52,061 nucleotides of DNA. It comes from Candidatus Uhrbacteria bacterium (GTDB lineage Bacteria > Patescibacteriota > Patescibacteriia > SG8-24). Below the pieces are notes generated by a model, which saw nothing but the letters and a program-made list of their open reading frames with translations, ran no database searches and had not been told where the DNA came from. The DNA is taken from contig JAFGIV010000007.1 in assembly GCA_016929435.1 (NCBI GenBank), positions 1-52,061 on the forward strand. Direction: 5' to 3'. The translations under genes and the position numbers were made by a program. This document shows, piece by piece, positions 1 to 52,061 of this stretch (position 1 is the first letter of the stretch; each line of letters opens with the position of its first letter).

Positions 1-5
1 AAAGG

Positions 6-76
<71 letters not shown>

Positions 77-113
77 AAGTTAAGCGTCCGTAATCCGTAA
101 GCCGTTTTGTCGC

Positions 114-458
114 CTACCGCCGATGTGGCTTCTTCTTCCCTTCGAGCCTCTCAATCTCGGCCTTCAAACTTTTGACCTCTCTATCCCACACGAAGGGATT
201 GACCCGGGGCAACCCGGCCATTTCGGCCTTCAGGGCCGCAATTTTTTTTGCCTTTTCCGCCTCGGCGGCGGCTGCAGCTTCCTGGCGCTTGGCCGCAGCT
301 TCCCGCCGGGCCTTTCGCTGCTCGTAGTCCGCCTTCGAGGCAACCCTTTCCTCTTTGGCCCTCTTCTGCCTGCAAGCGGAGCACTCTTCGACACAGGCCG
401 CAATCACGCAGCCGCAGCCGCACATCTTCGTTCCAATACTCTTACTATTATTACCCAT
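114..458 (-). CDS. Small Cys-rich N-terminus plus Ala/Glu/Lys coiled-coil protein (MGNNSKSIGTKMCGCGCVIAACVEECSACRQKR...)
   Basis: ORF with AGGAG upstream of the internal ATG at 458; consensus promoter and terminator flank it. Confidence 0.7.
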   Translation of the reverse strand: MGNNSKSIGTKMCGCGCVIAACVEECSACRQKRAKEERVASKADYEQRKARREAAAKRQEAAAAAEAEKAKKIAALKAEMAGLPRVNPFVWDREVKSLKAEIERLEGKKKPHRR

Positions 459-529
459 CTTTCTTTTCTCCTGTTTTTTTGGCCCCGTTGCCGTTTCGGC
501 AATGGGAACGTTTTTAAACCACTGTGAAA

Positions 530-558
530 ATAATATCACAAAAAAACGGTTTTGTCAA
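530..558 (-). promoter_or_regulatory. Sigma70-type promoter TTGACA-N17-TATTAT for the 114-458 gene
   Basis: Plus strand ATAATA (530-535), 17 nt, TGTCAA (553-558). Confidence 0.75.
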
Positions 559-730
559 GGGTGTTGGGGGAGGGCGAAAAAATATTTAAGCCGGGAACTT
601 TAAGCCGGGGACTGTCCCCTGCCTTATTCCCCGCGGACTTTCGCTAAAATTGAGCCTATTTGGCGTCGCAAAACGCCTCAAGAAGGGCCTTTTGGTGGGA
701 AAACGAGGGACAGGTTTGAGCTTAAAATAT

Positions 731-756
731 AAAAAAGAGGGGACCTTGGCCCCCTC
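731..756 (-). terminator. Orphan minus-strand intrinsic terminator
   Basis: Minus strand GAGGGGGCCAAGGTCCCCTC followed by TTTTTT. Confidence 0.5.
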
Positions 757-791
757 CTGACTCTCCGTTCCGTTAGCTTACTTTTAGCCCC

Positions 792-833
792 TGAAAAATC
801 CCCTTGACATTTTTTTTTATTAAATGATATTTA
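792..833 (+). promoter_or_regulatory. Promoter upstream of the peptide/radical SAM locus (TTGACA at 804-809; weak -10 TATTTA at 828-833)
   Basis: TTGACA with an AT-rich spacer; the upstream block TGAAAAATCCCCTTGACA is shared with the 2903-2920 promoter. Confidence 0.6.
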
Positions 834-883
834 ATACTATGGGTATAGTAGTTCCTTCAACAACTCAAGGAAAGGATAAAATC

Positions 884-1060
884 GTGAAGGAAAGAATGGA
901 AAAGAGGTTCAATTATTGGCGCAAGAAGGAAGAAAAAATCGGTTGTGCCGCACCGCATTCTGTTCGGCAGGCAAAGGAGCATAGGCCCGGTGAGGCTTTT
1001 GCCTCCAGCGATTGTCAGGCCGACCCGTGCTCCTGTACGGGTTGCTCCGCATGGGATTAG
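884..1060 (+). CDS. Candidate RiPP precursor peptide: (V/M)KERMEKRFNYWRKKEEKIGCAAPHSVRQAKEHRPGEAFASSDCQADPCSCTGCSAWD
   Basis: Short ORF with AGGAAAGGA upstream of GTG at 884 (alternative ATG at 896); charged N-terminus, Cys-rich C-terminus; directly upstream of a radical SAM/SPASM gene. Confidence 0.55.
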   Translation: MKERMEKRFNYWRKKEEKIGCAAPHSVRQAKEHRPGEAFASSDCQADPCSCTGCSAWD

Positions 1061-1081
1061 GTGGTTGAGACGGATTTGCTT

Positions 1082-1114
1082 GCGACGAGACGGAACGGCC
1101 TCGTCGCCTTTTTT
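1082..1114 (+). terminator. Hairpin plus T-run between peptide ORF and radical SAM gene (candidate partial terminator/attenuator)
   Basis: GCGACGAG acggaacggc CTCGTCGC C TTTTTT. Confidence 0.75.
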
Positions 1115-1129
1115 AAGGAGATTGTTGAG

Positions 1130-2158
1130 ATGAGTAAGGCGATATTGTCCCTTCAGTGGCATCTGACCACAAAATGCGAGCAGCGCTGCAGGCACTGCTA
1201 CCTGTATACATCACCTGACGCCAAAAACGAGATTGAGGGGGAGAGAATGATGAATTACGCTTCCCTTATGTCCATTGTCGACAACCTAGTGTCCACCTGT
1301 CGCCGTATCGGCGCCGCCCCGCGTGTTTCGCTGACCGGTGGAAATCCGATACTGCACGGTCATTTCTGGAACCTTCTGTCCTATCTTCTCCAACAGGGAG
1401 TAATGGTGAGTATTCTCGGCAATCCGTTTGGTTTGACCGATGAAGTGGCGGCCAAGCTCTACTCTCTGGGAATACGGAAGTTTCAACTCTCTCTTGACGG
1501 AATGGAGGAGACCCATGATCGATTCAGGAAACCCGGTTCGTTTTCCGCAACAGTCGAGGCATGCGATGTTCTTCGCCGCAACAATATCGACGTAGCGATC
1601 ATGTCGACCGTATCAAGGGCCAATGCCTCCGACATACCCGCCTTGATCGATAAGGTTGTGGATCTCGGGGTTCGGGCATATGCCTTTGCCCGGCATTGCC
1701 CAGGCGACGGGAATGCAAGCAATAGCTTCACCCCATCGGAATACAGGGAATTTCTTGCGACGGTTTGGGAGTCGTTCGGGCGCCGGGCCAATTCCGGGAC
1801 CGAATTTATCCTAAAGGACCATCTTTGGAACCTGTTCCTGATGGAGCGTAAACTGTTCATTCCGCAGGATACGGACGGTGTTGTTGTTGACGGGTGCGGA
1901 TTGGGCATCTCCCATATGACTGTCCTGGCTGATGGGAACGTTTACGCCTGTCGTCGGTTCAAGAGTCCGATCGGAAAGGTTCCGGAACAGAGCCTGTATG
2001 ATATCTTCTTCGGGGAGGCTCTCGATCGTTACCGTGATTTTGACCGTTTGGAGAAATGTCGCGAATGTCCGTTGTTAAATTACTGCCGCGGGTGCATGGC
2101 CGTCACCCATTCCACGACCGGAAGGTGGGAGGCGGCCGATCCACAATGCTGGAGGTGA
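1130..2158 (+). CDS. Radical SAM/SPASM domain protein (candidate peptide maturase)
   Basis: CEQRCRHC (CxxxCxxC) motif near the N-terminus; C-terminal Cys-rich region (CGLG...CRRF...CRECPLLNYCRGC...CW) typical of SPASM; AAGGAG RBS at 1115-1120, ATG at 1130. Confidence 0.9.
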   Translation: MSKAILSLQWHLTTKCEQRCRHCYLYTSPDAKNEIEGERMMNYASLMSIVDNLVSTCRRIGAAPRVSLTGGNPILHGHFWNLLSYLLQQGVMVSILGNPFGLTDEVAAKLYSLGIRKFQLSLDGMEETHDRFRKPGSFSATVEACDVLRRNNIDVAIMSTVSRANASDIPALIDKVVDLGVRAYAFARHCPGDGNASNSFTPSEYREFLATVWESFGRRANSGTEFILKDHLWNLFLMERKLFIPQDTDGVVVDGCGLGISHMTVLADGNVYACRRFKSPIGKVPEQSLYDIFFGEALDRYRDFDRLEKCRECPLLNYCRGCMAVTHSTTGRWEAADPQCWR

Positions 2159-2180
2159 TGGTCTAGTCCATCAATTAAAT

Positions 2181-2213
2181 AGGCGACCCAACAACAGGAT
2201 CGCCTTCTTTTGT
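2181..2213 (+). terminator. Intrinsic terminator after the radical SAM gene
   Basis: AGGCGAcccaacaacaggaTCGCCTTCTTTTGT. Confidence 0.55.
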
Positions 2214-2831
2214 CTATTGGGTCGCCAGGAACGTGACCGTGTCGCCCCGCTCTCCGAAGTAGTCGTGGTGGAACTCCTCGACCCGTCCGAACGTTTCCTC
2301 CAGCAGGGAACGGAATTCGGCGTAGGAGACGGCGATGCTGGGCTTGTCCTCCGGCCGGTACTCAACCCCGTCGTAAAGAACCGGCGTGATGACGCAGAGT
2401 ACCGATCCCGCGTTCATCATCTCCTTGACGGTCTTCAGAAACCTGGACCTGTCCCGGACGAAAGCGACGGTCAGCTTGCAGAGGATCAGGTCGTACCGAC
2501 CCTCGGCCAGTTCGGACCGGTCCAGACCGTCCAGGTCTCCCCGCGACAGCCGGTCCGAATCGATGGCCTTGTCGGCCATCTCCAAGGCGACGGAGGAGCA
2601 GTCCATCCCCCTGACGTCGGTGATCCCCGCAGCCGCCAGCTTGGCCAGGGAATCGCCGGTGCCGCACCCCAGGTCCAAGACCGTGGCCGGACGCCGTCCG
2701 GTCAAGGCCTCGATTCGTTCCAGCAGGCGGTTTAGGAACACCAAATTCAGCGGCTTGTAGGCCGCACCGCCTGTGTATAGCCCGTCCCACTTCTGGGATG
2801 GGGTTAGGTCGTTCGTCGGTAAGGTAGTCAT
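2214..2831 (-). CDS. Class I SAM-dependent methyltransferase
   Basis: VLDLGCGTGDSLAKL motif I and methyltransferase-like layout. Confidence 0.85.
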   Translation of the reverse strand: MTTLPTNDLTPSQKWDGLYTGGAAYKPLNLVFLNRLLERIEALTGRRPATVLDLGCGTGDSLAKLAAAGITDVRGMDCSSVALEMADKAIDSDRLSRGDLDGLDRSELAEGRYDLILCKLTVAFVRDRSRFLKTVKEMMNAGSVLCVITPVLYDGVEYRPEDKPSIAVSYAEFRSLLEETFGRVEEFHHDYFGERGDTVTFLATQ

Positions 2832-2914
2832 AAATCAATGGCGTATACAGTAATTTGCCTTATTGAGTGCAGACTATCATAAACGCCCCGTGAAGTCATC
2901 TTTGAAAAATCCCC

Positions 2915-2943
2915 TTGACAGCCAAAACAATACCTGCTATAGT
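2915..2943 (+). promoter_or_regulatory. Consensus promoter TTGACA-N17-TATAGT
   Basis: TTGACA at 2915-2920, TATAGT at 2938-2943. Confidence 0.85.
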
Positions 2944-2983
2944 GGTATCTTGTGCCAGACGGACAAAGAGATCGAGGTTGACG

Positions 2984-3022
2984 ACAGGATCCAGTAACGC
3001 GGTTATTTAGCCTGATAACGGA
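2984..3022 (+). repeat. 39-bp repeat copy 1: acaggatccagtaacgcggttatttagcctgataacgga
   Basis: Identical to 3093-3131. Confidence 0.95.
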
Positions 3023-3092
3023 CCTTGAAACCCTCATTGCGATGCCTGGAGAGATGCTCCCGAACGGAAGAGATGCGCAAGACGAAGCGGAA

Positions 3093-3131
3093 ACAGGATC
3101 CAGTAACGCGGTTATTTAGCCTGATAACGGA
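3093..3131 (+). repeat. 39-bp repeat copy 2
   Basis: Identical to 2984-3022, offset 109 bp. Confidence 0.95.
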
Positions 3132-3134
3132 ACT

Positions 3135-3347
3135 TCATTCTCTCGAATAAAAAGACAGCCCTGGCCTTCGGACCGGGGCTGTTTTGTCTGTCCGTCTAGA
3201 GAAGACCGTCCAGGTATCTGTCCGGTAGACGCCCCAGTGGGCGATAATGGCATGTCCGCAGATACCCTGAAGTTTATCGTGCATCGACAGCTTGGCGATC
3301 AATTTCCTTGCTTTCCCTATTTCTTCGTCCAACTCCTGACCTTTCAT
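3135..3347 (-). CDS. Short hypothetical protein (70 aa)
   Basis: ORF with AAGGAG upstream of ATG at 3347; its 3' end runs through the ncRNA terminator. Confidence 0.35.
   Translation of the reverse strand: MKGQELDEEIGKARKLIAKLSMHDKLQGICGHAIIAHWGVYRTDTWTVFSRRTDKTAPVRRPGLSFYSRE
3155..3188 (+). terminator. Intrinsic terminator of the candidate ncRNA (potentially bidirectional)
   Basis: ACAGCCCtggccttcggaccgGGGCTGT TTTGTCT; the minus strand also ends in a T-rich tail (GTCTTTTT). Confidence 0.8.
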
Positions 3348-3371
3348 CCTTTTTCTCCTTGTTTAAAAAAC

Positions 3372-3402
3372 GCCTTCAGTTCGGACATGAAGGCGTTTTA
3401 AC
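3372..3402 (-). terminator. Intrinsic terminator after the nucleotidyltransferase gene
   Basis: Minus strand AAAACGCCTTCatgtccgaactGAAGGCGTTTTTT. Confidence 0.8.
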
Positions 3403-3434
3403 CCACCGGGACAGGAAATCAATCGCCGCCCCGA

Positions 3435-3908
3435 TCACGAACCATTCCGCAACACCTCGGAATATCCCTTCAGCAGCTCGGAACTGGAACGGACCTTCCC
3501 GCCGGTCCCGACATTGAAGACCATCCGGCAGCCGATTTCGTTGCATACCGCCACCTCGGGAATGTTGTCCTGAAACCGGTCGCCGCCGTTGGCAAAAACG
3601 TCCGGCCTGACCTTTCTCAAGGCGCTGCAGATGCTCATGTCCTCCGTACCCGGTTCATGGTCGCTGATGACCACCTCATCAACCCACCTGATCGATTCGA
3701 TGATTTCCTTCCTGTCCTCCTGCGGCATGAAGGGGTCCGTCCCCTTCTTGAGACGGATCCAATTGTCGTTGTTGACGATAACGACCAACCGGTCTCCGAG
3801 GGCCTTGGCCTCCCGGAACATCCGGACATGGCCGATGTGTATCGGGTCAAACCCGCCGCTGACCGCCACCGTAACCCCGTTCCCGTTCCCGTTTTTTTGA
3901 GTTTGCAT
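3435..3908 (-). CDS. Adenylyl/cytidylyltransferase-family protein (cytidyltransferase-like)
   Basis: GGFDPIHIGHVRMFREAKALGD (HxGH nucleotidyltransferase motif), SSSELL near C-terminus. Confidence 0.85.
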   Translation of the reverse strand: MQTQKNGNGNGVTVAVSGGFDPIHIGHVRMFREAKALGDRLVVIVNNDNWIRLKKGTDPFMPQEDRKEIIESIRWVDEVVISDHEPGTEDMSICSALRKVRPDVFANGGDRFQDNIPEVAVCNEIGCRMVFNVGTGGKVRSSSELLKGYSEVLRNGS

Positions 3909-3920
3909 AAGACCGTAACG

Positions 3921-4580
3921 TTAAGACTTTGATTTTCTGCGCGTTACCCCCCTTTTTTTCGTCTCCTTTCCTGACCACTTCCGGTCCCTCTCGTTCCGGT
4001 CAACGAACCAGGCGTCACCCACCATAGACCACCAGGAATCCGGGCTGGTCTTCAGCATGAACCCCACCAACCTCTTTGCCGGAACGGTCTTGAGCCGTTT
4101 CACGGCAATCCCGATCCATTCCCTGGCCTTGGTGTTTCCCTTCTCCTCCTCACCCCGCAGGGTGGCGATCCATTCCAGGGTGTCGGCGTCCTTCACCAAC
4201 CGGGCCTCCGGGGTTTTCCGTTCGTGTTCCTCCTCGTAAAGATCGAGGATTTCCGGACCGAACGGGACGCTCCTGGAGATGTCGGTCACAGCCTCGGTTT
4301 CGTTCAGCCGCCCATAGCGTTGGTGCACATAGTTGTGGTCGGATGTCCGCCCCTCGCCGATGTCGTGAAAAAGCGCCATCAGGACCACCTTCATCCTGTC
4401 GACCCGCGGTTCCAGATGCGCCAGGGCATAGGCGATCATGGCCGTATGGAAAAGGTGTTCGGCCACCGACTGACGGCCGCTTCCCAAAAACCAAAGGCCG
4501 GACCGGGGGGTTTGGCTGTGGATGCCGGTCTCGTATATGAAATCGACGATTTGCCGGTAGGTATCGTTGTTTTTGGTCAT
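3921..4580 (-). CDS. HD-domain phosphohydrolase (YfbR-like)
   Basis: AEHLFHTAMIAY...ALFHDIGEGRTSD, VKDADTLEW. Confidence 0.85.
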   Translation of the reverse strand: MTKNNDTYRQIVDFIYETGIHSQTPRSGLWFLGSGRQSVAEHLFHTAMIAYALAHLEPRVDRMKVVLMALFHDIGEGRTSDHNYVHQRYGRLNETEAVTDISRSVPFGPEILDLYEEEHERKTPEARLVKDADTLEWIATLRGEEEKGNTKAREWIGIAVKRLKTVPAKRLVGFMLKTSPDSWWSMVGDAWFVDRNERDRKWSGKETKKRGVTRRKSKS

Positions 4581-4667
4581 ATTGCCCTAAAGATTATCCC
4601 TCACGCCATTCGTTAGGTACGTTAACCATACTATAACGGGCCTGTTTTCCAAAACGGGAGGCAGGCG

Positions 4668-5177
4668 CTAAACCCCCTCTTCCAGGATCTGCGGGTAGCT
4701 TTTTACTGTTGATCTCCCGAAATCAAGCCCCAGAATTCCGGCCAATTCATCGATCTTCGGCTCATCCCCCTCAATTTCAACGAACGCCATCCCGTTCAGG
4801 GTATCCATTTCGATTGCCATGCCGTCCAGCTCCCAATGCTCCCGATTCTTGACGTATCGGAAAGACTCTCCGAACCCCAGGTTCTCCAGGATCGCCGTAA
4901 CCGTCGGGATGTCGTCGACCGCCGTCTCGTATTCGTCCCGCAACTTATACCTGGCGTCCTCGGACGGTTTGGCCTTTACCGTCAGGCGGTTTCCCGAGCT
5001 TCCCTGCCGTTTCAGGCGCAGGGTACGGCCACTGGCCTTCAGCCTCCGGTCTGACGTGTCGAAAAACCAGTTCTCCTCCTCCCCTTTCCATGCCAGAACC
5101 GCCCCCAACCCGATCAGTTTGGACCGCACCGGTTCCAGATCGTCAACCGCAAATTTAAGCTCAAGTTCCCGGGACAT
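4668..5177 (-). CDS. CYTH domain protein (class IV adenylate cyclase/thiamine triphosphatase-like)
   Basis: MSRELELKF (ExExK signature), LRLKRQGSSGNRLTVKAK. Confidence 0.85.
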   Translation of the reverse strand: MSRELELKFAVDDLEPVRSKLIGLGAVLAWKGEEENWFFDTSDRRLKASGRTLRLKRQGSSGNRLTVKAKPSEDARYKLRDEYETAVDDIPTVTAILENLGFGESFRYVKNREHWELDGMAIEMDTLNGMAFVEIEGDEPKIDELAGILGLDFGRSTVKSYPQILEEGV

Positions 5178-5320
5178 GTTGTGTCGGTTATCCTTTACCC
5201 AATAACCGTAATCTTAAACCAATGCCGGACATGACGCAAAACGGCCCTTGACTTAAAACCTGTTCGTGAAATAAGATGTCCCTAAATACGGAAACCGAAA
5301 AAAACGGAGGAGACCAAAAA

Positions 5321-5560
5321 ATGAATGGCATAATAAAGGTAAAAATGGTTCTTTGTCATGATGACCCGCCCTGTTCCGCCCCGTTGGCCAAAAAAGATAG
5401 CGGACGGTACTGCAAAAAATGCGGCCTGTATCCGGATACCCAAAGCGTCTGTCTCCGGGCATACTGCCCGGACTGTGACTGTCCGCTTCAAACCGACCAT
5501 CGGCAAAGACTTCACTGTCCCCGATGCGGAAAAATTGCGGTAAAAGAATCCGACAAGTAA
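5321..5560 (+). CDS. Small zinc-ribbon-like protein, multiple CxxC motifs
   Basis: CKKC, CPDC, CPRC motifs; GGAGG upstream of ATG at 5321; followed by a terminator. Confidence 0.7.
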   Translation: MNGIIKVKMVLCHDDPPCSAPLAKKDSGRYCKKCGLYPDTQSVCLRAYCPDCDCPLQTDHRQRLHCPRCGKIAVKESDK

Positions 5561-5583
5561 AAACGCCGAATATCTGGCTTATA

Positions 5584-5613
5584 AAAACCGCCCCGTTCCG
5601 GGAGCGGTTTTTT
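5584..5613 (+). terminator. Intrinsic terminator
   Basis: AAAACCGCccCGTTCCGGGAGCGGTTTTTT. Confidence 0.8.
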
Positions 5614-5637
5614 GCGGATTGGAACCCCCGACACCGG

Positions 5638-6147
5638 TCATTCAGCCGGCCTGTCCAGGAAACGGGCGGCCCTCTCCTGAAGGTCGGCTATGGTTTCGGC
5701 ATCGACGGAGGTAATCGTTATTTGGACCCCATCCGTGATGTTGTCCACCCGGACATCCACGTTTTCGTTCCGTGGCCCGATCATGCCGCCCAACGGCCCC
5801 ATGCCTTTCCCCTCACCGAAACGATCCGTGCCGCCAGAACGTCCCTGACCCCCCAATCGACCGGCCTTCATTTCCCCCATCTTGGCCTGTCTCTCCTCAA
5901 CGGTCATGTCTTTCCAGGCCTCCATTTCCGCCTGCCGTGCGGCCCGGCATTCCTCTGTCTTGGCGTTCCACTCGTCCGTCCCCCTCTCCAGACCGTCCAG
6001 ATCGCACCCTGCCTTAGACCCGCCGTGCGGACCGCGGAACCCTTCGGTCCCGAAGGCCCCGGCCGGCAAGGCGTTCAGGGCATATCCGCCAAGGCCGAAC
6101 GAGACGACGGCAGCGGAAATAAGGCCAATTTTAGCTTTGGTGAACAT
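5638..6147 (-). CDS. Hypothetical secreted protein with N-terminal signal-like segment
   Basis: MFTKAKIGLISAAVVSFGLGGYALNALPAGAFG... N-terminus. Confidence 0.65.
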   Translation of the reverse strand: MFTKAKIGLISAAVVSFGLGGYALNALPAGAFGTEGFRGPHGGSKAGCDLDGLERGTDEWNAKTEECRAARQAEMEAWKDMTVEERQAKMGEMKAGRLGGQGRSGGTDRFGEGKGMGPLGGMIGPRNENVDVRVDNITDGVQITITSVDAETIADLQERAARFLDRPAE

Positions 6148-6282
6148 AGATGTCTGTTAGTTATTTATGAACCATGGTTCCGGTGCCGCCCGTGTCCGGC
6201 AACACCTGTAATCAATACGAAAAAAGGGTGACCGCAGGTGCATCCGACGATCCTCCCAACGGAAATCGGATTGCCCATAGGG

Positions 6283-6786
6283 CTATCCCTCCCACGGCTC
6301 GTAAGACAGACGGTTGTATTCGCCAGTCTCGAACTCTGCGATCCCCTCCTCCTGCCAAAGCAGAAAATGGCTGAGTCCCAGATCCAGTGCCAGACGACTG
6401 CAGACCGTGCAGAAAGGACGGCCGGACTTCAGGATATCCCCATGGTCGTCGACCCTGGTGAAATACAGCTTAGCCCCGACGATCCGGTCCGAATGGTGCC
6501 ATAGGGCATCGAGTGCGGCCCGCCACTCGGCGTGCATGCAGCAGGTCCGGTCGTATTTCGGCTTGCCCTCCCCGACCTGGGAATCGCACATCCGGTGCTT
6601 TTCCGAATCCAAAGGCGGGGCGTTATATCCTGCCCCGATGATTTCCTCGTCCTTCACGACCACGGCGCCGCACTTGGCCGAACGGCAGAGGGCCCTGCAC
6701 GCCATGTCTGCCGCCGCATGCATCCAATGCTTAGCCTCATCTTCCCGCTCTCCAGTTAGGTATTCCATAGTGTGGTCAATCGTCAT
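6283..6786 (-). CDS. Cytidine/deoxycytidylate deaminase-family zinc protein
   Basis: CCMHAEWRAALDAL (HAE) and GRPFCTVCSRLAL (PCxxC-like, here PFCTVC) motifs. Confidence 0.8.
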   Translation of the reverse strand: MTIDHTMEYLTGEREDEAKHWMHAAADMACRALCRSAKCGAVVVKDEEIIGAGYNAPPLDSEKHRMCDSQVGEGKPKYDRTCCMHAEWRAALDALWHHSDRIVGAKLYFTRVDDHGDILKSGRPFCTVCSRLALDLGLSHFLLWQEEGIAEFETGEYNRLSYEPWEG

Positions 6787-7463
6787 CGGATTCGTCCAAT
6801 CAGCTTCGGACAGACATCCTCAATCCGCTGTCCGTTACGGAAGGCCTCGCCGAAATCCGATGTCCAGGATCCGACAATCGGGTAGACTCCGTCGCAATTG
6901 CAAAACATGATTTCGCCGCTCGGTCTCATGGTCAGGCGCATCGGACCGAGATAACCCAGACAGCGCTGTCCGCAGTCCCAGTCGGCCCGACCGGCGCGAC
7001 CCATCGGGATAATGACGTCATCACCTTTTAGAGAATAGCCGTGCTCTTCAGCGATCCGGTTCATGCGCTCCTGATTTTGATACGGTCGATGAAAGACGGT
7101 CTGGCTGATGAAGACATTCAGGCAATTCCGTTCGGCAAAGTCGACGAAAGCTTCGGTCTCCGCCTGCGTCCGTGACCAGGATCCGTTGGTTATGGTGAAA
7201 CGAGGTATAGATGGCGTCGTCAAGTCGATGATCTTCTGATACCGATCATAATCGGCGGATATCTCCCCGCCGTAGAAGCCGAAGGAATTGATCCGGTTCA
7301 GGTCGATAGTGGCGACGAATTCCTTGGCCCGATTGAAATCCAGGACCGACTCATTTTCCGGAGCGGCCTCGTACATGCAGTGGGCGCAGGACAAGTTGCA
7401 CTTCAGGCTAGGCATGAAGCTGAAATCCACGGCCTTTTCCGATTCTGTCTTGATTACGACCAT
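6783..7463 (-). CDS. Radical SAM protein with short C-terminal Cys-rich segment
   Basis: LKCNLSCAHCMYEA (CxxxCxxC); CGQRCLGY...MFCNCDG; 4-nt overlap with the deaminase gene. Confidence 0.85.
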   Translation of the reverse strand: MVVIKTESEKAVDFSFMPSLKCNLSCAHCMYEAAPENESVLDFNRAKEFVATIDLNRINSFGFYGGEISADYDRYQKIIDLTTPSIPRFTITNGSWSRTQAETEAFVDFAERNCLNVFISQTVFHRPYQNQERMNRIAEEHGYSLKGDDVIIPMGRAGRADWDCGQRCLGYLGPMRLTMRPSGEIMFCNCDGVYPIVGSWTSDFGEAFRNGQRIEDVCPKLIGRIR

Positions 7464-7473
7464 ATGCTCTTGG

Positions 7474-7602
7474 CTATTCCATCACCTCCGCATGTTTACG
7501 GTGATTGACCAGCAAGGTCTTCTTCCCTTCCGGCGTCTCCGCAATCAGAAAAACGGTGGCCGCCAGATGTTTGTCTCCTTCCCTGACTTCAGGATTGCCC
7601 AT
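7474..7602 (-). pseudogene. 42-aa ORF resembling the N-terminus of a Nudix hydrolase, truncated (MGNPEVREGDKHLAATVFLIAETPEGKKTLLVNHRKHAEVME*)
   Basis: Manually translated short ORF not in the ORF track; 'ATVFLI...KTLLVNHRKH' resembles Nudix beta strands, but no Nudix box follows. Confidence 0.5.
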
Positions 7603-7642
7603 AGTCTAAAGCAAGAAATGTCTTTGGTAATGTTTAAAATAT

Positions 7643-7671
7643 ATTCTACCGAATTGACGATGATTTGGCAA
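7643..7671 (-). promoter_or_regulatory. Promoter TTGCCA-N17-TAGAAT for the Nudix-fragment/rSAM/deaminase operon
   Basis: Plus strand ATTCTA (7643-7648), 17 nt, TGGCAA (7666-7671). Confidence 0.55.
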
Positions 7672-7916
7672 ACTCACGACATGACGATCGTTTTTATGTC
7701 CCTGACCGTCAGCCAAGCGGCAGCGTTGCCAAATCCCCTCTTGTCTATCCAAAACGGCTTTGCGACGGCTTTCGGCGAACGGAGTCGGAGAAGAACGCAA
7801 TACTTCGGTTGCCTGCTCCATGTTTTCGGATCCCTATTCACAGGGCAAATCTCCTTGCCGTCCCCCTTCGCTGCCGCTGCGGGGGACTCTCCGCTCTCGC
7901 CCTGCCTGATTGCGGT

Positions 7917-10694
7917 TTATTTGCCATGACAATGCTTGTACTTAACCGGTGTCCCGTCCTGTTTCTTCGCTCCGCACGGGCAGGGGTCGTTGCGGCCGAC
8001 CTTGGGATCGGCTGGCCGGACGGAAACCTTGGCCTCACCGCCCTTGGACGGGGCGGAGTAGGTGACGTTCTGCCGCTCGATCATCGACGGCGCCGCCTGC
8101 GGCCGCTTCTGTACCCCAAGCTTGAGTACCGCATAGGCCACCCGCTGGCCGATGGCCTGGATCAGCTCGTGAAACATCCTGAAGGCCTCCTTCTTGTATT
8201 CGATGAGCGGATCGCGCTGGCCGTAGGAACGGAGCCCAATGCCGGTCCGCAGGTGCTCCATGGCGTCCAGGTGATCGATCCACAGGCTGTCGATCGAGCG
8301 GAGCATCAGCACCCGCACCCCTTCGGCATACGCCCCGGGACGGTTAAGGGCCTGGTCGACATCGGCCGCCAGCTCATCGTAGGCCCGGCCGGCATACTCC
8401 ATGAGATAGGTCAGTATGTCGCCGCGGGACTGGGCATCGGCCCGGGCATCACCGGCCTCATGCCGGATTGCCTTCAGCTTTTCCAAGGAATCGGCCGGCA
8501 GCGGAACGATCGTCTTGGCCACCTCCCATATCTCCCGCATGTTCCAGGCTGCCTCGTCCTCCGAAGCGGTATGGAAACGGACCACCCGCTCCAGCTCGGC
8601 CTCGATCGTCTCCAGGACCTTCTCCCGAACCGATTCCGGACGGTCCGGAGGGATATCGACGATCTCGTTCCGCCTGCGGTAAACGACCTGCCGGTGCTTG
8701 TTGAGGACATCGTCATACTCCAGGACGTGCTTGCGCATGTCGAAATGGTCACCCTCCACCTTCCTTTGGGCGGAAGCGATCGACTTGCTGACCATCTTGC
8801 TCTCGATCGGCATGTCTTCCGGGATCTTGAACGTCTCCATCATCCCCTTCATCCGATCCGAACCGAATATCCGCATCAGGTCATCCTCCACGGACAGGAA
8901 GAAACGGGTCAGGCCGGGATCCCCCTGCCGTCCGCAGCGTCCGCGCAGCTGGTTGTCTATGCGGCGGGACTCGTGCCTCTCCGTTCCGATCACCATCAGC
9001 CCGCCCAGATTCCTGACCCTCTCGGCATCTCCCGGAACCGGGGGGTTACCGCCCAGCTTGATGTCCACGCCGCGACCGGCCATGTTGGTGGCGACCGTCA
9101 CCGCACCCAACCTTCCGGCCTGGGCTATGGTCTCCCCCTCACCCTCATGGTTCTTGGCGTTCAGTAGCTTGAAGGGCACCCCCTCCCGCCTAAGCAACTC
9201 GCCCAGTATCTCGTTCTGCTCGATGGAGATGGTGCCGACCAGGACCGGCTGTCCGGTCTCGTGCCGATCCCTGATCTCCCGAACCACGGCCTGATACTTG
9301 CCGTTGACGGTCCTATAGACCAGGTCCGGCAGGTCGGTCCGTTTCGGATCCCGGTTGGTCGGGATGACCGTGACATCCATGTCGTATATCTTGGAGAACT
9401 CCTCGGCCTCGGTGGCGGCCGTTCCGGTCATGCCGGCCAGTTTCGCGTACATCCGGAAATAGTTCTGGAAGGTAATGGTGGCGAGCGTCCGGCTTTCCCG
9501 CTGTATCTTCACGCCCTCCTTCGCCTCGATGGCCTGGTGAAGCCCCTCGGAATAGCGGCGGCCGTGCATCAGCCGACCGGTAAACTCGTCCACAATGATC
9601 ACCTCACCGTCGCGCACGACATAGTTGCGGTCCCGCCGGTAAAGCTCCCTGGCCTTCAGGGCGGACTCGATGTGGTGGACGGTCGTGACTCCGGCCTCCT
9701 CATAGATGTTGCCGACGTTCAGCATCCCCTCCAGTTTGGAGATCCCCGCCTCGGTCAGGGAAACGGCGTGCATCTTCTCGTCGATGTTGTAGTCCTCGTC
9801 CACCACCAATTTCCCCACCATCTCCGCGAAACGATAGTAGGAATCCGCGGCCTCCTCGGCCGGAGCGGAAATTATGAGTGGGGTCCGGGCCTCATCGATC
9901 AGGATGGAATCCACCTCATCGATAATGGCGTAGTTCAGCGGCCGCTGGGACCGCTGGTCCGGATGCATCACCATGTTGTCGCGCAGGTAGTCGAACCCGA
10001 ACTCGTTGTTCGTGCCGTAGGTGATGTCCGCGGCATAGGCATCCCGCCTTTCCACCGGACGCAAAAAGTCGTTCTGAACCTTGAAGGAACCGGTCTCGTC
10101 CCGCTCCCGATCGGTCTCCCCGCCCTCTTCCTTGGCGCTGGCCGCCGCCAGATCGCCGACGGTCAGCTCTGCCGTATTCTCCGGCACCTGCCAGGTCGGG
10201 TCATAGACGAAAGCCGTCATGTGGTTGATGCAGGCCGTGGTGAGTCCCAAGGCGTGATAGACCTGTCCCATCCAGGCGGCGTCGCGGCGGGAGAGGTAAT
10301 CGTTGACCGTCACCACATGGACCCCCTTTCCCTCCAGGCCGTTCAGGTAAACCGCCAGGGTGGAGGTCAGGGTCTTGCCCTCACCGGTCCGCATTTCGGC
10401 GATCTGACCGCGGTGCAGGGCAATGCCGCCCATCAGCTGGACGTCAAAATGCCGCTGTCCCAAAGTCCGCTTGGCCGCCTCCCGGCACAGAGCGAACGCC
10501 TCGGGCAGGACCTGATCCAGTGTGGCCTCCCCGGCCCGAACCCGATCGCGCAGCCCAAGGCTGACTTCCCGAATTTCCGGATCGGACAGCTTTTCGTATT
10601 TCTTTTCCAGGACGTTAATGTCCTCCACGATCGGCTGCATGCCTTTCAGGACGCGCTCGTTCGGATCGCCGAAAATTTTGGTGAGTACGGACAT
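7917..10694 (-). CDS. secA: Preprotein translocase subunit SecA
   Basis: MRTGEGKTL, DEVDSILIDEARTPLIIS, C-terminal NDPCPCGAKKQDGTPVKYKHCHGK. Confidence 0.98.
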   Translation of the reverse strand: MSVLTKIFGDPNERVLKGMQPIVEDINVLEKKYEKLSDPEIREVSLGLRDRVRAGEATLDQVLPEAFALCREAAKRTLGQRHFDVQLMGGIALHRGQIAEMRTGEGKTLTSTLAVYLNGLEGKGVHVVTVNDYLSRRDAAWMGQVYHALGLTTACINHMTAFVYDPTWQVPENTAELTVGDLAAASAKEEGGETDRERDETGSFKVQNDFLRPVERRDAYAADITYGTNNEFGFDYLRDNMVMHPDQRSQRPLNYAIIDEVDSILIDEARTPLIISAPAEEAADSYYRFAEMVGKLVVDEDYNIDEKMHAVSLTEAGISKLEGMLNVGNIYEEAGVTTVHHIESALKARELYRRDRNYVVRDGEVIIVDEFTGRLMHGRRYSEGLHQAIEAKEGVKIQRESRTLATITFQNYFRMYAKLAGMTGTAATEAEEFSKIYDMDVTVIPTNRDPKRTDLPDLVYRTVNGKYQAVVREIRDRHETGQPVLVGTISIEQNEILGELLRREGVPFKLLNAKNHEGEGETIAQAGRLGAVTVATNMAGRGVDIKLGGNPPVPGDAERVRNLGGLMVIGTERHESRRIDNQLRGRCGRQGDPGLTRFFLSVEDDLMRIFGSDRMKGMMETFKIPEDMPIESKMVSKSIASAQRKVEGDHFDMRKHVLEYDDVLNKHRQVVYRRRNEIVDIPPDRPESVREKVLETIEAELERVVRFHTASEDEAAWNMREIWEVAKTIVPLPADSLEKLKAIRHEAGDARADAQSRGDILTYLMEYAGRAYDELAADVDQALNRPGAYAEGVRVLMLRSIDSLWIDHLDAMEHLRTGIGLRSYGQRDPLIEYKKEAFRMFHELIQAIGQRVAYAVLKLGVQKRPQAAPSMIERQNVTYSAPSKGGEAKVSVRPADPKVGRNDPCPCGAKKQDGTPVKYKHCHGK

Positions 10695-10875
10695 AGGAAT
10701 TCTGTCATCCCCGCATAAACGAGGCCTTAAAATCAAAGATTATTATAGTGGTTTTGCCGGGCAAAGGCCAACAGGGGTTTTCCACCGTTGGGCCCCTAAA
10801 TCCCGACGGCCGTTTGATTCCTAAATCACTCCTCCGCCATCATCCTCGCTTCGCCCAGACTCCGAAGTACACCGC

Positions 10876-11006
10876 CCCCTATGGGGGACTTAAGAGGAAA
10901 AACATTAATTTTAAAACTATCCTATACATAATCATCTAAATTAATAAGATTATTCTAGGATAGATTTACGATTGACCAGAATCAAAATAAGTCCCCCACA
11001 GGGGGT
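10876..11006. repeat. Palindromic/MITE-like element with inverted ends CCCCCTATGGGGGACTTA...TAAGTCCCCCACAGGGGG
   Basis: Terminal inverted repeats, with a second internal inverted repeat CTATCCTA...TAGGATAG. Confidence 0.7.
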
Positions 11007-11021
11007 TTAGGGGCTTTACCC

Positions 11022-11050
11022 AACAAAAACCGCCGAATAATCTCCGGCGG
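11022..11050 (-). terminator. Intrinsic terminator for the 11080-11475 gene
   Basis: Minus strand CCGCCGGAGATTATTCGGCGGTTTTTGTT. Confidence 0.75.
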
Positions 11051-11079
11051 CCGAAAAGGTGCGCAACAATATTTTAAAA

Positions 11080-11475
11080 TCAGTCATTAAGACGGAAAGA
11101 GTACGGCTTCACCAGACCTAGTTTGATCATGCTATCCAGACACCAATCGACATCACAGATATCCAATCCTGTATCGTTTTGCAGTTCCTGAATTGTTCTG
11201 GTCGGATTCGCCTTAAAGGCAGCGTAGACAAGGCTCTCTTTATCGTTCAGACCGTCGTCTTTCCCAATGCGTAAAATAATCTTACCGTCTTTTTCATAGA
11301 CGATACGAGACTTCAAGGCGTAATTAAGCGCTCTTTCAGTCTCCCATCGCTCGGCTTCAAACCGAATGCACATCGTATTCAACAGTTCCTCACGATCCGC
11401 CGAAAAGGTCCCGTCACTATCAAGAGATCCCAATTGGGAGGCGACGCCCGCCAGACCAATACCTCTCTTTGCCAT
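11080..11475 (-). CDS. Hypothetical protein, possible winged-helix C-terminal region
   Basis: ORF with promoter and terminator; TRTIQELQNDTGLDICDVDWCLDSMIKLGLVKP resembles a wHTH. Confidence 0.6.
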   Translation of the reverse strand: MAKRGIGLAGVASQLGSLDSDGTFSADREELLNTMCIRFEAERWETERALNYALKSRIVYEKDGKIILRIGKDDGLNDKESLVYAAFKANPTRTIQELQNDTGLDICDVDWCLDSMIKLGLVKPYSFRLND

Positions 11476-11507
11476 GCTTTCCTCCTTGGTAAAGTTCTAT
11501 AATTAAA

Positions 11508-11536
11508 AGCATACCTTAACTAAAAACGTCCGTCAA
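11508..11536 (-). promoter_or_regulatory. Promoter TTGACG-N17-TATGCT
   Basis: Plus strand AGCATA (11508-11513), 17 nt, CGTCAA (11531-11536). Confidence 0.6.
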
Positions 11537-11568
11537 ATCATGCCGATTCGACTAAACGTCAAACCAAA

Positions 11569-11597
11569 ACCCGCCGGGTTTTCCGGCGGGTTTGGCC
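11569..11597 (-). terminator. Intrinsic terminator after the hpf/raiA-type gene
   Basis: Minus strand AAACCCGCCGGAAAACCCGGCGGGTTTTGGTTT. Confidence 0.75.
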
Positions 11598-11626
11598 CAT
11601 AACGACGGTTTTGGCCAACCCATGGC

Positions 11627-11953
11627 CTAATCACGGCGGCGACCGTCGAAACTCTCCTTATATTCCACTATCTCCCGATCCGCCTTGTCCCGGGCATTGA
11701 CGATCGCCTGATACAGGTCATCCTGGACATCATCGACCTGAATCGTCTTTCCGGGCAAGATCACATGAATCTCGCAACGGAAGACATCACCCTTATTGTG
11801 GTGATTCGTGGTCTTGCCGACCTCCACCTCCAGGCTGGCGGCCTCACCGAAACGCTCCAGCTTCGGTTCCAGCTTGGACAGCTTGGATTCGACATAATTG
11901 CGGATGGCCTCGGTCATCTCCATGTTGGTTCCCTGAATCTTGGTGATTTTCAT
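11627..11953 (-). CDS. raiA: Ribosome hibernation-promoting factor/RaiA (short form)
   Basis: MKITKIQGTNMEMTEAIRNYVESKLSKLE...DDLYQAIVNARDKADREIVEYK. Confidence 0.9.
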   Translation of the reverse strand: MKITKIQGTNMEMTEAIRNYVESKLSKLEPKLERFGEAASLEVEVGKTTNHHNKGDVFRCEIHVILPGKTIQVDDVQDDLYQAIVNARDKADREIVEYKESFDGRRRD

Positions 11954-12019
11954 ATTTTTATTCGGGCGGGCCGACAATTCGGTCCATGTGCCGTTTAATT
12001 ATTTGATTGATGCTTGTGC

Positions 12020-12140
12020 GCCGCATCGCGGGCGGGCACGGGGCGCACCGGACCGTCGCGGGCCGTCGCCGCATCGCGGGCGGGCACGGGGCGCACCGGA
12101 CCGTCGCGGGCCGTCGCCGCATTGCGGGCGGGCACGGGGG
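12020..12140. repeat. GC-rich 48-bp tandem repeat, about 2.5 copies
   Basis: gccgcatcgcgggcgggcacggggcgcaccggaccgtcgcgggccgtc from 12020 and 12068, partial third copy at 12116. Confidence 0.9.
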
Positions 12141-12175
12141 CCCACCCCTATCATGTTAAGTATATGTCAAAATTA

Positions 12176-13168
12176 TCAAAACCCGACGTATTCGATCTCG
12201 TCCTCCAATAATATTATACCATGGGTCATGTCCCGGACCCTCATCCTGACGGCCGCGGTCAGGGCAATGACATCCGAGGCGGTGCCGGTCCCATCGTTGA
12301 CGATGAAATTCCCGTGTTTCTCCGAAACGAATCCCCCGCCGATTCTCATTCCCTTGAGCTGCGCCCGATCGATGATCCATCCGGTCGGCACGGCCCCGGT
12401 CGGCGTTCTGGGAACGGCCTCTTCAGGAGCAAGACCCAACCCCTCCCTGACAATTACTATTTCCCCCTCGTTTTTTGGAAGCCAATTCTTGAAGGCGCAT
12501 CCGGCGGTCAGCCCGGAAACCGGCTGGGCCGTAGTCTTTTTCTCCAGAAACCCCCGCATTTTCTTCCGACAGGCTTCGGCCTCCCCGATCGTCAGCCGAA
12601 ATTTGGCTGACAATATGACCGTTCCCGGCAATCGCTTAAAGGCACTGTCCCGGTATCCGAACAGGCAATCGCGGTTTTCCATGATCCTCGCTTCCCCCCC
12701 TGGGGTCAACACCGAAACCGACTCCAGGCTGTCCTTCACCTCACTGCCGAACATCCCGGCATTGCCGCGAATGGCGCCGCCGACGGTCCCCGGCAAGCCG
12801 ATCATCCACTCCAGGCCGGAAAGGCCGGCCTCCGCCGTCTCCCTGGCCAGGCGACCGCTTGGCGTTCCGGCTCCCGCCGTCACCACCGGACCGTCAACCG
12901 ACACCGACGAGTTCACCATCCGAATCGTCAGCCCCCTGATGCCGTCGTCGCTGACGAGCAGGTTGGAACCGCCGCCAAGGACATGGTACGGCAACCCCAA
13001 GTCCCGACAGGCGGCGATCGCCCTAACCGCCTCCTCGTCCGTCTTGGCCTCAAAATAATATTCGGCCGGACCGCCAATCCGAAAGGTGGTGAAAGGCGCC
13101 AACGGCACCCCTTCCCGCATCTCCGGCGCTATCGCCTTTCGCAGTTCGTCTATCAATGGCATAGGCAT
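12176..13168 (-). CDS. murB: UDP-N-acetylmuramate dehydrogenase
   Basis: APFTTFRIGGPAEYY, VLGGGSNLLVSD, GLEWMIGLPGTVGGAIRGNAG. Confidence 0.97.
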   Translation of the reverse strand: MPMPLIDELRKAIAPEMREGVPLAPFTTFRIGGPAEYYFEAKTDEEAVRAIAACRDLGLPYHVLGGGSNLLVSDDGIRGLTIRMVNSSVSVDGPVVTAGAGTPSGRLARETAEAGLSGLEWMIGLPGTVGGAIRGNAGMFGSEVKDSLESVSVLTPGGEARIMENRDCLFGYRDSAFKRLPGTVILSAKFRLTIGEAEACRKKMRGFLEKKTTAQPVSGLTAGCAFKNWLPKNEGEIVIVREGLGLAPEEAVPRTPTGAVPTGWIIDRAQLKGMRIGGGFVSEKHGNFIVNDGTGTASDVIALTAAVRMRVRDMTHGIILLEDEIEYVGF

Positions 13169-13180
13169 TCGTCTGACCGA

Positions 13181-14578
13181 TTAGGGTCTTACCAGATTTT
13201 CGGCAATCTTGTATATATCCCCGGCCCCCATGACAATGACGACATCCCCCGGCCGTATCCGCTCCCGAAGCGCCGATTCGGCCGCCGGAAGGTCGGGAAC
13301 GAAAATGAACATGCCTGCGGCTTCGGAAGGCACGGCGCAGGGGCGACTTAACAGCGCCCCCAACAAATCGGCGGAGCTGATCCTGACTCCAGGCTCCTCC
13401 CGCCCGGCGACATCGAAAATCTCCACCAGGACCAACTCGTCCGGTTGGGTCAGGGACATGACGAAATCATTGAACAGCGACCTTGTACGGTTGCGGTGAT
13501 GGGGCTGGAAACAGAGCAACACCCTCTGGCCGGGAAAGAACTCCCGGGCTGCCCGGACCGTTTCCCTGACGGCCGTAGGGGTATGGCCGTAGTCGGAGAC
13601 GATTTCCGACCCGTTGAACTTCCCCAGACGCTGGAAACGGCGCCAAACCCCCGTAAAACCGGCTAAAGTACGGCGCAGGTCATCGGGAGAGGCACCCGAT
13701 TCCAAAGCCGCCGCCAACGCAGCCAGGGCATTCATGGCATTATAGCGGCCGGGAATCCTAACCACGAACGTTCCCAAGCTCTCCCCCCGTCTGTTCAGGG
13801 AAAAACTCTGGGAACCGGCCTTAGTAGTCAAATCAACCGCCCGGTAATCGGCCGGCTTCTCGATTCCGTAGGTGACGGTGTTGGCCGGCAGCCGCAAACC
13901 GGCGACGTTCGGGTCATCGGCATTGACGATGGCCTGCCCGTCTTGGGGCAACCGATCCAGGTATTTCTGGAAAGTTTCCCTGATGTGATCCAAGTCGCGG
14001 TAGAAATCCAGGTGATCCTCCTCGATATTGGTGAGGACGATCGTCTGGGGCGCCATCTTCAGCATGTTGGCCCGATATTCGCAGGCCTCGGCCACCAGCA
14101 GGTCACCTTTCCCCAAGCGGAGATTCCCGTCCTCAAAGGAAGACAGGCGCGAGCCGACCACGACCGTCGGATCCATTCCCGCCTCGGCCAGCATCAGGCC
14201 CAGAAGGGCAGTGGTGGTGCTTTTTCCGTTGGTGCCGGAAACGGCTATTGTCCGGTATTCACGGCTCAACTGCCCCAAAAAATCGAAATAGCTAAGCTCG
14301 ACCAATCCCCTTTTCCGGGCCTCGACCCGTTCAGGATTGTCCTTTGGCACGGCCGAGGAAAAAATCACCGCCTCGGCTTCAGGAGGCAGATTCCCTGCCC
14401 CCTGGCCGATGGCGACCTTCACGCCCAAAGCCCCCAGTTCGGCCGTCGCCTCGTTCGCCGCCAGATCCGATCCGGTCACGGTCTTTCCCCGGTGGACAAG
14501 GAGCTTGGCCGCGGCCGAAAGCCCGATCCCCCCGGCCCCGACGACGTGGATGTTTTTCAGATTCTTGAGCGGTTGCAT
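13181..14578 (-). CDS. murC: UDP-N-acetylmuramate--L-alanine ligase
   Basis: VGAGGIGLSAAAKLL, VSGTNGKSTTTALLG, FQPHHRNRTRSL. Confidence 0.96.
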   Translation of the reverse strand: MQPLKNLKNIHVVGAGGIGLSAAAKLLVHRGKTVTGSDLAANEATAELGALGVKVAIGQGAGNLPPEAEAVIFSSAVPKDNPERVEARKRGLVELSYFDFLGQLSREYRTIAVSGTNGKSTTTALLGLMLAEAGMDPTVVVGSRLSSFEDGNLRLGKGDLLVAEACEYRANMLKMAPQTIVLTNIEEDHLDFYRDLDHIRETFQKYLDRLPQDGQAIVNADDPNVAGLRLPANTVTYGIEKPADYRAVDLTTKAGSQSFSLNRRGESLGTFVVRIPGRYNAMNALAALAAALESGASPDDLRRTLAGFTGVWRRFQRLGKFNGSEIVSDYGHTPTAVRETVRAAREFFPGQRVLLCFQPHHRNRTRSLFNDFVMSLTQPDELVLVEIFDVAGREEPGVRISSADLLGALLSRPCAVPSEAAGMFIFVPDLPAAESALRERIRPGDVVIVMGAGDIYKIAENLVRP

Positions 14579-14677
14579 AACGGTTTGATTTTAGCATTAA
14601 AAACCGTTTCTGTCATCCAAAAAAGGTACGAAAAATAGGCCGAAAACACAAAAACGACCAAAAATACCCCTATTCCA

Positions 14678-15271
14678 TCACCACATTCTCACCATCAGGA
14701 ATGCCGCCAAGACGGAAAAAAGGACGGCTCCAACCGACCCGGAATCCTTCCTGACGACCTTGGCCACAAACGGTTGGGCCGTCAGGACCAGCGCCAGTGA
14801 CAGGCCCAACAGGCCGGTATCCGGGGACACCATCGGTATCTCGCAAATGACGGCAACGGCAAGCGCATCCAACAAAAGGATCGTCAGGGCAATGCACGTT
14901 CCGCCGATAACGGCAGCCAGCAACCGACCGGGGCCATGATCCAACCAACGGCCACGAGCCCTGACGAAAGCGTGTGCGGCAAAAACAATCGCCAACGGCA
15001 AAATGACGGCGAAAACCCTTGGGCTGAACAGGAACGACGGCACCAAAACGATCGCCAACAGGGCCATGACATGTGCGCCCTTGATCTCAGGGAACCTTGC
15101 CTTACGACACCGCAGACCGAAAACAACGACGGAAGAGAATAAAACGGCCAACCACAATCCCGGGGAGGGCCGATGCCTAAGGAGAATCGGGCCAACAAAA
15201 AAAGCGGCGGCCACGATCAGCGGGATATCGACACCTCCTTGACCGGGGTCAATTTTATTGTTGTCGGGCAT
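14678..15271 (-). CDS. Hypothetical multi-pass membrane protein
   Basis: Several hydrophobic segments. Confidence 0.65.
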   Translation of the reverse strand: MPDNNKIDPGQGGVDIPLIVAAAFFVGPILLRHRPSPGLWLAVLFSSVVVFGLRCRKARFPEIKGAHVMALLAIVLVPSFLFSPRVFAVILPLAIVFAAHAFVRARGRWLDHGPGRLLAAVIGGTCIALTILLLDALAVAVICEIPMVSPDTGLLGLSLALVLTAQPFVAKVVRKDSGSVGAVLFSVLAAFLMVRMW

Positions 15272-15388
15272 ATGTAATTACCAAGACACTATAATGCAAC
15301 TCCATTTGATAAAAAAGCTCTCCCGATGAAGATACCCGGAGACCAAAATAGCTCGAGATGGCTACGGATTGACCCATCCCCCACCGGC

Positions 15389-15949
15389 TCATTTCGTCAT
15401 CAAGACCGTCGATTTAACTATCTTATCAATCAGCCGACGATCATCACCCTCATAGACATCCGAAGAGTAGATGTAGGACTTTCCGGACGCACTAATGACA
15501 AACCAAACGGAATTGAGGTCACCCATGGTGGTTCCCTCGCATCTTACTGCCTCAAGATGTCCGGCTATCCTTATTCTTCCCGTCTCCTTGCGCTCGCCAC
15601 ACGATTCGCCGTCGGCGATACCGTCACTGACCACCAACCTTAACCACACGGGAACGCCTCCGGAACCGGAAATGCCGTCGGTAGATGCGAGAGATTGGAG
15701 ATATTCCTGTTTCCCGATATCATAGACGAAAAAATCGCCCTGAAAGTCAGAATGCCCCGCATGAGATTCCACAGCAAAGCCATTAGGGTATCTAAAACCA
15801 ACGTTACGATCATTATCTTGATACACGCTGTCCAAAACGAAAAAGTCTCTCGCCAAAATCAAAATTCCATACGAAACGACGCAGGCGAAAACGACGACAA
15901 ACAACGAAACTGTCCGACGAGATGATTTTTTGGAAATATTTTTTTTCAT
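15389..15949 (-). CDS. Hypothetical membrane-anchored protein
   Basis: MKKNISKKSSRRTVSLFVVVFACVVSYGILILARDFF N-terminal TM segment. Confidence 0.65.
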   Translation of the reverse strand: MKKNISKKSSRRTVSLFVVVFACVVSYGILILARDFFVLDSVYQDNDRNVGFRYPNGFAVESHAGHSDFQGDFFVYDIGKQEYLQSLASTDGISGSGGVPVWLRLVVSDGIADGESCGERKETGRIRIAGHLEAVRCEGTTMGDLNSVWFVISASGKSYIYSSDVYEGDDRRLIDKIVKSTVLMTK

Positions 15950-16032
15950 ATAGTTACAAAACGGTATTAAATTGGGGTCACCCATAGACAGGCGACCCCA
16001 TAAATTATACATCTTCCGAATTTCGAGTCATG

Positions 16033-17601
16033 TCACAAAGAGCAAGACGATACTGTGGAACTGGTGTCATGGTAGCCGCAGCTCCCCGCACCTAACCCAA
16101 CAGGTAAGTCCGAAAAGCTGCCTGACACGGAAGCGGCTCCCCTTACGCCGGAATTCTGCCATTGGAAATGCAGGTGATCGCCGCAACCATTCTTGCTCCC
16201 GGAGCTGTTCCCGGTTGCCCCCTCATCGGCCAACCAACACCCTTGCGCAACAGGATTGCATCCGGTCACCCTATAATTGGTATTTTCGAGATGAGCATAG
16301 AAAGTGTAACGTCCGTCGCTATGATAAATCATCACGTAATTTCCCCAGCCGCCGTTACATGAGCACGGGTTGGCATAAATTGAACATCCAACGGTATCAA
16401 TCGCATTGCACGACACAGAAGACGATCCGCTAGATATGGTACCGCTGGCCGAAGCCACGATTTCATCGTATCCGGAGCGATACACCTGAAAATCAACGGC
16501 ATACTGCATTGAACCGCCAAGGGAATGAGAAGATACCTGACAACCGCCTCCATAAGCCGCACCCACCTGGGTTATTGAGGTGTCTTCATAGGCATGCATC
16601 GGCATCTTGTAGGATACGGCGCTCCTAGAGCTGACCTCAACAGGGGTAGTTATCCCATTGCTGACGAACAATCTCATTTTATCAGAATCGAAATTGACGA
16701 ACCCCACGCCGTTGCGACTCATGTGACGAATCTGATCGGCCCTGAAGTGGCTGATACCCGAGTGTTCTGCTGACTTACCGTACATACCCACAACACCGCC
16801 AAGCAGTCCCTTAGGAAATCGAATGAATGTGCCGTTTTTTAGCCTAACGGAGAATTCCTTTTTTCCTTCGGTCAGGAAAAAATTACTGGACAGGAAGAAT
16901 GTGGCCGGGAGAGACAACCCCGATGGGGAAATCGGTACATGCCTAAAGCTGCATGTACCATCCCCCATGTCTGCGGCATCCAACACACAAGCCTCCACCC
17001 CAAGTCCGTCATCGCTCCATATGAAGTTATCCGGTACAAGACCATCGACAGAAAAAATGATCTCCGACGCTTTTTCCCTAACATTGTATAAAGTCAGTCC
17101 AGATCCCCCTAAACCAGTAAAGCCAAAAACGATGACTTCGGGATCAACAGGGCTCCATACAGCATTGATGATCACGCAACCTGGCTGATATACGGTCACC
17201 AATTCGCCTCTCACATTTTCAATCACCAACAAACCAGACGGCGATAACTCGTCAATGTTTTTCCCTAAGGAGTCCTCCAGCGTGATGCTGGCGTTTCCGC
17301 CGCCATAATTTAAGGCAAGAGGCGTATAGGCAATCAATGTCCTATCGGAGTTTGTTCCCGAAAAAGACAGCACCGGCATTTTCGTCTCAATTTCGTTGAC
17401 AATGGCACTGCCTCTATCGTCAAACGATATTTGGTATGCCAAACGGTCAAAACCAATTGGGATAGAATTCTCAACAATTGCGAAAGTACCCCGATCCGTC
17501 TCATGATTCGAGAGGTCTTCTTCGCACCCAATGTAGAAAGTCGAACACAGTACCAAAACAACCACGGCCGATACGGCCCCTCTTTCCGCTGTCTTTCCCA
17601 T
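16033..17601 (-). CDS. Putative lipoprotein with C-terminal LytM/M23-like peptidase domain
   Basis: Lipobox-like FYIGC; C-terminal YAVDFQVY...VMIYHSDGRYTFYAHL...GDHLHFQW. Confidence 0.75.
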   Translation of the reverse strand: MGKTAERGAVSAVVVLVLCSTFYIGCEEDLSNHETDRGTFAIVENSIPIGFDRLAYQISFDDRGSAIVNEIETKMPVLSFSGTNSDRTLIAYTPLALNYGGGNASITLEDSLGKNIDELSPSGLLVIENVRGELVTVYQPGCVIINAVWSPVDPEVIVFGFTGLGGSGLTLYNVREKASEIIFSVDGLVPDNFIWSDDGLGVEACVLDAADMGDGTCSFRHVPISPSGLSLPATFFLSSNFFLTEGKKEFSVRLKNGTFIRFPKGLLGGVVGMYGKSAEHSGISHFRADQIRHMSRNGVGFVNFDSDKMRLFVSNGITTPVEVSSRSAVSYKMPMHAYEDTSITQVGAAYGGGCQVSSHSLGGSMQYAVDFQVYRSGYDEIVASASGTISSGSSSVSCNAIDTVGCSIYANPCSCNGGWGNYVMIYHSDGRYTFYAHLENTNYRVTGCNPVAQGCWLADEGATGNSSGSKNGCGDHLHFQWQNSGVRGAASVSGSFSDLPVGLGAGSCGYHDTSSTVSSCSL

Positions 17602-17728
17602 GACAGTCCCCTTCCGGTTCCCTGGCTATTGTCGGATAATTCCGCACTTGTTTTCAAGGAACCACCGGAACCGTACCATGGGGGGGGTAAAATGCGTCAA
17701 GTTTTTGTCAAAATATGTTATTTTCCCC

Positions 17729-18454
17729 TCAAATCACCGGCTTCCTCCCTACCGTCACCAGGTTTCCGTCCCCCTGCCGGCGGCGTTCGCCGGAACGGCG
17801 GTTCTCCACGACGTCGAAACCGGTTTGGCGGCAGAGGCGGGACAGTTCGCCGAGGGTAAAGGCATGATAGAATCGGTTGGCCCTAACCTGGCCGCTGCGG
17901 GTCCAGGGCATCATGACGTCGGTCCAATCCAAATCGGACCGCCCAATGGCCTTCAGGATGATGTTGCGGGCAACGAAACGGAGGCGGCGGTCAATGCGCC
18001 ACAGGTCCCAGTTGGTCATGAGCAGCCAACCGCCCGGTTTCAGGACCCGACGGATCTCCCCCATCGCCTGAAGGCGATAGCGGACCGAGGGGATGTGATG
18101 GAGGGAGGCAATCGCCAAAACCGCATCGAAAGAACCGTCTTCATACGGCAAAGTCAACATGGAACCGACCCTAAAATTGACCAGTGGGTCGGGGTATTCC
18201 TTCCTGGCTCGGGCAATCAAACCCTCGGAAACGTCCAGACCCTCATAATCAACGGCCAGATCGACAAAAAGCCTCAGGGCCCGACCGCTGCCGCACCCCA
18301 AATCCAGCACCCGATCCCCGTTCCTGATACGCCGAATGAAGGGCTCGATTTCCGGCCACCAGATACGGTCACGGGTAGCGCCAAACTCGGCGGCAATGGT
18401 ATTGTATCCGTCGTGGACCGATTCCAGTATTTTATCGGCTATGGACTCTTTCAT
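17729..18454 (-). CDS. Class I SAM methyltransferase resembling Trm9/ALKBH8 tRNA U34 methyltransferases
   Basis: YNTIAAEFGATRDRIWWPEIEPFI, VLDLGCGSGRALRLF, FDAVLAIASLHHIPSVRYRLQAMGEIRRVLKPGGWLLMTNW. Confidence 0.75.
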   Translation of the reverse strand: MKESIADKILESVHDGYNTIAAEFGATRDRIWWPEIEPFIRRIRNGDRVLDLGCGSGRALRLFVDLAVDYEGLDVSEGLIARARKEYPDPLVNFRVGSMLTLPYEDGSFDAVLAIASLHHIPSVRYRLQAMGEIRRVLKPGGWLLMTNWDLWRIDRRLRFVARNIILKAIGRSDLDWTDVMMPWTRSGQVRANRFYHAFTLGELSRLCRQTGFDVVENRRSGERRRQGDGNLVTVGRKPVI

Positions 18455-18485
18455 GATTTTGACTTGCCGGTTTCCGCCGTCCCGA

Positions 18486-18627
18486 CCCCCAAACCCCCTC
18501 CCTCCGGGATACTTACGCCTGAAGGGGGCTTATGCGGAAGGAATAATTTATGAAATATCGTCACGGCTTGCCTGCCATAAACAAACCCCTTCCTCATAAG
18601 TCCCCCTGCCAGGGGGATTTGGGGGGG
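18486..18627. repeat. Palindromic repeat element related to 10876-11006
   Basis: CCCCCAAACCCCCTC...GAAGGGGGCTTATGCGGAAGG inverted relative to CCTTCCTCATAAGTCCCCCTGCCAGGGGGATTTGGGGGG. Confidence 0.65.
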
Positions 18628-20280
18628 CGGCCAGGCATTGCCACCCGCATAATTGAAGCATTTATTGACGAAGGCGTCCAAACCCGGGACGGACTTTTTG
18701 CCGTAGCCCGACGGCTGTCCAGGGGACAGTCCCGTTTGCCCAACATCGCCGATTTACGCGCCGCTTACCTGAAAAGAGTTGACGAGAAACCGGACACGGC
18801 AAACCCTATCCTGGACCGGATGCTCCGCCGCCGCGATGTCCGCTCCCTTTCCGGCGTGGCCATCGTGACGGTCCTGACCAAGCCCTGGCCCTGTCCGGGA
18901 CAGTGCGCCTACTGCCCGAACGAGGTCAAGATGCCGAAAAGCTACCTGTCCAACGAGCCGGCGGCCATGCGCGCCCTGTCCCTGAAATTCGACCCGTGGC
19001 TTCAGGTCACCCGCCGGCTGGAGGCCCTGACCATGAACGGCCATCCGAACGACAAGATCGAGCTGATCGTGAAGGGCGGCACCTGGTCCTCCTACCGAAC
19101 CGGATACCAGGACTGGTTCATCAGGCGCTGTTTCGATGCGGCCAACGATTTTGGCCGAAAACGCCGACAGGCCGCCCGAACCCTGAAACAGTCGCAGGGG
19201 GCAAACGAGACCGCCGGACACCGGATAATCGGCCTGACGCTGGAGACCAGGCCGGATTGCGTCACCCCAAAGGAAATCCGACGGCTGCGACACCTGGGAT
19301 GCACCCGGGTGGAAATGGGGGTACAGTCGCTGGATGACGACATCCTGAAATCCTGCCGCCGCGGACACGGCCAATCCGAAACCGCCCGGGCCACCAAACT
19401 GCTGAAAGAATCCGGGTTCAAGGTCGATTACCACCTGATGCCCCAACTCCCCGGCGCTTCCCCGGCCTCTGACCTCGATTCGATGCATCAGGTCTTCTCT
19501 GATCCGAGGTTCAGGCCGGACATGGTCAAGATCTATCCCTGTGTCGTAATCAAAAACACCGCCCTCTACGACTGGTGGGAATCGGGGGAATACCGGCCCT
19601 ATCCGACCGGTCGGCTGGTCGATGTCCTGATCCGGTTCAAGTCCGAAATCCCCCGCTATTGCCGCATCTCCCGCCTGGCACGGGACATCCCCTCCACCTC
19701 AATCATTGCCGGAAACGCCGTCACCAACCTCCGCCAGGTCATAGGGGAGGAAATGAAGCGGCGGAAAATGACCTGCCGCTGTCTCCGTTGCCGGGAAATC
19801 GGCCATGTCTCAAAAGACAATCCCCGCCTGGCCGACCTGAAACCGAAACTGTTCGTCGACCGCTACGAGTCCTCCGGCGGACAGGAGCTGTTCTTGAGCT
19901 TCGAGGACTCCAAGCGCCGGGCCGTCTTCGCCTTCTGCCGCCTGCGCCTGCCGAACAATAATCCTGATCAGGATGTGGGGGAAATCAGGAAACTTCTGCC
20001 GGAAATAAAAAACGCCGCATTTGTCCGTGAACTCCACACTTACGGCAATTTGGTGTCCATCGGAACGAAAAACAGGCAGGCCAGCCAACATAAGGGTTTA
20101 GGGGCGAAACTGATGGCCGAGGCCGAACGGCAGGCCAAGAGGGCCGGATTCCGGAAACTGGCCGTCATCTCCGGCATTGGCGTCCGGGACTACTACCGCA
20201 AGCTCGGATACCGGCTGAATGGGACCTACATGACGAAATCCCTGCAACATCCGGTTCCCGCAAAAAACGAAACGCAGTAA
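18550..20280 (+). CDS. elp3: Elp3-type radical SAM/GNAT tRNA U34 carboxymethyl modification enzyme
   Basis: CPGQCAYCPNEVKMPKSYLSNEPAAMRA, VKIYPCVVIKNTALYDWW, C-terminal GLGAKLMAEAERQAKRAGFRKLAVISGIGVRDYYRKLGY GNAT segment. Confidence 0.93.
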   Translation: MKYRHGLPAINKPLPHKSPCQGDLGGRPGIATRIIEAFIDEGVQTRDGLFAVARRLSRGQSRLPNIADLRAAYLKRVDEKPDTANPILDRMLRRRDVRSLSGVAIVTVLTKPWPCPGQCAYCPNEVKMPKSYLSNEPAAMRALSLKFDPWLQVTRRLEALTMNGHPNDKIELIVKGGTWSSYRTGYQDWFIRRCFDAANDFGRKRRQAARTLKQSQGANETAGHRIIGLTLETRPDCVTPKEIRRLRHLGCTRVEMGVQSLDDDILKSCRRGHGQSETARATKLLKESGFKVDYHLMPQLPGASPASDLDSMHQVFSDPRFRPDMVKIYPCVVIKNTALYDWWESGEYRPYPTGRLVDVLIRFKSEIPRYCRISRLARDIPSTSIIAGNAVTNLRQVIGEEMKRRKMTCRCLRCREIGHVSKDNPRLADLKPKLFVDRYESSGGQELFLSFEDSKRRAVFAFCRLRLPNNNPDQDVGEIRKLLPEIKNAAFVRELHTYGNLVSIGTKNRQASQHKGLGAKLMAEAERQAKRAGFRKLAVISGIGVRDYYRKLGYRLNGTYMTKSLQHPVPAKNETQ

Positions 20281-20352
20281 CGGGACAGGCGCTCGGGTAT
20301 GGTGTAGAATTACGGCAGAACCTTTAGCCGCCAACCGGGGCAGGAGGAAAAC

Positions 20353-20982
20353 GTGCCGGAAAACCCCAACGGAAAAACCGGACCGAGACGGTCGGTCCTG
20401 ATCGCCAACGGCTTCTTCCCGATTCCCCCGTTCGGATTGCCGAGCGGGAAATGCCTTGAGGCCTACCGCCGGTCGGGATTCAACACGCATAAGATGGCCT
20501 GGAGTTTCTCCGGCATGACGGATGTTACGGCCTATGCCCAGAGGATATCCGACCGGGCAAAAGAGATATGCCGCCGGACGAACCGACCGGAAGAGAGGAT
20601 CGTTCTTGTCGGATGGAGCCTGGGCGGCATCGCCGCCTTCTATGCCCTCAAACGACTGGGGCTGAACCGTTTCGCAAACCGTTTCGTTTCCTTCGGTGCG
20701 CCGTTCGGGGGCAGCGACCTGGCCTATACCGGCCTGCCGACGGTCATCTACTCGCTGGTGGGAAGTCAGATTCGCCCGAACGGTCCATTCCTGACCGACC
20801 TTATTTCCGGCGGCCTGCCGAACGGGGTGCGTTGCCTTTCGATCGGCGGCCGAAACGACGCGATCTGTCCGGCGGACTCGGCCCAGCTGCCGGGGGCGGA
20901 AAACATCACGGCGGATTTCAGCCACTCCAGCTTCCTTTTCAACCGTCGGCTCCATGCCCTGATCGCCGAAAACCTGCCGTAG
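20353..20982 (+). CDS. Alpha/beta hydrolase (lipase-like)
   Basis: VLVGWSLGGIAAFYAL nucleophile elbow; GTG start with AGGAGG. Confidence 0.75.
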   Translation: MPENPNGKTGPRRSVLIANGFFPIPPFGLPSGKCLEAYRRSGFNTHKMAWSFSGMTDVTAYAQRISDRAKEICRRTNRPEERIVLVGWSLGGIAAFYALKRLGLNRFANRFVSFGAPFGGSDLAYTGLPTVIYSLVGSQIRPNGPFLTDLISGGLPNGVRCLSIGGRNDAICPADSAQLPGAENITADFSHSSFLFNRRLHALIAENLP

Positions 20983-20998
20983 CGAGGGCCCCTTCTTG

Positions 20999-21028
20999 GC
21001 CGCACCATCATCCGTGCGGCCTTTTCTT
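20999..21028 (+). terminator. Intrinsic terminator
   Basis: GGCCGCACcatcatccGTGCGGCCTTTTCTT. Confidence 0.8.
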
Positions 21029-21040
21029 GACCCAAAAAAC

Positions 21041-21066
21041 CGGTCGCCGAGAAAGGCGACCGGTTC
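21041..21066 (-). terminator. Intrinsic terminator for nadE
   Basis: Minus strand AACCGGTCGCCtttctcGGCGACCGGTTTTTT. Confidence 0.8.
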
Positions 21067-21081
21067 TATAAAAATCCCTAC

Positions 21082-21942
21082 TTAGGTCAACTTGACCAAT
21101 AAACGACCGTAATTGATCCTGGATGGGGCGTGACGCTTACCCATCACCCTACCCGCCCGACGCAAAACGTCGTCGTAATCTTTCGGGTCAACGCCGTATC
21201 GGCCGACAATATCCGATTTGTTCAGTCCTAACTCGAAACAACACAGGATCATGTCGATGACGGCATAAGAAACCCCGATCTCCCCCTCATCGGTCTGACC
21301 TGACCAAAGTTCAGCGGAAGGGGCCCGATCCAAAACGCTGTCCGGCAACCCCAGATGTGCGGCAATCTGGAAGACCTCCGTTTTCCAAAGGCTCTGAATC
21401 GGTTCGACGTTGGATATGTTATCCCCGCCGATGGTGAAGTAGGCCATGACCTGTTCGGTCCGGTTTTCCGTACCGACCGCCAGGGCCCCAAGGCTCGTTC
21501 CGGCATCCATCAGGACGGACATCCTGATCCGGGCCGCCAGGTTACCGATCCGCAGGCCCTTCTCCCTGTCGTCCCTTACCGGAAAAGCCGGCTCCATTCC
21601 CGTCCAGGCCTTCTCCACCGCCCGGGTGACATCTACGGTCTTCAGGTTGGAATCCGGCAAGCCGACGGAATCAGCGACTTCAGACGCAACCCCCATACTC
21701 TCGGCATTGAGGTCACGGAAAGGCATCCGAATGGCAACGACTTTTTCCGGTCCAAGGGCCCTGACCGCCAAGGCCAGGGAAACGGCCGAATCCAAGCCGC
21801 CGGATAGGGCCACAACCGCAGTTCCGTAACCGGACTGGCGGAAGAACTCCTCCAGACTCCCGGCTAGGGTGTCGGCCATCTGACCCAATTCGTCCGGGTC
21901 GTGCCGCAAAAACTCCGGTAATTTTCCAATTTCAATGTACAT
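21082..21942 (-). CDS. nadE: NAD+ synthase
   Basis: VVALSGGLDSAVSLALAVRALG PP-loop; GTENRTEQVMAYFTIGGD. Confidence 0.93.
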   Translation of the reverse strand: MYIEIGKLPEFLRHDPDELGQMADTLAGSLEEFFRQSGYGTAVVALSGGLDSAVSLALAVRALGPEKVVAIRMPFRDLNAESMGVASEVADSVGLPDSNLKTVDVTRAVEKAWTGMEPAFPVRDDREKGLRIGNLAARIRMSVLMDAGTSLGALAVGTENRTEQVMAYFTIGGDNISNVEPIQSLWKTEVFQIAAHLGLPDSVLDRAPSAELWSGQTDEGEIGVSYAVIDMILCCFELGLNKSDIVGRYGVDPKDYDDVLRRAGRVMGKRHAPSRINYGRLLVKLT

Positions 21943-22125
21943 GTCTCACCTTCCCTTTCTTTTGCTGGAAATTAACCATGTTTTGCCCCTTCCGTCAATT
22001 TCCGACGGATCCAAACCTAAATTTTGCGGATAAGCTGGGTATCTTCTGAAGACAGGACCGGATTGCCGTAAAGGCGGGTTTCGGCTAACATTAACTGGCC
22101 GACGAATCCCGTCGCGAATTTCCCT

Positions 22126-23547
22126 ATGGATCAGCCGAAAATACCGCCAAACAGCGTTGAGACCGAACAGTGCCTGCTCGGATCCATTCTCATAGAGAAG
22201 GATTCGATCCTTAGGGTAGCCGACCTGATCCATGCCGACGACTTCTACCGCCAGGCCAACGGGGACATCTTCCAGGCCATGCTCGACCTTTTTGCCAAGC
22301 GCGAACCGATTGACATCACCACGCTCTCCAACCGCCTGCTGGAAAAAGAACAACTGGAGGCGGTCGGCGGACGGTCCTACCTGATCTCCCTGACAAGCCT
22401 CGTGCCGACTGCGGCGCACATCGTAAGCTACGCCACCACGGTCCAAAAAAAGGCCACCCTCCGCCGGCTGCTTTCCGCTGCCTCGGAAATCACTGCCCTG
22501 GGGTATGAGGAGGCCGATGAGGTCACGGAAATCCTGGATCGGGCCGAACAGAAACTTTTCGGAGTTTCCCAGAAATACCTGACCAAGAACTTCACCCCCA
22601 TCAAGGATGCCCTTGACGATGCCTTTGACCGTATCGACCGCCTGCATCAGGAGAGGGGCAAGCTGCGGGGAATCCCCACCGGCTATCCGGACCTGGACGA
22701 CCGGCTTGGGGGACTGCAGCGCTCGGACCTGGTCATCCTGGCCGCCCGTCCGTCGGTCGGAAAGACCTCCCTGGCCCTGGATATCGCCCGACAGAGTGCG
22801 GTCAAGCACAAGATCACGGTCGGGATATTTTCCCTGGAAATGAGCAAGGATCAGCTGGTGGACCGCATGATATGTGCCGAGGCAGGCGTTGACCTGTGGC
22901 GGATGCGGACCGGTCGGCTTTCGGACAAGGGCGATAACGGGGACTTTGCCCGAATCGGCCATGCCTTGGGCCAGCTCTCGGAGGCCCCCATCTTCATAGA
23001 CGACACGGCCAACATGAACATAACCGAGATCCGCACCAAGGCCAGGCGCCTGCAGATGGACCATGGCCTGGGTCTCCTGATCATCGACTATCTCCAGCTG
23101 ATGGAATCCCGTCAGGGAAACCGCCGCTCGGATAACCGCGTCCAGGAAGTGGCGGAAATCACCAGGGCCCTGAAGGGCCTGGCCCGCGAGCTGAACATAC
23201 CGGTCATGGCCCTGTCCCAGCTTTCCCGAACTACGGAAAACGAGAAACCGGCCATCCCGAAACTATCCCACCTGAGGGAATCCGGTTCGATCGAGCAGGA
23301 TGCCGATGTGGTAATGTTCATCTACCGGAAGGCCGCTGACCGAAACTACCGGTTGGACGACATTTCCATGGAGGAAAGGCACCGGGCGGAGATCCACATC
23401 GCCAAGCACCGCAACGGCCCGACCGGACAGGTCAACATGTTCTTCGACGAGCAGCGGGCCTGTTTCCGAAGCCTGGACAAGGGCAGCGGCCGGTCCGCAG
23501 CCGCCCAAGAACCGGCCATGGCCATGACGGCCCAAAAAACGCCATAA
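22126..23547 (+). CDS. dnaB: Replicative DNA helicase
   Basis: PPNSVETEQCLLGSIL, ARPSVGKTSLALDIARQ, IIDYLQLM, LRESGSIEQDADVVMFIYR. Confidence 0.98.
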   Translation: MDQPKIPPNSVETEQCLLGSILIEKDSILRVADLIHADDFYRQANGDIFQAMLDLFAKREPIDITTLSNRLLEKEQLEAVGGRSYLISLTSLVPTAAHIVSYATTVQKKATLRRLLSAASEITALGYEEADEVTEILDRAEQKLFGVSQKYLTKNFTPIKDALDDAFDRIDRLHQERGKLRGIPTGYPDLDDRLGGLQRSDLVILAARPSVGKTSLALDIARQSAVKHKITVGIFSLEMSKDQLVDRMICAEAGVDLWRMRTGRLSDKGDNGDFARIGHALGQLSEAPIFIDDTANMNITEIRTKARRLQMDHGLGLLIIDYLQLMESRQGNRRSDNRVQEVAEITRALKGLARELNIPVMALSQLSRTTENEKPAIPKLSHLRESGSIEQDADVVMFIYRKAADRNYRLDDISMEERHRAEIHIAKHRNGPTGQVNMFFDEQRACFRSLDKGSGRSAAAQEPAMAMTAQKTP

Positions 23548-23569
23548 ACCACGATTAAGGACAAGAAAT

Positions 23570-23872
23570 ATGTTCAATAAGCTCAAACAGTATAAAGACC
23601 TCCGGGACAAGGCAAAAAGCCTGCAGTCGGTCCTGGCCGCCGAGACATTCGAGGGAACCGGCGCCTGGGGAAAGGTAAAAATCACCGTTGACGGAAACCA
23701 AAAAGTCCAGAAGGTGGAAATCGACCCCGGTCTCCTCTCCCCTTCGGAAAAAACCAGGTTGGAGGACGGGGTAAAGGATGCCCTGGCTGATGCCACCAAA
23801 AAGGCCCAGAAGACGATCGTCGAAAAGATGCGGGAGAGCGGCGACTTCAAGATTCCCGGCCTGACGGACTGA
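23570..23872 (+). CDS. YbaB/EbfC family nucleoid-associated protein
   Basis: Size and position between dnaB and recR; GAWGKVKITVDGNQKVQKVEIDP. Confidence 0.85.
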   Translation: MFNKLKQYKDLRDKAKSLQSVLAAETFEGTGAWGKVKITVDGNQKVQKVEIDPGLLSPSEKTRLEDGVKDALADATKKAQKTIVEKMRESGDFKIPGLTD

Positions 23873-23927
23873 TGAATCGGAAGGCTGGGGGAGGCCGCCG
23901 TTCGGCTGGCCTTTCGCCGACTTACAT

Positions 23928-24551
23928 ATGCCGAAATTTCCCGAACCAATAGAGCGGCTGATGGCCGAATTGGGGCGATTGCCCGGCGTGGGCCCGAAAA
24001 CGGCCGAACGCTACGCCTTTACGCTTCTCAAGCGGACGCCGAACGAACGGGACCGCCTGGCCAAGGCGATCGTCGAGGCCGGCAACACCCTGCTTACCTG
24101 CTCCACCTGCCGCAACTGGACCGTTTCCGATCCCTGCCCCATCTGTTCCGATCCGCACCGAAACCGCCAGACCGTCTGCGTGGTGGCATCCGAGCCCGAC
24201 CTGTTGGCGATCGAGCACACCGGAGAATATCACGGCCTTTACCACATTCTAGGCGGAACCCTTTCCGCAGCCGACGGCGTTTCCCCGAACGACCTGACCG
24301 TCAATGACCTTCTGGCCAGGATCAGGAAGGACCCGCCACGGGAAATCATCCTGGCCATTGACCACACGGTGGAGGGGGAAACCACCATCCTCTACCTGGC
24401 TAGGCTGCTCTTGCCGACCGGTATCCGCATCACCCGCCTGGCCCGCGGGCTGCCGATCGGCAGCGAGATCGGATATGCCGACGAGATCACCCTGACCGAT
24501 GCCCTACGGGGACGAAGGGAGACGCCCACGCCGAACACCGCGGAAAAATAG
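23928..24551 (+). CDS. recR: Recombination protein RecR
   Basis: LGRLPGVGPKTAERYA, CSTCRNWTVSDPCPIC, Toprim segment. Confidence 0.96.
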   Translation: MPKFPEPIERLMAELGRLPGVGPKTAERYAFTLLKRTPNERDRLAKAIVEAGNTLLTCSTCRNWTVSDPCPICSDPHRNRQTVCVVASEPDLLAIEHTGEYHGLYHILGGTLSAADGVSPNDLTVNDLLARIRKDPPREIILAIDHTVEGETTILYLARLLLPTGIRITRLARGLPIGSEIGYADEITLTDALRGRRETPTPNTAEK

Positions 24552-24556
24552 GGACA

Positions 24557-24585
24557 GGACGGGCCGATAGGCCCGTTTCTGTTGC
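24557..24585 (+). terminator. Intrinsic terminator after recR
   Basis: ACGGGCCgataGGCCCGTTTCTGTT. Confidence 0.65.
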
Positions 24586-24596
24586 CGCCCGATCAA

Positions 24597-25751
24597 TCAA
24601 GACAGCAGCCCGCCGAGATAGTCCCAGGTCTCCACAACGGCCCCGATCCCCAACACCAAAATCGTTATATACGCAAAGACTGCCGGAACCCGCAGCGGTT
24701 TCCCGGACACCAGGCCCTGTCGCCTTATTTTCAGGTACATTAGACCCACCAGAACGGACAGGATACCGCCGAAAACCGCCCCGGAGAGGCCTATCATGAC
24801 CAGAAAGTCACGGCCCCCGAACAGGAAAATCGCCATCGGCGGGGAAACCGCCAAAAGCCAGGCCACAGTCGGGGAAAGGCGGAAGTCAAAATGAAACGAA
24901 TCCCTGACATTGACGGCCGTGGCGAGATACGAGGTGGCAACCGCCAAAAAGCCGGCGACCGCAACCGGAACGGCAATTCCGGCCCCCAAGACATCGTTCA
25001 GTCCGCTAACCGCATCCTTGGCCACCCGGTGGCCGACAACTCCCCAAACCACGAAACCGAACGCCATGGTGACGGCGGCGGCAATGGCAGTGCCGACCAC
25101 TACGGCCCAACGGTAATCACCGACACGGCCTTTCACCATACCCTTCATCTCCGGGATGACCGAAAGGCCGATAAGGGAAAACAGGATGACCCCGTAAGGC
25201 ACCACCGGATCAATGAGGTTCCAGGCCGGCATGTTGGCGACCCGGACATGGGGGACGGCTACGGCCAAGATCCCAACCAGCGTCAAAATCAGGGCCACGG
25301 TCCCGACCGTCTCCAGCCGGGTAAAAACCCTCATGCCAAAACGAACGATCAGGGCTCCGACGATTCCCCAAACCAAGGAATAGAACGGGTCGCCGCCTCC
25401 AAAAACGGGCCGAAGAATAATCGCCAAAAAGGTTCCGCCGACCGCAACATAGGCCGTAAGCGAGGCCCAATACCCCAAAATCAGGGCCACCCCGCCGATA
25501 CGCCCGGCCGCCGATCCAAGGTGTACCCTGGCCAATCCCGGCAAACCGTGGATATCCGGACAGGCTATGGCCGCTTCGGCAAAAAACAGGTGCAGTAGGG
25601 TCTGGACACCGCCCAACACCAGGAAATACACGAGGGCCGGAATGGCCCCAACCTGACCGATGACATACGGGATTCCGAATATCCCTACCCCAATGATGGT
25701 TCCGGCCAGGGAAATCGTTGCCGCCGAGAGCTGACGGTGCCGTTCATTCAT
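24597..25751 (-). CDS. Amino acid permease (aromatic/hydroxy amino acid transporter-like)
   Basis: AATISLAGTIIGVGIFGIPYVIGQVG and about 10-11 TM segments. Confidence 0.8.
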   Translation of the reverse strand: MNERHRQLSAATISLAGTIIGVGIFGIPYVIGQVGAIPALVYFLVLGGVQTLLHLFFAEAAIACPDIHGLPGLARVHLGSAAGRIGGVALILGYWASLTAYVAVGGTFLAIILRPVFGGGDPFYSLVWGIVGALIVRFGMRVFTRLETVGTVALILTLVGILAVAVPHVRVANMPAWNLIDPVVPYGVILFSLIGLSVIPEMKGMVKGRVGDYRWAVVVGTAIAAAVTMAFGFVVWGVVGHRVAKDAVSGLNDVLGAGIAVPVAVAGFLAVATSYLATAVNVRDSFHFDFRLSPTVAWLLAVSPPMAIFLFGGRDFLVMIGLSGAVFGGILSVLVGLMYLKIRRQGLVSGKPLRVPAVFAYITILVLGIGAVVETWDYLGGLLS

Positions 25752-26227
25752 ATTCCGACCGGCTGGCGCAAAAACATGATTCCGATAGCCAGCAGGAAAA
25801 TCACGTAGGCATACCCCAGATTCCTGGTCACGACCTTTGGCCAGGGATTCTTTGCCTTGCGGTCGGCCATCACCAGGAGAACCAGGCAGGCGCCCAAAAT
25901 ACCGGATTCCCTTACGGTCGTACCGTCAACTCCCCGAAGGAAAGTTCCGGCAATGATCCAGACGGAGGCCAGTCCCGGAAGAAGCCTCCCGTACCTCCCG
26001 TCAAGAAGACCGGCCCCCAACAGAAACTCAAATACGCCGGACACCATGACCAGAACGGCCGGCGGAACGAGAAACAGCAGCCATGGCCAATCCGGAACCA
26101 GACCCGACCAATCGGCCACGTGGATCAGCCTATCCAAGCCAAACCACAGAAAGACCGATCCGACCCCAAACCGAAGCGTAACCAGAACCAGGTCAGTCTC
26201 GGGCTTTGGACGGCGAAACGGGAACAT
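25748..26227 (-). CDS. DoxX-like membrane protein
   Basis: LRFGVGSVFLWFGLDRLIHVADW...SGVFEFLLGAGLLDGRYGRLLP. Confidence 0.6.
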   Translation of the reverse strand: MFPFRRPKPETDLVLVTLRFGVGSVFLWFGLDRLIHVADWSGLVPDWPWLLFLVPPAVLVMVSGVFEFLLGAGLLDGRYGRLLPGLASVWIIAGTFLRGVDGTTVRESGILGACLVLLVMADRKAKNPWPKVVTRNLGYAYVIFLLAIGIMFLRQPVGI

Positions 26228-26232
26228 GGCGA

Positions 26233-26994
26233 TCAGGCCCTTTTACGATTGCCTTTCCTGAGCAGCAACCACAGGCACGACAATGCGATGGGAACGGAAA
26301 AAACCTGTGTCGGGGTCAGGAAAAACCAGCGTGTTTCGGCCAGGGGCGTCTCCCAATCCCGAAGAAAATCGAGCCCGAACCTCCCCAACCCGTAGATCAG
26401 GAAAAAAATGAGGAAATAGGGCAAGTCAACGTTTCTGTTCCTTGCCCTGACGGCAACGAAGAGCAGCCCCACGGAAAGTCCGAAAATCGCGTGAATCAGG
26501 CCAAGGTCAAGCCGCGGTCCACCCGGAAAATTGACGGCCAAGAAAGATCCGGACGCCAGTCCCACATGGTCATGTATGAGGAAACAGCCGATCCGTCCGA
26601 CCGCATAACCCCACGGCAATCCGAAAGCCGCCGCATTAAGGTACCCCACGGCTGCCTGTCGCTGTTTGCGGAAAAACAGCGTGAAGGCCAATCCCGCACC
26701 CAAAAAACCGCCTAAGGCGGACATTCCGCCGTCCCAAATCCTGATTATCGACAGCGGTGACGCAAGGATATCGGGCCGATAGGCCAGGACGAAAAACAGC
26801 CTGGACAGGACAATGGCCAAAAACACGGACCAGGCCGACACGTCCAGAAAGGCATTTCCGTCCAATCCGTTCCGAACGGCCTGCCGATACCCGACCCAAA
26901 GCCCCAGGGAAATCCCCAAGGCCACGAACAGTCCCCAAACCTGGATATCGACCGGTCCGACCGATATTGTCTGCCACCCGAAATAGGGAATCAT
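26233..26994 (-). CDS. lgt: Prolipoprotein diacylglyceryl transferase
   Basis: YFGWQTISVGPVDIQVWGLFVALGISLGL, GGMSALGGFLGAGLA, GRIGCFLIHDHVG. Confidence 0.92.
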   Translation of the reverse strand: MIPYFGWQTISVGPVDIQVWGLFVALGISLGLWVGYRQAVRNGLDGNAFLDVSAWSVFLAIVLSRLFFVLAYRPDILASPLSIIRIWDGGMSALGGFLGAGLAFTLFFRKQRQAAVGYLNAAAFGLPWGYAVGRIGCFLIHDHVGLASGSFLAVNFPGGPRLDLGLIHAIFGLSVGLLFVAVRARNRNVDLPYFLIFFLIYGLGRFGLDFLRDWETPLAETRWFFLTPTQVFSVPIALSCLWLLLRKGNRKRA

Positions 26995-27449
26995 AGCACC
27001 CCCATTAGCCTCAGGGCGGACCGATAGGACCGCAGGGCCCTTGCGGCCACGGACCGATCCAGATGGAAGGACGATTCGTGGGCCAATTGGTTCCGGATCT
27101 TGTGGGCCCACCATACCTGGCACATTTCCGGCCAGCGGTAGCATGCCACCTTCAGCCGTTCCCCCAGGGTGTTTCCGGCGAACATCATGGTCTTAAGGGC
27201 CGAATCCAACAGCTTATCGGCCTCCATGATCGCCATCTTCCGCCCCATCTCCCCGGGCTGGCGGCTAAGCGACTCTATCTCTTCCCAACGGCGGCGCATT
27301 GAAGCCAGGTCTTTGGCGTCGAACTTTCGCGAGGCGATCCACCGCCTCACCCTCCCCCACCCCATGACCAGGATGGCGATCATCAGGCCGGCGAAAACCA
27401 AAATCACCAGGCCGAACCCGAGATTGGCGATGTCAACGGTAACCGTCAT
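26991..27449 (-). CDS. Hypothetical membrane-anchored protein
   Basis: ORF overlapping the lgt start by 4 nt; one N-terminal TM. Confidence 0.65.
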   Translation of the reverse strand: MTVTVDIANLGFGLVILVFAGLMIAILVMGWGRVRRWIASRKFDAKDLASMRRRWEEIESLSRQPGEMGRKMAIMEADKLLDSALKTMMFAGNTLGERLKVACYRWPEMCQVWWAHKIRNQLAHESSFHLDRSVAARALRSYRSALRLMGVL

Positions 27450-27458
27450 GACAAAAGG

Positions 27459-27872
27459 CTACCTGACCCGCCAATTGACCCGAACCGGGGCATCGGCATC
27501 GGTGTAGGTAACGGTCAGCCGGCCGCCCTTCCGGGACCGATGCAGGCGGCGGCCCAAACTGACCGCCAGGTTGGCGTCATTTGACTGAACCGTCACCTTC
27601 CCTCCCGAACCGACCTGAACCGAGGTTTCCGAGTTTGGCTTGCGCCGAACCAGGCCGTTAATGACGCTCTCCAAAAGGGCCAGGAACGTTTCCCGTTCCC
27701 CCTTACCCACCCCCTCAATCACCAACTCGCCCCTATACGACTCCCTTTCGGAACTGTCGGGACGGACCATCTCCTCCCGCCGCGCCTTCTGGTGATGGCT
27801 TCCCTGAACGGTCGTGCGGGTATTTACGTTCCTCCTATCCGGGGATTTTTTGATCGTGGACATAACAGTCAA
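27459..27872 (-). CDS. Hypothetical protein
   Basis: ORF co-directional with neighbours. Confidence 0.55.
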   Translation of the reverse strand: MTVMSTIKKSPDRRNVNTRTTVQGSHHQKARREEMVRPDSSERESYRGELVIEGVGKGERETFLALLESVINGLVRRKPNSETSVQVGSGGKVTVQSNDANLAVSLGRRLHRSRKGGRLTVTYTDADAPVRVNWRVR

Positions 27873-27904
27873 AAAAAATGATTAAAAAACCACAAACGAA
27901 CAAA

Positions 27905-29365
27905 TTATCCTTCCAACGGCGGCGGGAACCCGAACGGTCCGCGAGCCTGCTCGTAGGCATGGGCTGCCGCAAGGACATTGCCGTCCGAGAAGTGCGGGCC
28001 CAGGATCTGCAGACCGACCGGCAGGCCGTTGGACAGTCCGCACGGCAGGCTTATTCCCGGCAGGCCGGCAACATTGGCCGAAACCGTGAAGATATCCGCC
28101 AAATACATGGACATGGAATCGGCCTTCCCCCCAAGCTTCCAGGCTACGGAGGGGGCAGTCGGGGAAAGGATCAGGTCGCACTTTCCGAAAGCCAGCCGGA
28201 AATCCCCCACGATCAGCCGCCTTACCTGCTGGGCCTTCCTGTAGTAGTCCCCGTAATATCCGGAAGACAGTACGTAGTTCCCGACCATGATCCGCCGGCG
28301 CACCTCGACCCCGAAACCCTGTCCCCTAGTCCGGCGGTAAGTGCCGACCAAATCGTCCGCCTCGGCCCGATTTCCGTAGCGAACACCGTCGAAACGGGCC
28401 AAATTGGCGCTGACTTCCGCTGGCATCAGGACATAATAGACCGATAGGGCGTATTTGGCGTGGGGAAGGTCAATTTCCGTCAGTTCCGCACCCATCCCCT
28501 CCATCTTGGCGGCGGCCGCCATGACCAAGCCCCTGATGTCCGGATCCAATTCAGATGAAAAATACTCTTTAGGCAAACCGATCCGAACGCCCTTCAGGCC
28601 ATCCGTCCACCTTTCCGGAACGGCCCATTCCGGTTTCAGGCGGACGGAATTGGAATCCGCCCCGTCCCAACCCTCAATGGCCTTCAGGATAATGGCCGCA
28701 TCCCCGACCGTCCGGGTCAGGGGACCGATCTGGTCCAGGCTTGAGGCCATTGCGATCAGCCCGTAACGGGAAACCCGTCCGTAGGTCGGTTTCAGGCCGA
28801 CCGCGCCGCACATGGCCGCCGGCTGGCGAATGCTGCCGCCGGTATCGGAACCCAAGGCCGCCGGCACCGAACCCTCGGCCACGGCCGCCGCCGAACCCCC
28901 GGATGACCCTCCGGGTACCCGTTCCGTATCCCAAGGGTTGCGGGTCGGTCCGTGGATTGAAGTCTCGGTCGATGATCCCATGGCGAACTCGTCCATGTTG
29001 GTCCGTCCCAAAAACACGGCTCCCGCCTCCCGTAACCGCCTGACGGCCGTGGCGTCGTAGGCCGAAACATACCCCCTAAGAATCGCCGAAGCGGCTTCAG
29101 CCCTCTTTCCGGCCAGCAGGAGGTTGTCCTTCAGGGCCACCGGAACGCCGTCCAGATCCGAAAGCGCCTTCCCCTGCCTTCTCCTTTCGTCGCTGGCCCG
29201 AGCCTCCTCCAGGGCCGACTGTCCGTATATCTCCACGAACGATCCGGTCTTGGCGCTGCGGATCTCCGCCAGGCGCAAAAATTCCCTGACCGTTTCCTCG
29301 GACCCAAACTCCCCGGCCTTCAAACCCCGGCTTATCCTTTCAACTGTCAGTTCCGAGAGACCCAT
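27905..29365 (-). CDS. gatA: Asp-tRNA(Asn)/Glu-tRNA(Gln) amidotransferase subunit A
   Basis: GVPVALKDNLLLAG, GSSTETSIHGPTRNPWDTERVPGGSSGGSAAAVAEG, GSDTGGSIRQPA. Confidence 0.97.
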   Translation of the reverse strand: MGLSELTVERISRGLKAGEFGSEETVREFLRLAEIRSAKTGSFVEIYGQSALEEARASDERRRQGKALSDLDGVPVALKDNLLLAGKRAEAASAILRGYVSAYDATAVRRLREAGAVFLGRTNMDEFAMGSSTETSIHGPTRNPWDTERVPGGSSGGSAAAVAEGSVPAALGSDTGGSIRQPAAMCGAVGLKPTYGRVSRYGLIAMASSLDQIGPLTRTVGDAAIILKAIEGWDGADSNSVRLKPEWAVPERWTDGLKGVRIGLPKEYFSSELDPDIRGLVMAAAAKMEGMGAELTEIDLPHAKYALSVYYVLMPAEVSANLARFDGVRYGNRAEADDLVGTYRRTRGQGFGVEVRRRIMVGNYVLSSGYYGDYYRKAQQVRRLIVGDFRLAFGKCDLILSPTAPSVAWKLGGKADSMSMYLADIFTVSANVAGLPGISLPCGLSNGLPVGLQILGPHFSDGNVLAAAHAYEQARGPFGFPPPLEG

Positions 29366-29371
29366 AACAGC

Positions 29372-29665
29372 CTACGAGAAAACGGCCCTGACCTTAAGCA
29401 AGTCCCCTTCCCTTTCAGGAAACGATTCGACCAGCCGACGGACGATTTCCTCACCAACCGGAACCGACTCGTCCGACCGCCAGGCATTTTCCGAGGCAAT
29501 GGCCTGGGCCATGGGTTCCACCCCATCTGTCTGGCACTCCGAAAGTTGGCCGACATACTCAATGACGGCCGATACCCTTTCCCGAAACTGATCCTCCTCT
29601 TCCGGAACCAACTCCAGGCGAGAAAGGGCGGCAATGTGCCGAATCTGCTCCAAGGACAACTTCAT
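29372..29665 (-). CDS. gatC: Asp-tRNA(Asn)/Glu-tRNA(Gln) amidotransferase subunit C
   Basis: LEQIRHIAALSRLELVPEEEDQF; adjacent to gatA. Confidence 0.92.
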   Translation of the reverse strand: MKLSLEQIRHIAALSRLELVPEEEDQFRERVSAVIEYVGQLSECQTDGVEPMAQAIASENAWRSDESVPVGEEIVRRLVESFPEREGDLLKVRAVFS

Positions 29666-29667
29666 AG

Positions 29668-32678
<3,011 letters not shown>

Positions 32679-32679
32679 A

Positions 32680-33300
32680 TCAGCGGCGGAAATTACGGGT
32701 ACCGACCGTGGTCTGCAGGTAGACCAGGGACCGTTCGCGCGGATCAGCCGAAATGTTCTCGGTCCCCAGGACTATGGTTACCGCCGGCTGGCTGGAGGCG
32801 CCGTAAAGACCGGTGACGGCATCAAAACCGTACGGGTCGGCAACCGGACGGATGAAGAACGAGGCCCGAAACACGTTGATGCCGGTCGGGGTCAGGACCT
32901 GCGTGGCACCGCCGTTAATGGACACCAGGAGGCAGGATCGCACCGCCTCTGACCCTGACCCGCATTCCGAATCCTCCCTGTTCCGAAAGAAACGTATCCT
33001 GTCACCCTGTCCGTCGATGAGGGCCAGGGTATCGACGGCGTTCGCACCGTCCAGCGGCAGGTTCTCCCCATACCACGCGTAATCGACGGCCCCGGAACGG
33101 ATCTCCCGCACCATGGCCTCCATGGTATAGCGGGCATCCGACTGGACCCGCTCCATGCTGACGGTCTTGCGTTGGGCCCGATTGGACATCAGGAAAATGT
33201 CGGCCGCGGTCGTCAGCACGACCGAAAACAGGCCGAGGACAATCAGCGTCTCCATTAGCGTAAACCCGCCCTTTCCTTTCCTGTCCCTATCGCCAGTCAT
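32680..33300 (-). CDS. Prepilin-type N-terminal cleavage protein (PilW/GspJ-like)
   Basis: GKGGFTLMETLIVLGLFSVVLT. Confidence 0.8.
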   Translation of the reverse strand: MTGDRDRKGKGGFTLMETLIVLGLFSVVLTTAADIFLMSNRAQRKTVSMERVQSDARYTMEAMVREIRSGAVDYAWYGENLPLDGANAVDTLALIDGQGDRIRFFRNREDSECGSGSEAVRSCLLVSINGGATQVLTPTGINVFRASFFIRPVADPYGFDAVTGLYGASSQPAVTIVLGTENISADPRERSLVYLQTTVGTRNFRR

Positions 33301-33898
33301 AGATCGTTTCCGTCACGGCCACGTCACGGGGACGCTTGCCGCCGCCCCAGGCGACCAGGGATTCTATGCGGATGCCGACCTGCGGATCGGCCATGTCACA
33401 GGCCGAACCGGATTCCCTAACCTCCTGGCTTCGGCAAACCGGATTGAGGACCAGAAGCCGCCTGAAGGGAGTCCGAAAGCTGTCCGCCGGCCGGACGGTG
33501 TCTTGGGTATGGATTCCCAGGTGTTCGGAAGTCAGGCGCCAGACTTCCGTCCCCTCCCCGGACAGGGAGTCGGGAGCGAAGTCCAGGGACCAATCCCCGG
33601 AAACCGGGTCGAAAACGGCAATGGCCGTATAGTCCAGGCTTTCCCCCACAAGACCGTCGTCCCATCTCCGTTCCGCCAGCCAGTTGGAATCCCTGATGTT
33701 CCTGGCCACCTCCACCCCTTCCCGGGCCAGGTTGACGGCCACCATCATGTCCTCATTGGACTTTTGGGCGTTAAGTGACGATCCGGTCAGGGTCAGGGCC
33801 GCCACCACGGCCGTTGAAATGACCGCCAGGGCGACGATCACTTCAACGATCGACTGGCCGGACCGATTAACCCTTTCATTGCCGAAAAAAACAGGCAT
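33287..33898 (-). CDS. Minor pilin-like protein (PilV/GspI-like)
   Basis: GQSIVEVIVALAVISTAVVAAL. Confidence 0.75.
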   Translation of the reverse strand: MPVFFGNERVNRSGQSIVEVIVALAVISTAVVAALTLTGSSLNAQKSNEDMMVAVNLAREGVEVARNIRDSNWLAERRWDDGLVGESLDYTAIAVFDPVSGDWSLDFAPDSLSGEGTEVWRLTSEHLGIHTQDTVRPADSFRTPFRRLLVLNPVCRSQEVRESGSACDMADPQVGIRIESLVAWGGGKRPRDVAVTETIYDWR

Positions 33899-33902
33899 AG
33901 GA

Positions 33903-34538
33903 CTACTCGACGCTGACCTGTCCGGAAATCCCGTTGATTCGGACGGTCCTGACCTGACCGGTCTTGGCGTGGGTCAGGGTAACGGTGGCGATCGGGCTGT
34001 CGTTCCGTCCGTTGAACCAGGCCGTCGGACGGGGGGCCGAAAAGCTGATGTCCAGGAAACCTCCGCCGTCCGGATCGACTGCCGAAACGGAAACGTTGCG
34101 GCCGGCGGCGGCGAACTCCAGGCGCCTCAGCAGCTCGTATTCCTGGTAGGAGTGGTCCGAGTCGCCGCTCCTGTCCTCATCCCCGGTATCGGCAAAGAAA
34201 AGGGCCGTCCGCCCCCCGGTTCCGTAATCGATCCTCACCCCGTATCCGCCGCGGGGGGTATCCAGGATGCAGCGCCCGGATTCGCCGCACCCGCCGCCCT
34301 CACCGGCCGTGCAGAGGCTGCCGTTCATGTCCCCGGCTTCCCGACACTGGTATATGGACTGGGAAACCAGGGCAAAGGTCTGGGCCCGCCGGATCTCCGC
34401 AGCCAGGTTGGAGGCCGCATAGCGCAGCTCGTCGCCGTATTCGGAAACCCGAAAGTTGGCGACGGCCATGGTGGTCATGATCGCCATGATGCTCATCGTC
34501 ACGAGCAGTTCAACCAGCGTGAATCCCCGCCTGTCCAT
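33903..34538 (-). CDS. Prepilin-type protein (GspH/FimT-like)
   Basis: MDRRGFTLVELLVTMSIMAIMTTMAVANF. Confidence 0.8.
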   Translation of the reverse strand: MDRRGFTLVELLVTMSIMAIMTTMAVANFRVSEYGDELRYAASNLAAEIRRAQTFALVSQSIYQCREAGDMNGSLCTAGEGGGCGESGRCILDTPRGGYGVRIDYGTGGRTALFFADTGDEDRSGDSDHSYQEYELLRRLEFAAAGRNVSVSAVDPDGGGFLDISFSAPRPTAWFNGRNDSPIATVTLTHAKTGQVRTVRINGISGQVSVE

Positions 34539-34542
34539 ACCG

Positions 34543-35325
34543 TCAGAACACCAGCCCCCAATACCAGTCCAAAAGGGCATCCCCGAAAAGCAGGACCGTC
34601 ACCGCAGCCGCGGACAGGAACGTCCCGAAGGCCAACTGCTGGCCGAGCCTCTCCCGTCCGGTGATCAACATGACCGTGGCAACTGTCGCCCCTCCCACAT
34701 AGGCCAAGAACAGGGCCAGGAGGGTCTTCTGCCAGCCGAGCGCCGCCCCCATGAACATCCCGAGCCAGGCATCCCCGCCGCCGATCCAACGCCCCCGGGA
34801 AACCAGGAACTGGATGCGGAAAAAACCCCCGGCGATCACGGCCCCCAGGACCGGGGAAAACCACCCGTCACCCAGGGCCAAATGGGCCAACAGCACGGCA
34901 ACCGTCGCCGGACCGATCACCTCCGGCAGGATCATCAGGTATTTCAGGTCAAAAACGAAGGCAAAAACGAAAACCGATACCAGGAACCAGTGGAACAGCA
35001 GGCGCGGCAGGTCCGTCATGGCCGCCGTTTCCCCGGCCGGAACCGTGGCCATCAGGGCCAGGACGAACAGCAGGCCGGTTACGGTCTCCACGATCGGGTA
35101 ATGCGGGCTGATGGGTTTTCGGCAGTAGCGGCATTTTCCCCCAAGGAAAAGGTAGCTGAATACCGGCACCAGGTCCCTGGCCGCCAACCCGTGCCGGCAA
35201 TGGATGCATTTCGATCTCCCCCGGACAAAACTCTGTCCGACATGCAGCCGCCAGATGACGGCGTTCAGGAAACTGCCGATGATTGCCCCAAAGGCAAAAA
35301 CGAAGGTTTGGATGACGACATTCAT
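34543..35325 (-). CDS. pilD: Prepilin peptidase / A24 aspartic protease
   Basis: GAIIGSFLNAVIWRL, CxxC pair (CIHCRHGL, CRYCRKPIS), GGGDAWLGMFMGAALGW. Confidence 0.92.
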   Translation of the reverse strand: MNVVIQTFVFAFGAIIGSFLNAVIWRLHVGQSFVRGRSKCIHCRHGLAARDLVPVFSYLFLGGKCRYCRKPISPHYPIVETVTGLLFVLALMATVPAGETAAMTDLPRLLFHWFLVSVFVFAFVFDLKYLMILPEVIGPATVAVLLAHLALGDGWFSPVLGAVIAGGFFRIQFLVSRGRWIGGGDAWLGMFMGAALGWQKTLLALFLAYVGGATVATVMLITGRERLGQQLAFGTFLSAAAVTVLLFGDALLDWYWGLVF

Positions 35326-35373
35326 GGGGTAATTGTAGCATAACCGGACGAAAAATCCCTCCCGTCCCGCAGC

Positions 35374-35441
35374 AGAAACCCCTGCCTTTCGGCAGGGGTT
35401 TCTGGTTTACCGAATTCGGTAACCAAACGTGCGACGTTTGG
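35374..35441 (-). promoter_or_regulatory. Three consecutive hairpins in the 3' region of the pilin transcript
   Basis: AGAAACCCCTGCCtttcGGCAGGGGTTTCT; GGTTTACCGAATTCGGTAACC; CCAAACGTgcgACGTTTGG. Confidence 0.75.
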
Positions 35442-35457
35442 CACGCAATGAACTAAA

Positions 35458-35943
35458 CTACTCGGCCGGGGGGGTATAGTTGTATATACCGGTCGGATCA
35501 GCCTTCACGTCACCGCCGGACAGGTCACCGACGCTACCGCCTATGCAGAACGTAATCTCATAGGTGGAACCGTCAGCGCTGACATAGCTGTAAGGGTTGT
35601 TCGTAGCGTCACAGTCACCGTCTTCCGGTGTTGGGGCAGACGGAACCAGGCCCATGTAGGTGGAACCGGTAGCCGTACCGGCGAAACCGTCGCTGGAAAG
35701 CGAACTGGCTGTAGCCGATCCCAAAACAATGGCGGTGGCCTCCGTCGGATAGCTGTTCTCATCGGAGAAGTAGAGCTCCAGGGCGGTCTGGACCTGCTTG
35801 ACGTCAGCGACGCGCTTGGAGTCACGGGACTTCTGGCGGGCGCTGTTCAGGGCGACCACGGCCAAGGTGGACAGAAGTCCGATAATGGCAATGACGACCA
35901 GCAGTTCAATGAGGGTAAAACCCTTCTTGTTGGATTTGATCAT
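35458..35943 (-). CDS. Type IV pilin (major pilin candidate)
   Basis: MIKSNKKGFTLIELLVVIAIIGLLSTLAVVALNSARQKSRDSKR. Confidence 0.9.
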   Translation of the reverse strand: MIKSNKKGFTLIELLVVIAIIGLLSTLAVVALNSARQKSRDSKRVADVKQVQTALELYFSDENSYPTEATAIVLGSATASSLSSDGFAGTATGSTYMGLVPSAPTPEDGDCDATNNPYSYVSADGSTYEITFCIGGSVGDLSGGDVKADPTGIYNYTPPAE

Positions 35944-36100
35944 ATTGACACCTCCCTTCACCAAATGGATTATTTCCGAATCTTTCATCGGCCCGGAAAC
36001 GCCGTTACGGAAAGGCCCGGACCCGAAACGGGATGGGCTTATCCACAACAGAACGTATGTTCATGATACCACATTGCGTCCGAAAACGACACGGCAGGCG

Positions 36101-37312
36101 CTACATGCTGGTGGCCATGTTGTACATCGGCAGCATGATGGCGGCCACCATGATCCCGACCGCCCCACCCATCACCAGCATGATGATAGGTTCAATGGCC
36201 GAAACCAGGTTGTCCACCAGGTTGGACAGCTCCCGGGAATAGAATACCGTCAGCTTGTCCATGACGTCGGCCAGACGGCCGGTCTCCTCCCCCACGGCCA
36301 TCATCTGCGGGACCATCTTCGGCATGGATCCGTCCTTCCCGAACACGCCGGATATGGAATGCCCGTCCATCACCTCTTTCCTGGTCTGGACGATCAGCTC
36401 CCGGTACTTCTCGTTCCCCACCACATCGGCGCAGACCTCCAGGCTGGCCGGGATGTCCACCCCGCCCTCCACCAGGGTCCCGAAACTCCGGGTAAAACGG
36501 ACCAGGTATATCCGCTGCAGCAGCATCCCGAACACCGGCAGGCGCAGGATGGCCCCGTCAATGAACCGCTTCCCGTTCGGGGTCCGGTTCCAGAGGCCCA
36601 AACCAACGGCAGCGGCCACGATCCCGACGACGATCTGGATGACGTAATCCCTCATGAACTCGGACGTGACGATCAGCAGCCTGGTGGTCCACGGAAGGGC
36701 AGTCCCGGATTCGGTCAGGACCGCCGTCATCTTCGGCACCACGAAGGTCATCATGACGAACCCCACGATAACCAGGGCGATGATGACGACGATCGGATAG
36801 GTCATGGCCCCCTTGATCTTGGTCATCAGGTCATAGTCCCTTTCCATCTGGTCCGCCAGGTAGTCCATGACATCCTCCAGGCGGCCGGTCGTCTCACCGG
36901 AACGGATCATGTTCACGTAGAACTGGGAAAAGGCGTTCGGGTGCTTGGCCATGGCCACGGACAGGGCCAGGCCGGATTCTGACTCGTCGGCGATATCCAG
37001 GACAATGGCCTTCAGGCGCCGGTTTTCCGTCTGGGAAGCGACGGTCCTCAGGGCCCGGATTACCGGCACCTTCGCCCCCATCAGGACGGCGAATTGGCGG
37101 GAAAAGATGACCAGGTCCCGAATCTTCACCCGATCGAAAAACGGCAGGTTGATCTCTATCTCACCGCCCCCTTTCCGGTGTTCGGACAGGGAAATTACGG
37201 TAAGGTTCCGATCCTTCAGGGTATCGGCCGCCAATTCCAGGTTGTCCGACTCCACCAGACCGGCGACGGTCGCTCCGCTACGGTCGGTCGCCCGGTATTC
37301 GTATTTCGGCAT
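36101..37312 (-). CDS. pilC: Type II secretion/type IV pilus inner membrane protein
   Basis: FSRQFAVLMGAKVPVIRALR, MIRSGETTGRLEDVMDYLA. Confidence 0.93.
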   Translation of the reverse strand: MPKYEYRATDRSGATVAGLVESDNLELAADTLKDRNLTVISLSEHRKGGGEIEINLPFFDRVKIRDLVIFSRQFAVLMGAKVPVIRALRTVASQTENRRLKAIVLDIADESESGLALSVAMAKHPNAFSQFYVNMIRSGETTGRLEDVMDYLADQMERDYDLMTKIKGAMTYPIVVIIALVIVGFVMMTFVVPKMTAVLTESGTALPWTTRLLIVTSEFMRDYVIQIVVGIVAAAVGLGLWNRTPNGKRFIDGAILRLPVFGMLLQRIYLVRFTRSFGTLVEGGVDIPASLEVCADVVGNEKYRELIVQTRKEVMDGHSISGVFGKDGSMPKMVPQMMAVGEETGRLADVMDKLTVFYSRELSNLVDNLVSAIEPIIMLVMGGAVGIMVAAIMLPMYNMATSM

Positions 37313-37325
37313 TGTTTTTTTACGG

Positions 37326-37724
37326 CTATTTCTTCATCCCCAAGACCTCCTTGATCTTAGCCACGGCCTCGGCCGGCACGAAATGGGCCTTGATGAGGTA
37401 ATCGGCGGCCCCCTCACCCATCCCCTTTTCTATATCCTCCTTCTGGCCCAGGTTCGTCAGCATGATAACCGGGATATCCTTGGTTGCCGGATCCCCCTTC
37501 AGCCGCTTAAGGACCTCAAAACCGTCCAGTTTCGGCATCAGCACGTCCAGAAGGATCAGGTCCGGCAGCTCCTTGGCGGCTGCCTTCAGCCCCTCATCCC
37601 CGTCACGGGCGGACAGGACGGAAAAACCGTCCATCTCCAGCTTGGTGGCATAGATGCCGGAAAGGAAGGAGTCGTCGTCCACGATCAGGATTCTGGTCCG
37701 GCCGTTCTTGTTGTCTTCGGTCAT
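37326..37724 (-). CDS. CheY-like response regulator
   Basis: RILIVDDDSFLSGIY, DLILLDVLMPKLDGFEVL, PVIMLTN. Confidence 0.93.
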   Translation of the reverse strand: MTEDNKNGRTRILIVDDDSFLSGIYATKLEMDGFSVLSARDGDEGLKAAAKELPDLILLDVLMPKLDGFEVLKRLKGDPATKDIPVIMLTNLGQKEDIEKGMGEGAADYLIKAHFVPAEAVAKIKEVLGMKK

Positions 37725-37773
37725 ATCGTCTTGGTTATGGCATCGTTATGGCTAATTCGTTCTTCCCCATTCC

Positions 37774-39513
37774 CTATTCCTTGGTGATCCGCATGATCTC
37801 CTCCATGGTCGTCAGGCCCTCCAGCACCTTTATCAGCCCGTCCTCCTTCATGCTTATCATCCCGTTCTTCCTGTTGGCTTCCTGGACCTTCGGTATGGGG
37901 AATCCGCTGTTTATCAGTTCCCTCATTCCGGCGTCAAAGGGCATCAGTTCGGCCACGGCCACCCGGCCGCTGTATCCGGTATCGTTGCACCGCAGGCATC
38001 CCCTTCCCCGATAGACCTTCAGTTTCGGCCCGCTCATGTCTATGTGGGAAAGGTAGCTTTTCGGAACCGCCTCCAGGCCCTTCCTGATCTGGGCCTCCAC
38101 TTCGGGCGGCAGCTCCTGCTCGGCCTTGCACCGTTCGCATATCTTCCGGGCCAGCCGCTGGGCAATGGCCAGGTTCATGGTGGCGGAAAGCAGGAACGGC
38201 TCGACATGCATGTCGATGAGGCGCGGCACCACGCCCAAGGCATCGTTGGTATGCAGGGTGGAGAAGATCAGGTGACCGGTGAGCGCCGCATGGACTGCCA
38301 GCTCCCCGGTCTCGGTGTCGCGAATCTCCCCGACCATGATGATGTTTGGGTCCTGGCGAAGAAGGGACCGCAGGCCGGCGGCAAAGGTAAACCCGACTTC
38401 AGGCCGCACCTGGGACTGGTTAACCCCCCGGATCTGGTATTCCACGGGATCCTCCAGGGTTGAGATGTTGACCCTCTCCTCGTTCCTCATGTTCAGGATG
38501 GTGAACAGGGTGGTGGATTTTCCGGAACCGGTAGGGCCGGTAATGAGGAACATCCCGTGCGGCTTCTGGATCTCCTGCTGGATGATCTCCACGTACTGCC
38601 GCCGGAAACCGAGCTGCTCAAGCAGGGGAACGCCCTTGGTGGTGTCCAGGATACGCATCACGACCTTCTCCTCCTCGGTCATCGGCAGGGTGGAGACGCG
38701 AAAATCTATCTGCTTGTCCCCGAAGGTCTCCCGGATCCTTCCGTCCTGCGGCACCCGCGTCTCGTCCAGCTTCAGGTTGGCCAGGACCTTGATGCGGGCC
38801 ACTAGGGAATTGTGGACGTATTTCGGGACCTTCAGGGACGTCCGGAGCACGCCATCGACGCGGTAGCGGACCCGGGTCTCTTCCCCGAAAGGCTCGATGT
38901 GGATGTCCGAGGCCCCACCCTCCACGGCATGGCGCATGACAACGGAAACGATCCTGGAAACCGGCGCACCCTTTATGACATCGCTCAGGTCAATTTCGCC
39001 CTCCTTTTCCGCCTTGGGCTTTTCGACCAGCTTGTCCTTGGCCACCTCTAGGGCCTTGGCGACCTCCTTTCCGATTTCCTCGTACTTCTTCAGGGCATGA
39101 CGGAAGGAAGCCTGGGAGATTATGTGGTATTTCGGGCGGAAGCCGCTGGCTTGAGACAAAAAATCAATCGCCTGGACAGCGGTCATGTCCCGCGGGTCGA
39201 TCATGCCTACGCTGACGGAATCCCCTTCCCTGGCAAAGGCGATGGACCGGGTGTTCTCGGCCACAGGCTTGGATATCAGCTTGATGACCTCCGGATCAAT
39301 CTCGTGACCGACCAGATCGGTGTAGGGAACGTTAAGCAGGGTGGCCTGCCCCTTCACCAGCAGCTCGTCGTCAACGATCCGGCTCTTGCGGAGCGTCTCG
39401 TCCGCCGTTTCCCCGGCCTGAGCGGCCTTTTCCCCAATTTGTCTGAACTGCTCGTCGGTGACGTGCCCGGATTCGAGCATTATCTCCAGCAGTTCGTTTC
39501 CGGTTCTGTTCAT
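37774..39513 (-). CDS. pilB: Type IV pilus assembly ATPase PilB/GspE
   Basis: GPTGSGKSTTLFTILNM, ASDIHIEPF, IMVGEIRDTETGELAVHAALTGH, CxxC pairs near C-terminus. Confidence 0.95.
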   Translation of the reverse strand: MNRTGNELLEIMLESGHVTDEQFRQIGEKAAQAGETADETLRKSRIVDDELLVKGQATLLNVPYTDLVGHEIDPEVIKLISKPVAENTRSIAFAREGDSVSVGMIDPRDMTAVQAIDFLSQASGFRPKYHIISQASFRHALKKYEEIGKEVAKALEVAKDKLVEKPKAEKEGEIDLSDVIKGAPVSRIVSVVMRHAVEGGASDIHIEPFGEETRVRYRVDGVLRTSLKVPKYVHNSLVARIKVLANLKLDETRVPQDGRIRETFGDKQIDFRVSTLPMTEEEKVVMRILDTTKGVPLLEQLGFRRQYVEIIQQEIQKPHGMFLITGPTGSGKSTTLFTILNMRNEERVNISTLEDPVEYQIRGVNQSQVRPEVGFTFAAGLRSLLRQDPNIIMVGEIRDTETGELAVHAALTGHLIFSTLHTNDALGVVPRLIDMHVEPFLLSATMNLAIAQRLARKICERCKAEQELPPEVEAQIRKGLEAVPKSYLSHIDMSGPKLKVYRGRGCLRCNDTGYSGRVAVAELMPFDAGMRELINSGFPIPKVQEANRKNGMISMKEDGLIKVLEGLTTMEEIMRITKE

Positions 39514-39526
39514 GTCTTTGTGTCCC

Positions 39527-39832
39527 TTATTCCTCCACTTCCATCTTCGGGGACGGACGTCGGTAGTCCTCCCCCGCCGTATCCGGTACGGTCACCCCGT
39601 AATCCGGTCCGTAATGCCGAAGCGACTTGAAATCCGTGCGCTGAAAGATCCGGCCGTCGATCGAAACAGGATCGCTGGGACGGGCACCGACAGCGGCACG
39701 GCCGACCGCCTGATCCGGTTTGGGCAACAGCCGATCCCGGTAACTGAAGGTCAAAACCGCCAGCAGGACGATGATGATCGCCCCGATGACCCCCAACTGT
39801 ATTCGATCCTTCCTTGACATGGCCATAGTCCG
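39527..39832 (-). CDS. Hypothetical single-TM protein in the pilus operon (PilP-position)
   Basis: MAMSRKDRIQLGVIGAIIIVLLAVLTF; position after pilO. Confidence 0.6.
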   Translation of the reverse strand, partial: RTMAMSRKDRIQLGVIGAIIIVLLAVLTFSYRDRLLPKPDQAVGRAAVGARPSDPVSIDGRIFQRTDFKSLRHYGPDYGVTVPDTAGEDYRRPSPKMEVEE

Positions 39833-39848
39833 TGCTCGGTTCGTGGGG

Positions 39849-40460
39849 CTATTTGACGGTTCCCCCAACGGTCTTTCCGGAAACCATCCGGTATGCCTTC
39901 ATGGTGAACTGGTAGCGGCCGTTATCCGGCGAATGGCCGGTCTGGACGATATCCAACAGCCGCTCCAGGTTCTGAAGGTCACCCATCAGGTTCTTGAAAT
40001 CCAGGTAGTTGCCGCCGGAAAACGATACCGTAACCCGCAGGGCCTGAAGCCCGTCGGCGGCCGGTTCACCGACGGACATGTCCACGACCTCCATGGACAC
40101 GGCGTTCCTTTCGGCGATCTCCTCCAGCTGGACCACCAGTTCGGGAAAATCAAGGCCTTCAGGCACCATGTGCCTGACCCGGTCACGGTATTCCTCCGGC
40201 ACCGCCTGATAGGCCTTCAATCCGGCTTCAACCCGCTCGATATAGGCCTGGTCTTCGGCAATGCGGCCCTTCAGGGCAGTGAAGTCGTAGCTGCCTCCCG
40301 GCATCAGCGGGGCAATCTTCGGGGAAAAAACCAGGAACCAGGCTCCGGCCACATAGGCCACGACCAGGAATGCGGCAATCGCCGGAAGCCAGGCCGCCAA
40401 TACCCTCCTGATCCGTTCCCCTTTCGGCACCGCTATCTTTTTTCCTTTGTCTTCCGGCAT
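39849..40460 (-). CDS. pilO: PilO-like type IV pilus assembly protein
   Basis: Single N-terminal TM, length and position in pilMNO order. Confidence 0.7.
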   Translation of the reverse strand: MPEDKGKKIAVPKGERIRRVLAAWLPAIAAFLVVAYVAGAWFLVFSPKIAPLMPGGSYDFTALKGRIAEDQAYIERVEAGLKAYQAVPEEYRDRVRHMVPEGLDFPELVVQLEEIAERNAVSMEVVDMSVGEPAADGLQALRVTVSFSGGNYLDFKNLMGDLQNLERLLDIVQTGHSPDNGRYQFTMKAYRMVSGKTVGGTVK

Positions 40461-40461
40461 A

Positions 40462-41145
40462 TCATTCCCCTTTCGTTTCCCGAACGGACGGGTGTCCTGT
40501 CCAGACCTTCGGATCCACGGTCAGTATGACGGTCGCATAAACTCCGGACATCAGGCCGTCCTTGTTCACGTCACCGGCCACTGAGGTGTTCCTCATCTGA
40601 AGGACCTCGTTCAGGCCGCTGAAATGGATCAGCTGCTGGGCCATGGCCCGATACTTCGGGGCCCTGACGTCCAGGGAAACCAACCCGCTGTCCGTGTCAA
40701 CCGTCATCCGGTCATACCTTATTCCGCCAAGGGTATTGGACTCCAGGAACTCGATCAGCTCGGTCGGGTAGCGGTGGCGGTCCAAGACCTTGGCGGCCAG
40801 TCCCAACTGACGGCTGAAGCGCATGGCCTCCCCCATCTCCAGCTCCTTGGCCTCGGCCTCTGATGCCACGGCTTCCTGCTGCCGCTCCAACTGGACCTTT
40901 TCCCCTGACTTGGCCTCCAGGCGGCGATTCAGCACGTAATATCCGACCAGGATGCCGACTGTCACGACGACTAGGGCCATGACCGTCCCCAACAGCCTGA
41001 GCCTGAAATCCGGCCCTTCCTGACCAAGAAGGTCCTTTGGAACCAGGGAAACCCGCAAGCCGGAAAAGGCCTCGGAAATCCCCGATTTCCTGACCGTCGA
41101 TTCCTGGCTTCCGCCCTTTATTTCGGTGGTTAAGTCTTCCGTCAT
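40462..41145 (-). CDS. pilN: PilN-like type IV pilus assembly protein
   Basis: Single TM plus coiled-coil, position after pilM. Confidence 0.75.
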   Translation of the reverse strand: MTEDLTTEIKGGSQESTVRKSGISEAFSGLRVSLVPKDLLGQEGPDFRLRLLGTVMALVVVTVGILVGYYVLNRRLEAKSGEKVQLERQQEAVASEAEAKELEMGEAMRFSRQLGLAAKVLDRHRYPTELIEFLESNTLGGIRYDRMTVDTDSGLVSLDVRAPKYRAMAQQLIHFSGLNEVLQMRNTSVAGDVNKDGLMSGVYATVILTVDPKVWTGHPSVRETKGE

Positions 41146-41151
41146 AGGACG

Positions 41152-42255
41152 TCAGTCGATGTCACGCATCGCCAAGCCGACACTGACGGCATAGCGGTAT
41201 CCGATCTCGTCGAGTACGGGCCGAAGGCCCTCCGGATAGACTATCCTGGCCCACGGGTCGCCGACATAGACCTTGGTCGAAAGCTTCCCCTCCAGGTGGG
41301 AGATGAGCGACGGGAGGGCCGAGGCGCCGCCGGTGACGATTACCCGTTCCACCGTTTTCACGGACTGGCCCTCTCCCTGTTCGGCATACAGGCCCATGGA
41401 ATACTGGAGTTCCGTCAGCATCGGCATGACCGTATCGGCAAAAATCTTCGGCAGCTCTTCCCCGGGGTACAGGCTGGAAACGCCCTTGATGTCGCACTTC
41501 ATCCTTTCCGCCTCCTGCAGCTCGATGCTTAGGCTCTGGCTCATGGCCCGGGTAAAGGAGTTGCCGCCCATGTCCAGGCTCCGGGCCACGTACGGAATGC
41601 CGTTCTCGACAATGACTATGTTCGTCCGGACCGAACCGATGTCAACGATCATGGTAATGGAACGGTCCTTCCCGATCAGGGACCTTATCAGGGGGAAGGT
41701 TTCGGTCTCCAGACTGACCATCTCCAGGCCGGCCGCCCGAAAAATGCCGACATACCTCTGGACCAGGCTGCGGGAGGCGCCGGTAATAAGGACCTGGTTG
41801 GATATTTTCGGCTTCTGCCCCGTCTCCTCCTCTTTCTTGGCGGCCACCGGCCTAACGGCGGCAACCTGGGGGATTACCTTGAAGTCCAACACCATGTCCT
41901 CCAGCGGCAGGGGGATCAGTTTCCTGGCCTGGGCCGTAACGGTTTCCCGGAAATCCTTGTCCTCCGGCGACTTCTGAACCGTCACCACGGAACTGAATAC
42001 GGAAGATATGGGCAGGCTGGCCACGGCCTTGGTGGTGGTGGTCCGTGCCTGACGGCATATCTCCTTCAGCAGCTTGGCGGATTCCTTCTCATCGGTCATG
42101 GGCGGAAACGGGTCGTTTCCCGGGTGGTTTTCGCTGAAACCGTAGGTCACCAACCGGGCCCTTCCCTTCTCATTGCACAATTCGACGATCTTGGTGCCGC
42201 CCATCCCGATATCCACGCCAATGAAATTGTTCTTTCCCTTTCCGAACAGACCCAT
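41152..42255 (-). CDS. pilM: Type IV pilus assembly protein PilM
   Basis: FIGVDIGMGGTKIVEL, VDIGSVRTNIVIVENG, IVTGGASALPSL actin-like fold motifs. Confidence 0.92.
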   Translation of the reverse strand: MGLFGKGKNNFIGVDIGMGGTKIVELCNEKGRARLVTYGFSENHPGNDPFPPMTDEKESAKLLKEICRQARTTTTKAVASLPISSVFSSVVTVQKSPEDKDFRETVTAQARKLIPLPLEDMVLDFKVIPQVAAVRPVAAKKEEETGQKPKISNQVLITGASRSLVQRYVGIFRAAGLEMVSLETETFPLIRSLIGKDRSITMIVDIGSVRTNIVIVENGIPYVARSLDMGGNSFTRAMSQSLSIELQEAERMKCDIKGVSSLYPGEELPKIFADTVMPMLTELQYSMGLYAEQGEGQSVKTVERVIVTGGASALPSLISHLEGKLSTKVYVGDPWARIVYPEGLRPVLDEIGYRYAVSVGLAMRDID

Positions 42256-42331
42256 AGTTTTTTCTGGTGCTCTAGTGACTTTTCTTTATTATACAGGCTA
42301 AACCGCCGGAGGCATAGGGACAGCCTGCGGA

Positions 42332-45300
42332 TTACGGTAACGGGGGGGCCGCCCCGTATACCGGCAGGGATTTCGAAAGGTCACCGAATCCCGGCGGCGG
42401 GTTAAGTATGGCCCGTCCGTCATATTCGAACCGCTCCGAACCCCGCTCCTCGCTCCGGTAGGACCGGCTCAAGTGGAACTGCCTGGCCAAAAGGAGGCCC
42501 TTGACCGTCAGCGGTTCGGGGCTGTCGGTAGCCGGCGGCGCCACGGTATAGAAACCGCCCTGACCGGCCGAAAAGAAGGCCCCGGCCAGATCGGTAACGT
42601 CCTCATCCACGTAGATGTTGCCGCCGGACCGGTCTTCCCGGTCAATCGCCATCCAGCCGACCGAAGCGACCTGCCGGACTGACTGCAAACCCACGAAATG
42701 GACGGGCTGGTATTCCACGTTCCCGCGGAAGGTGATCGATCCGCCCCTGACGACGACCGTACCGCTGGCGTCCACGGTGTCGGAAACCGAATCCGGAACC
42801 GTAACGTCGGAAAGGACCTCAAGATCCTCCCCCTCGATGAGATATACCTTCCCTCCCAGCGGCTGCCCGCTGAACGCCGGAAAAACGCCGCCGAAATCCG
42901 CGGCCCGAACCCGCACCACTTCCCCATACCTTCCGTCCAGCAGCCCCGCCATGTCTATCCGGCCCAAAGCCGTGCTGAAGTGGTTGATGCTACCGGGCCG
43001 TTCCAGGACCGTCAAGCGGTCCAGTTCGGTGTCAATATCCGTTTTCGGGCAGAGTTCGGTCCGGAAGGTCGGCTGGCCGTTGGTTGTCTCGATCAGCCCC
43101 TTGGCCGTGATGCAGAAGGTGGCGTTAAACCGGTTTTCCGGCGGAACCTCCCGGAAACGGATATGGCTGCCGGAACGGACATTCCCGCGGGGTGCCTCCA
43201 CCCAGGGGAATATGAGGCTGATGCACCTTTCGGCCCCCGCACAGATGTCCCCGAAACCCTCCACGCAATCCGCGTCAACATGGCAGGCATCGATCAGCAT
43301 GTCCCCGTCCCGGTCCTGCGGCTGGCCGGCGGAATCGAAACACTGACCCTCAATCGGGCAGTCCGGATCGCCGAAACAGACGAACCCGGTAACCTCACAC
43401 AGACCCCAATCCGTCCGACAGGACTGTTGGGACCAGGAATCGCCTGACTCGTCGGTTGCCCATGTCGGGGCCGGACAGCAGGTCGGGTCGTTCTCGTCCA
43501 GGCAACAGCCGCTTTCGGCGGAAAGGGCACAGCTGTCGGGCGTCACCGGATCGTCCGGGACATACCCGTAGGAGTACCAGCTGCAGGCATAGTCCCGGTC
43601 CTTATCGCAACGGCCCAACTGGGTGCAGCTGTCACCGATGCCGTCAAGGTTCCAGTCCTCCTGCCCGGGATTCTCCAGGCCGACACAGTTGTCGCACGGG
43701 CGGTAGGCGGGTCCGTATTCGGTCGAACCCGCGTAAAGGTCGGTGTAATACCCCTCCGTAGCCCTGTCGCCGTCAAAATCCGCCCAATGGCAGGGGTTAT
43801 ACCCCTCACCCTCGTCCGGTGTCGGCAGGGTCCGACAGATGTAGAACTCCCGCCGTTCTGACGCCACCGAATTCCCGTCCGCATCGCTGATGCCGACCTG
43901 CACGAAATAGTGGGTATCCGGGTTGTGGTTCTGGTCCGACAGGGACACTGACGAAAGGTCAATGCTGTCCTGGCATATCGCCAGGTTTCCGGCTCCGGTA
44001 TCCGGGAAAGAGGCGGATCCGATCAGGGATCCGGCGCTGTCGGTGATTTCCACCCGACAGGGATTGCCTATGAAACCGACGTTGTTTGCGGCCGTAAAGC
44101 TGACGCTTAGGCCCATCTCCCGGTAGGCGGAACGGCCGGGATCGAAAAACGGCGACTGGTCGGAACCCAAACTTTCCGGCCGGGAAACCTTTAGCGGACC
44201 GTTAGCGATCGGCGTTACCGTAACCGGCACGGACAGGGGGGACGAATCGGCCCCGATGTTGTCCGCACCGTCCTCGGCCCCGGCGGTCAGGACCATCGTT
44301 CCCCTATTCCGGAACCGCATGGTCACGCCGTCGACTATGGGATCGATCACGCATTTTCCGCTGTCGGAAACGAAATTCCTGGTTCCGCCGTAATCCATGC
44401 CAAGACGGCAGCGGCAGATGCCGGAAGAGTCCAGCGGGTCGGGCTGGAAGGGGTCGGACGGCACTATCCGAATCTGCCGCTGCGCACCGTAGGGGACGGT
44501 CAGGCTGACCCCGTCCCAACCCTCCACCTCAATCCCATTCACGACCGGCGGGTTTTCCTCATAAACCCGGTTCCGGAAAATCCTCTCCCCGTATTCCGGC
44601 AGGCCGCTTCCCTTCGTGGCCGACAGGGAAACCGTAAACTCACGGGACGAGGTCGGTGACGCGGGAAGGTCGCAGGTGATGTCCAGGGACGGGTCGGTAA
44701 CCGGGGCAACGGCGTAGACCATCAGGGCCTTGCCCGGAACAACGGTCATGTTGAAAACGGACGGATTGCTGACCGTACAGGAAACATCGGCATAGGGATA
44801 GGCAAACTCGGTTCCGGAAGCCGTGCCGACAAAAACCGCAAAATCCGGGTAAGATCCTGTCCCCCGAATGGCGATCGTATGTTTTTGTCCGACCCTGGAG
44901 GCAGTCATGACATTGGCGCTGACCGAGGGGTCGGTTTCCGCGATCCAGACCGGGCCGCTGTAGTCCGGCACGGATTGGCAGGCGGAAACCTGCCAATCCA
45001 TCGGAGCGCAGGAAGCCTGCCCCCAACACCCCTCATCCAGGCAGTCGATTCCTCCCGCCGGCAGAAGGTCATCGCCGTCGTTGTCTGCCTGGTCAAAACA
45101 GGCTCCGCCGGTCTCCCCTCCTGACTGGCAGACATACCCGCCAGCGGTCGTGACTCCCTCACAATCCGGATCGCGGCAGTCGATCAGTCCGTCAGCGTCG
45201 TTATCCAAACCGTCCGAACACTGGCGGGACGGATCCCCGGAAGATTCGGTTGCCCGGCAATAGGCAGCACCGGACAGCTGGCCGGGCCTGTTCAGGCAAT

Positions 45301-46846
45301 CCGGATCGCGACAGTCCGCCCCCTCCCCGGTATCGTTGTCCAAACCGTCCGCACAGGCGTCGAAGCGGTAATCCTCGTGGTCCGGGCACCATTGGCAATG
45401 CCCGAATTTCCGCCGACAGTCGCTGTCGTCGCAATCCATGGGACCGTCCGCGTCGTTATCCGTAACGTCAGCGCAGAGGTTGATGCCCTGACCGAGGTCA
45501 AACTCCCGATCCGAACAGAAAACGTTGGGGTTGGAGGGGTTCTCCACCCCAATGCAGTCCGGATCGGCACAGTCGATCAGGTGATCCAGGTCATTGTCAA
45601 TCCCGTCGAAACACTGCCCAGGGGCATCCGATCCGTCGGCGGCCCGGTGCTCTACCGATGGGCAGGCCGGATCCCCGGCGCAGTCGTAGTCAAGGCAGTC
45701 CCGCCCGGTCGAATCGATCGCGTCATACTCGTCGTCCCCGAAGCTGGTGTCAACATCGTTGTCCCGGTCATCGGCACAAAGCCCGACCTCGCCCACCGGA
45801 CAGCCGTATTCAGGGTGCCGCCAGCATATCCGGGAACCCGGACTGTCCTGGACATCGAGCAGGAAACGGAAAACCGTCTCCGTGCCGTCCAGGAACTCCC
45901 GGTTGTCCCGGCAATCGGTCCGACCGTCCCCGTCGTTGTCGAAACCGTCACCGCAGGGATCCTGGCCGTTGAGGATGCCGGGCGGACCGTACTCGTTTCC
46001 GTATTGGCAATAGCCGGTGCAGGCCGTGCCGGAAAGGTTCAGCCGTCCGCAGCGCAGGTTGCAGTCGGGATCAAGACAGTCGGCCAAACCGTCCCCGTCG
46101 TTGTCGAAACCGTCGTGGCAGGTGGTTTCCGGAATCTCGCAGAGCAGGCCGGCATCCAGCGGGTGCCCCTGTTTCCCCACGCAACGGATGTCGGCGCAGT
46201 TCGGGTAATAGTCAAGGTCATTGTCGACGGGGTTGCCGCCGGACAGGTCAGCGCAGGTCAGTCCGGTATCGCCGATCGGCAAAAGCGATTCCGTCTCATC
46301 CCCGTTTCCCGGCGCACTGCCGTCAACGTAAAAACGCAGCCCGCTCCTGCTCCCGCTCGCTCCCAACTGGAAAACGTAAAGGCTGAAATCGTATGCCCCT
46401 TCCGACAGGCCGGCATAGTCCACGGACATCGCGAAATCAACATCGCACCCCCCCGGACAACCGGCTGAGGAGCGGCGCTCGTAGCCGTTCCTTCCGGAGG
46501 TGATGTCCGACTCCGGGGGAAGGAAATGGGTGCCGTTGGGGTTGGCGTAGGCCGAGGCCGAAACGAACGGCGGGACATCGAAAAGTATGAAGGAGAGCAT
46601 TTCGGTCGTCGGGCCGTAACTGCCGCCGTCGAACCGAATCCGGAATTTCCCGTCCGGATTGACGTGTTGGGTGTATTCGTAACGTATCGGCTGGCCGCCA
46701 ACGGTCAGGGAACCGGAGCAGACGTTTCCGTCGCAGGTCAGGGGCGCGACTATTGCCCTGGAGGAAGGGACGGAAAACGTAACCGACGCCAACAGGAGCG
46801 TGGCGAACGAGGCGACGGCGACCGTAAAAAACCCGGGATTCCTCAT
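42332..46846 (-). CDS. Giant (1504 aa) secreted Cys-rich protein with MopE-like/calcium-loop-like DNDxDG repeats
   Basis: Repeats such as CSDGLDNDADGLIDCRDPDC, CHDGFDNDGDGLADCLDPDC, CFDGIDNDLDHLIDCADPDC; N-terminal signal-like segment. Confidence 0.85.
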   Translation of the reverse strand: MRNPGFFTVAVASFATLLLASVTFSVPSSRAIVAPLTCDGNVCSGSLTVGGQPIRYEYTQHVNPDGKFRIRFDGGSYGPTTEMLSFILFDVPPFVSASAYANPNGTHFLPPESDITSGRNGYERRSSAGCPGGCDVDFAMSVDYAGLSEGAYDFSLYVFQLGASGSRSGLRFYVDGSAPGNGDETESLLPIGDTGLTCADLSGGNPVDNDLDYYPNCADIRCVGKQGHPLDAGLLCEIPETTCHDGFDNDGDGLADCLDPDCNLRCGRLNLSGTACTGYCQYGNEYGPPGILNGQDPCGDGFDNDGDGRTDCRDNREFLDGTETVFRFLLDVQDSPGSRICWRHPEYGCPVGEVGLCADDRDNDVDTSFGDDEYDAIDSTGRDCLDYDCAGDPACPSVEHRAADGSDAPGQCFDGIDNDLDHLIDCADPDCIGVENPSNPNVFCSDREFDLGQGINLCADVTDNDADGPMDCDDSDCRRKFGHCQWCPDHEDYRFDACADGLDNDTGEGADCRDPDCLNRPGQLSGAAYCRATESSGDPSRQCSDGLDNDADGLIDCRDPDCEGVTTAGGYVCQSGGETGGACFDQADNDGDDLLPAGGIDCLDEGCWGQASCAPMDWQVSACQSVPDYSGPVWIAETDPSVSANVMTASRVGQKHTIAIRGTGSYPDFAVFVGTASGTEFAYPYADVSCTVSNPSVFNMTVVPGKALMVYAVAPVTDPSLDITCDLPASPTSSREFTVSLSATKGSGLPEYGERIFRNRVYEENPPVVNGIEVEGWDGVSLTVPYGAQRQIRIVPSDPFQPDPLDSSGICRCRLGMDYGGTRNFVSDSGKCVIDPIVDGVTMRFRNRGTMVLTAGAEDGADNIGADSSPLSVPVTVTPIANGPLKVSRPESLGSDQSPFFDPGRSAYREMGLSVSFTAANNVGFIGNPCRVEITDSAGSLIGSASFPDTGAGNLAICQDSIDLSSVSLSDQNHNPDTHYFVQVGISDADGNSVASERREFYICRTLPTPDEGEGYNPCHWADFDGDRATEGYYTDLYAGSTEYGPAYRPCDNCVGLENPGQEDWNLDGIGDSCTQLGRCDKDRDYACSWYSYGYVPDDPVTPDSCALSAESGCCLDENDPTCCPAPTWATDESGDSWSQQSCRTDWGLCEVTGFVCFGDPDCPIEGQCFDSAGQPQDRDGDMLIDACHVDADCVEGFGDICAGAERCISLIFPWVEAPRGNVRSGSHIRFREVPPENRFNATFCITAKGLIETTNGQPTFRTELCPKTDIDTELDRLTVLERPGSINHFSTALGRIDMAGLLDGRYGEVVRVRAADFGGVFPAFSGQPLGGKVYLIEGEDLEVLSDVTVPDSVSDTVDASGTVVVRGGSITFRGNVEYQPVHFVGLQSVRQVASVGWMAIDREDRSGGNIYVDEDVTDLAGAFFSAGQGGFYTVAPPATDSPEPLTVKGLLLARQFHLSRSYRSEERGSERFEYDGRAILNPPPGFGDLSKSLPVYGAAPPLP

Positions 46847-48504
46847 GGCTGGTTCACCCTAATTACCCGATTGCGCCCGGTGCAGCACAGGTCACCGGGG
46901 GTATAGGCGGGATCGTCACAGTCGTAATATCCGTCGTTATCCGACCCGTACAGGCATTCCATTCCGCCTACGACCCGATTCTGCCTGGTGCAGCAGATGT
47001 CCCCCACCTCATATCCCGGCGAATCGCAGCGGCCAATGGTCGATTCCGCCTCCTGCCAATCGCAATTCAGGGCCGGATGCTCGATGCAGTCCACCGACAG
47101 GCTGCGGCAAAACGGATCCAGGCAATCGGTCAGGCCGTTGCCGTCGTCATCGATGCCGTTGACGCATTCCCGCTCGATCGGAATTGCCTTGTTCATGGCC
47201 ATGCTGAAGGTGGCGTTTCCCGCGAAATCGCACCGGGCCGAATTTTGAAAAAACTCCCCCTCGAACTGGGCGTAGCACTTCACCGCCCGATAGAAATCCT
47301 CGCTGGGCCCGAACAGGGTCCATTCGTTGTGGTGCGCATAGAACGGCAGGCGGCCGGTATCCAGGACAATGTCCCGGCAGAAACCGGATCCGCCCGGAAT
47401 GCCGAAATCGCAGACCTGACCGGAATCGCAGGCCGAATCCCCCGTACAGGCGGCCGGGGTCGGTTCCCCCGCCAGGTAACAGCCATCCACGAACCAAAGG
47501 GTATTGCCCTGGATCGGATCGGTACCGGGCTGGGCCGGGTTCCTGATGCCGTCCGCCTCGGATACCGAACCGTAAAAGACCGCGTCCGAACCGTTGGCCG
47601 GTTCGGTCTGGAATGTCCGCCCCAAAACCACCGTGTCCCCGTTCGGTTTAAGGAGGTCACACCGCAGCATGTATCCGATCGGGGCGAACACGTCCTCCAC
47701 GGTAACGGAATAGTCCGAGGGGTGGACTCCGGGAACCGGGGAATTGGCCGGCTCGAATATCCCCTGCGGACGCCTGACCTCCCCGACGAACGGCGGGGTC
47801 CAGTCGGTCTCCGCAAGGCTCCAGTCGATCCACCCCAAACCGGTACCGTCGTCATTGCCGCTCCAGGCCCAGTGGCCGGGATAGGCCGCGGCCGGAGCCG
47901 GCGGGTCGTCACATTCGTCCGGATCGCAAAAGGATCCGGTTTCCGGATCAAGGGCAACATAGAAAAACCGGCCGGTTCCCGCTTCCGGATCGCAGGCCTT
48001 CACCGACGGGTCACCGTTGTCGCAATTAAGGGAAATCCAGCCGCCTTCAGCCTCCCCGACGACGCGGGCCCAACCGTAAAGCCTGCCGTAGGGTGAATCC
48101 GGATCGGCCTGGACCCATTCGGCGTAATTGCCGGCCATGCCCTCGGGGTTGGGGATCGGGTTGCCGGACTTGTCCGTCAGCCCGTCGCAGGCCTTGCCGA
48201 AACATATCCAGCCGAAATTGTTCGACCAGGCAAAGCCGCTGATCGGCGCCCGCATGTAGGTCTGGCCGTCAGCCGGATCGAACAGGAAGACCGGGGAACC
48301 TATTTCCACGCCGTAATCCGAAGCGGCACAGGTGCCGCCGTTCTCGCAGTTCATGGAGATCCAACCGGCCACGGATGACCAAAGGTATCCGCGGATGGCG
48401 CTTCCGGCCAGGGCCGGTTCCGATCCGAAAAAAAACAAGCAGATGGCGACTGCGGAAAAAATCGCCAGGAACCTGATTTTCACGGCAGGGATGACGGTAG
48501 GCAT
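46843..48504 (-). CDS. Secreted surface protein with G-x-W/AWS...GWIS repeats plus DNDG-type repeats
   Basis: GYLWSSVAGWISMNC, GFAWSNNFGWICFG, GGWISLNCDNG, CVNGIDDDGNGLTDCLDPFC; ATGA overlap with the next gene. Confidence 0.8.
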   Translation of the reverse strand: MPTVIPAVKIRFLAIFSAVAICLFFFGSEPALAGSAIRGYLWSSVAGWISMNCENGGTCAASDYGVEIGSPVFLFDPADGQTYMRAPISGFAWSNNFGWICFGKACDGLTDKSGNPIPNPEGMAGNYAEWVQADPDSPYGRLYGWARVVGEAEGGWISLNCDNGDPSVKACDPEAGTGRFFYVALDPETGSFCDPDECDDPPAPAAAYPGHWAWSGNDDGTGLGWIDWSLAETDWTPPFVGEVRRPQGIFEPANSPVPGVHPSDYSVTVEDVFAPIGYMLRCDLLKPNGDTVVLGRTFQTEPANGSDAVFYGSVSEADGIRNPAQPGTDPIQGNTLWFVDGCYLAGEPTPAACTGDSACDSGQVCDFGIPGGSGFCRDIVLDTGRLPFYAHHNEWTLFGPSEDFYRAVKCYAQFEGEFFQNSARCDFAGNATFSMAMNKAIPIERECVNGIDDDGNGLTDCLDPFCRSLSVDCIEHPALNCDWQEAESTIGRCDSPGYEVGDICCTRQNRVVGGMECLYGSDNDGYYDCDDPAYTPGDLCCTGRNRVIRVNQP

Positions 48505-48578
48505 ATCACCGTTTCATTATATAGCAAAACGGGGGCAACACGAAATGGGGCGTCTCCCTCCCGCAACCCAAGAAAAAA

Positions 48579-48606
48579 AACCGGTCAGGACCCTTGTCCT
48601 GACCGG
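48579..48606 (-). terminator. Intrinsic terminator after the metzincin gene
   Basis: Minus strand CCGGTCAGGAcaaggGTCCTGACCGGTTTTTTTT. Confidence 0.85.
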
Positions 48607-48631
48607 AAGGAAAAAACCTACCTCCTCTATC

Positions 48632-49363
48632 TTAGAGACATTCATGCCTTTCACAGACATGACGTCCGTCTGCTTCTGTAAAATCCAGAAGGCTCCTGTC
48701 CAGAAAGGCGTTCATGACCGCCCCATCCCCCTCCACATGCCCGAGACCAAGCATGTGCCCAATTTCGTGCATGACAACCGTCCGGAAATTACCCGGGCAA
48801 GGATCCCCCTCCTCAAGGGGGATGTCCTCTGGCCATTCGGACGGAATCGGACATGCACTCCCCCCATACCGGGGCATGCTGTCTGAGAAGATAAAAATGT
48901 CCCCACTGGAGGACGCCCTTCCTAACCTTCCCGAAAGATCCGTTTGGGAGAAAACCTCCATCAGCTCCCAATTGTACTCGTGCGCACAAATGAGAGTGTT
49001 TTTCCCGTCATTTAATCTCTTAGGGGTTAAACCCCTAAAATCCGGGTAATACTCCCCCAAGACCTCCACCCAACTTCCTTTTCCGGTTTTTTCGAGGAAA
49101 AAACCGTTGACCTTATCAACCCCCTGATACACTGCCTCTCTCTCAAGAGGCGTGCAGTTCCGATCTATCCAGAAGCTATAAACACCGTCCGTATCGGCGT
49201 CAGCATCGGCGTCCGCATCGTCCGTATCGCCATCCTCCCCCTCATCACCCACATCGTCCGTATCGCCGTTCCATTCCCCGTCACACGTCTCTTCCGTCTC
49301 TTCACAGGCGGCAGCGCCAATCAGGCCAAAAAGAACCGTCACCGTCATTATTATTTTTTCCAT
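48632..49363 (-). CDS. Metzincin-type zinc metalloprotease lipoprotein
   Basis: HEIGHMLGLGH (HExxHxxGxxH), downstream AVMNA Met-turn candidate; lipobox-like IGAAAC; Asp/Ala-rich linker. Confidence 0.85.
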   Translation of the reverse strand: MEKIIMTVTVLFGLIGAAACEETEETCDGEWNGDTDDVGDEGEDGDTDDADADADADTDGVYSFWIDRNCTPLEREAVYQGVDKVNGFFLEKTGKGSWVEVLGEYYPDFRGLTPKRLNDGKNTLICAHEYNWELMEVFSQTDLSGRLGRASSSGDIFIFSDSMPRYGGSACPIPSEWPEDIPLEEGDPCPGNFRTVVMHEIGHMLGLGHVEGDGAVMNAFLDRSLLDFTEADGRHVCERHECL

Positions 49364-49419
49364 TCTTGCTCCCCTTTTCTAATCGCCCTCAAGGCGATGT
49401 TTTTCAAACGACTACTGAA

Positions 49420-49448
49420 ATCATAGCACAAAAAGGGGGTTTTGTCAA
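49420..49448 (-). promoter_or_regulatory. Promoter TTGACA-N17-TATGAT for the metzincin gene
   Basis: Plus strand ATCATA (49420-49425), 17 nt, TGTCAA (49443-49448). Confidence 0.75.
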
Positions 49449-49500
49449 TGGTAAAACCTGTCCGGCGACGTCCCGCGCCGCCGGGTGCGGCAAGACCCGG

Positions 49501-49902
49501 TCAGCCCCTGTCGATCGCCATGTTCACCAGCCGGTCGGCTTCCTTGTTGTATTCCCGCCGGACGTGGGTAAACGACACTTTCTTGAAATTCGGCAAACGG
49601 TTCCAGACCTGCACGAAAAGCTGGGCCAACCCCGGATCCTTGACCCGGTATTCCCTCCTAAGCTGCCTGACCACCAGTTCGGAATCCAGGTAGAAATCCA
49701 GTTCGGTTCCACCCAACTCCCTGGCCTTGTCCAAGGCGACGACCACGGCCTGATACTCGGCCTGGTTGTTGGTTTTCCTCCCCAGATATTCGCCGTATTC
49801 CAGCAGCACGTTGCCCCTGTCGTCGGTAACGTAAACCCCGATCCCGGACGGTCCGGGATTGCCGCGGGCCCCGCCGTCGGTATGGATGATCAGTTTGGAC
49901 AT
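49501..49902 (-). CDS. Ribonuclease HI family protein
   Basis: IIHTDGGARGNPGPSGIGVYV, TNNQAEYQAVVVALDKA. Confidence 0.9.
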   Translation of the reverse strand: MSKLIIHTDGGARGNPGPSGIGVYVTDDRGNVLLEYGEYLGRKTNNQAEYQAVVVALDKARELGGTELDFYLDSELVVRQLRREYRVKDPGLAQLFVQVWNRLPNFKKVSFTHVRREYNKEADRLVNMAIDRG

Positions 49903-49907
49903 ATTTT

Positions 49908-51722
49908 TTATCTTACCAAGCCGCTACCGGCGGCCTTACCGGCGGCATAGGCCGATTCCCGAACGTTCCCTTGTTCGGCAGCCGGACGGATATCGATCAG
50001 TTGAACCTGTATCTCCTTCCTTCCGTTCCACTCGTTTATTCCCAACTCCACTACGGAATCGATCCGGCTGCCGGGCGGAAAGGCCACGGCCGCCTCGGCC
50101 AACCCGAACCCGATAGTCTTCATCTCCCGCGGCGAATCCCCCCGCACTCCCATCCGTACATGGCGGCTGTCCTTCCCGATGCAGGCCAACGAAACCACCT
50201 GCAGCCCGGCCATCAGGAAGCGCGGCTTGGGGTTCCCTTCCCCGAACGGCTCCATCTTCCCCAGGCATTCAACCAACCGCCAATCGACCTGGCTGGCGCT
50301 GATTTCGGCATCAATATCGATCGCCGGGCGGAGATCGATGCCTTCCAGGATTTTTCCGGCCCGCTCCTCCATCTTTCCTCTGAAACGTTCGAAATTGTCC
50401 TGTCCCACGATCGTCATGCCGCAGGCCTGGGGATGGCCGCCGTACCGGAACAGGCAGTCCCTGACGTCATCCAGGGCGGCCATGACATCGAACTCCGGAA
50501 CGCTCCGTCCTGAACCGACGAAACGGTCCCCCTCCCGTCCGAAAACGAAACTGGGACGGCCGGTCTCGTTGGTCATCCTTCCGGCGATGATGCCGACCAC
50601 GCCGGCCGACCAGCCGTCGCCGGAAATGACGTGAATCGGACGATCCCGATTCTCCGCGGCTTGGGCCAAGGCGACTCGGGACATCTGTTCGGTGAGACGC
50701 TGCCGTTCCAGGTTGATCTGGTTCAGCCGTTCGGCCAGGGTGGCCGCCGATTCCCCGCTTTCCGCCATCAGGCACTCAAACGCGACCGAGGCGTGATCCA
50801 TCCGGGAGGCGGCATTGATCCGGGGACCGATCCCGAAACCGATCGATCGGGTATCAACCGAACCCGAATCCAGGCCGGCCGCCTCCATCAGCTTGGCCAA
50901 CCCCAACCGCCGGGTCTTGTTCAGGACAATCAGGCCGAACCTCTCCAGCACCCGGTTCTCCCCCAGAAGCGGGACAACGTCCGTCACCGTGGCGATGGCC
51001 ACCAGGTCAAGCATCCACTTCTCGTATCCGGCCGGAAAATCGATCCCCCGTTCCCTGGAAAACGCCGCCAATCCGCAGGCCAGCTTGAAGGCCACGCCCA
51101 CGGCCGCCAGGTTCCGGAACGGGTAGGTCTCCCCCGGAGCCGAGGGGTGGATGGTGAGGCAATCCGGTACGGTTTCCGGAACCTGGTGGTGATCGACGAC
51201 GATCGCCTTGGCGCCGCCGGCCTGGGCCGCGGATATCTCCCTGGCCGATCCGATCCCGCAATCAACGGAAACGAGGAGTCTCATTCCCCCGGCCAAAAGC
51301 CTTTCAACGGCTTCGGTCTGGATGCCATAGCCTTCCCGTTCCCGGTGCGGGATATAGCTGGAAACCAATCCCGGATCCTGCCCCATCCTCCGGGCCAAAT
51401 CCCGAAAAACCGATACCAAAACGACGCTCCCGGTTACCCCATCGGCGTCATAGTCCCCGTAGACCACGATCGGTTCGCCCTGCTGTAGGGTATCCCAAAC
51501 CAACTGGCAGGCGGACCGCATGTCCCGGAACAGGAACGGGTCATGGGTATCCCTTTCCCAATCCGGTTCCAGGAAACGGGTAACGGCTTCCCGTTCCCTC
51601 AAGCCGCGGTTCCACAGGAGCCGCACTGCGGCTTCGGGAAATTCCTGAAGGTTCCGGATCGCCTCACGGTCCGGTTGGGGGGTCAAACGCCACCGTTTCC
51701 CCTTTTGATCGGTGCGACCCAT
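49908..51722 (-). CDS. recJ: Single-stranded-DNA-specific exonuclease RecJ
   Basis: VVYGDYDADGVTGSVVL, VDCGIGS, IVVDHHQVPE, GGHPQACGMTI. Confidence 0.95.
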   Translation of the reverse strand: MGRTDQKGKRWRLTPQPDREAIRNLQEFPEAAVRLLWNRGLREREAVTRFLEPDWERDTHDPFLFRDMRSACQLVWDTLQQGEPIVVYGDYDADGVTGSVVLVSVFRDLARRMGQDPGLVSSYIPHREREGYGIQTEAVERLLAGGMRLLVSVDCGIGSAREISAAQAGGAKAIVVDHHQVPETVPDCLTIHPSAPGETYPFRNLAAVGVAFKLACGLAAFSRERGIDFPAGYEKWMLDLVAIATVTDVVPLLGENRVLERFGLIVLNKTRRLGLAKLMEAAGLDSGSVDTRSIGFGIGPRINAASRMDHASVAFECLMAESGESAATLAERLNQINLERQRLTEQMSRVALAQAAENRDRPIHVISGDGWSAGVVGIIAGRMTNETGRPSFVFGREGDRFVGSGRSVPEFDVMAALDDVRDCLFRYGGHPQACGMTIVGQDNFERFRGKMEERAGKILEGIDLRPAIDIDAEISASQVDWRLVECLGKMEPFGEGNPKPRFLMAGLQVVSLACIGKDSRHVRMGVRGDSPREMKTIGFGLAEAAVAFPPGSRIDSVVELGINEWNGRKEIQVQLIDIRPAAEQGNVRESAYAAGKAAGSGLVR

Positions 51723-51727
51723 CGGAT

Positions 51728-51850
51728 TCACCCCGTAAACGCCGGGGCGACCATTGCCCCGACCATGGCCAGGGTCGCCACGGCCGTAATCGCTATCCAA
51801 ACCGTCTTGCGCAAATGTCGCCGACGAATTCGTTTCCCGTTTATTCTCAT
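51728..51850 (-). CDS. 40-aa small membrane protein (MRINGKRIRRRHLRKTVWIAITAVATLAMVGAMVAPAFTG)
   Basis: Manually translated small ORF just upstream of recJ; basic N-terminus plus one hydrophobic segment. Confidence 0.55.
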   Translation of the reverse strand: MRINGKRIRRRHLRKTVWIAITAVATLAMVGAMVAPAFTG

Positions 51851-51955
51851 AATTTTTTATCGTTATTTGTTGGATTAAATCGGTCCGATGGGCTCCGGGC
51901 AGCCGAACGGCAACCCGCACGCGGCCGCCCCAACGGTCCGCCCCGGCGCCCGCAA

Positions 51956-52061
51956 TCAATCCTTCTTCCTCAAGACCTGCAGGAAGGCGTCCGGCGGAAT
52001 CTCCACCTTCCCGGACCGGACCATCCGCTTCTTCCCCTTTTTCTGCTTCTCCAGCAGCTTC
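51956..52061 (-). CDS. lepA: Elongation factor 4 (LepA), C-terminal fragment cut by the window edge
   Basis: Manually translated ...[34 protein letters not shown]. Confidence 0.85.

Follow-up and report, generated by a model that had tools for sequence, protein, structure and literature searches.

Here we describe a noncoding RNA gene from Candidatus Uhrbacteria, located in a 52,061-nucleotide (nt) stretch of DNA (the window), which has members in at least 18 genomes from three families, is framed by its own promoter and terminator, retains its base pairing between genomes and lies among varying neighbour genes. The locus is almost certainly a real conserved RNA gene. Our favoured reading, held with slightly more confidence than doubt, is that it encodes a stable, independently transcribed, trans-acting structured RNA with a putative protein-binding scaffold or decoy mechanism, representing a new Patescibacteria family that probably belongs to the class ABY1.

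An earlier note, made from the letters of the window alone, had proposed an independently transcribed small RNA consisting of a TTGACA-N17-TATAGT promoter, two identical 39-nt motifs 109 bp apart and an intrinsic terminator. Each of these elements is present at the positions listed in Table 1, and the layout as a whole is supported by relatives that carry the promoter and terminator in the same places and show compensatory changes. The extent given there, 2915–3188, is slightly off, as it covers promoter plus RNA; the RNA itself most likely runs from approximately 2949 to approximately 3186. The promoter (TTGACA at 2915–2920, a 17-nt spacer, and TATAGT at 2938–2943 with a TG extension) matches the consensus at 11 of 12 positions and ties for the best among 10 sites found in 10 kb, where 4.8 are expected. 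At the other end, a strong hairpin and its tail (3155–3186) comprise the stem ACAGCCC (3155–3161)/GGGCTGT (3176–3182) followed by TTTTGTCT, with a fold z-score of −4.0. In the window genome (G000; 1.1 Mb in 28 contigs, 99.9% complete), the RNA gene is flanked by a methyltransferase gene (2214–2831) and a nucleotidyltransferase gene (3435–3908); because both are on the minus strand, the RNA is not the leader of a downstream plus-strand gene.

Table 1. Features of the RNA gene in the window (positions count from the first letter of the window).
Feature	Position	Strand	Basis
Sigma70-type promoter, TTGACA-N17-TATAGT, TG extension	2915–2943	+	Consensus match; same position in relatives
Noncoding RNA	2949–3186	+	Ends inferred from promoter and terminator
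P1 5′ strand CUUGUGC, conserved family 5′ end	2949–2955	+	Comparison of members
Core hairpin copy 1 (extra; within P1 loop; no pseudoknot partner found)	2973–3027	+	R3, 69.7 bits
39-nt identical repeat, copy 1 (within core 1)	2984–3022	+	Self-comparison
Pseudoknot 5′ strand GAGAGAUG	3049–3056	+	Six strong pairs with 3139–3144, two more across a bulge
P3 mini-hairpin CCGAACGG, CCG..CGG-like in many members	3060–3067	+	Visual comparison, weak
P1 3′ strand GCGCAAG	3075–3081	+	Pairs 7/7 with 2949–2955
Core hairpin copy 2 (between P1 and pseudoknot strands)	3084–3136	+	R3, 58.9 bits
39-nt identical repeat, copy 2 (within core 2)	3093–3131	+	Self-comparison
Pseudoknot 3′ strand UCUCUC	3139–3144	+	Comparison of members
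Intrinsic terminator, hairpin and T-rich tail	3155–3188	+	Fold z-score; seen in relatives

Two further features lie close by. A 70-amino-acid (aa) open reading frame (ORF) on the minus strand (3135–3347) with a good Shine–Dalgarno sequence, AAGGAG, is convergent with the RNA and overlaps its terminator; transcripts of this ORF would run antisense to the 3′ end of the RNA. Its single relative, in G003, is weak (33% over 43 aa, E = 0.0045), and it has no Pfam match. At 3367–3399, a 12-bp perfect inverted repeat, AAAACGCCTTCA/TGAAGGCGTTTT, is probably a bidirectional terminator of the adjoining minus-strand gene.

Homologues were recovered with covariance models. A sequence-only model built from the two window copies (R1), run with permissive filters, weakly matched G007, G008 and G009, three genomes from the same family as the window; these matches are all intergenic, with a promoter before and a terminator after, unlike those in unrelated genomes; in G008, two copies lie 117–120 nt apart. 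A model with the shared hairpin structure added (R2) recovered the same three genomes, and the six-sequence model made next (R3) matched 23 of 381 genomes of the class at E ≤ 0.01. After inspection, 18 genomes including that of the window were kept, six from family f1, ten from f47 and two from f24. The covariance search for homologues with compensatory changes that the earlier note had called for thus yields intergenic homologues in 17 other Patescibacteria genomes of three families. Matches that were coding or lacked the gene layout were set aside as chance or unconfirmed (R1: L050 and L052 in G031, L140 in G023; R2: L145, L146 and L148; R3: L159 and L164–L167). A pattern search for promoter plus P1 in 380 genomes of the phylum turned up no convincing member beyond the class; L170, from this search, was rejected as the core is missing. 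Many known members, among them that of the window, escape this pattern, and the taxonomic range is therefore a lower bound.

Sequence-level searches were silent: BLAST with the whole element had no match in 192 relatives, phages or plasmids, and neither did scans of genome and viral collections with exact or degenerate motifs. Within the family, the BLAST silence reflects the 10 genomes covered being nearly all of separate genera. By SecA, the best relatives are Magasanik-, Uhr-, Falkow- and other Patescibacteria at approximately 50–58% identity, which places the genome in Patescibacteria, and the SecA neighbours are too distant for the locus to be common to them. The lack of a BLAST-level homologue would suit a recent 39-bp DNA duplication beside a promoter and terminator that arose by chance, but the homologues recovered with covariance models, which share the gene layout exactly and have helices that covary, leave this reading scarcely credible.

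The gene layout is strikingly uniform among members. All 17 full-length members have a TTGACN-N17-TANNNT promoter at the same position, its −10 box lying 7–9 nt before the GTG in the conserved 5′ end, typically CUUGUGC, which itself follows a few bases past the promoter. In G246, the promoter was taken to be the upstream site, at offset 152. A hairpin with a T-rich tail 3′ of the core was identified by script in 15 members and by reading the sequence in G007 and G009, where the terminator is CCGGCGCGAGCCGG-ATTTTG and the script instead chose a distant hairpin. The flanking genes, named by eye, vary (DEAD-box helicase, class III aminotransferase, RecQ-like helicase, elongation factor G-like, adenosine deaminase-like and others) and are common to near relatives, not to distant ones. 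Because the neighbours differ, the RNA is not a cis leader and acts in trans. Own promoter and terminator, conserved structure and the lack of a conserved linked gene were thus all found, as for an independent trans-acting noncoding RNA gene.

Comparison of members revealed a fold of three parts. The first helix, P1, is formed in the family by CUUGUGC and GCACAGG, the latter directly before the core hairpin. With hand-picked strands, and omitting G008, in which they are bulged (GGCCAGUGC/GCACGGCC), 102 of 112 cells are paired, and compensatory changes are seen from C-G to A-U (G205, G329) and from U-A to C-G (G117). The loop of P1 tolerates large insertions: in L154 (G157) it exceeds 100 nt and holds several additional GC-rich hairpins, and in the window it accommodates a second core.

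The second part is the conserved core hairpin, GAAG..CAGGA..AGUAACA..GUUA..GCCUG..CUUC, which is built from GAAG/CUUC (replaced by GAGG/CCUU in copy 1 of the window), a short helix of CG type, CAGG/CCUG and a conserved apex; GGA, A, AAC and GCC are near-invariant. Across 20 distinct sequences, 92% of the cells are paired, changes on both sides occur in 6 of 11 pairs, and the covariation score is 0.225 vs 0.106 for shuffled alignments (0/500), figures that favour the core because the alignment had been fitted to the model structure. Sliding the core by 1–3 columns leaves at most 52% paired and a score of at most 0.065. The unconstrained minimum-energy folds of G007, G008 and G009 include the core.

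The third part is a pseudoknot, a helix formed by the P1 loop with bases immediately 3′ of the core hairpin, and its strands co-vary between genomes (for example, GCGGUUUGGG/CCCAAACCGC, UCUGGGAG/CUCCCAGA and CAUUUGAGA/UCUCAAAUG). The best uninterrupted helix that the P1 loop can form with the 24 nt past the core averages −8.25 kcal/mol with each genome's own strands vs −5.23 kcal/mol with strands swapped between genomes (0/200,000 permutations), and comparison with shuffled 3′ flanks gave a Fisher combined p of 7e-7 (9e-7 without near-duplicates). The helix is clear in approximately 10 members and weak or absent in G281, G157, G003, G205, G246 and G329; the window pair GAGAGA/UCUCUC is not significant alone (p = 0.18). 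Two other pairings were rejected. The unconstrained fold of the window RNA joins copy 1 to copy 2 at −73.6 kcal/mol, whereas P1 together with the two cores reaches −68.6 kcal/mol, to which the pseudoknot would add approximately −7.6 kcal/mol, but single-core relatives fold without such pairing, and a helix between 2957–2965 and 3189–3197 would require terminator read-through.

The 39-nt repeat is the core hairpin of the RNA. The copies start 109 nt apart and remain 90% similar over 52 nt; that they are identical for 39 nt and diverge sharply beyond could reflect either constraint or gene conversion. A 29-mer from the repeat, allowing up to three mismatches, was found in the window solely at both copies (chance expectation 0.00). 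Two cores are present in three genomes of the window's family (the window's own, G008 and G003), whereas most members have a single one; copy 2 lies between the P1 and pseudoknot strands, where single-core relatives have their core, and copy 1 sits inside the P1 loop. Since most members are single-core and copy 2 alone has the usual setting, the repeat is a functional module that has been duplicated, not what defines the RNA. Repeats of other kinds occur elsewhere in the window: a tandem repeat with a 48-bp period upstream of a murB-like gene (12019–12115) is its longest exact repeat, and a 1504-aa secreted-looking protein with many calcium-binding-like DGxDNDxDGxxDCxD repeats is encoded at 42332–46846 (minus strand), adjoining a type IV pilus-like gene cluster (31770–42255).

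The earlier view that the locus holds no credible ORF also stands: the largest inside it are a 25-aa ORF, MRKTKRKQDPVTRLFSLITELHSLE, and an open frame of approximately 45 codons, neither preserved in homologues. A small-peptide or dual-function gene would account for the stop codon of the 25-codon ORF immediately before the terminator and for a reading, QDPVTRLFSLITDL in copy 1, that relative to the repeat is equal in both copies, both of which tblastn detects. This is nevertheless very improbable, as an in-frame TGA precedes copy 1, the 109-nt spacing puts the copies in different frames, core lengths of homologues differ by 1–2 nt, and conservation tracks base pairing. The gene probably works as RNA and not through a protein.

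How the RNA might act can be sketched from this architecture. Transcription would start from the consensus promoter, a few bases before CUUGUGC, and end at the hairpin terminator. The 5′ end would pair with GCACAGG (GCGCAAG in the window), adjoining the core hairpin with its conserved internal and apical loops, and the P1-loop strand would pair just 3′ of the core to give a compact nested pseudoknot. In this scheme the conserved core hairpin would be the recognition module for a protein, P1 and the pseudoknot would provide a stable frame, and a second core would give twice as many binding sites. We propose a protein-binding scaffold or decoy role tentatively, as plausible but somewhat short of probable. 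A more speculative possibility is a new housekeeping-type Patescibacteria ribonucleoprotein (RNP) RNA, a nested-pseudoknot frame carrying a putative protein-binding hairpin, with a job that no known RNA performs elsewhere.

The main rival to a protein-binding scaffold or decoy is a base-pairing small RNA, in which the apical stretch AGGA..AGUAACA..GUUA would be a seed for mRNAs or another RNA and copy 2 a second seed. Consistent with this, sequence is strongly conserved, above all in the apical loop with its near-invariant bases, and the gene acts in trans under a promoter and terminator of its own. However, the conserved stretch lies mostly in predicted helices (CAGG/CCUG, UAAC/GUUA) and not in an open loop, and the elaborate frame of P1 and pseudoknot is closer to a structured RNP RNA; we therefore regard seed pairing as unlikely, albeit a serious contender.

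Patescibacteria are tiny, mostly uncultured bacteria whose genomes are very small and for which few RNAs peculiar to them have been described. That an RNA gene with a conserved knotted fold is kept across several of their families suggests that it probably has an important role. The RNA is absent from Rfam, and its structure, coordinates and 18-genome set form a directly testable seed for a new RNA family. A literature search, with most subscription papers outside its reach, found no description of it.

Comparison with known classes began with Rfam 15: at the gathering score, none of the 4227 families matched the window or members from two families, and up to E = 10 chance matches alone appeared, in agreement with the earlier note, which had recognised no tmRNA, RNase P, signal recognition particle (SRP) or 6S RNA. 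SRP and RNase P RNAs, with their conserved cores, are excluded by this result. A tmRNA, with its tRNA-like ends and tag ORF, is excluded because its gene lies elsewhere in the genome (RF00023, E = 3.7e-55), and ARAGORN detected neither a tRNA nor a tmRNA in the window. A regulator of RNA polymerase resembling 6S RNA, too divergent for Rfam, would fit the strong, abundant-type promoter, the one locus per genome, the similar size and the failure of RF00013 to match anywhere in the genome; since the same search misses 6S in some control genomes, this absence is weak evidence. Yet 6S RNA is a single long hairpin with a central bubble, whereas this RNA combines its core hairpin with a distinct 5′ helix and a pseudoknot, and RF00013 is unmatched even at E ≤ 10, which makes such a regulator improbable.

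The nested arrangement also recalls hepatitis delta virus (HDV)-like ribozymes. The strand order P1, P2 (pseudoknot), P3, P1′, P4, P2′ of their nested double pseudoknot is present, as is a 7-bp P1, and a putative self-cleaving ribozyme could be envisaged. Against it, the conserved catalytic C junction 5′ of the P2 3′ strand was not found, the distance between core and pseudoknot strand being variable (0–9 nt) and devoid of a conserved cytosine motif; P1 starts at the expected transcription start, leaving no upstream leader to cleave; HDV-like Rfam families are unmatched; and conservation sits in the core hairpin, whereas P4 of HDV-like ribozymes is variable. Self-cleavage of this type is very doubtful.

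Other parallels come from RNAs that bind proteins or stand alone. CsrB/RsmZ-type decoy RNAs carry repeated protein-binding hairpins, and repeated putative binding hairpins would likewise account for the core duplication, although most members have a single core and the hairpin motif is different and longer. Standalone structured bacterial noncoding RNAs whose role is unknown or housekeeping include raiA, ROOL, GOLLD, 6S and tmRNA. The RNA described here differs from them in fold and matches none of the Rfam families in sequence or structure, but shares with them its own promoter and terminator, independence from any linked gene, strong structure and a conserved core, and we rate it as a new RNA family among these standalone structured RNAs, with an architecture of its own.
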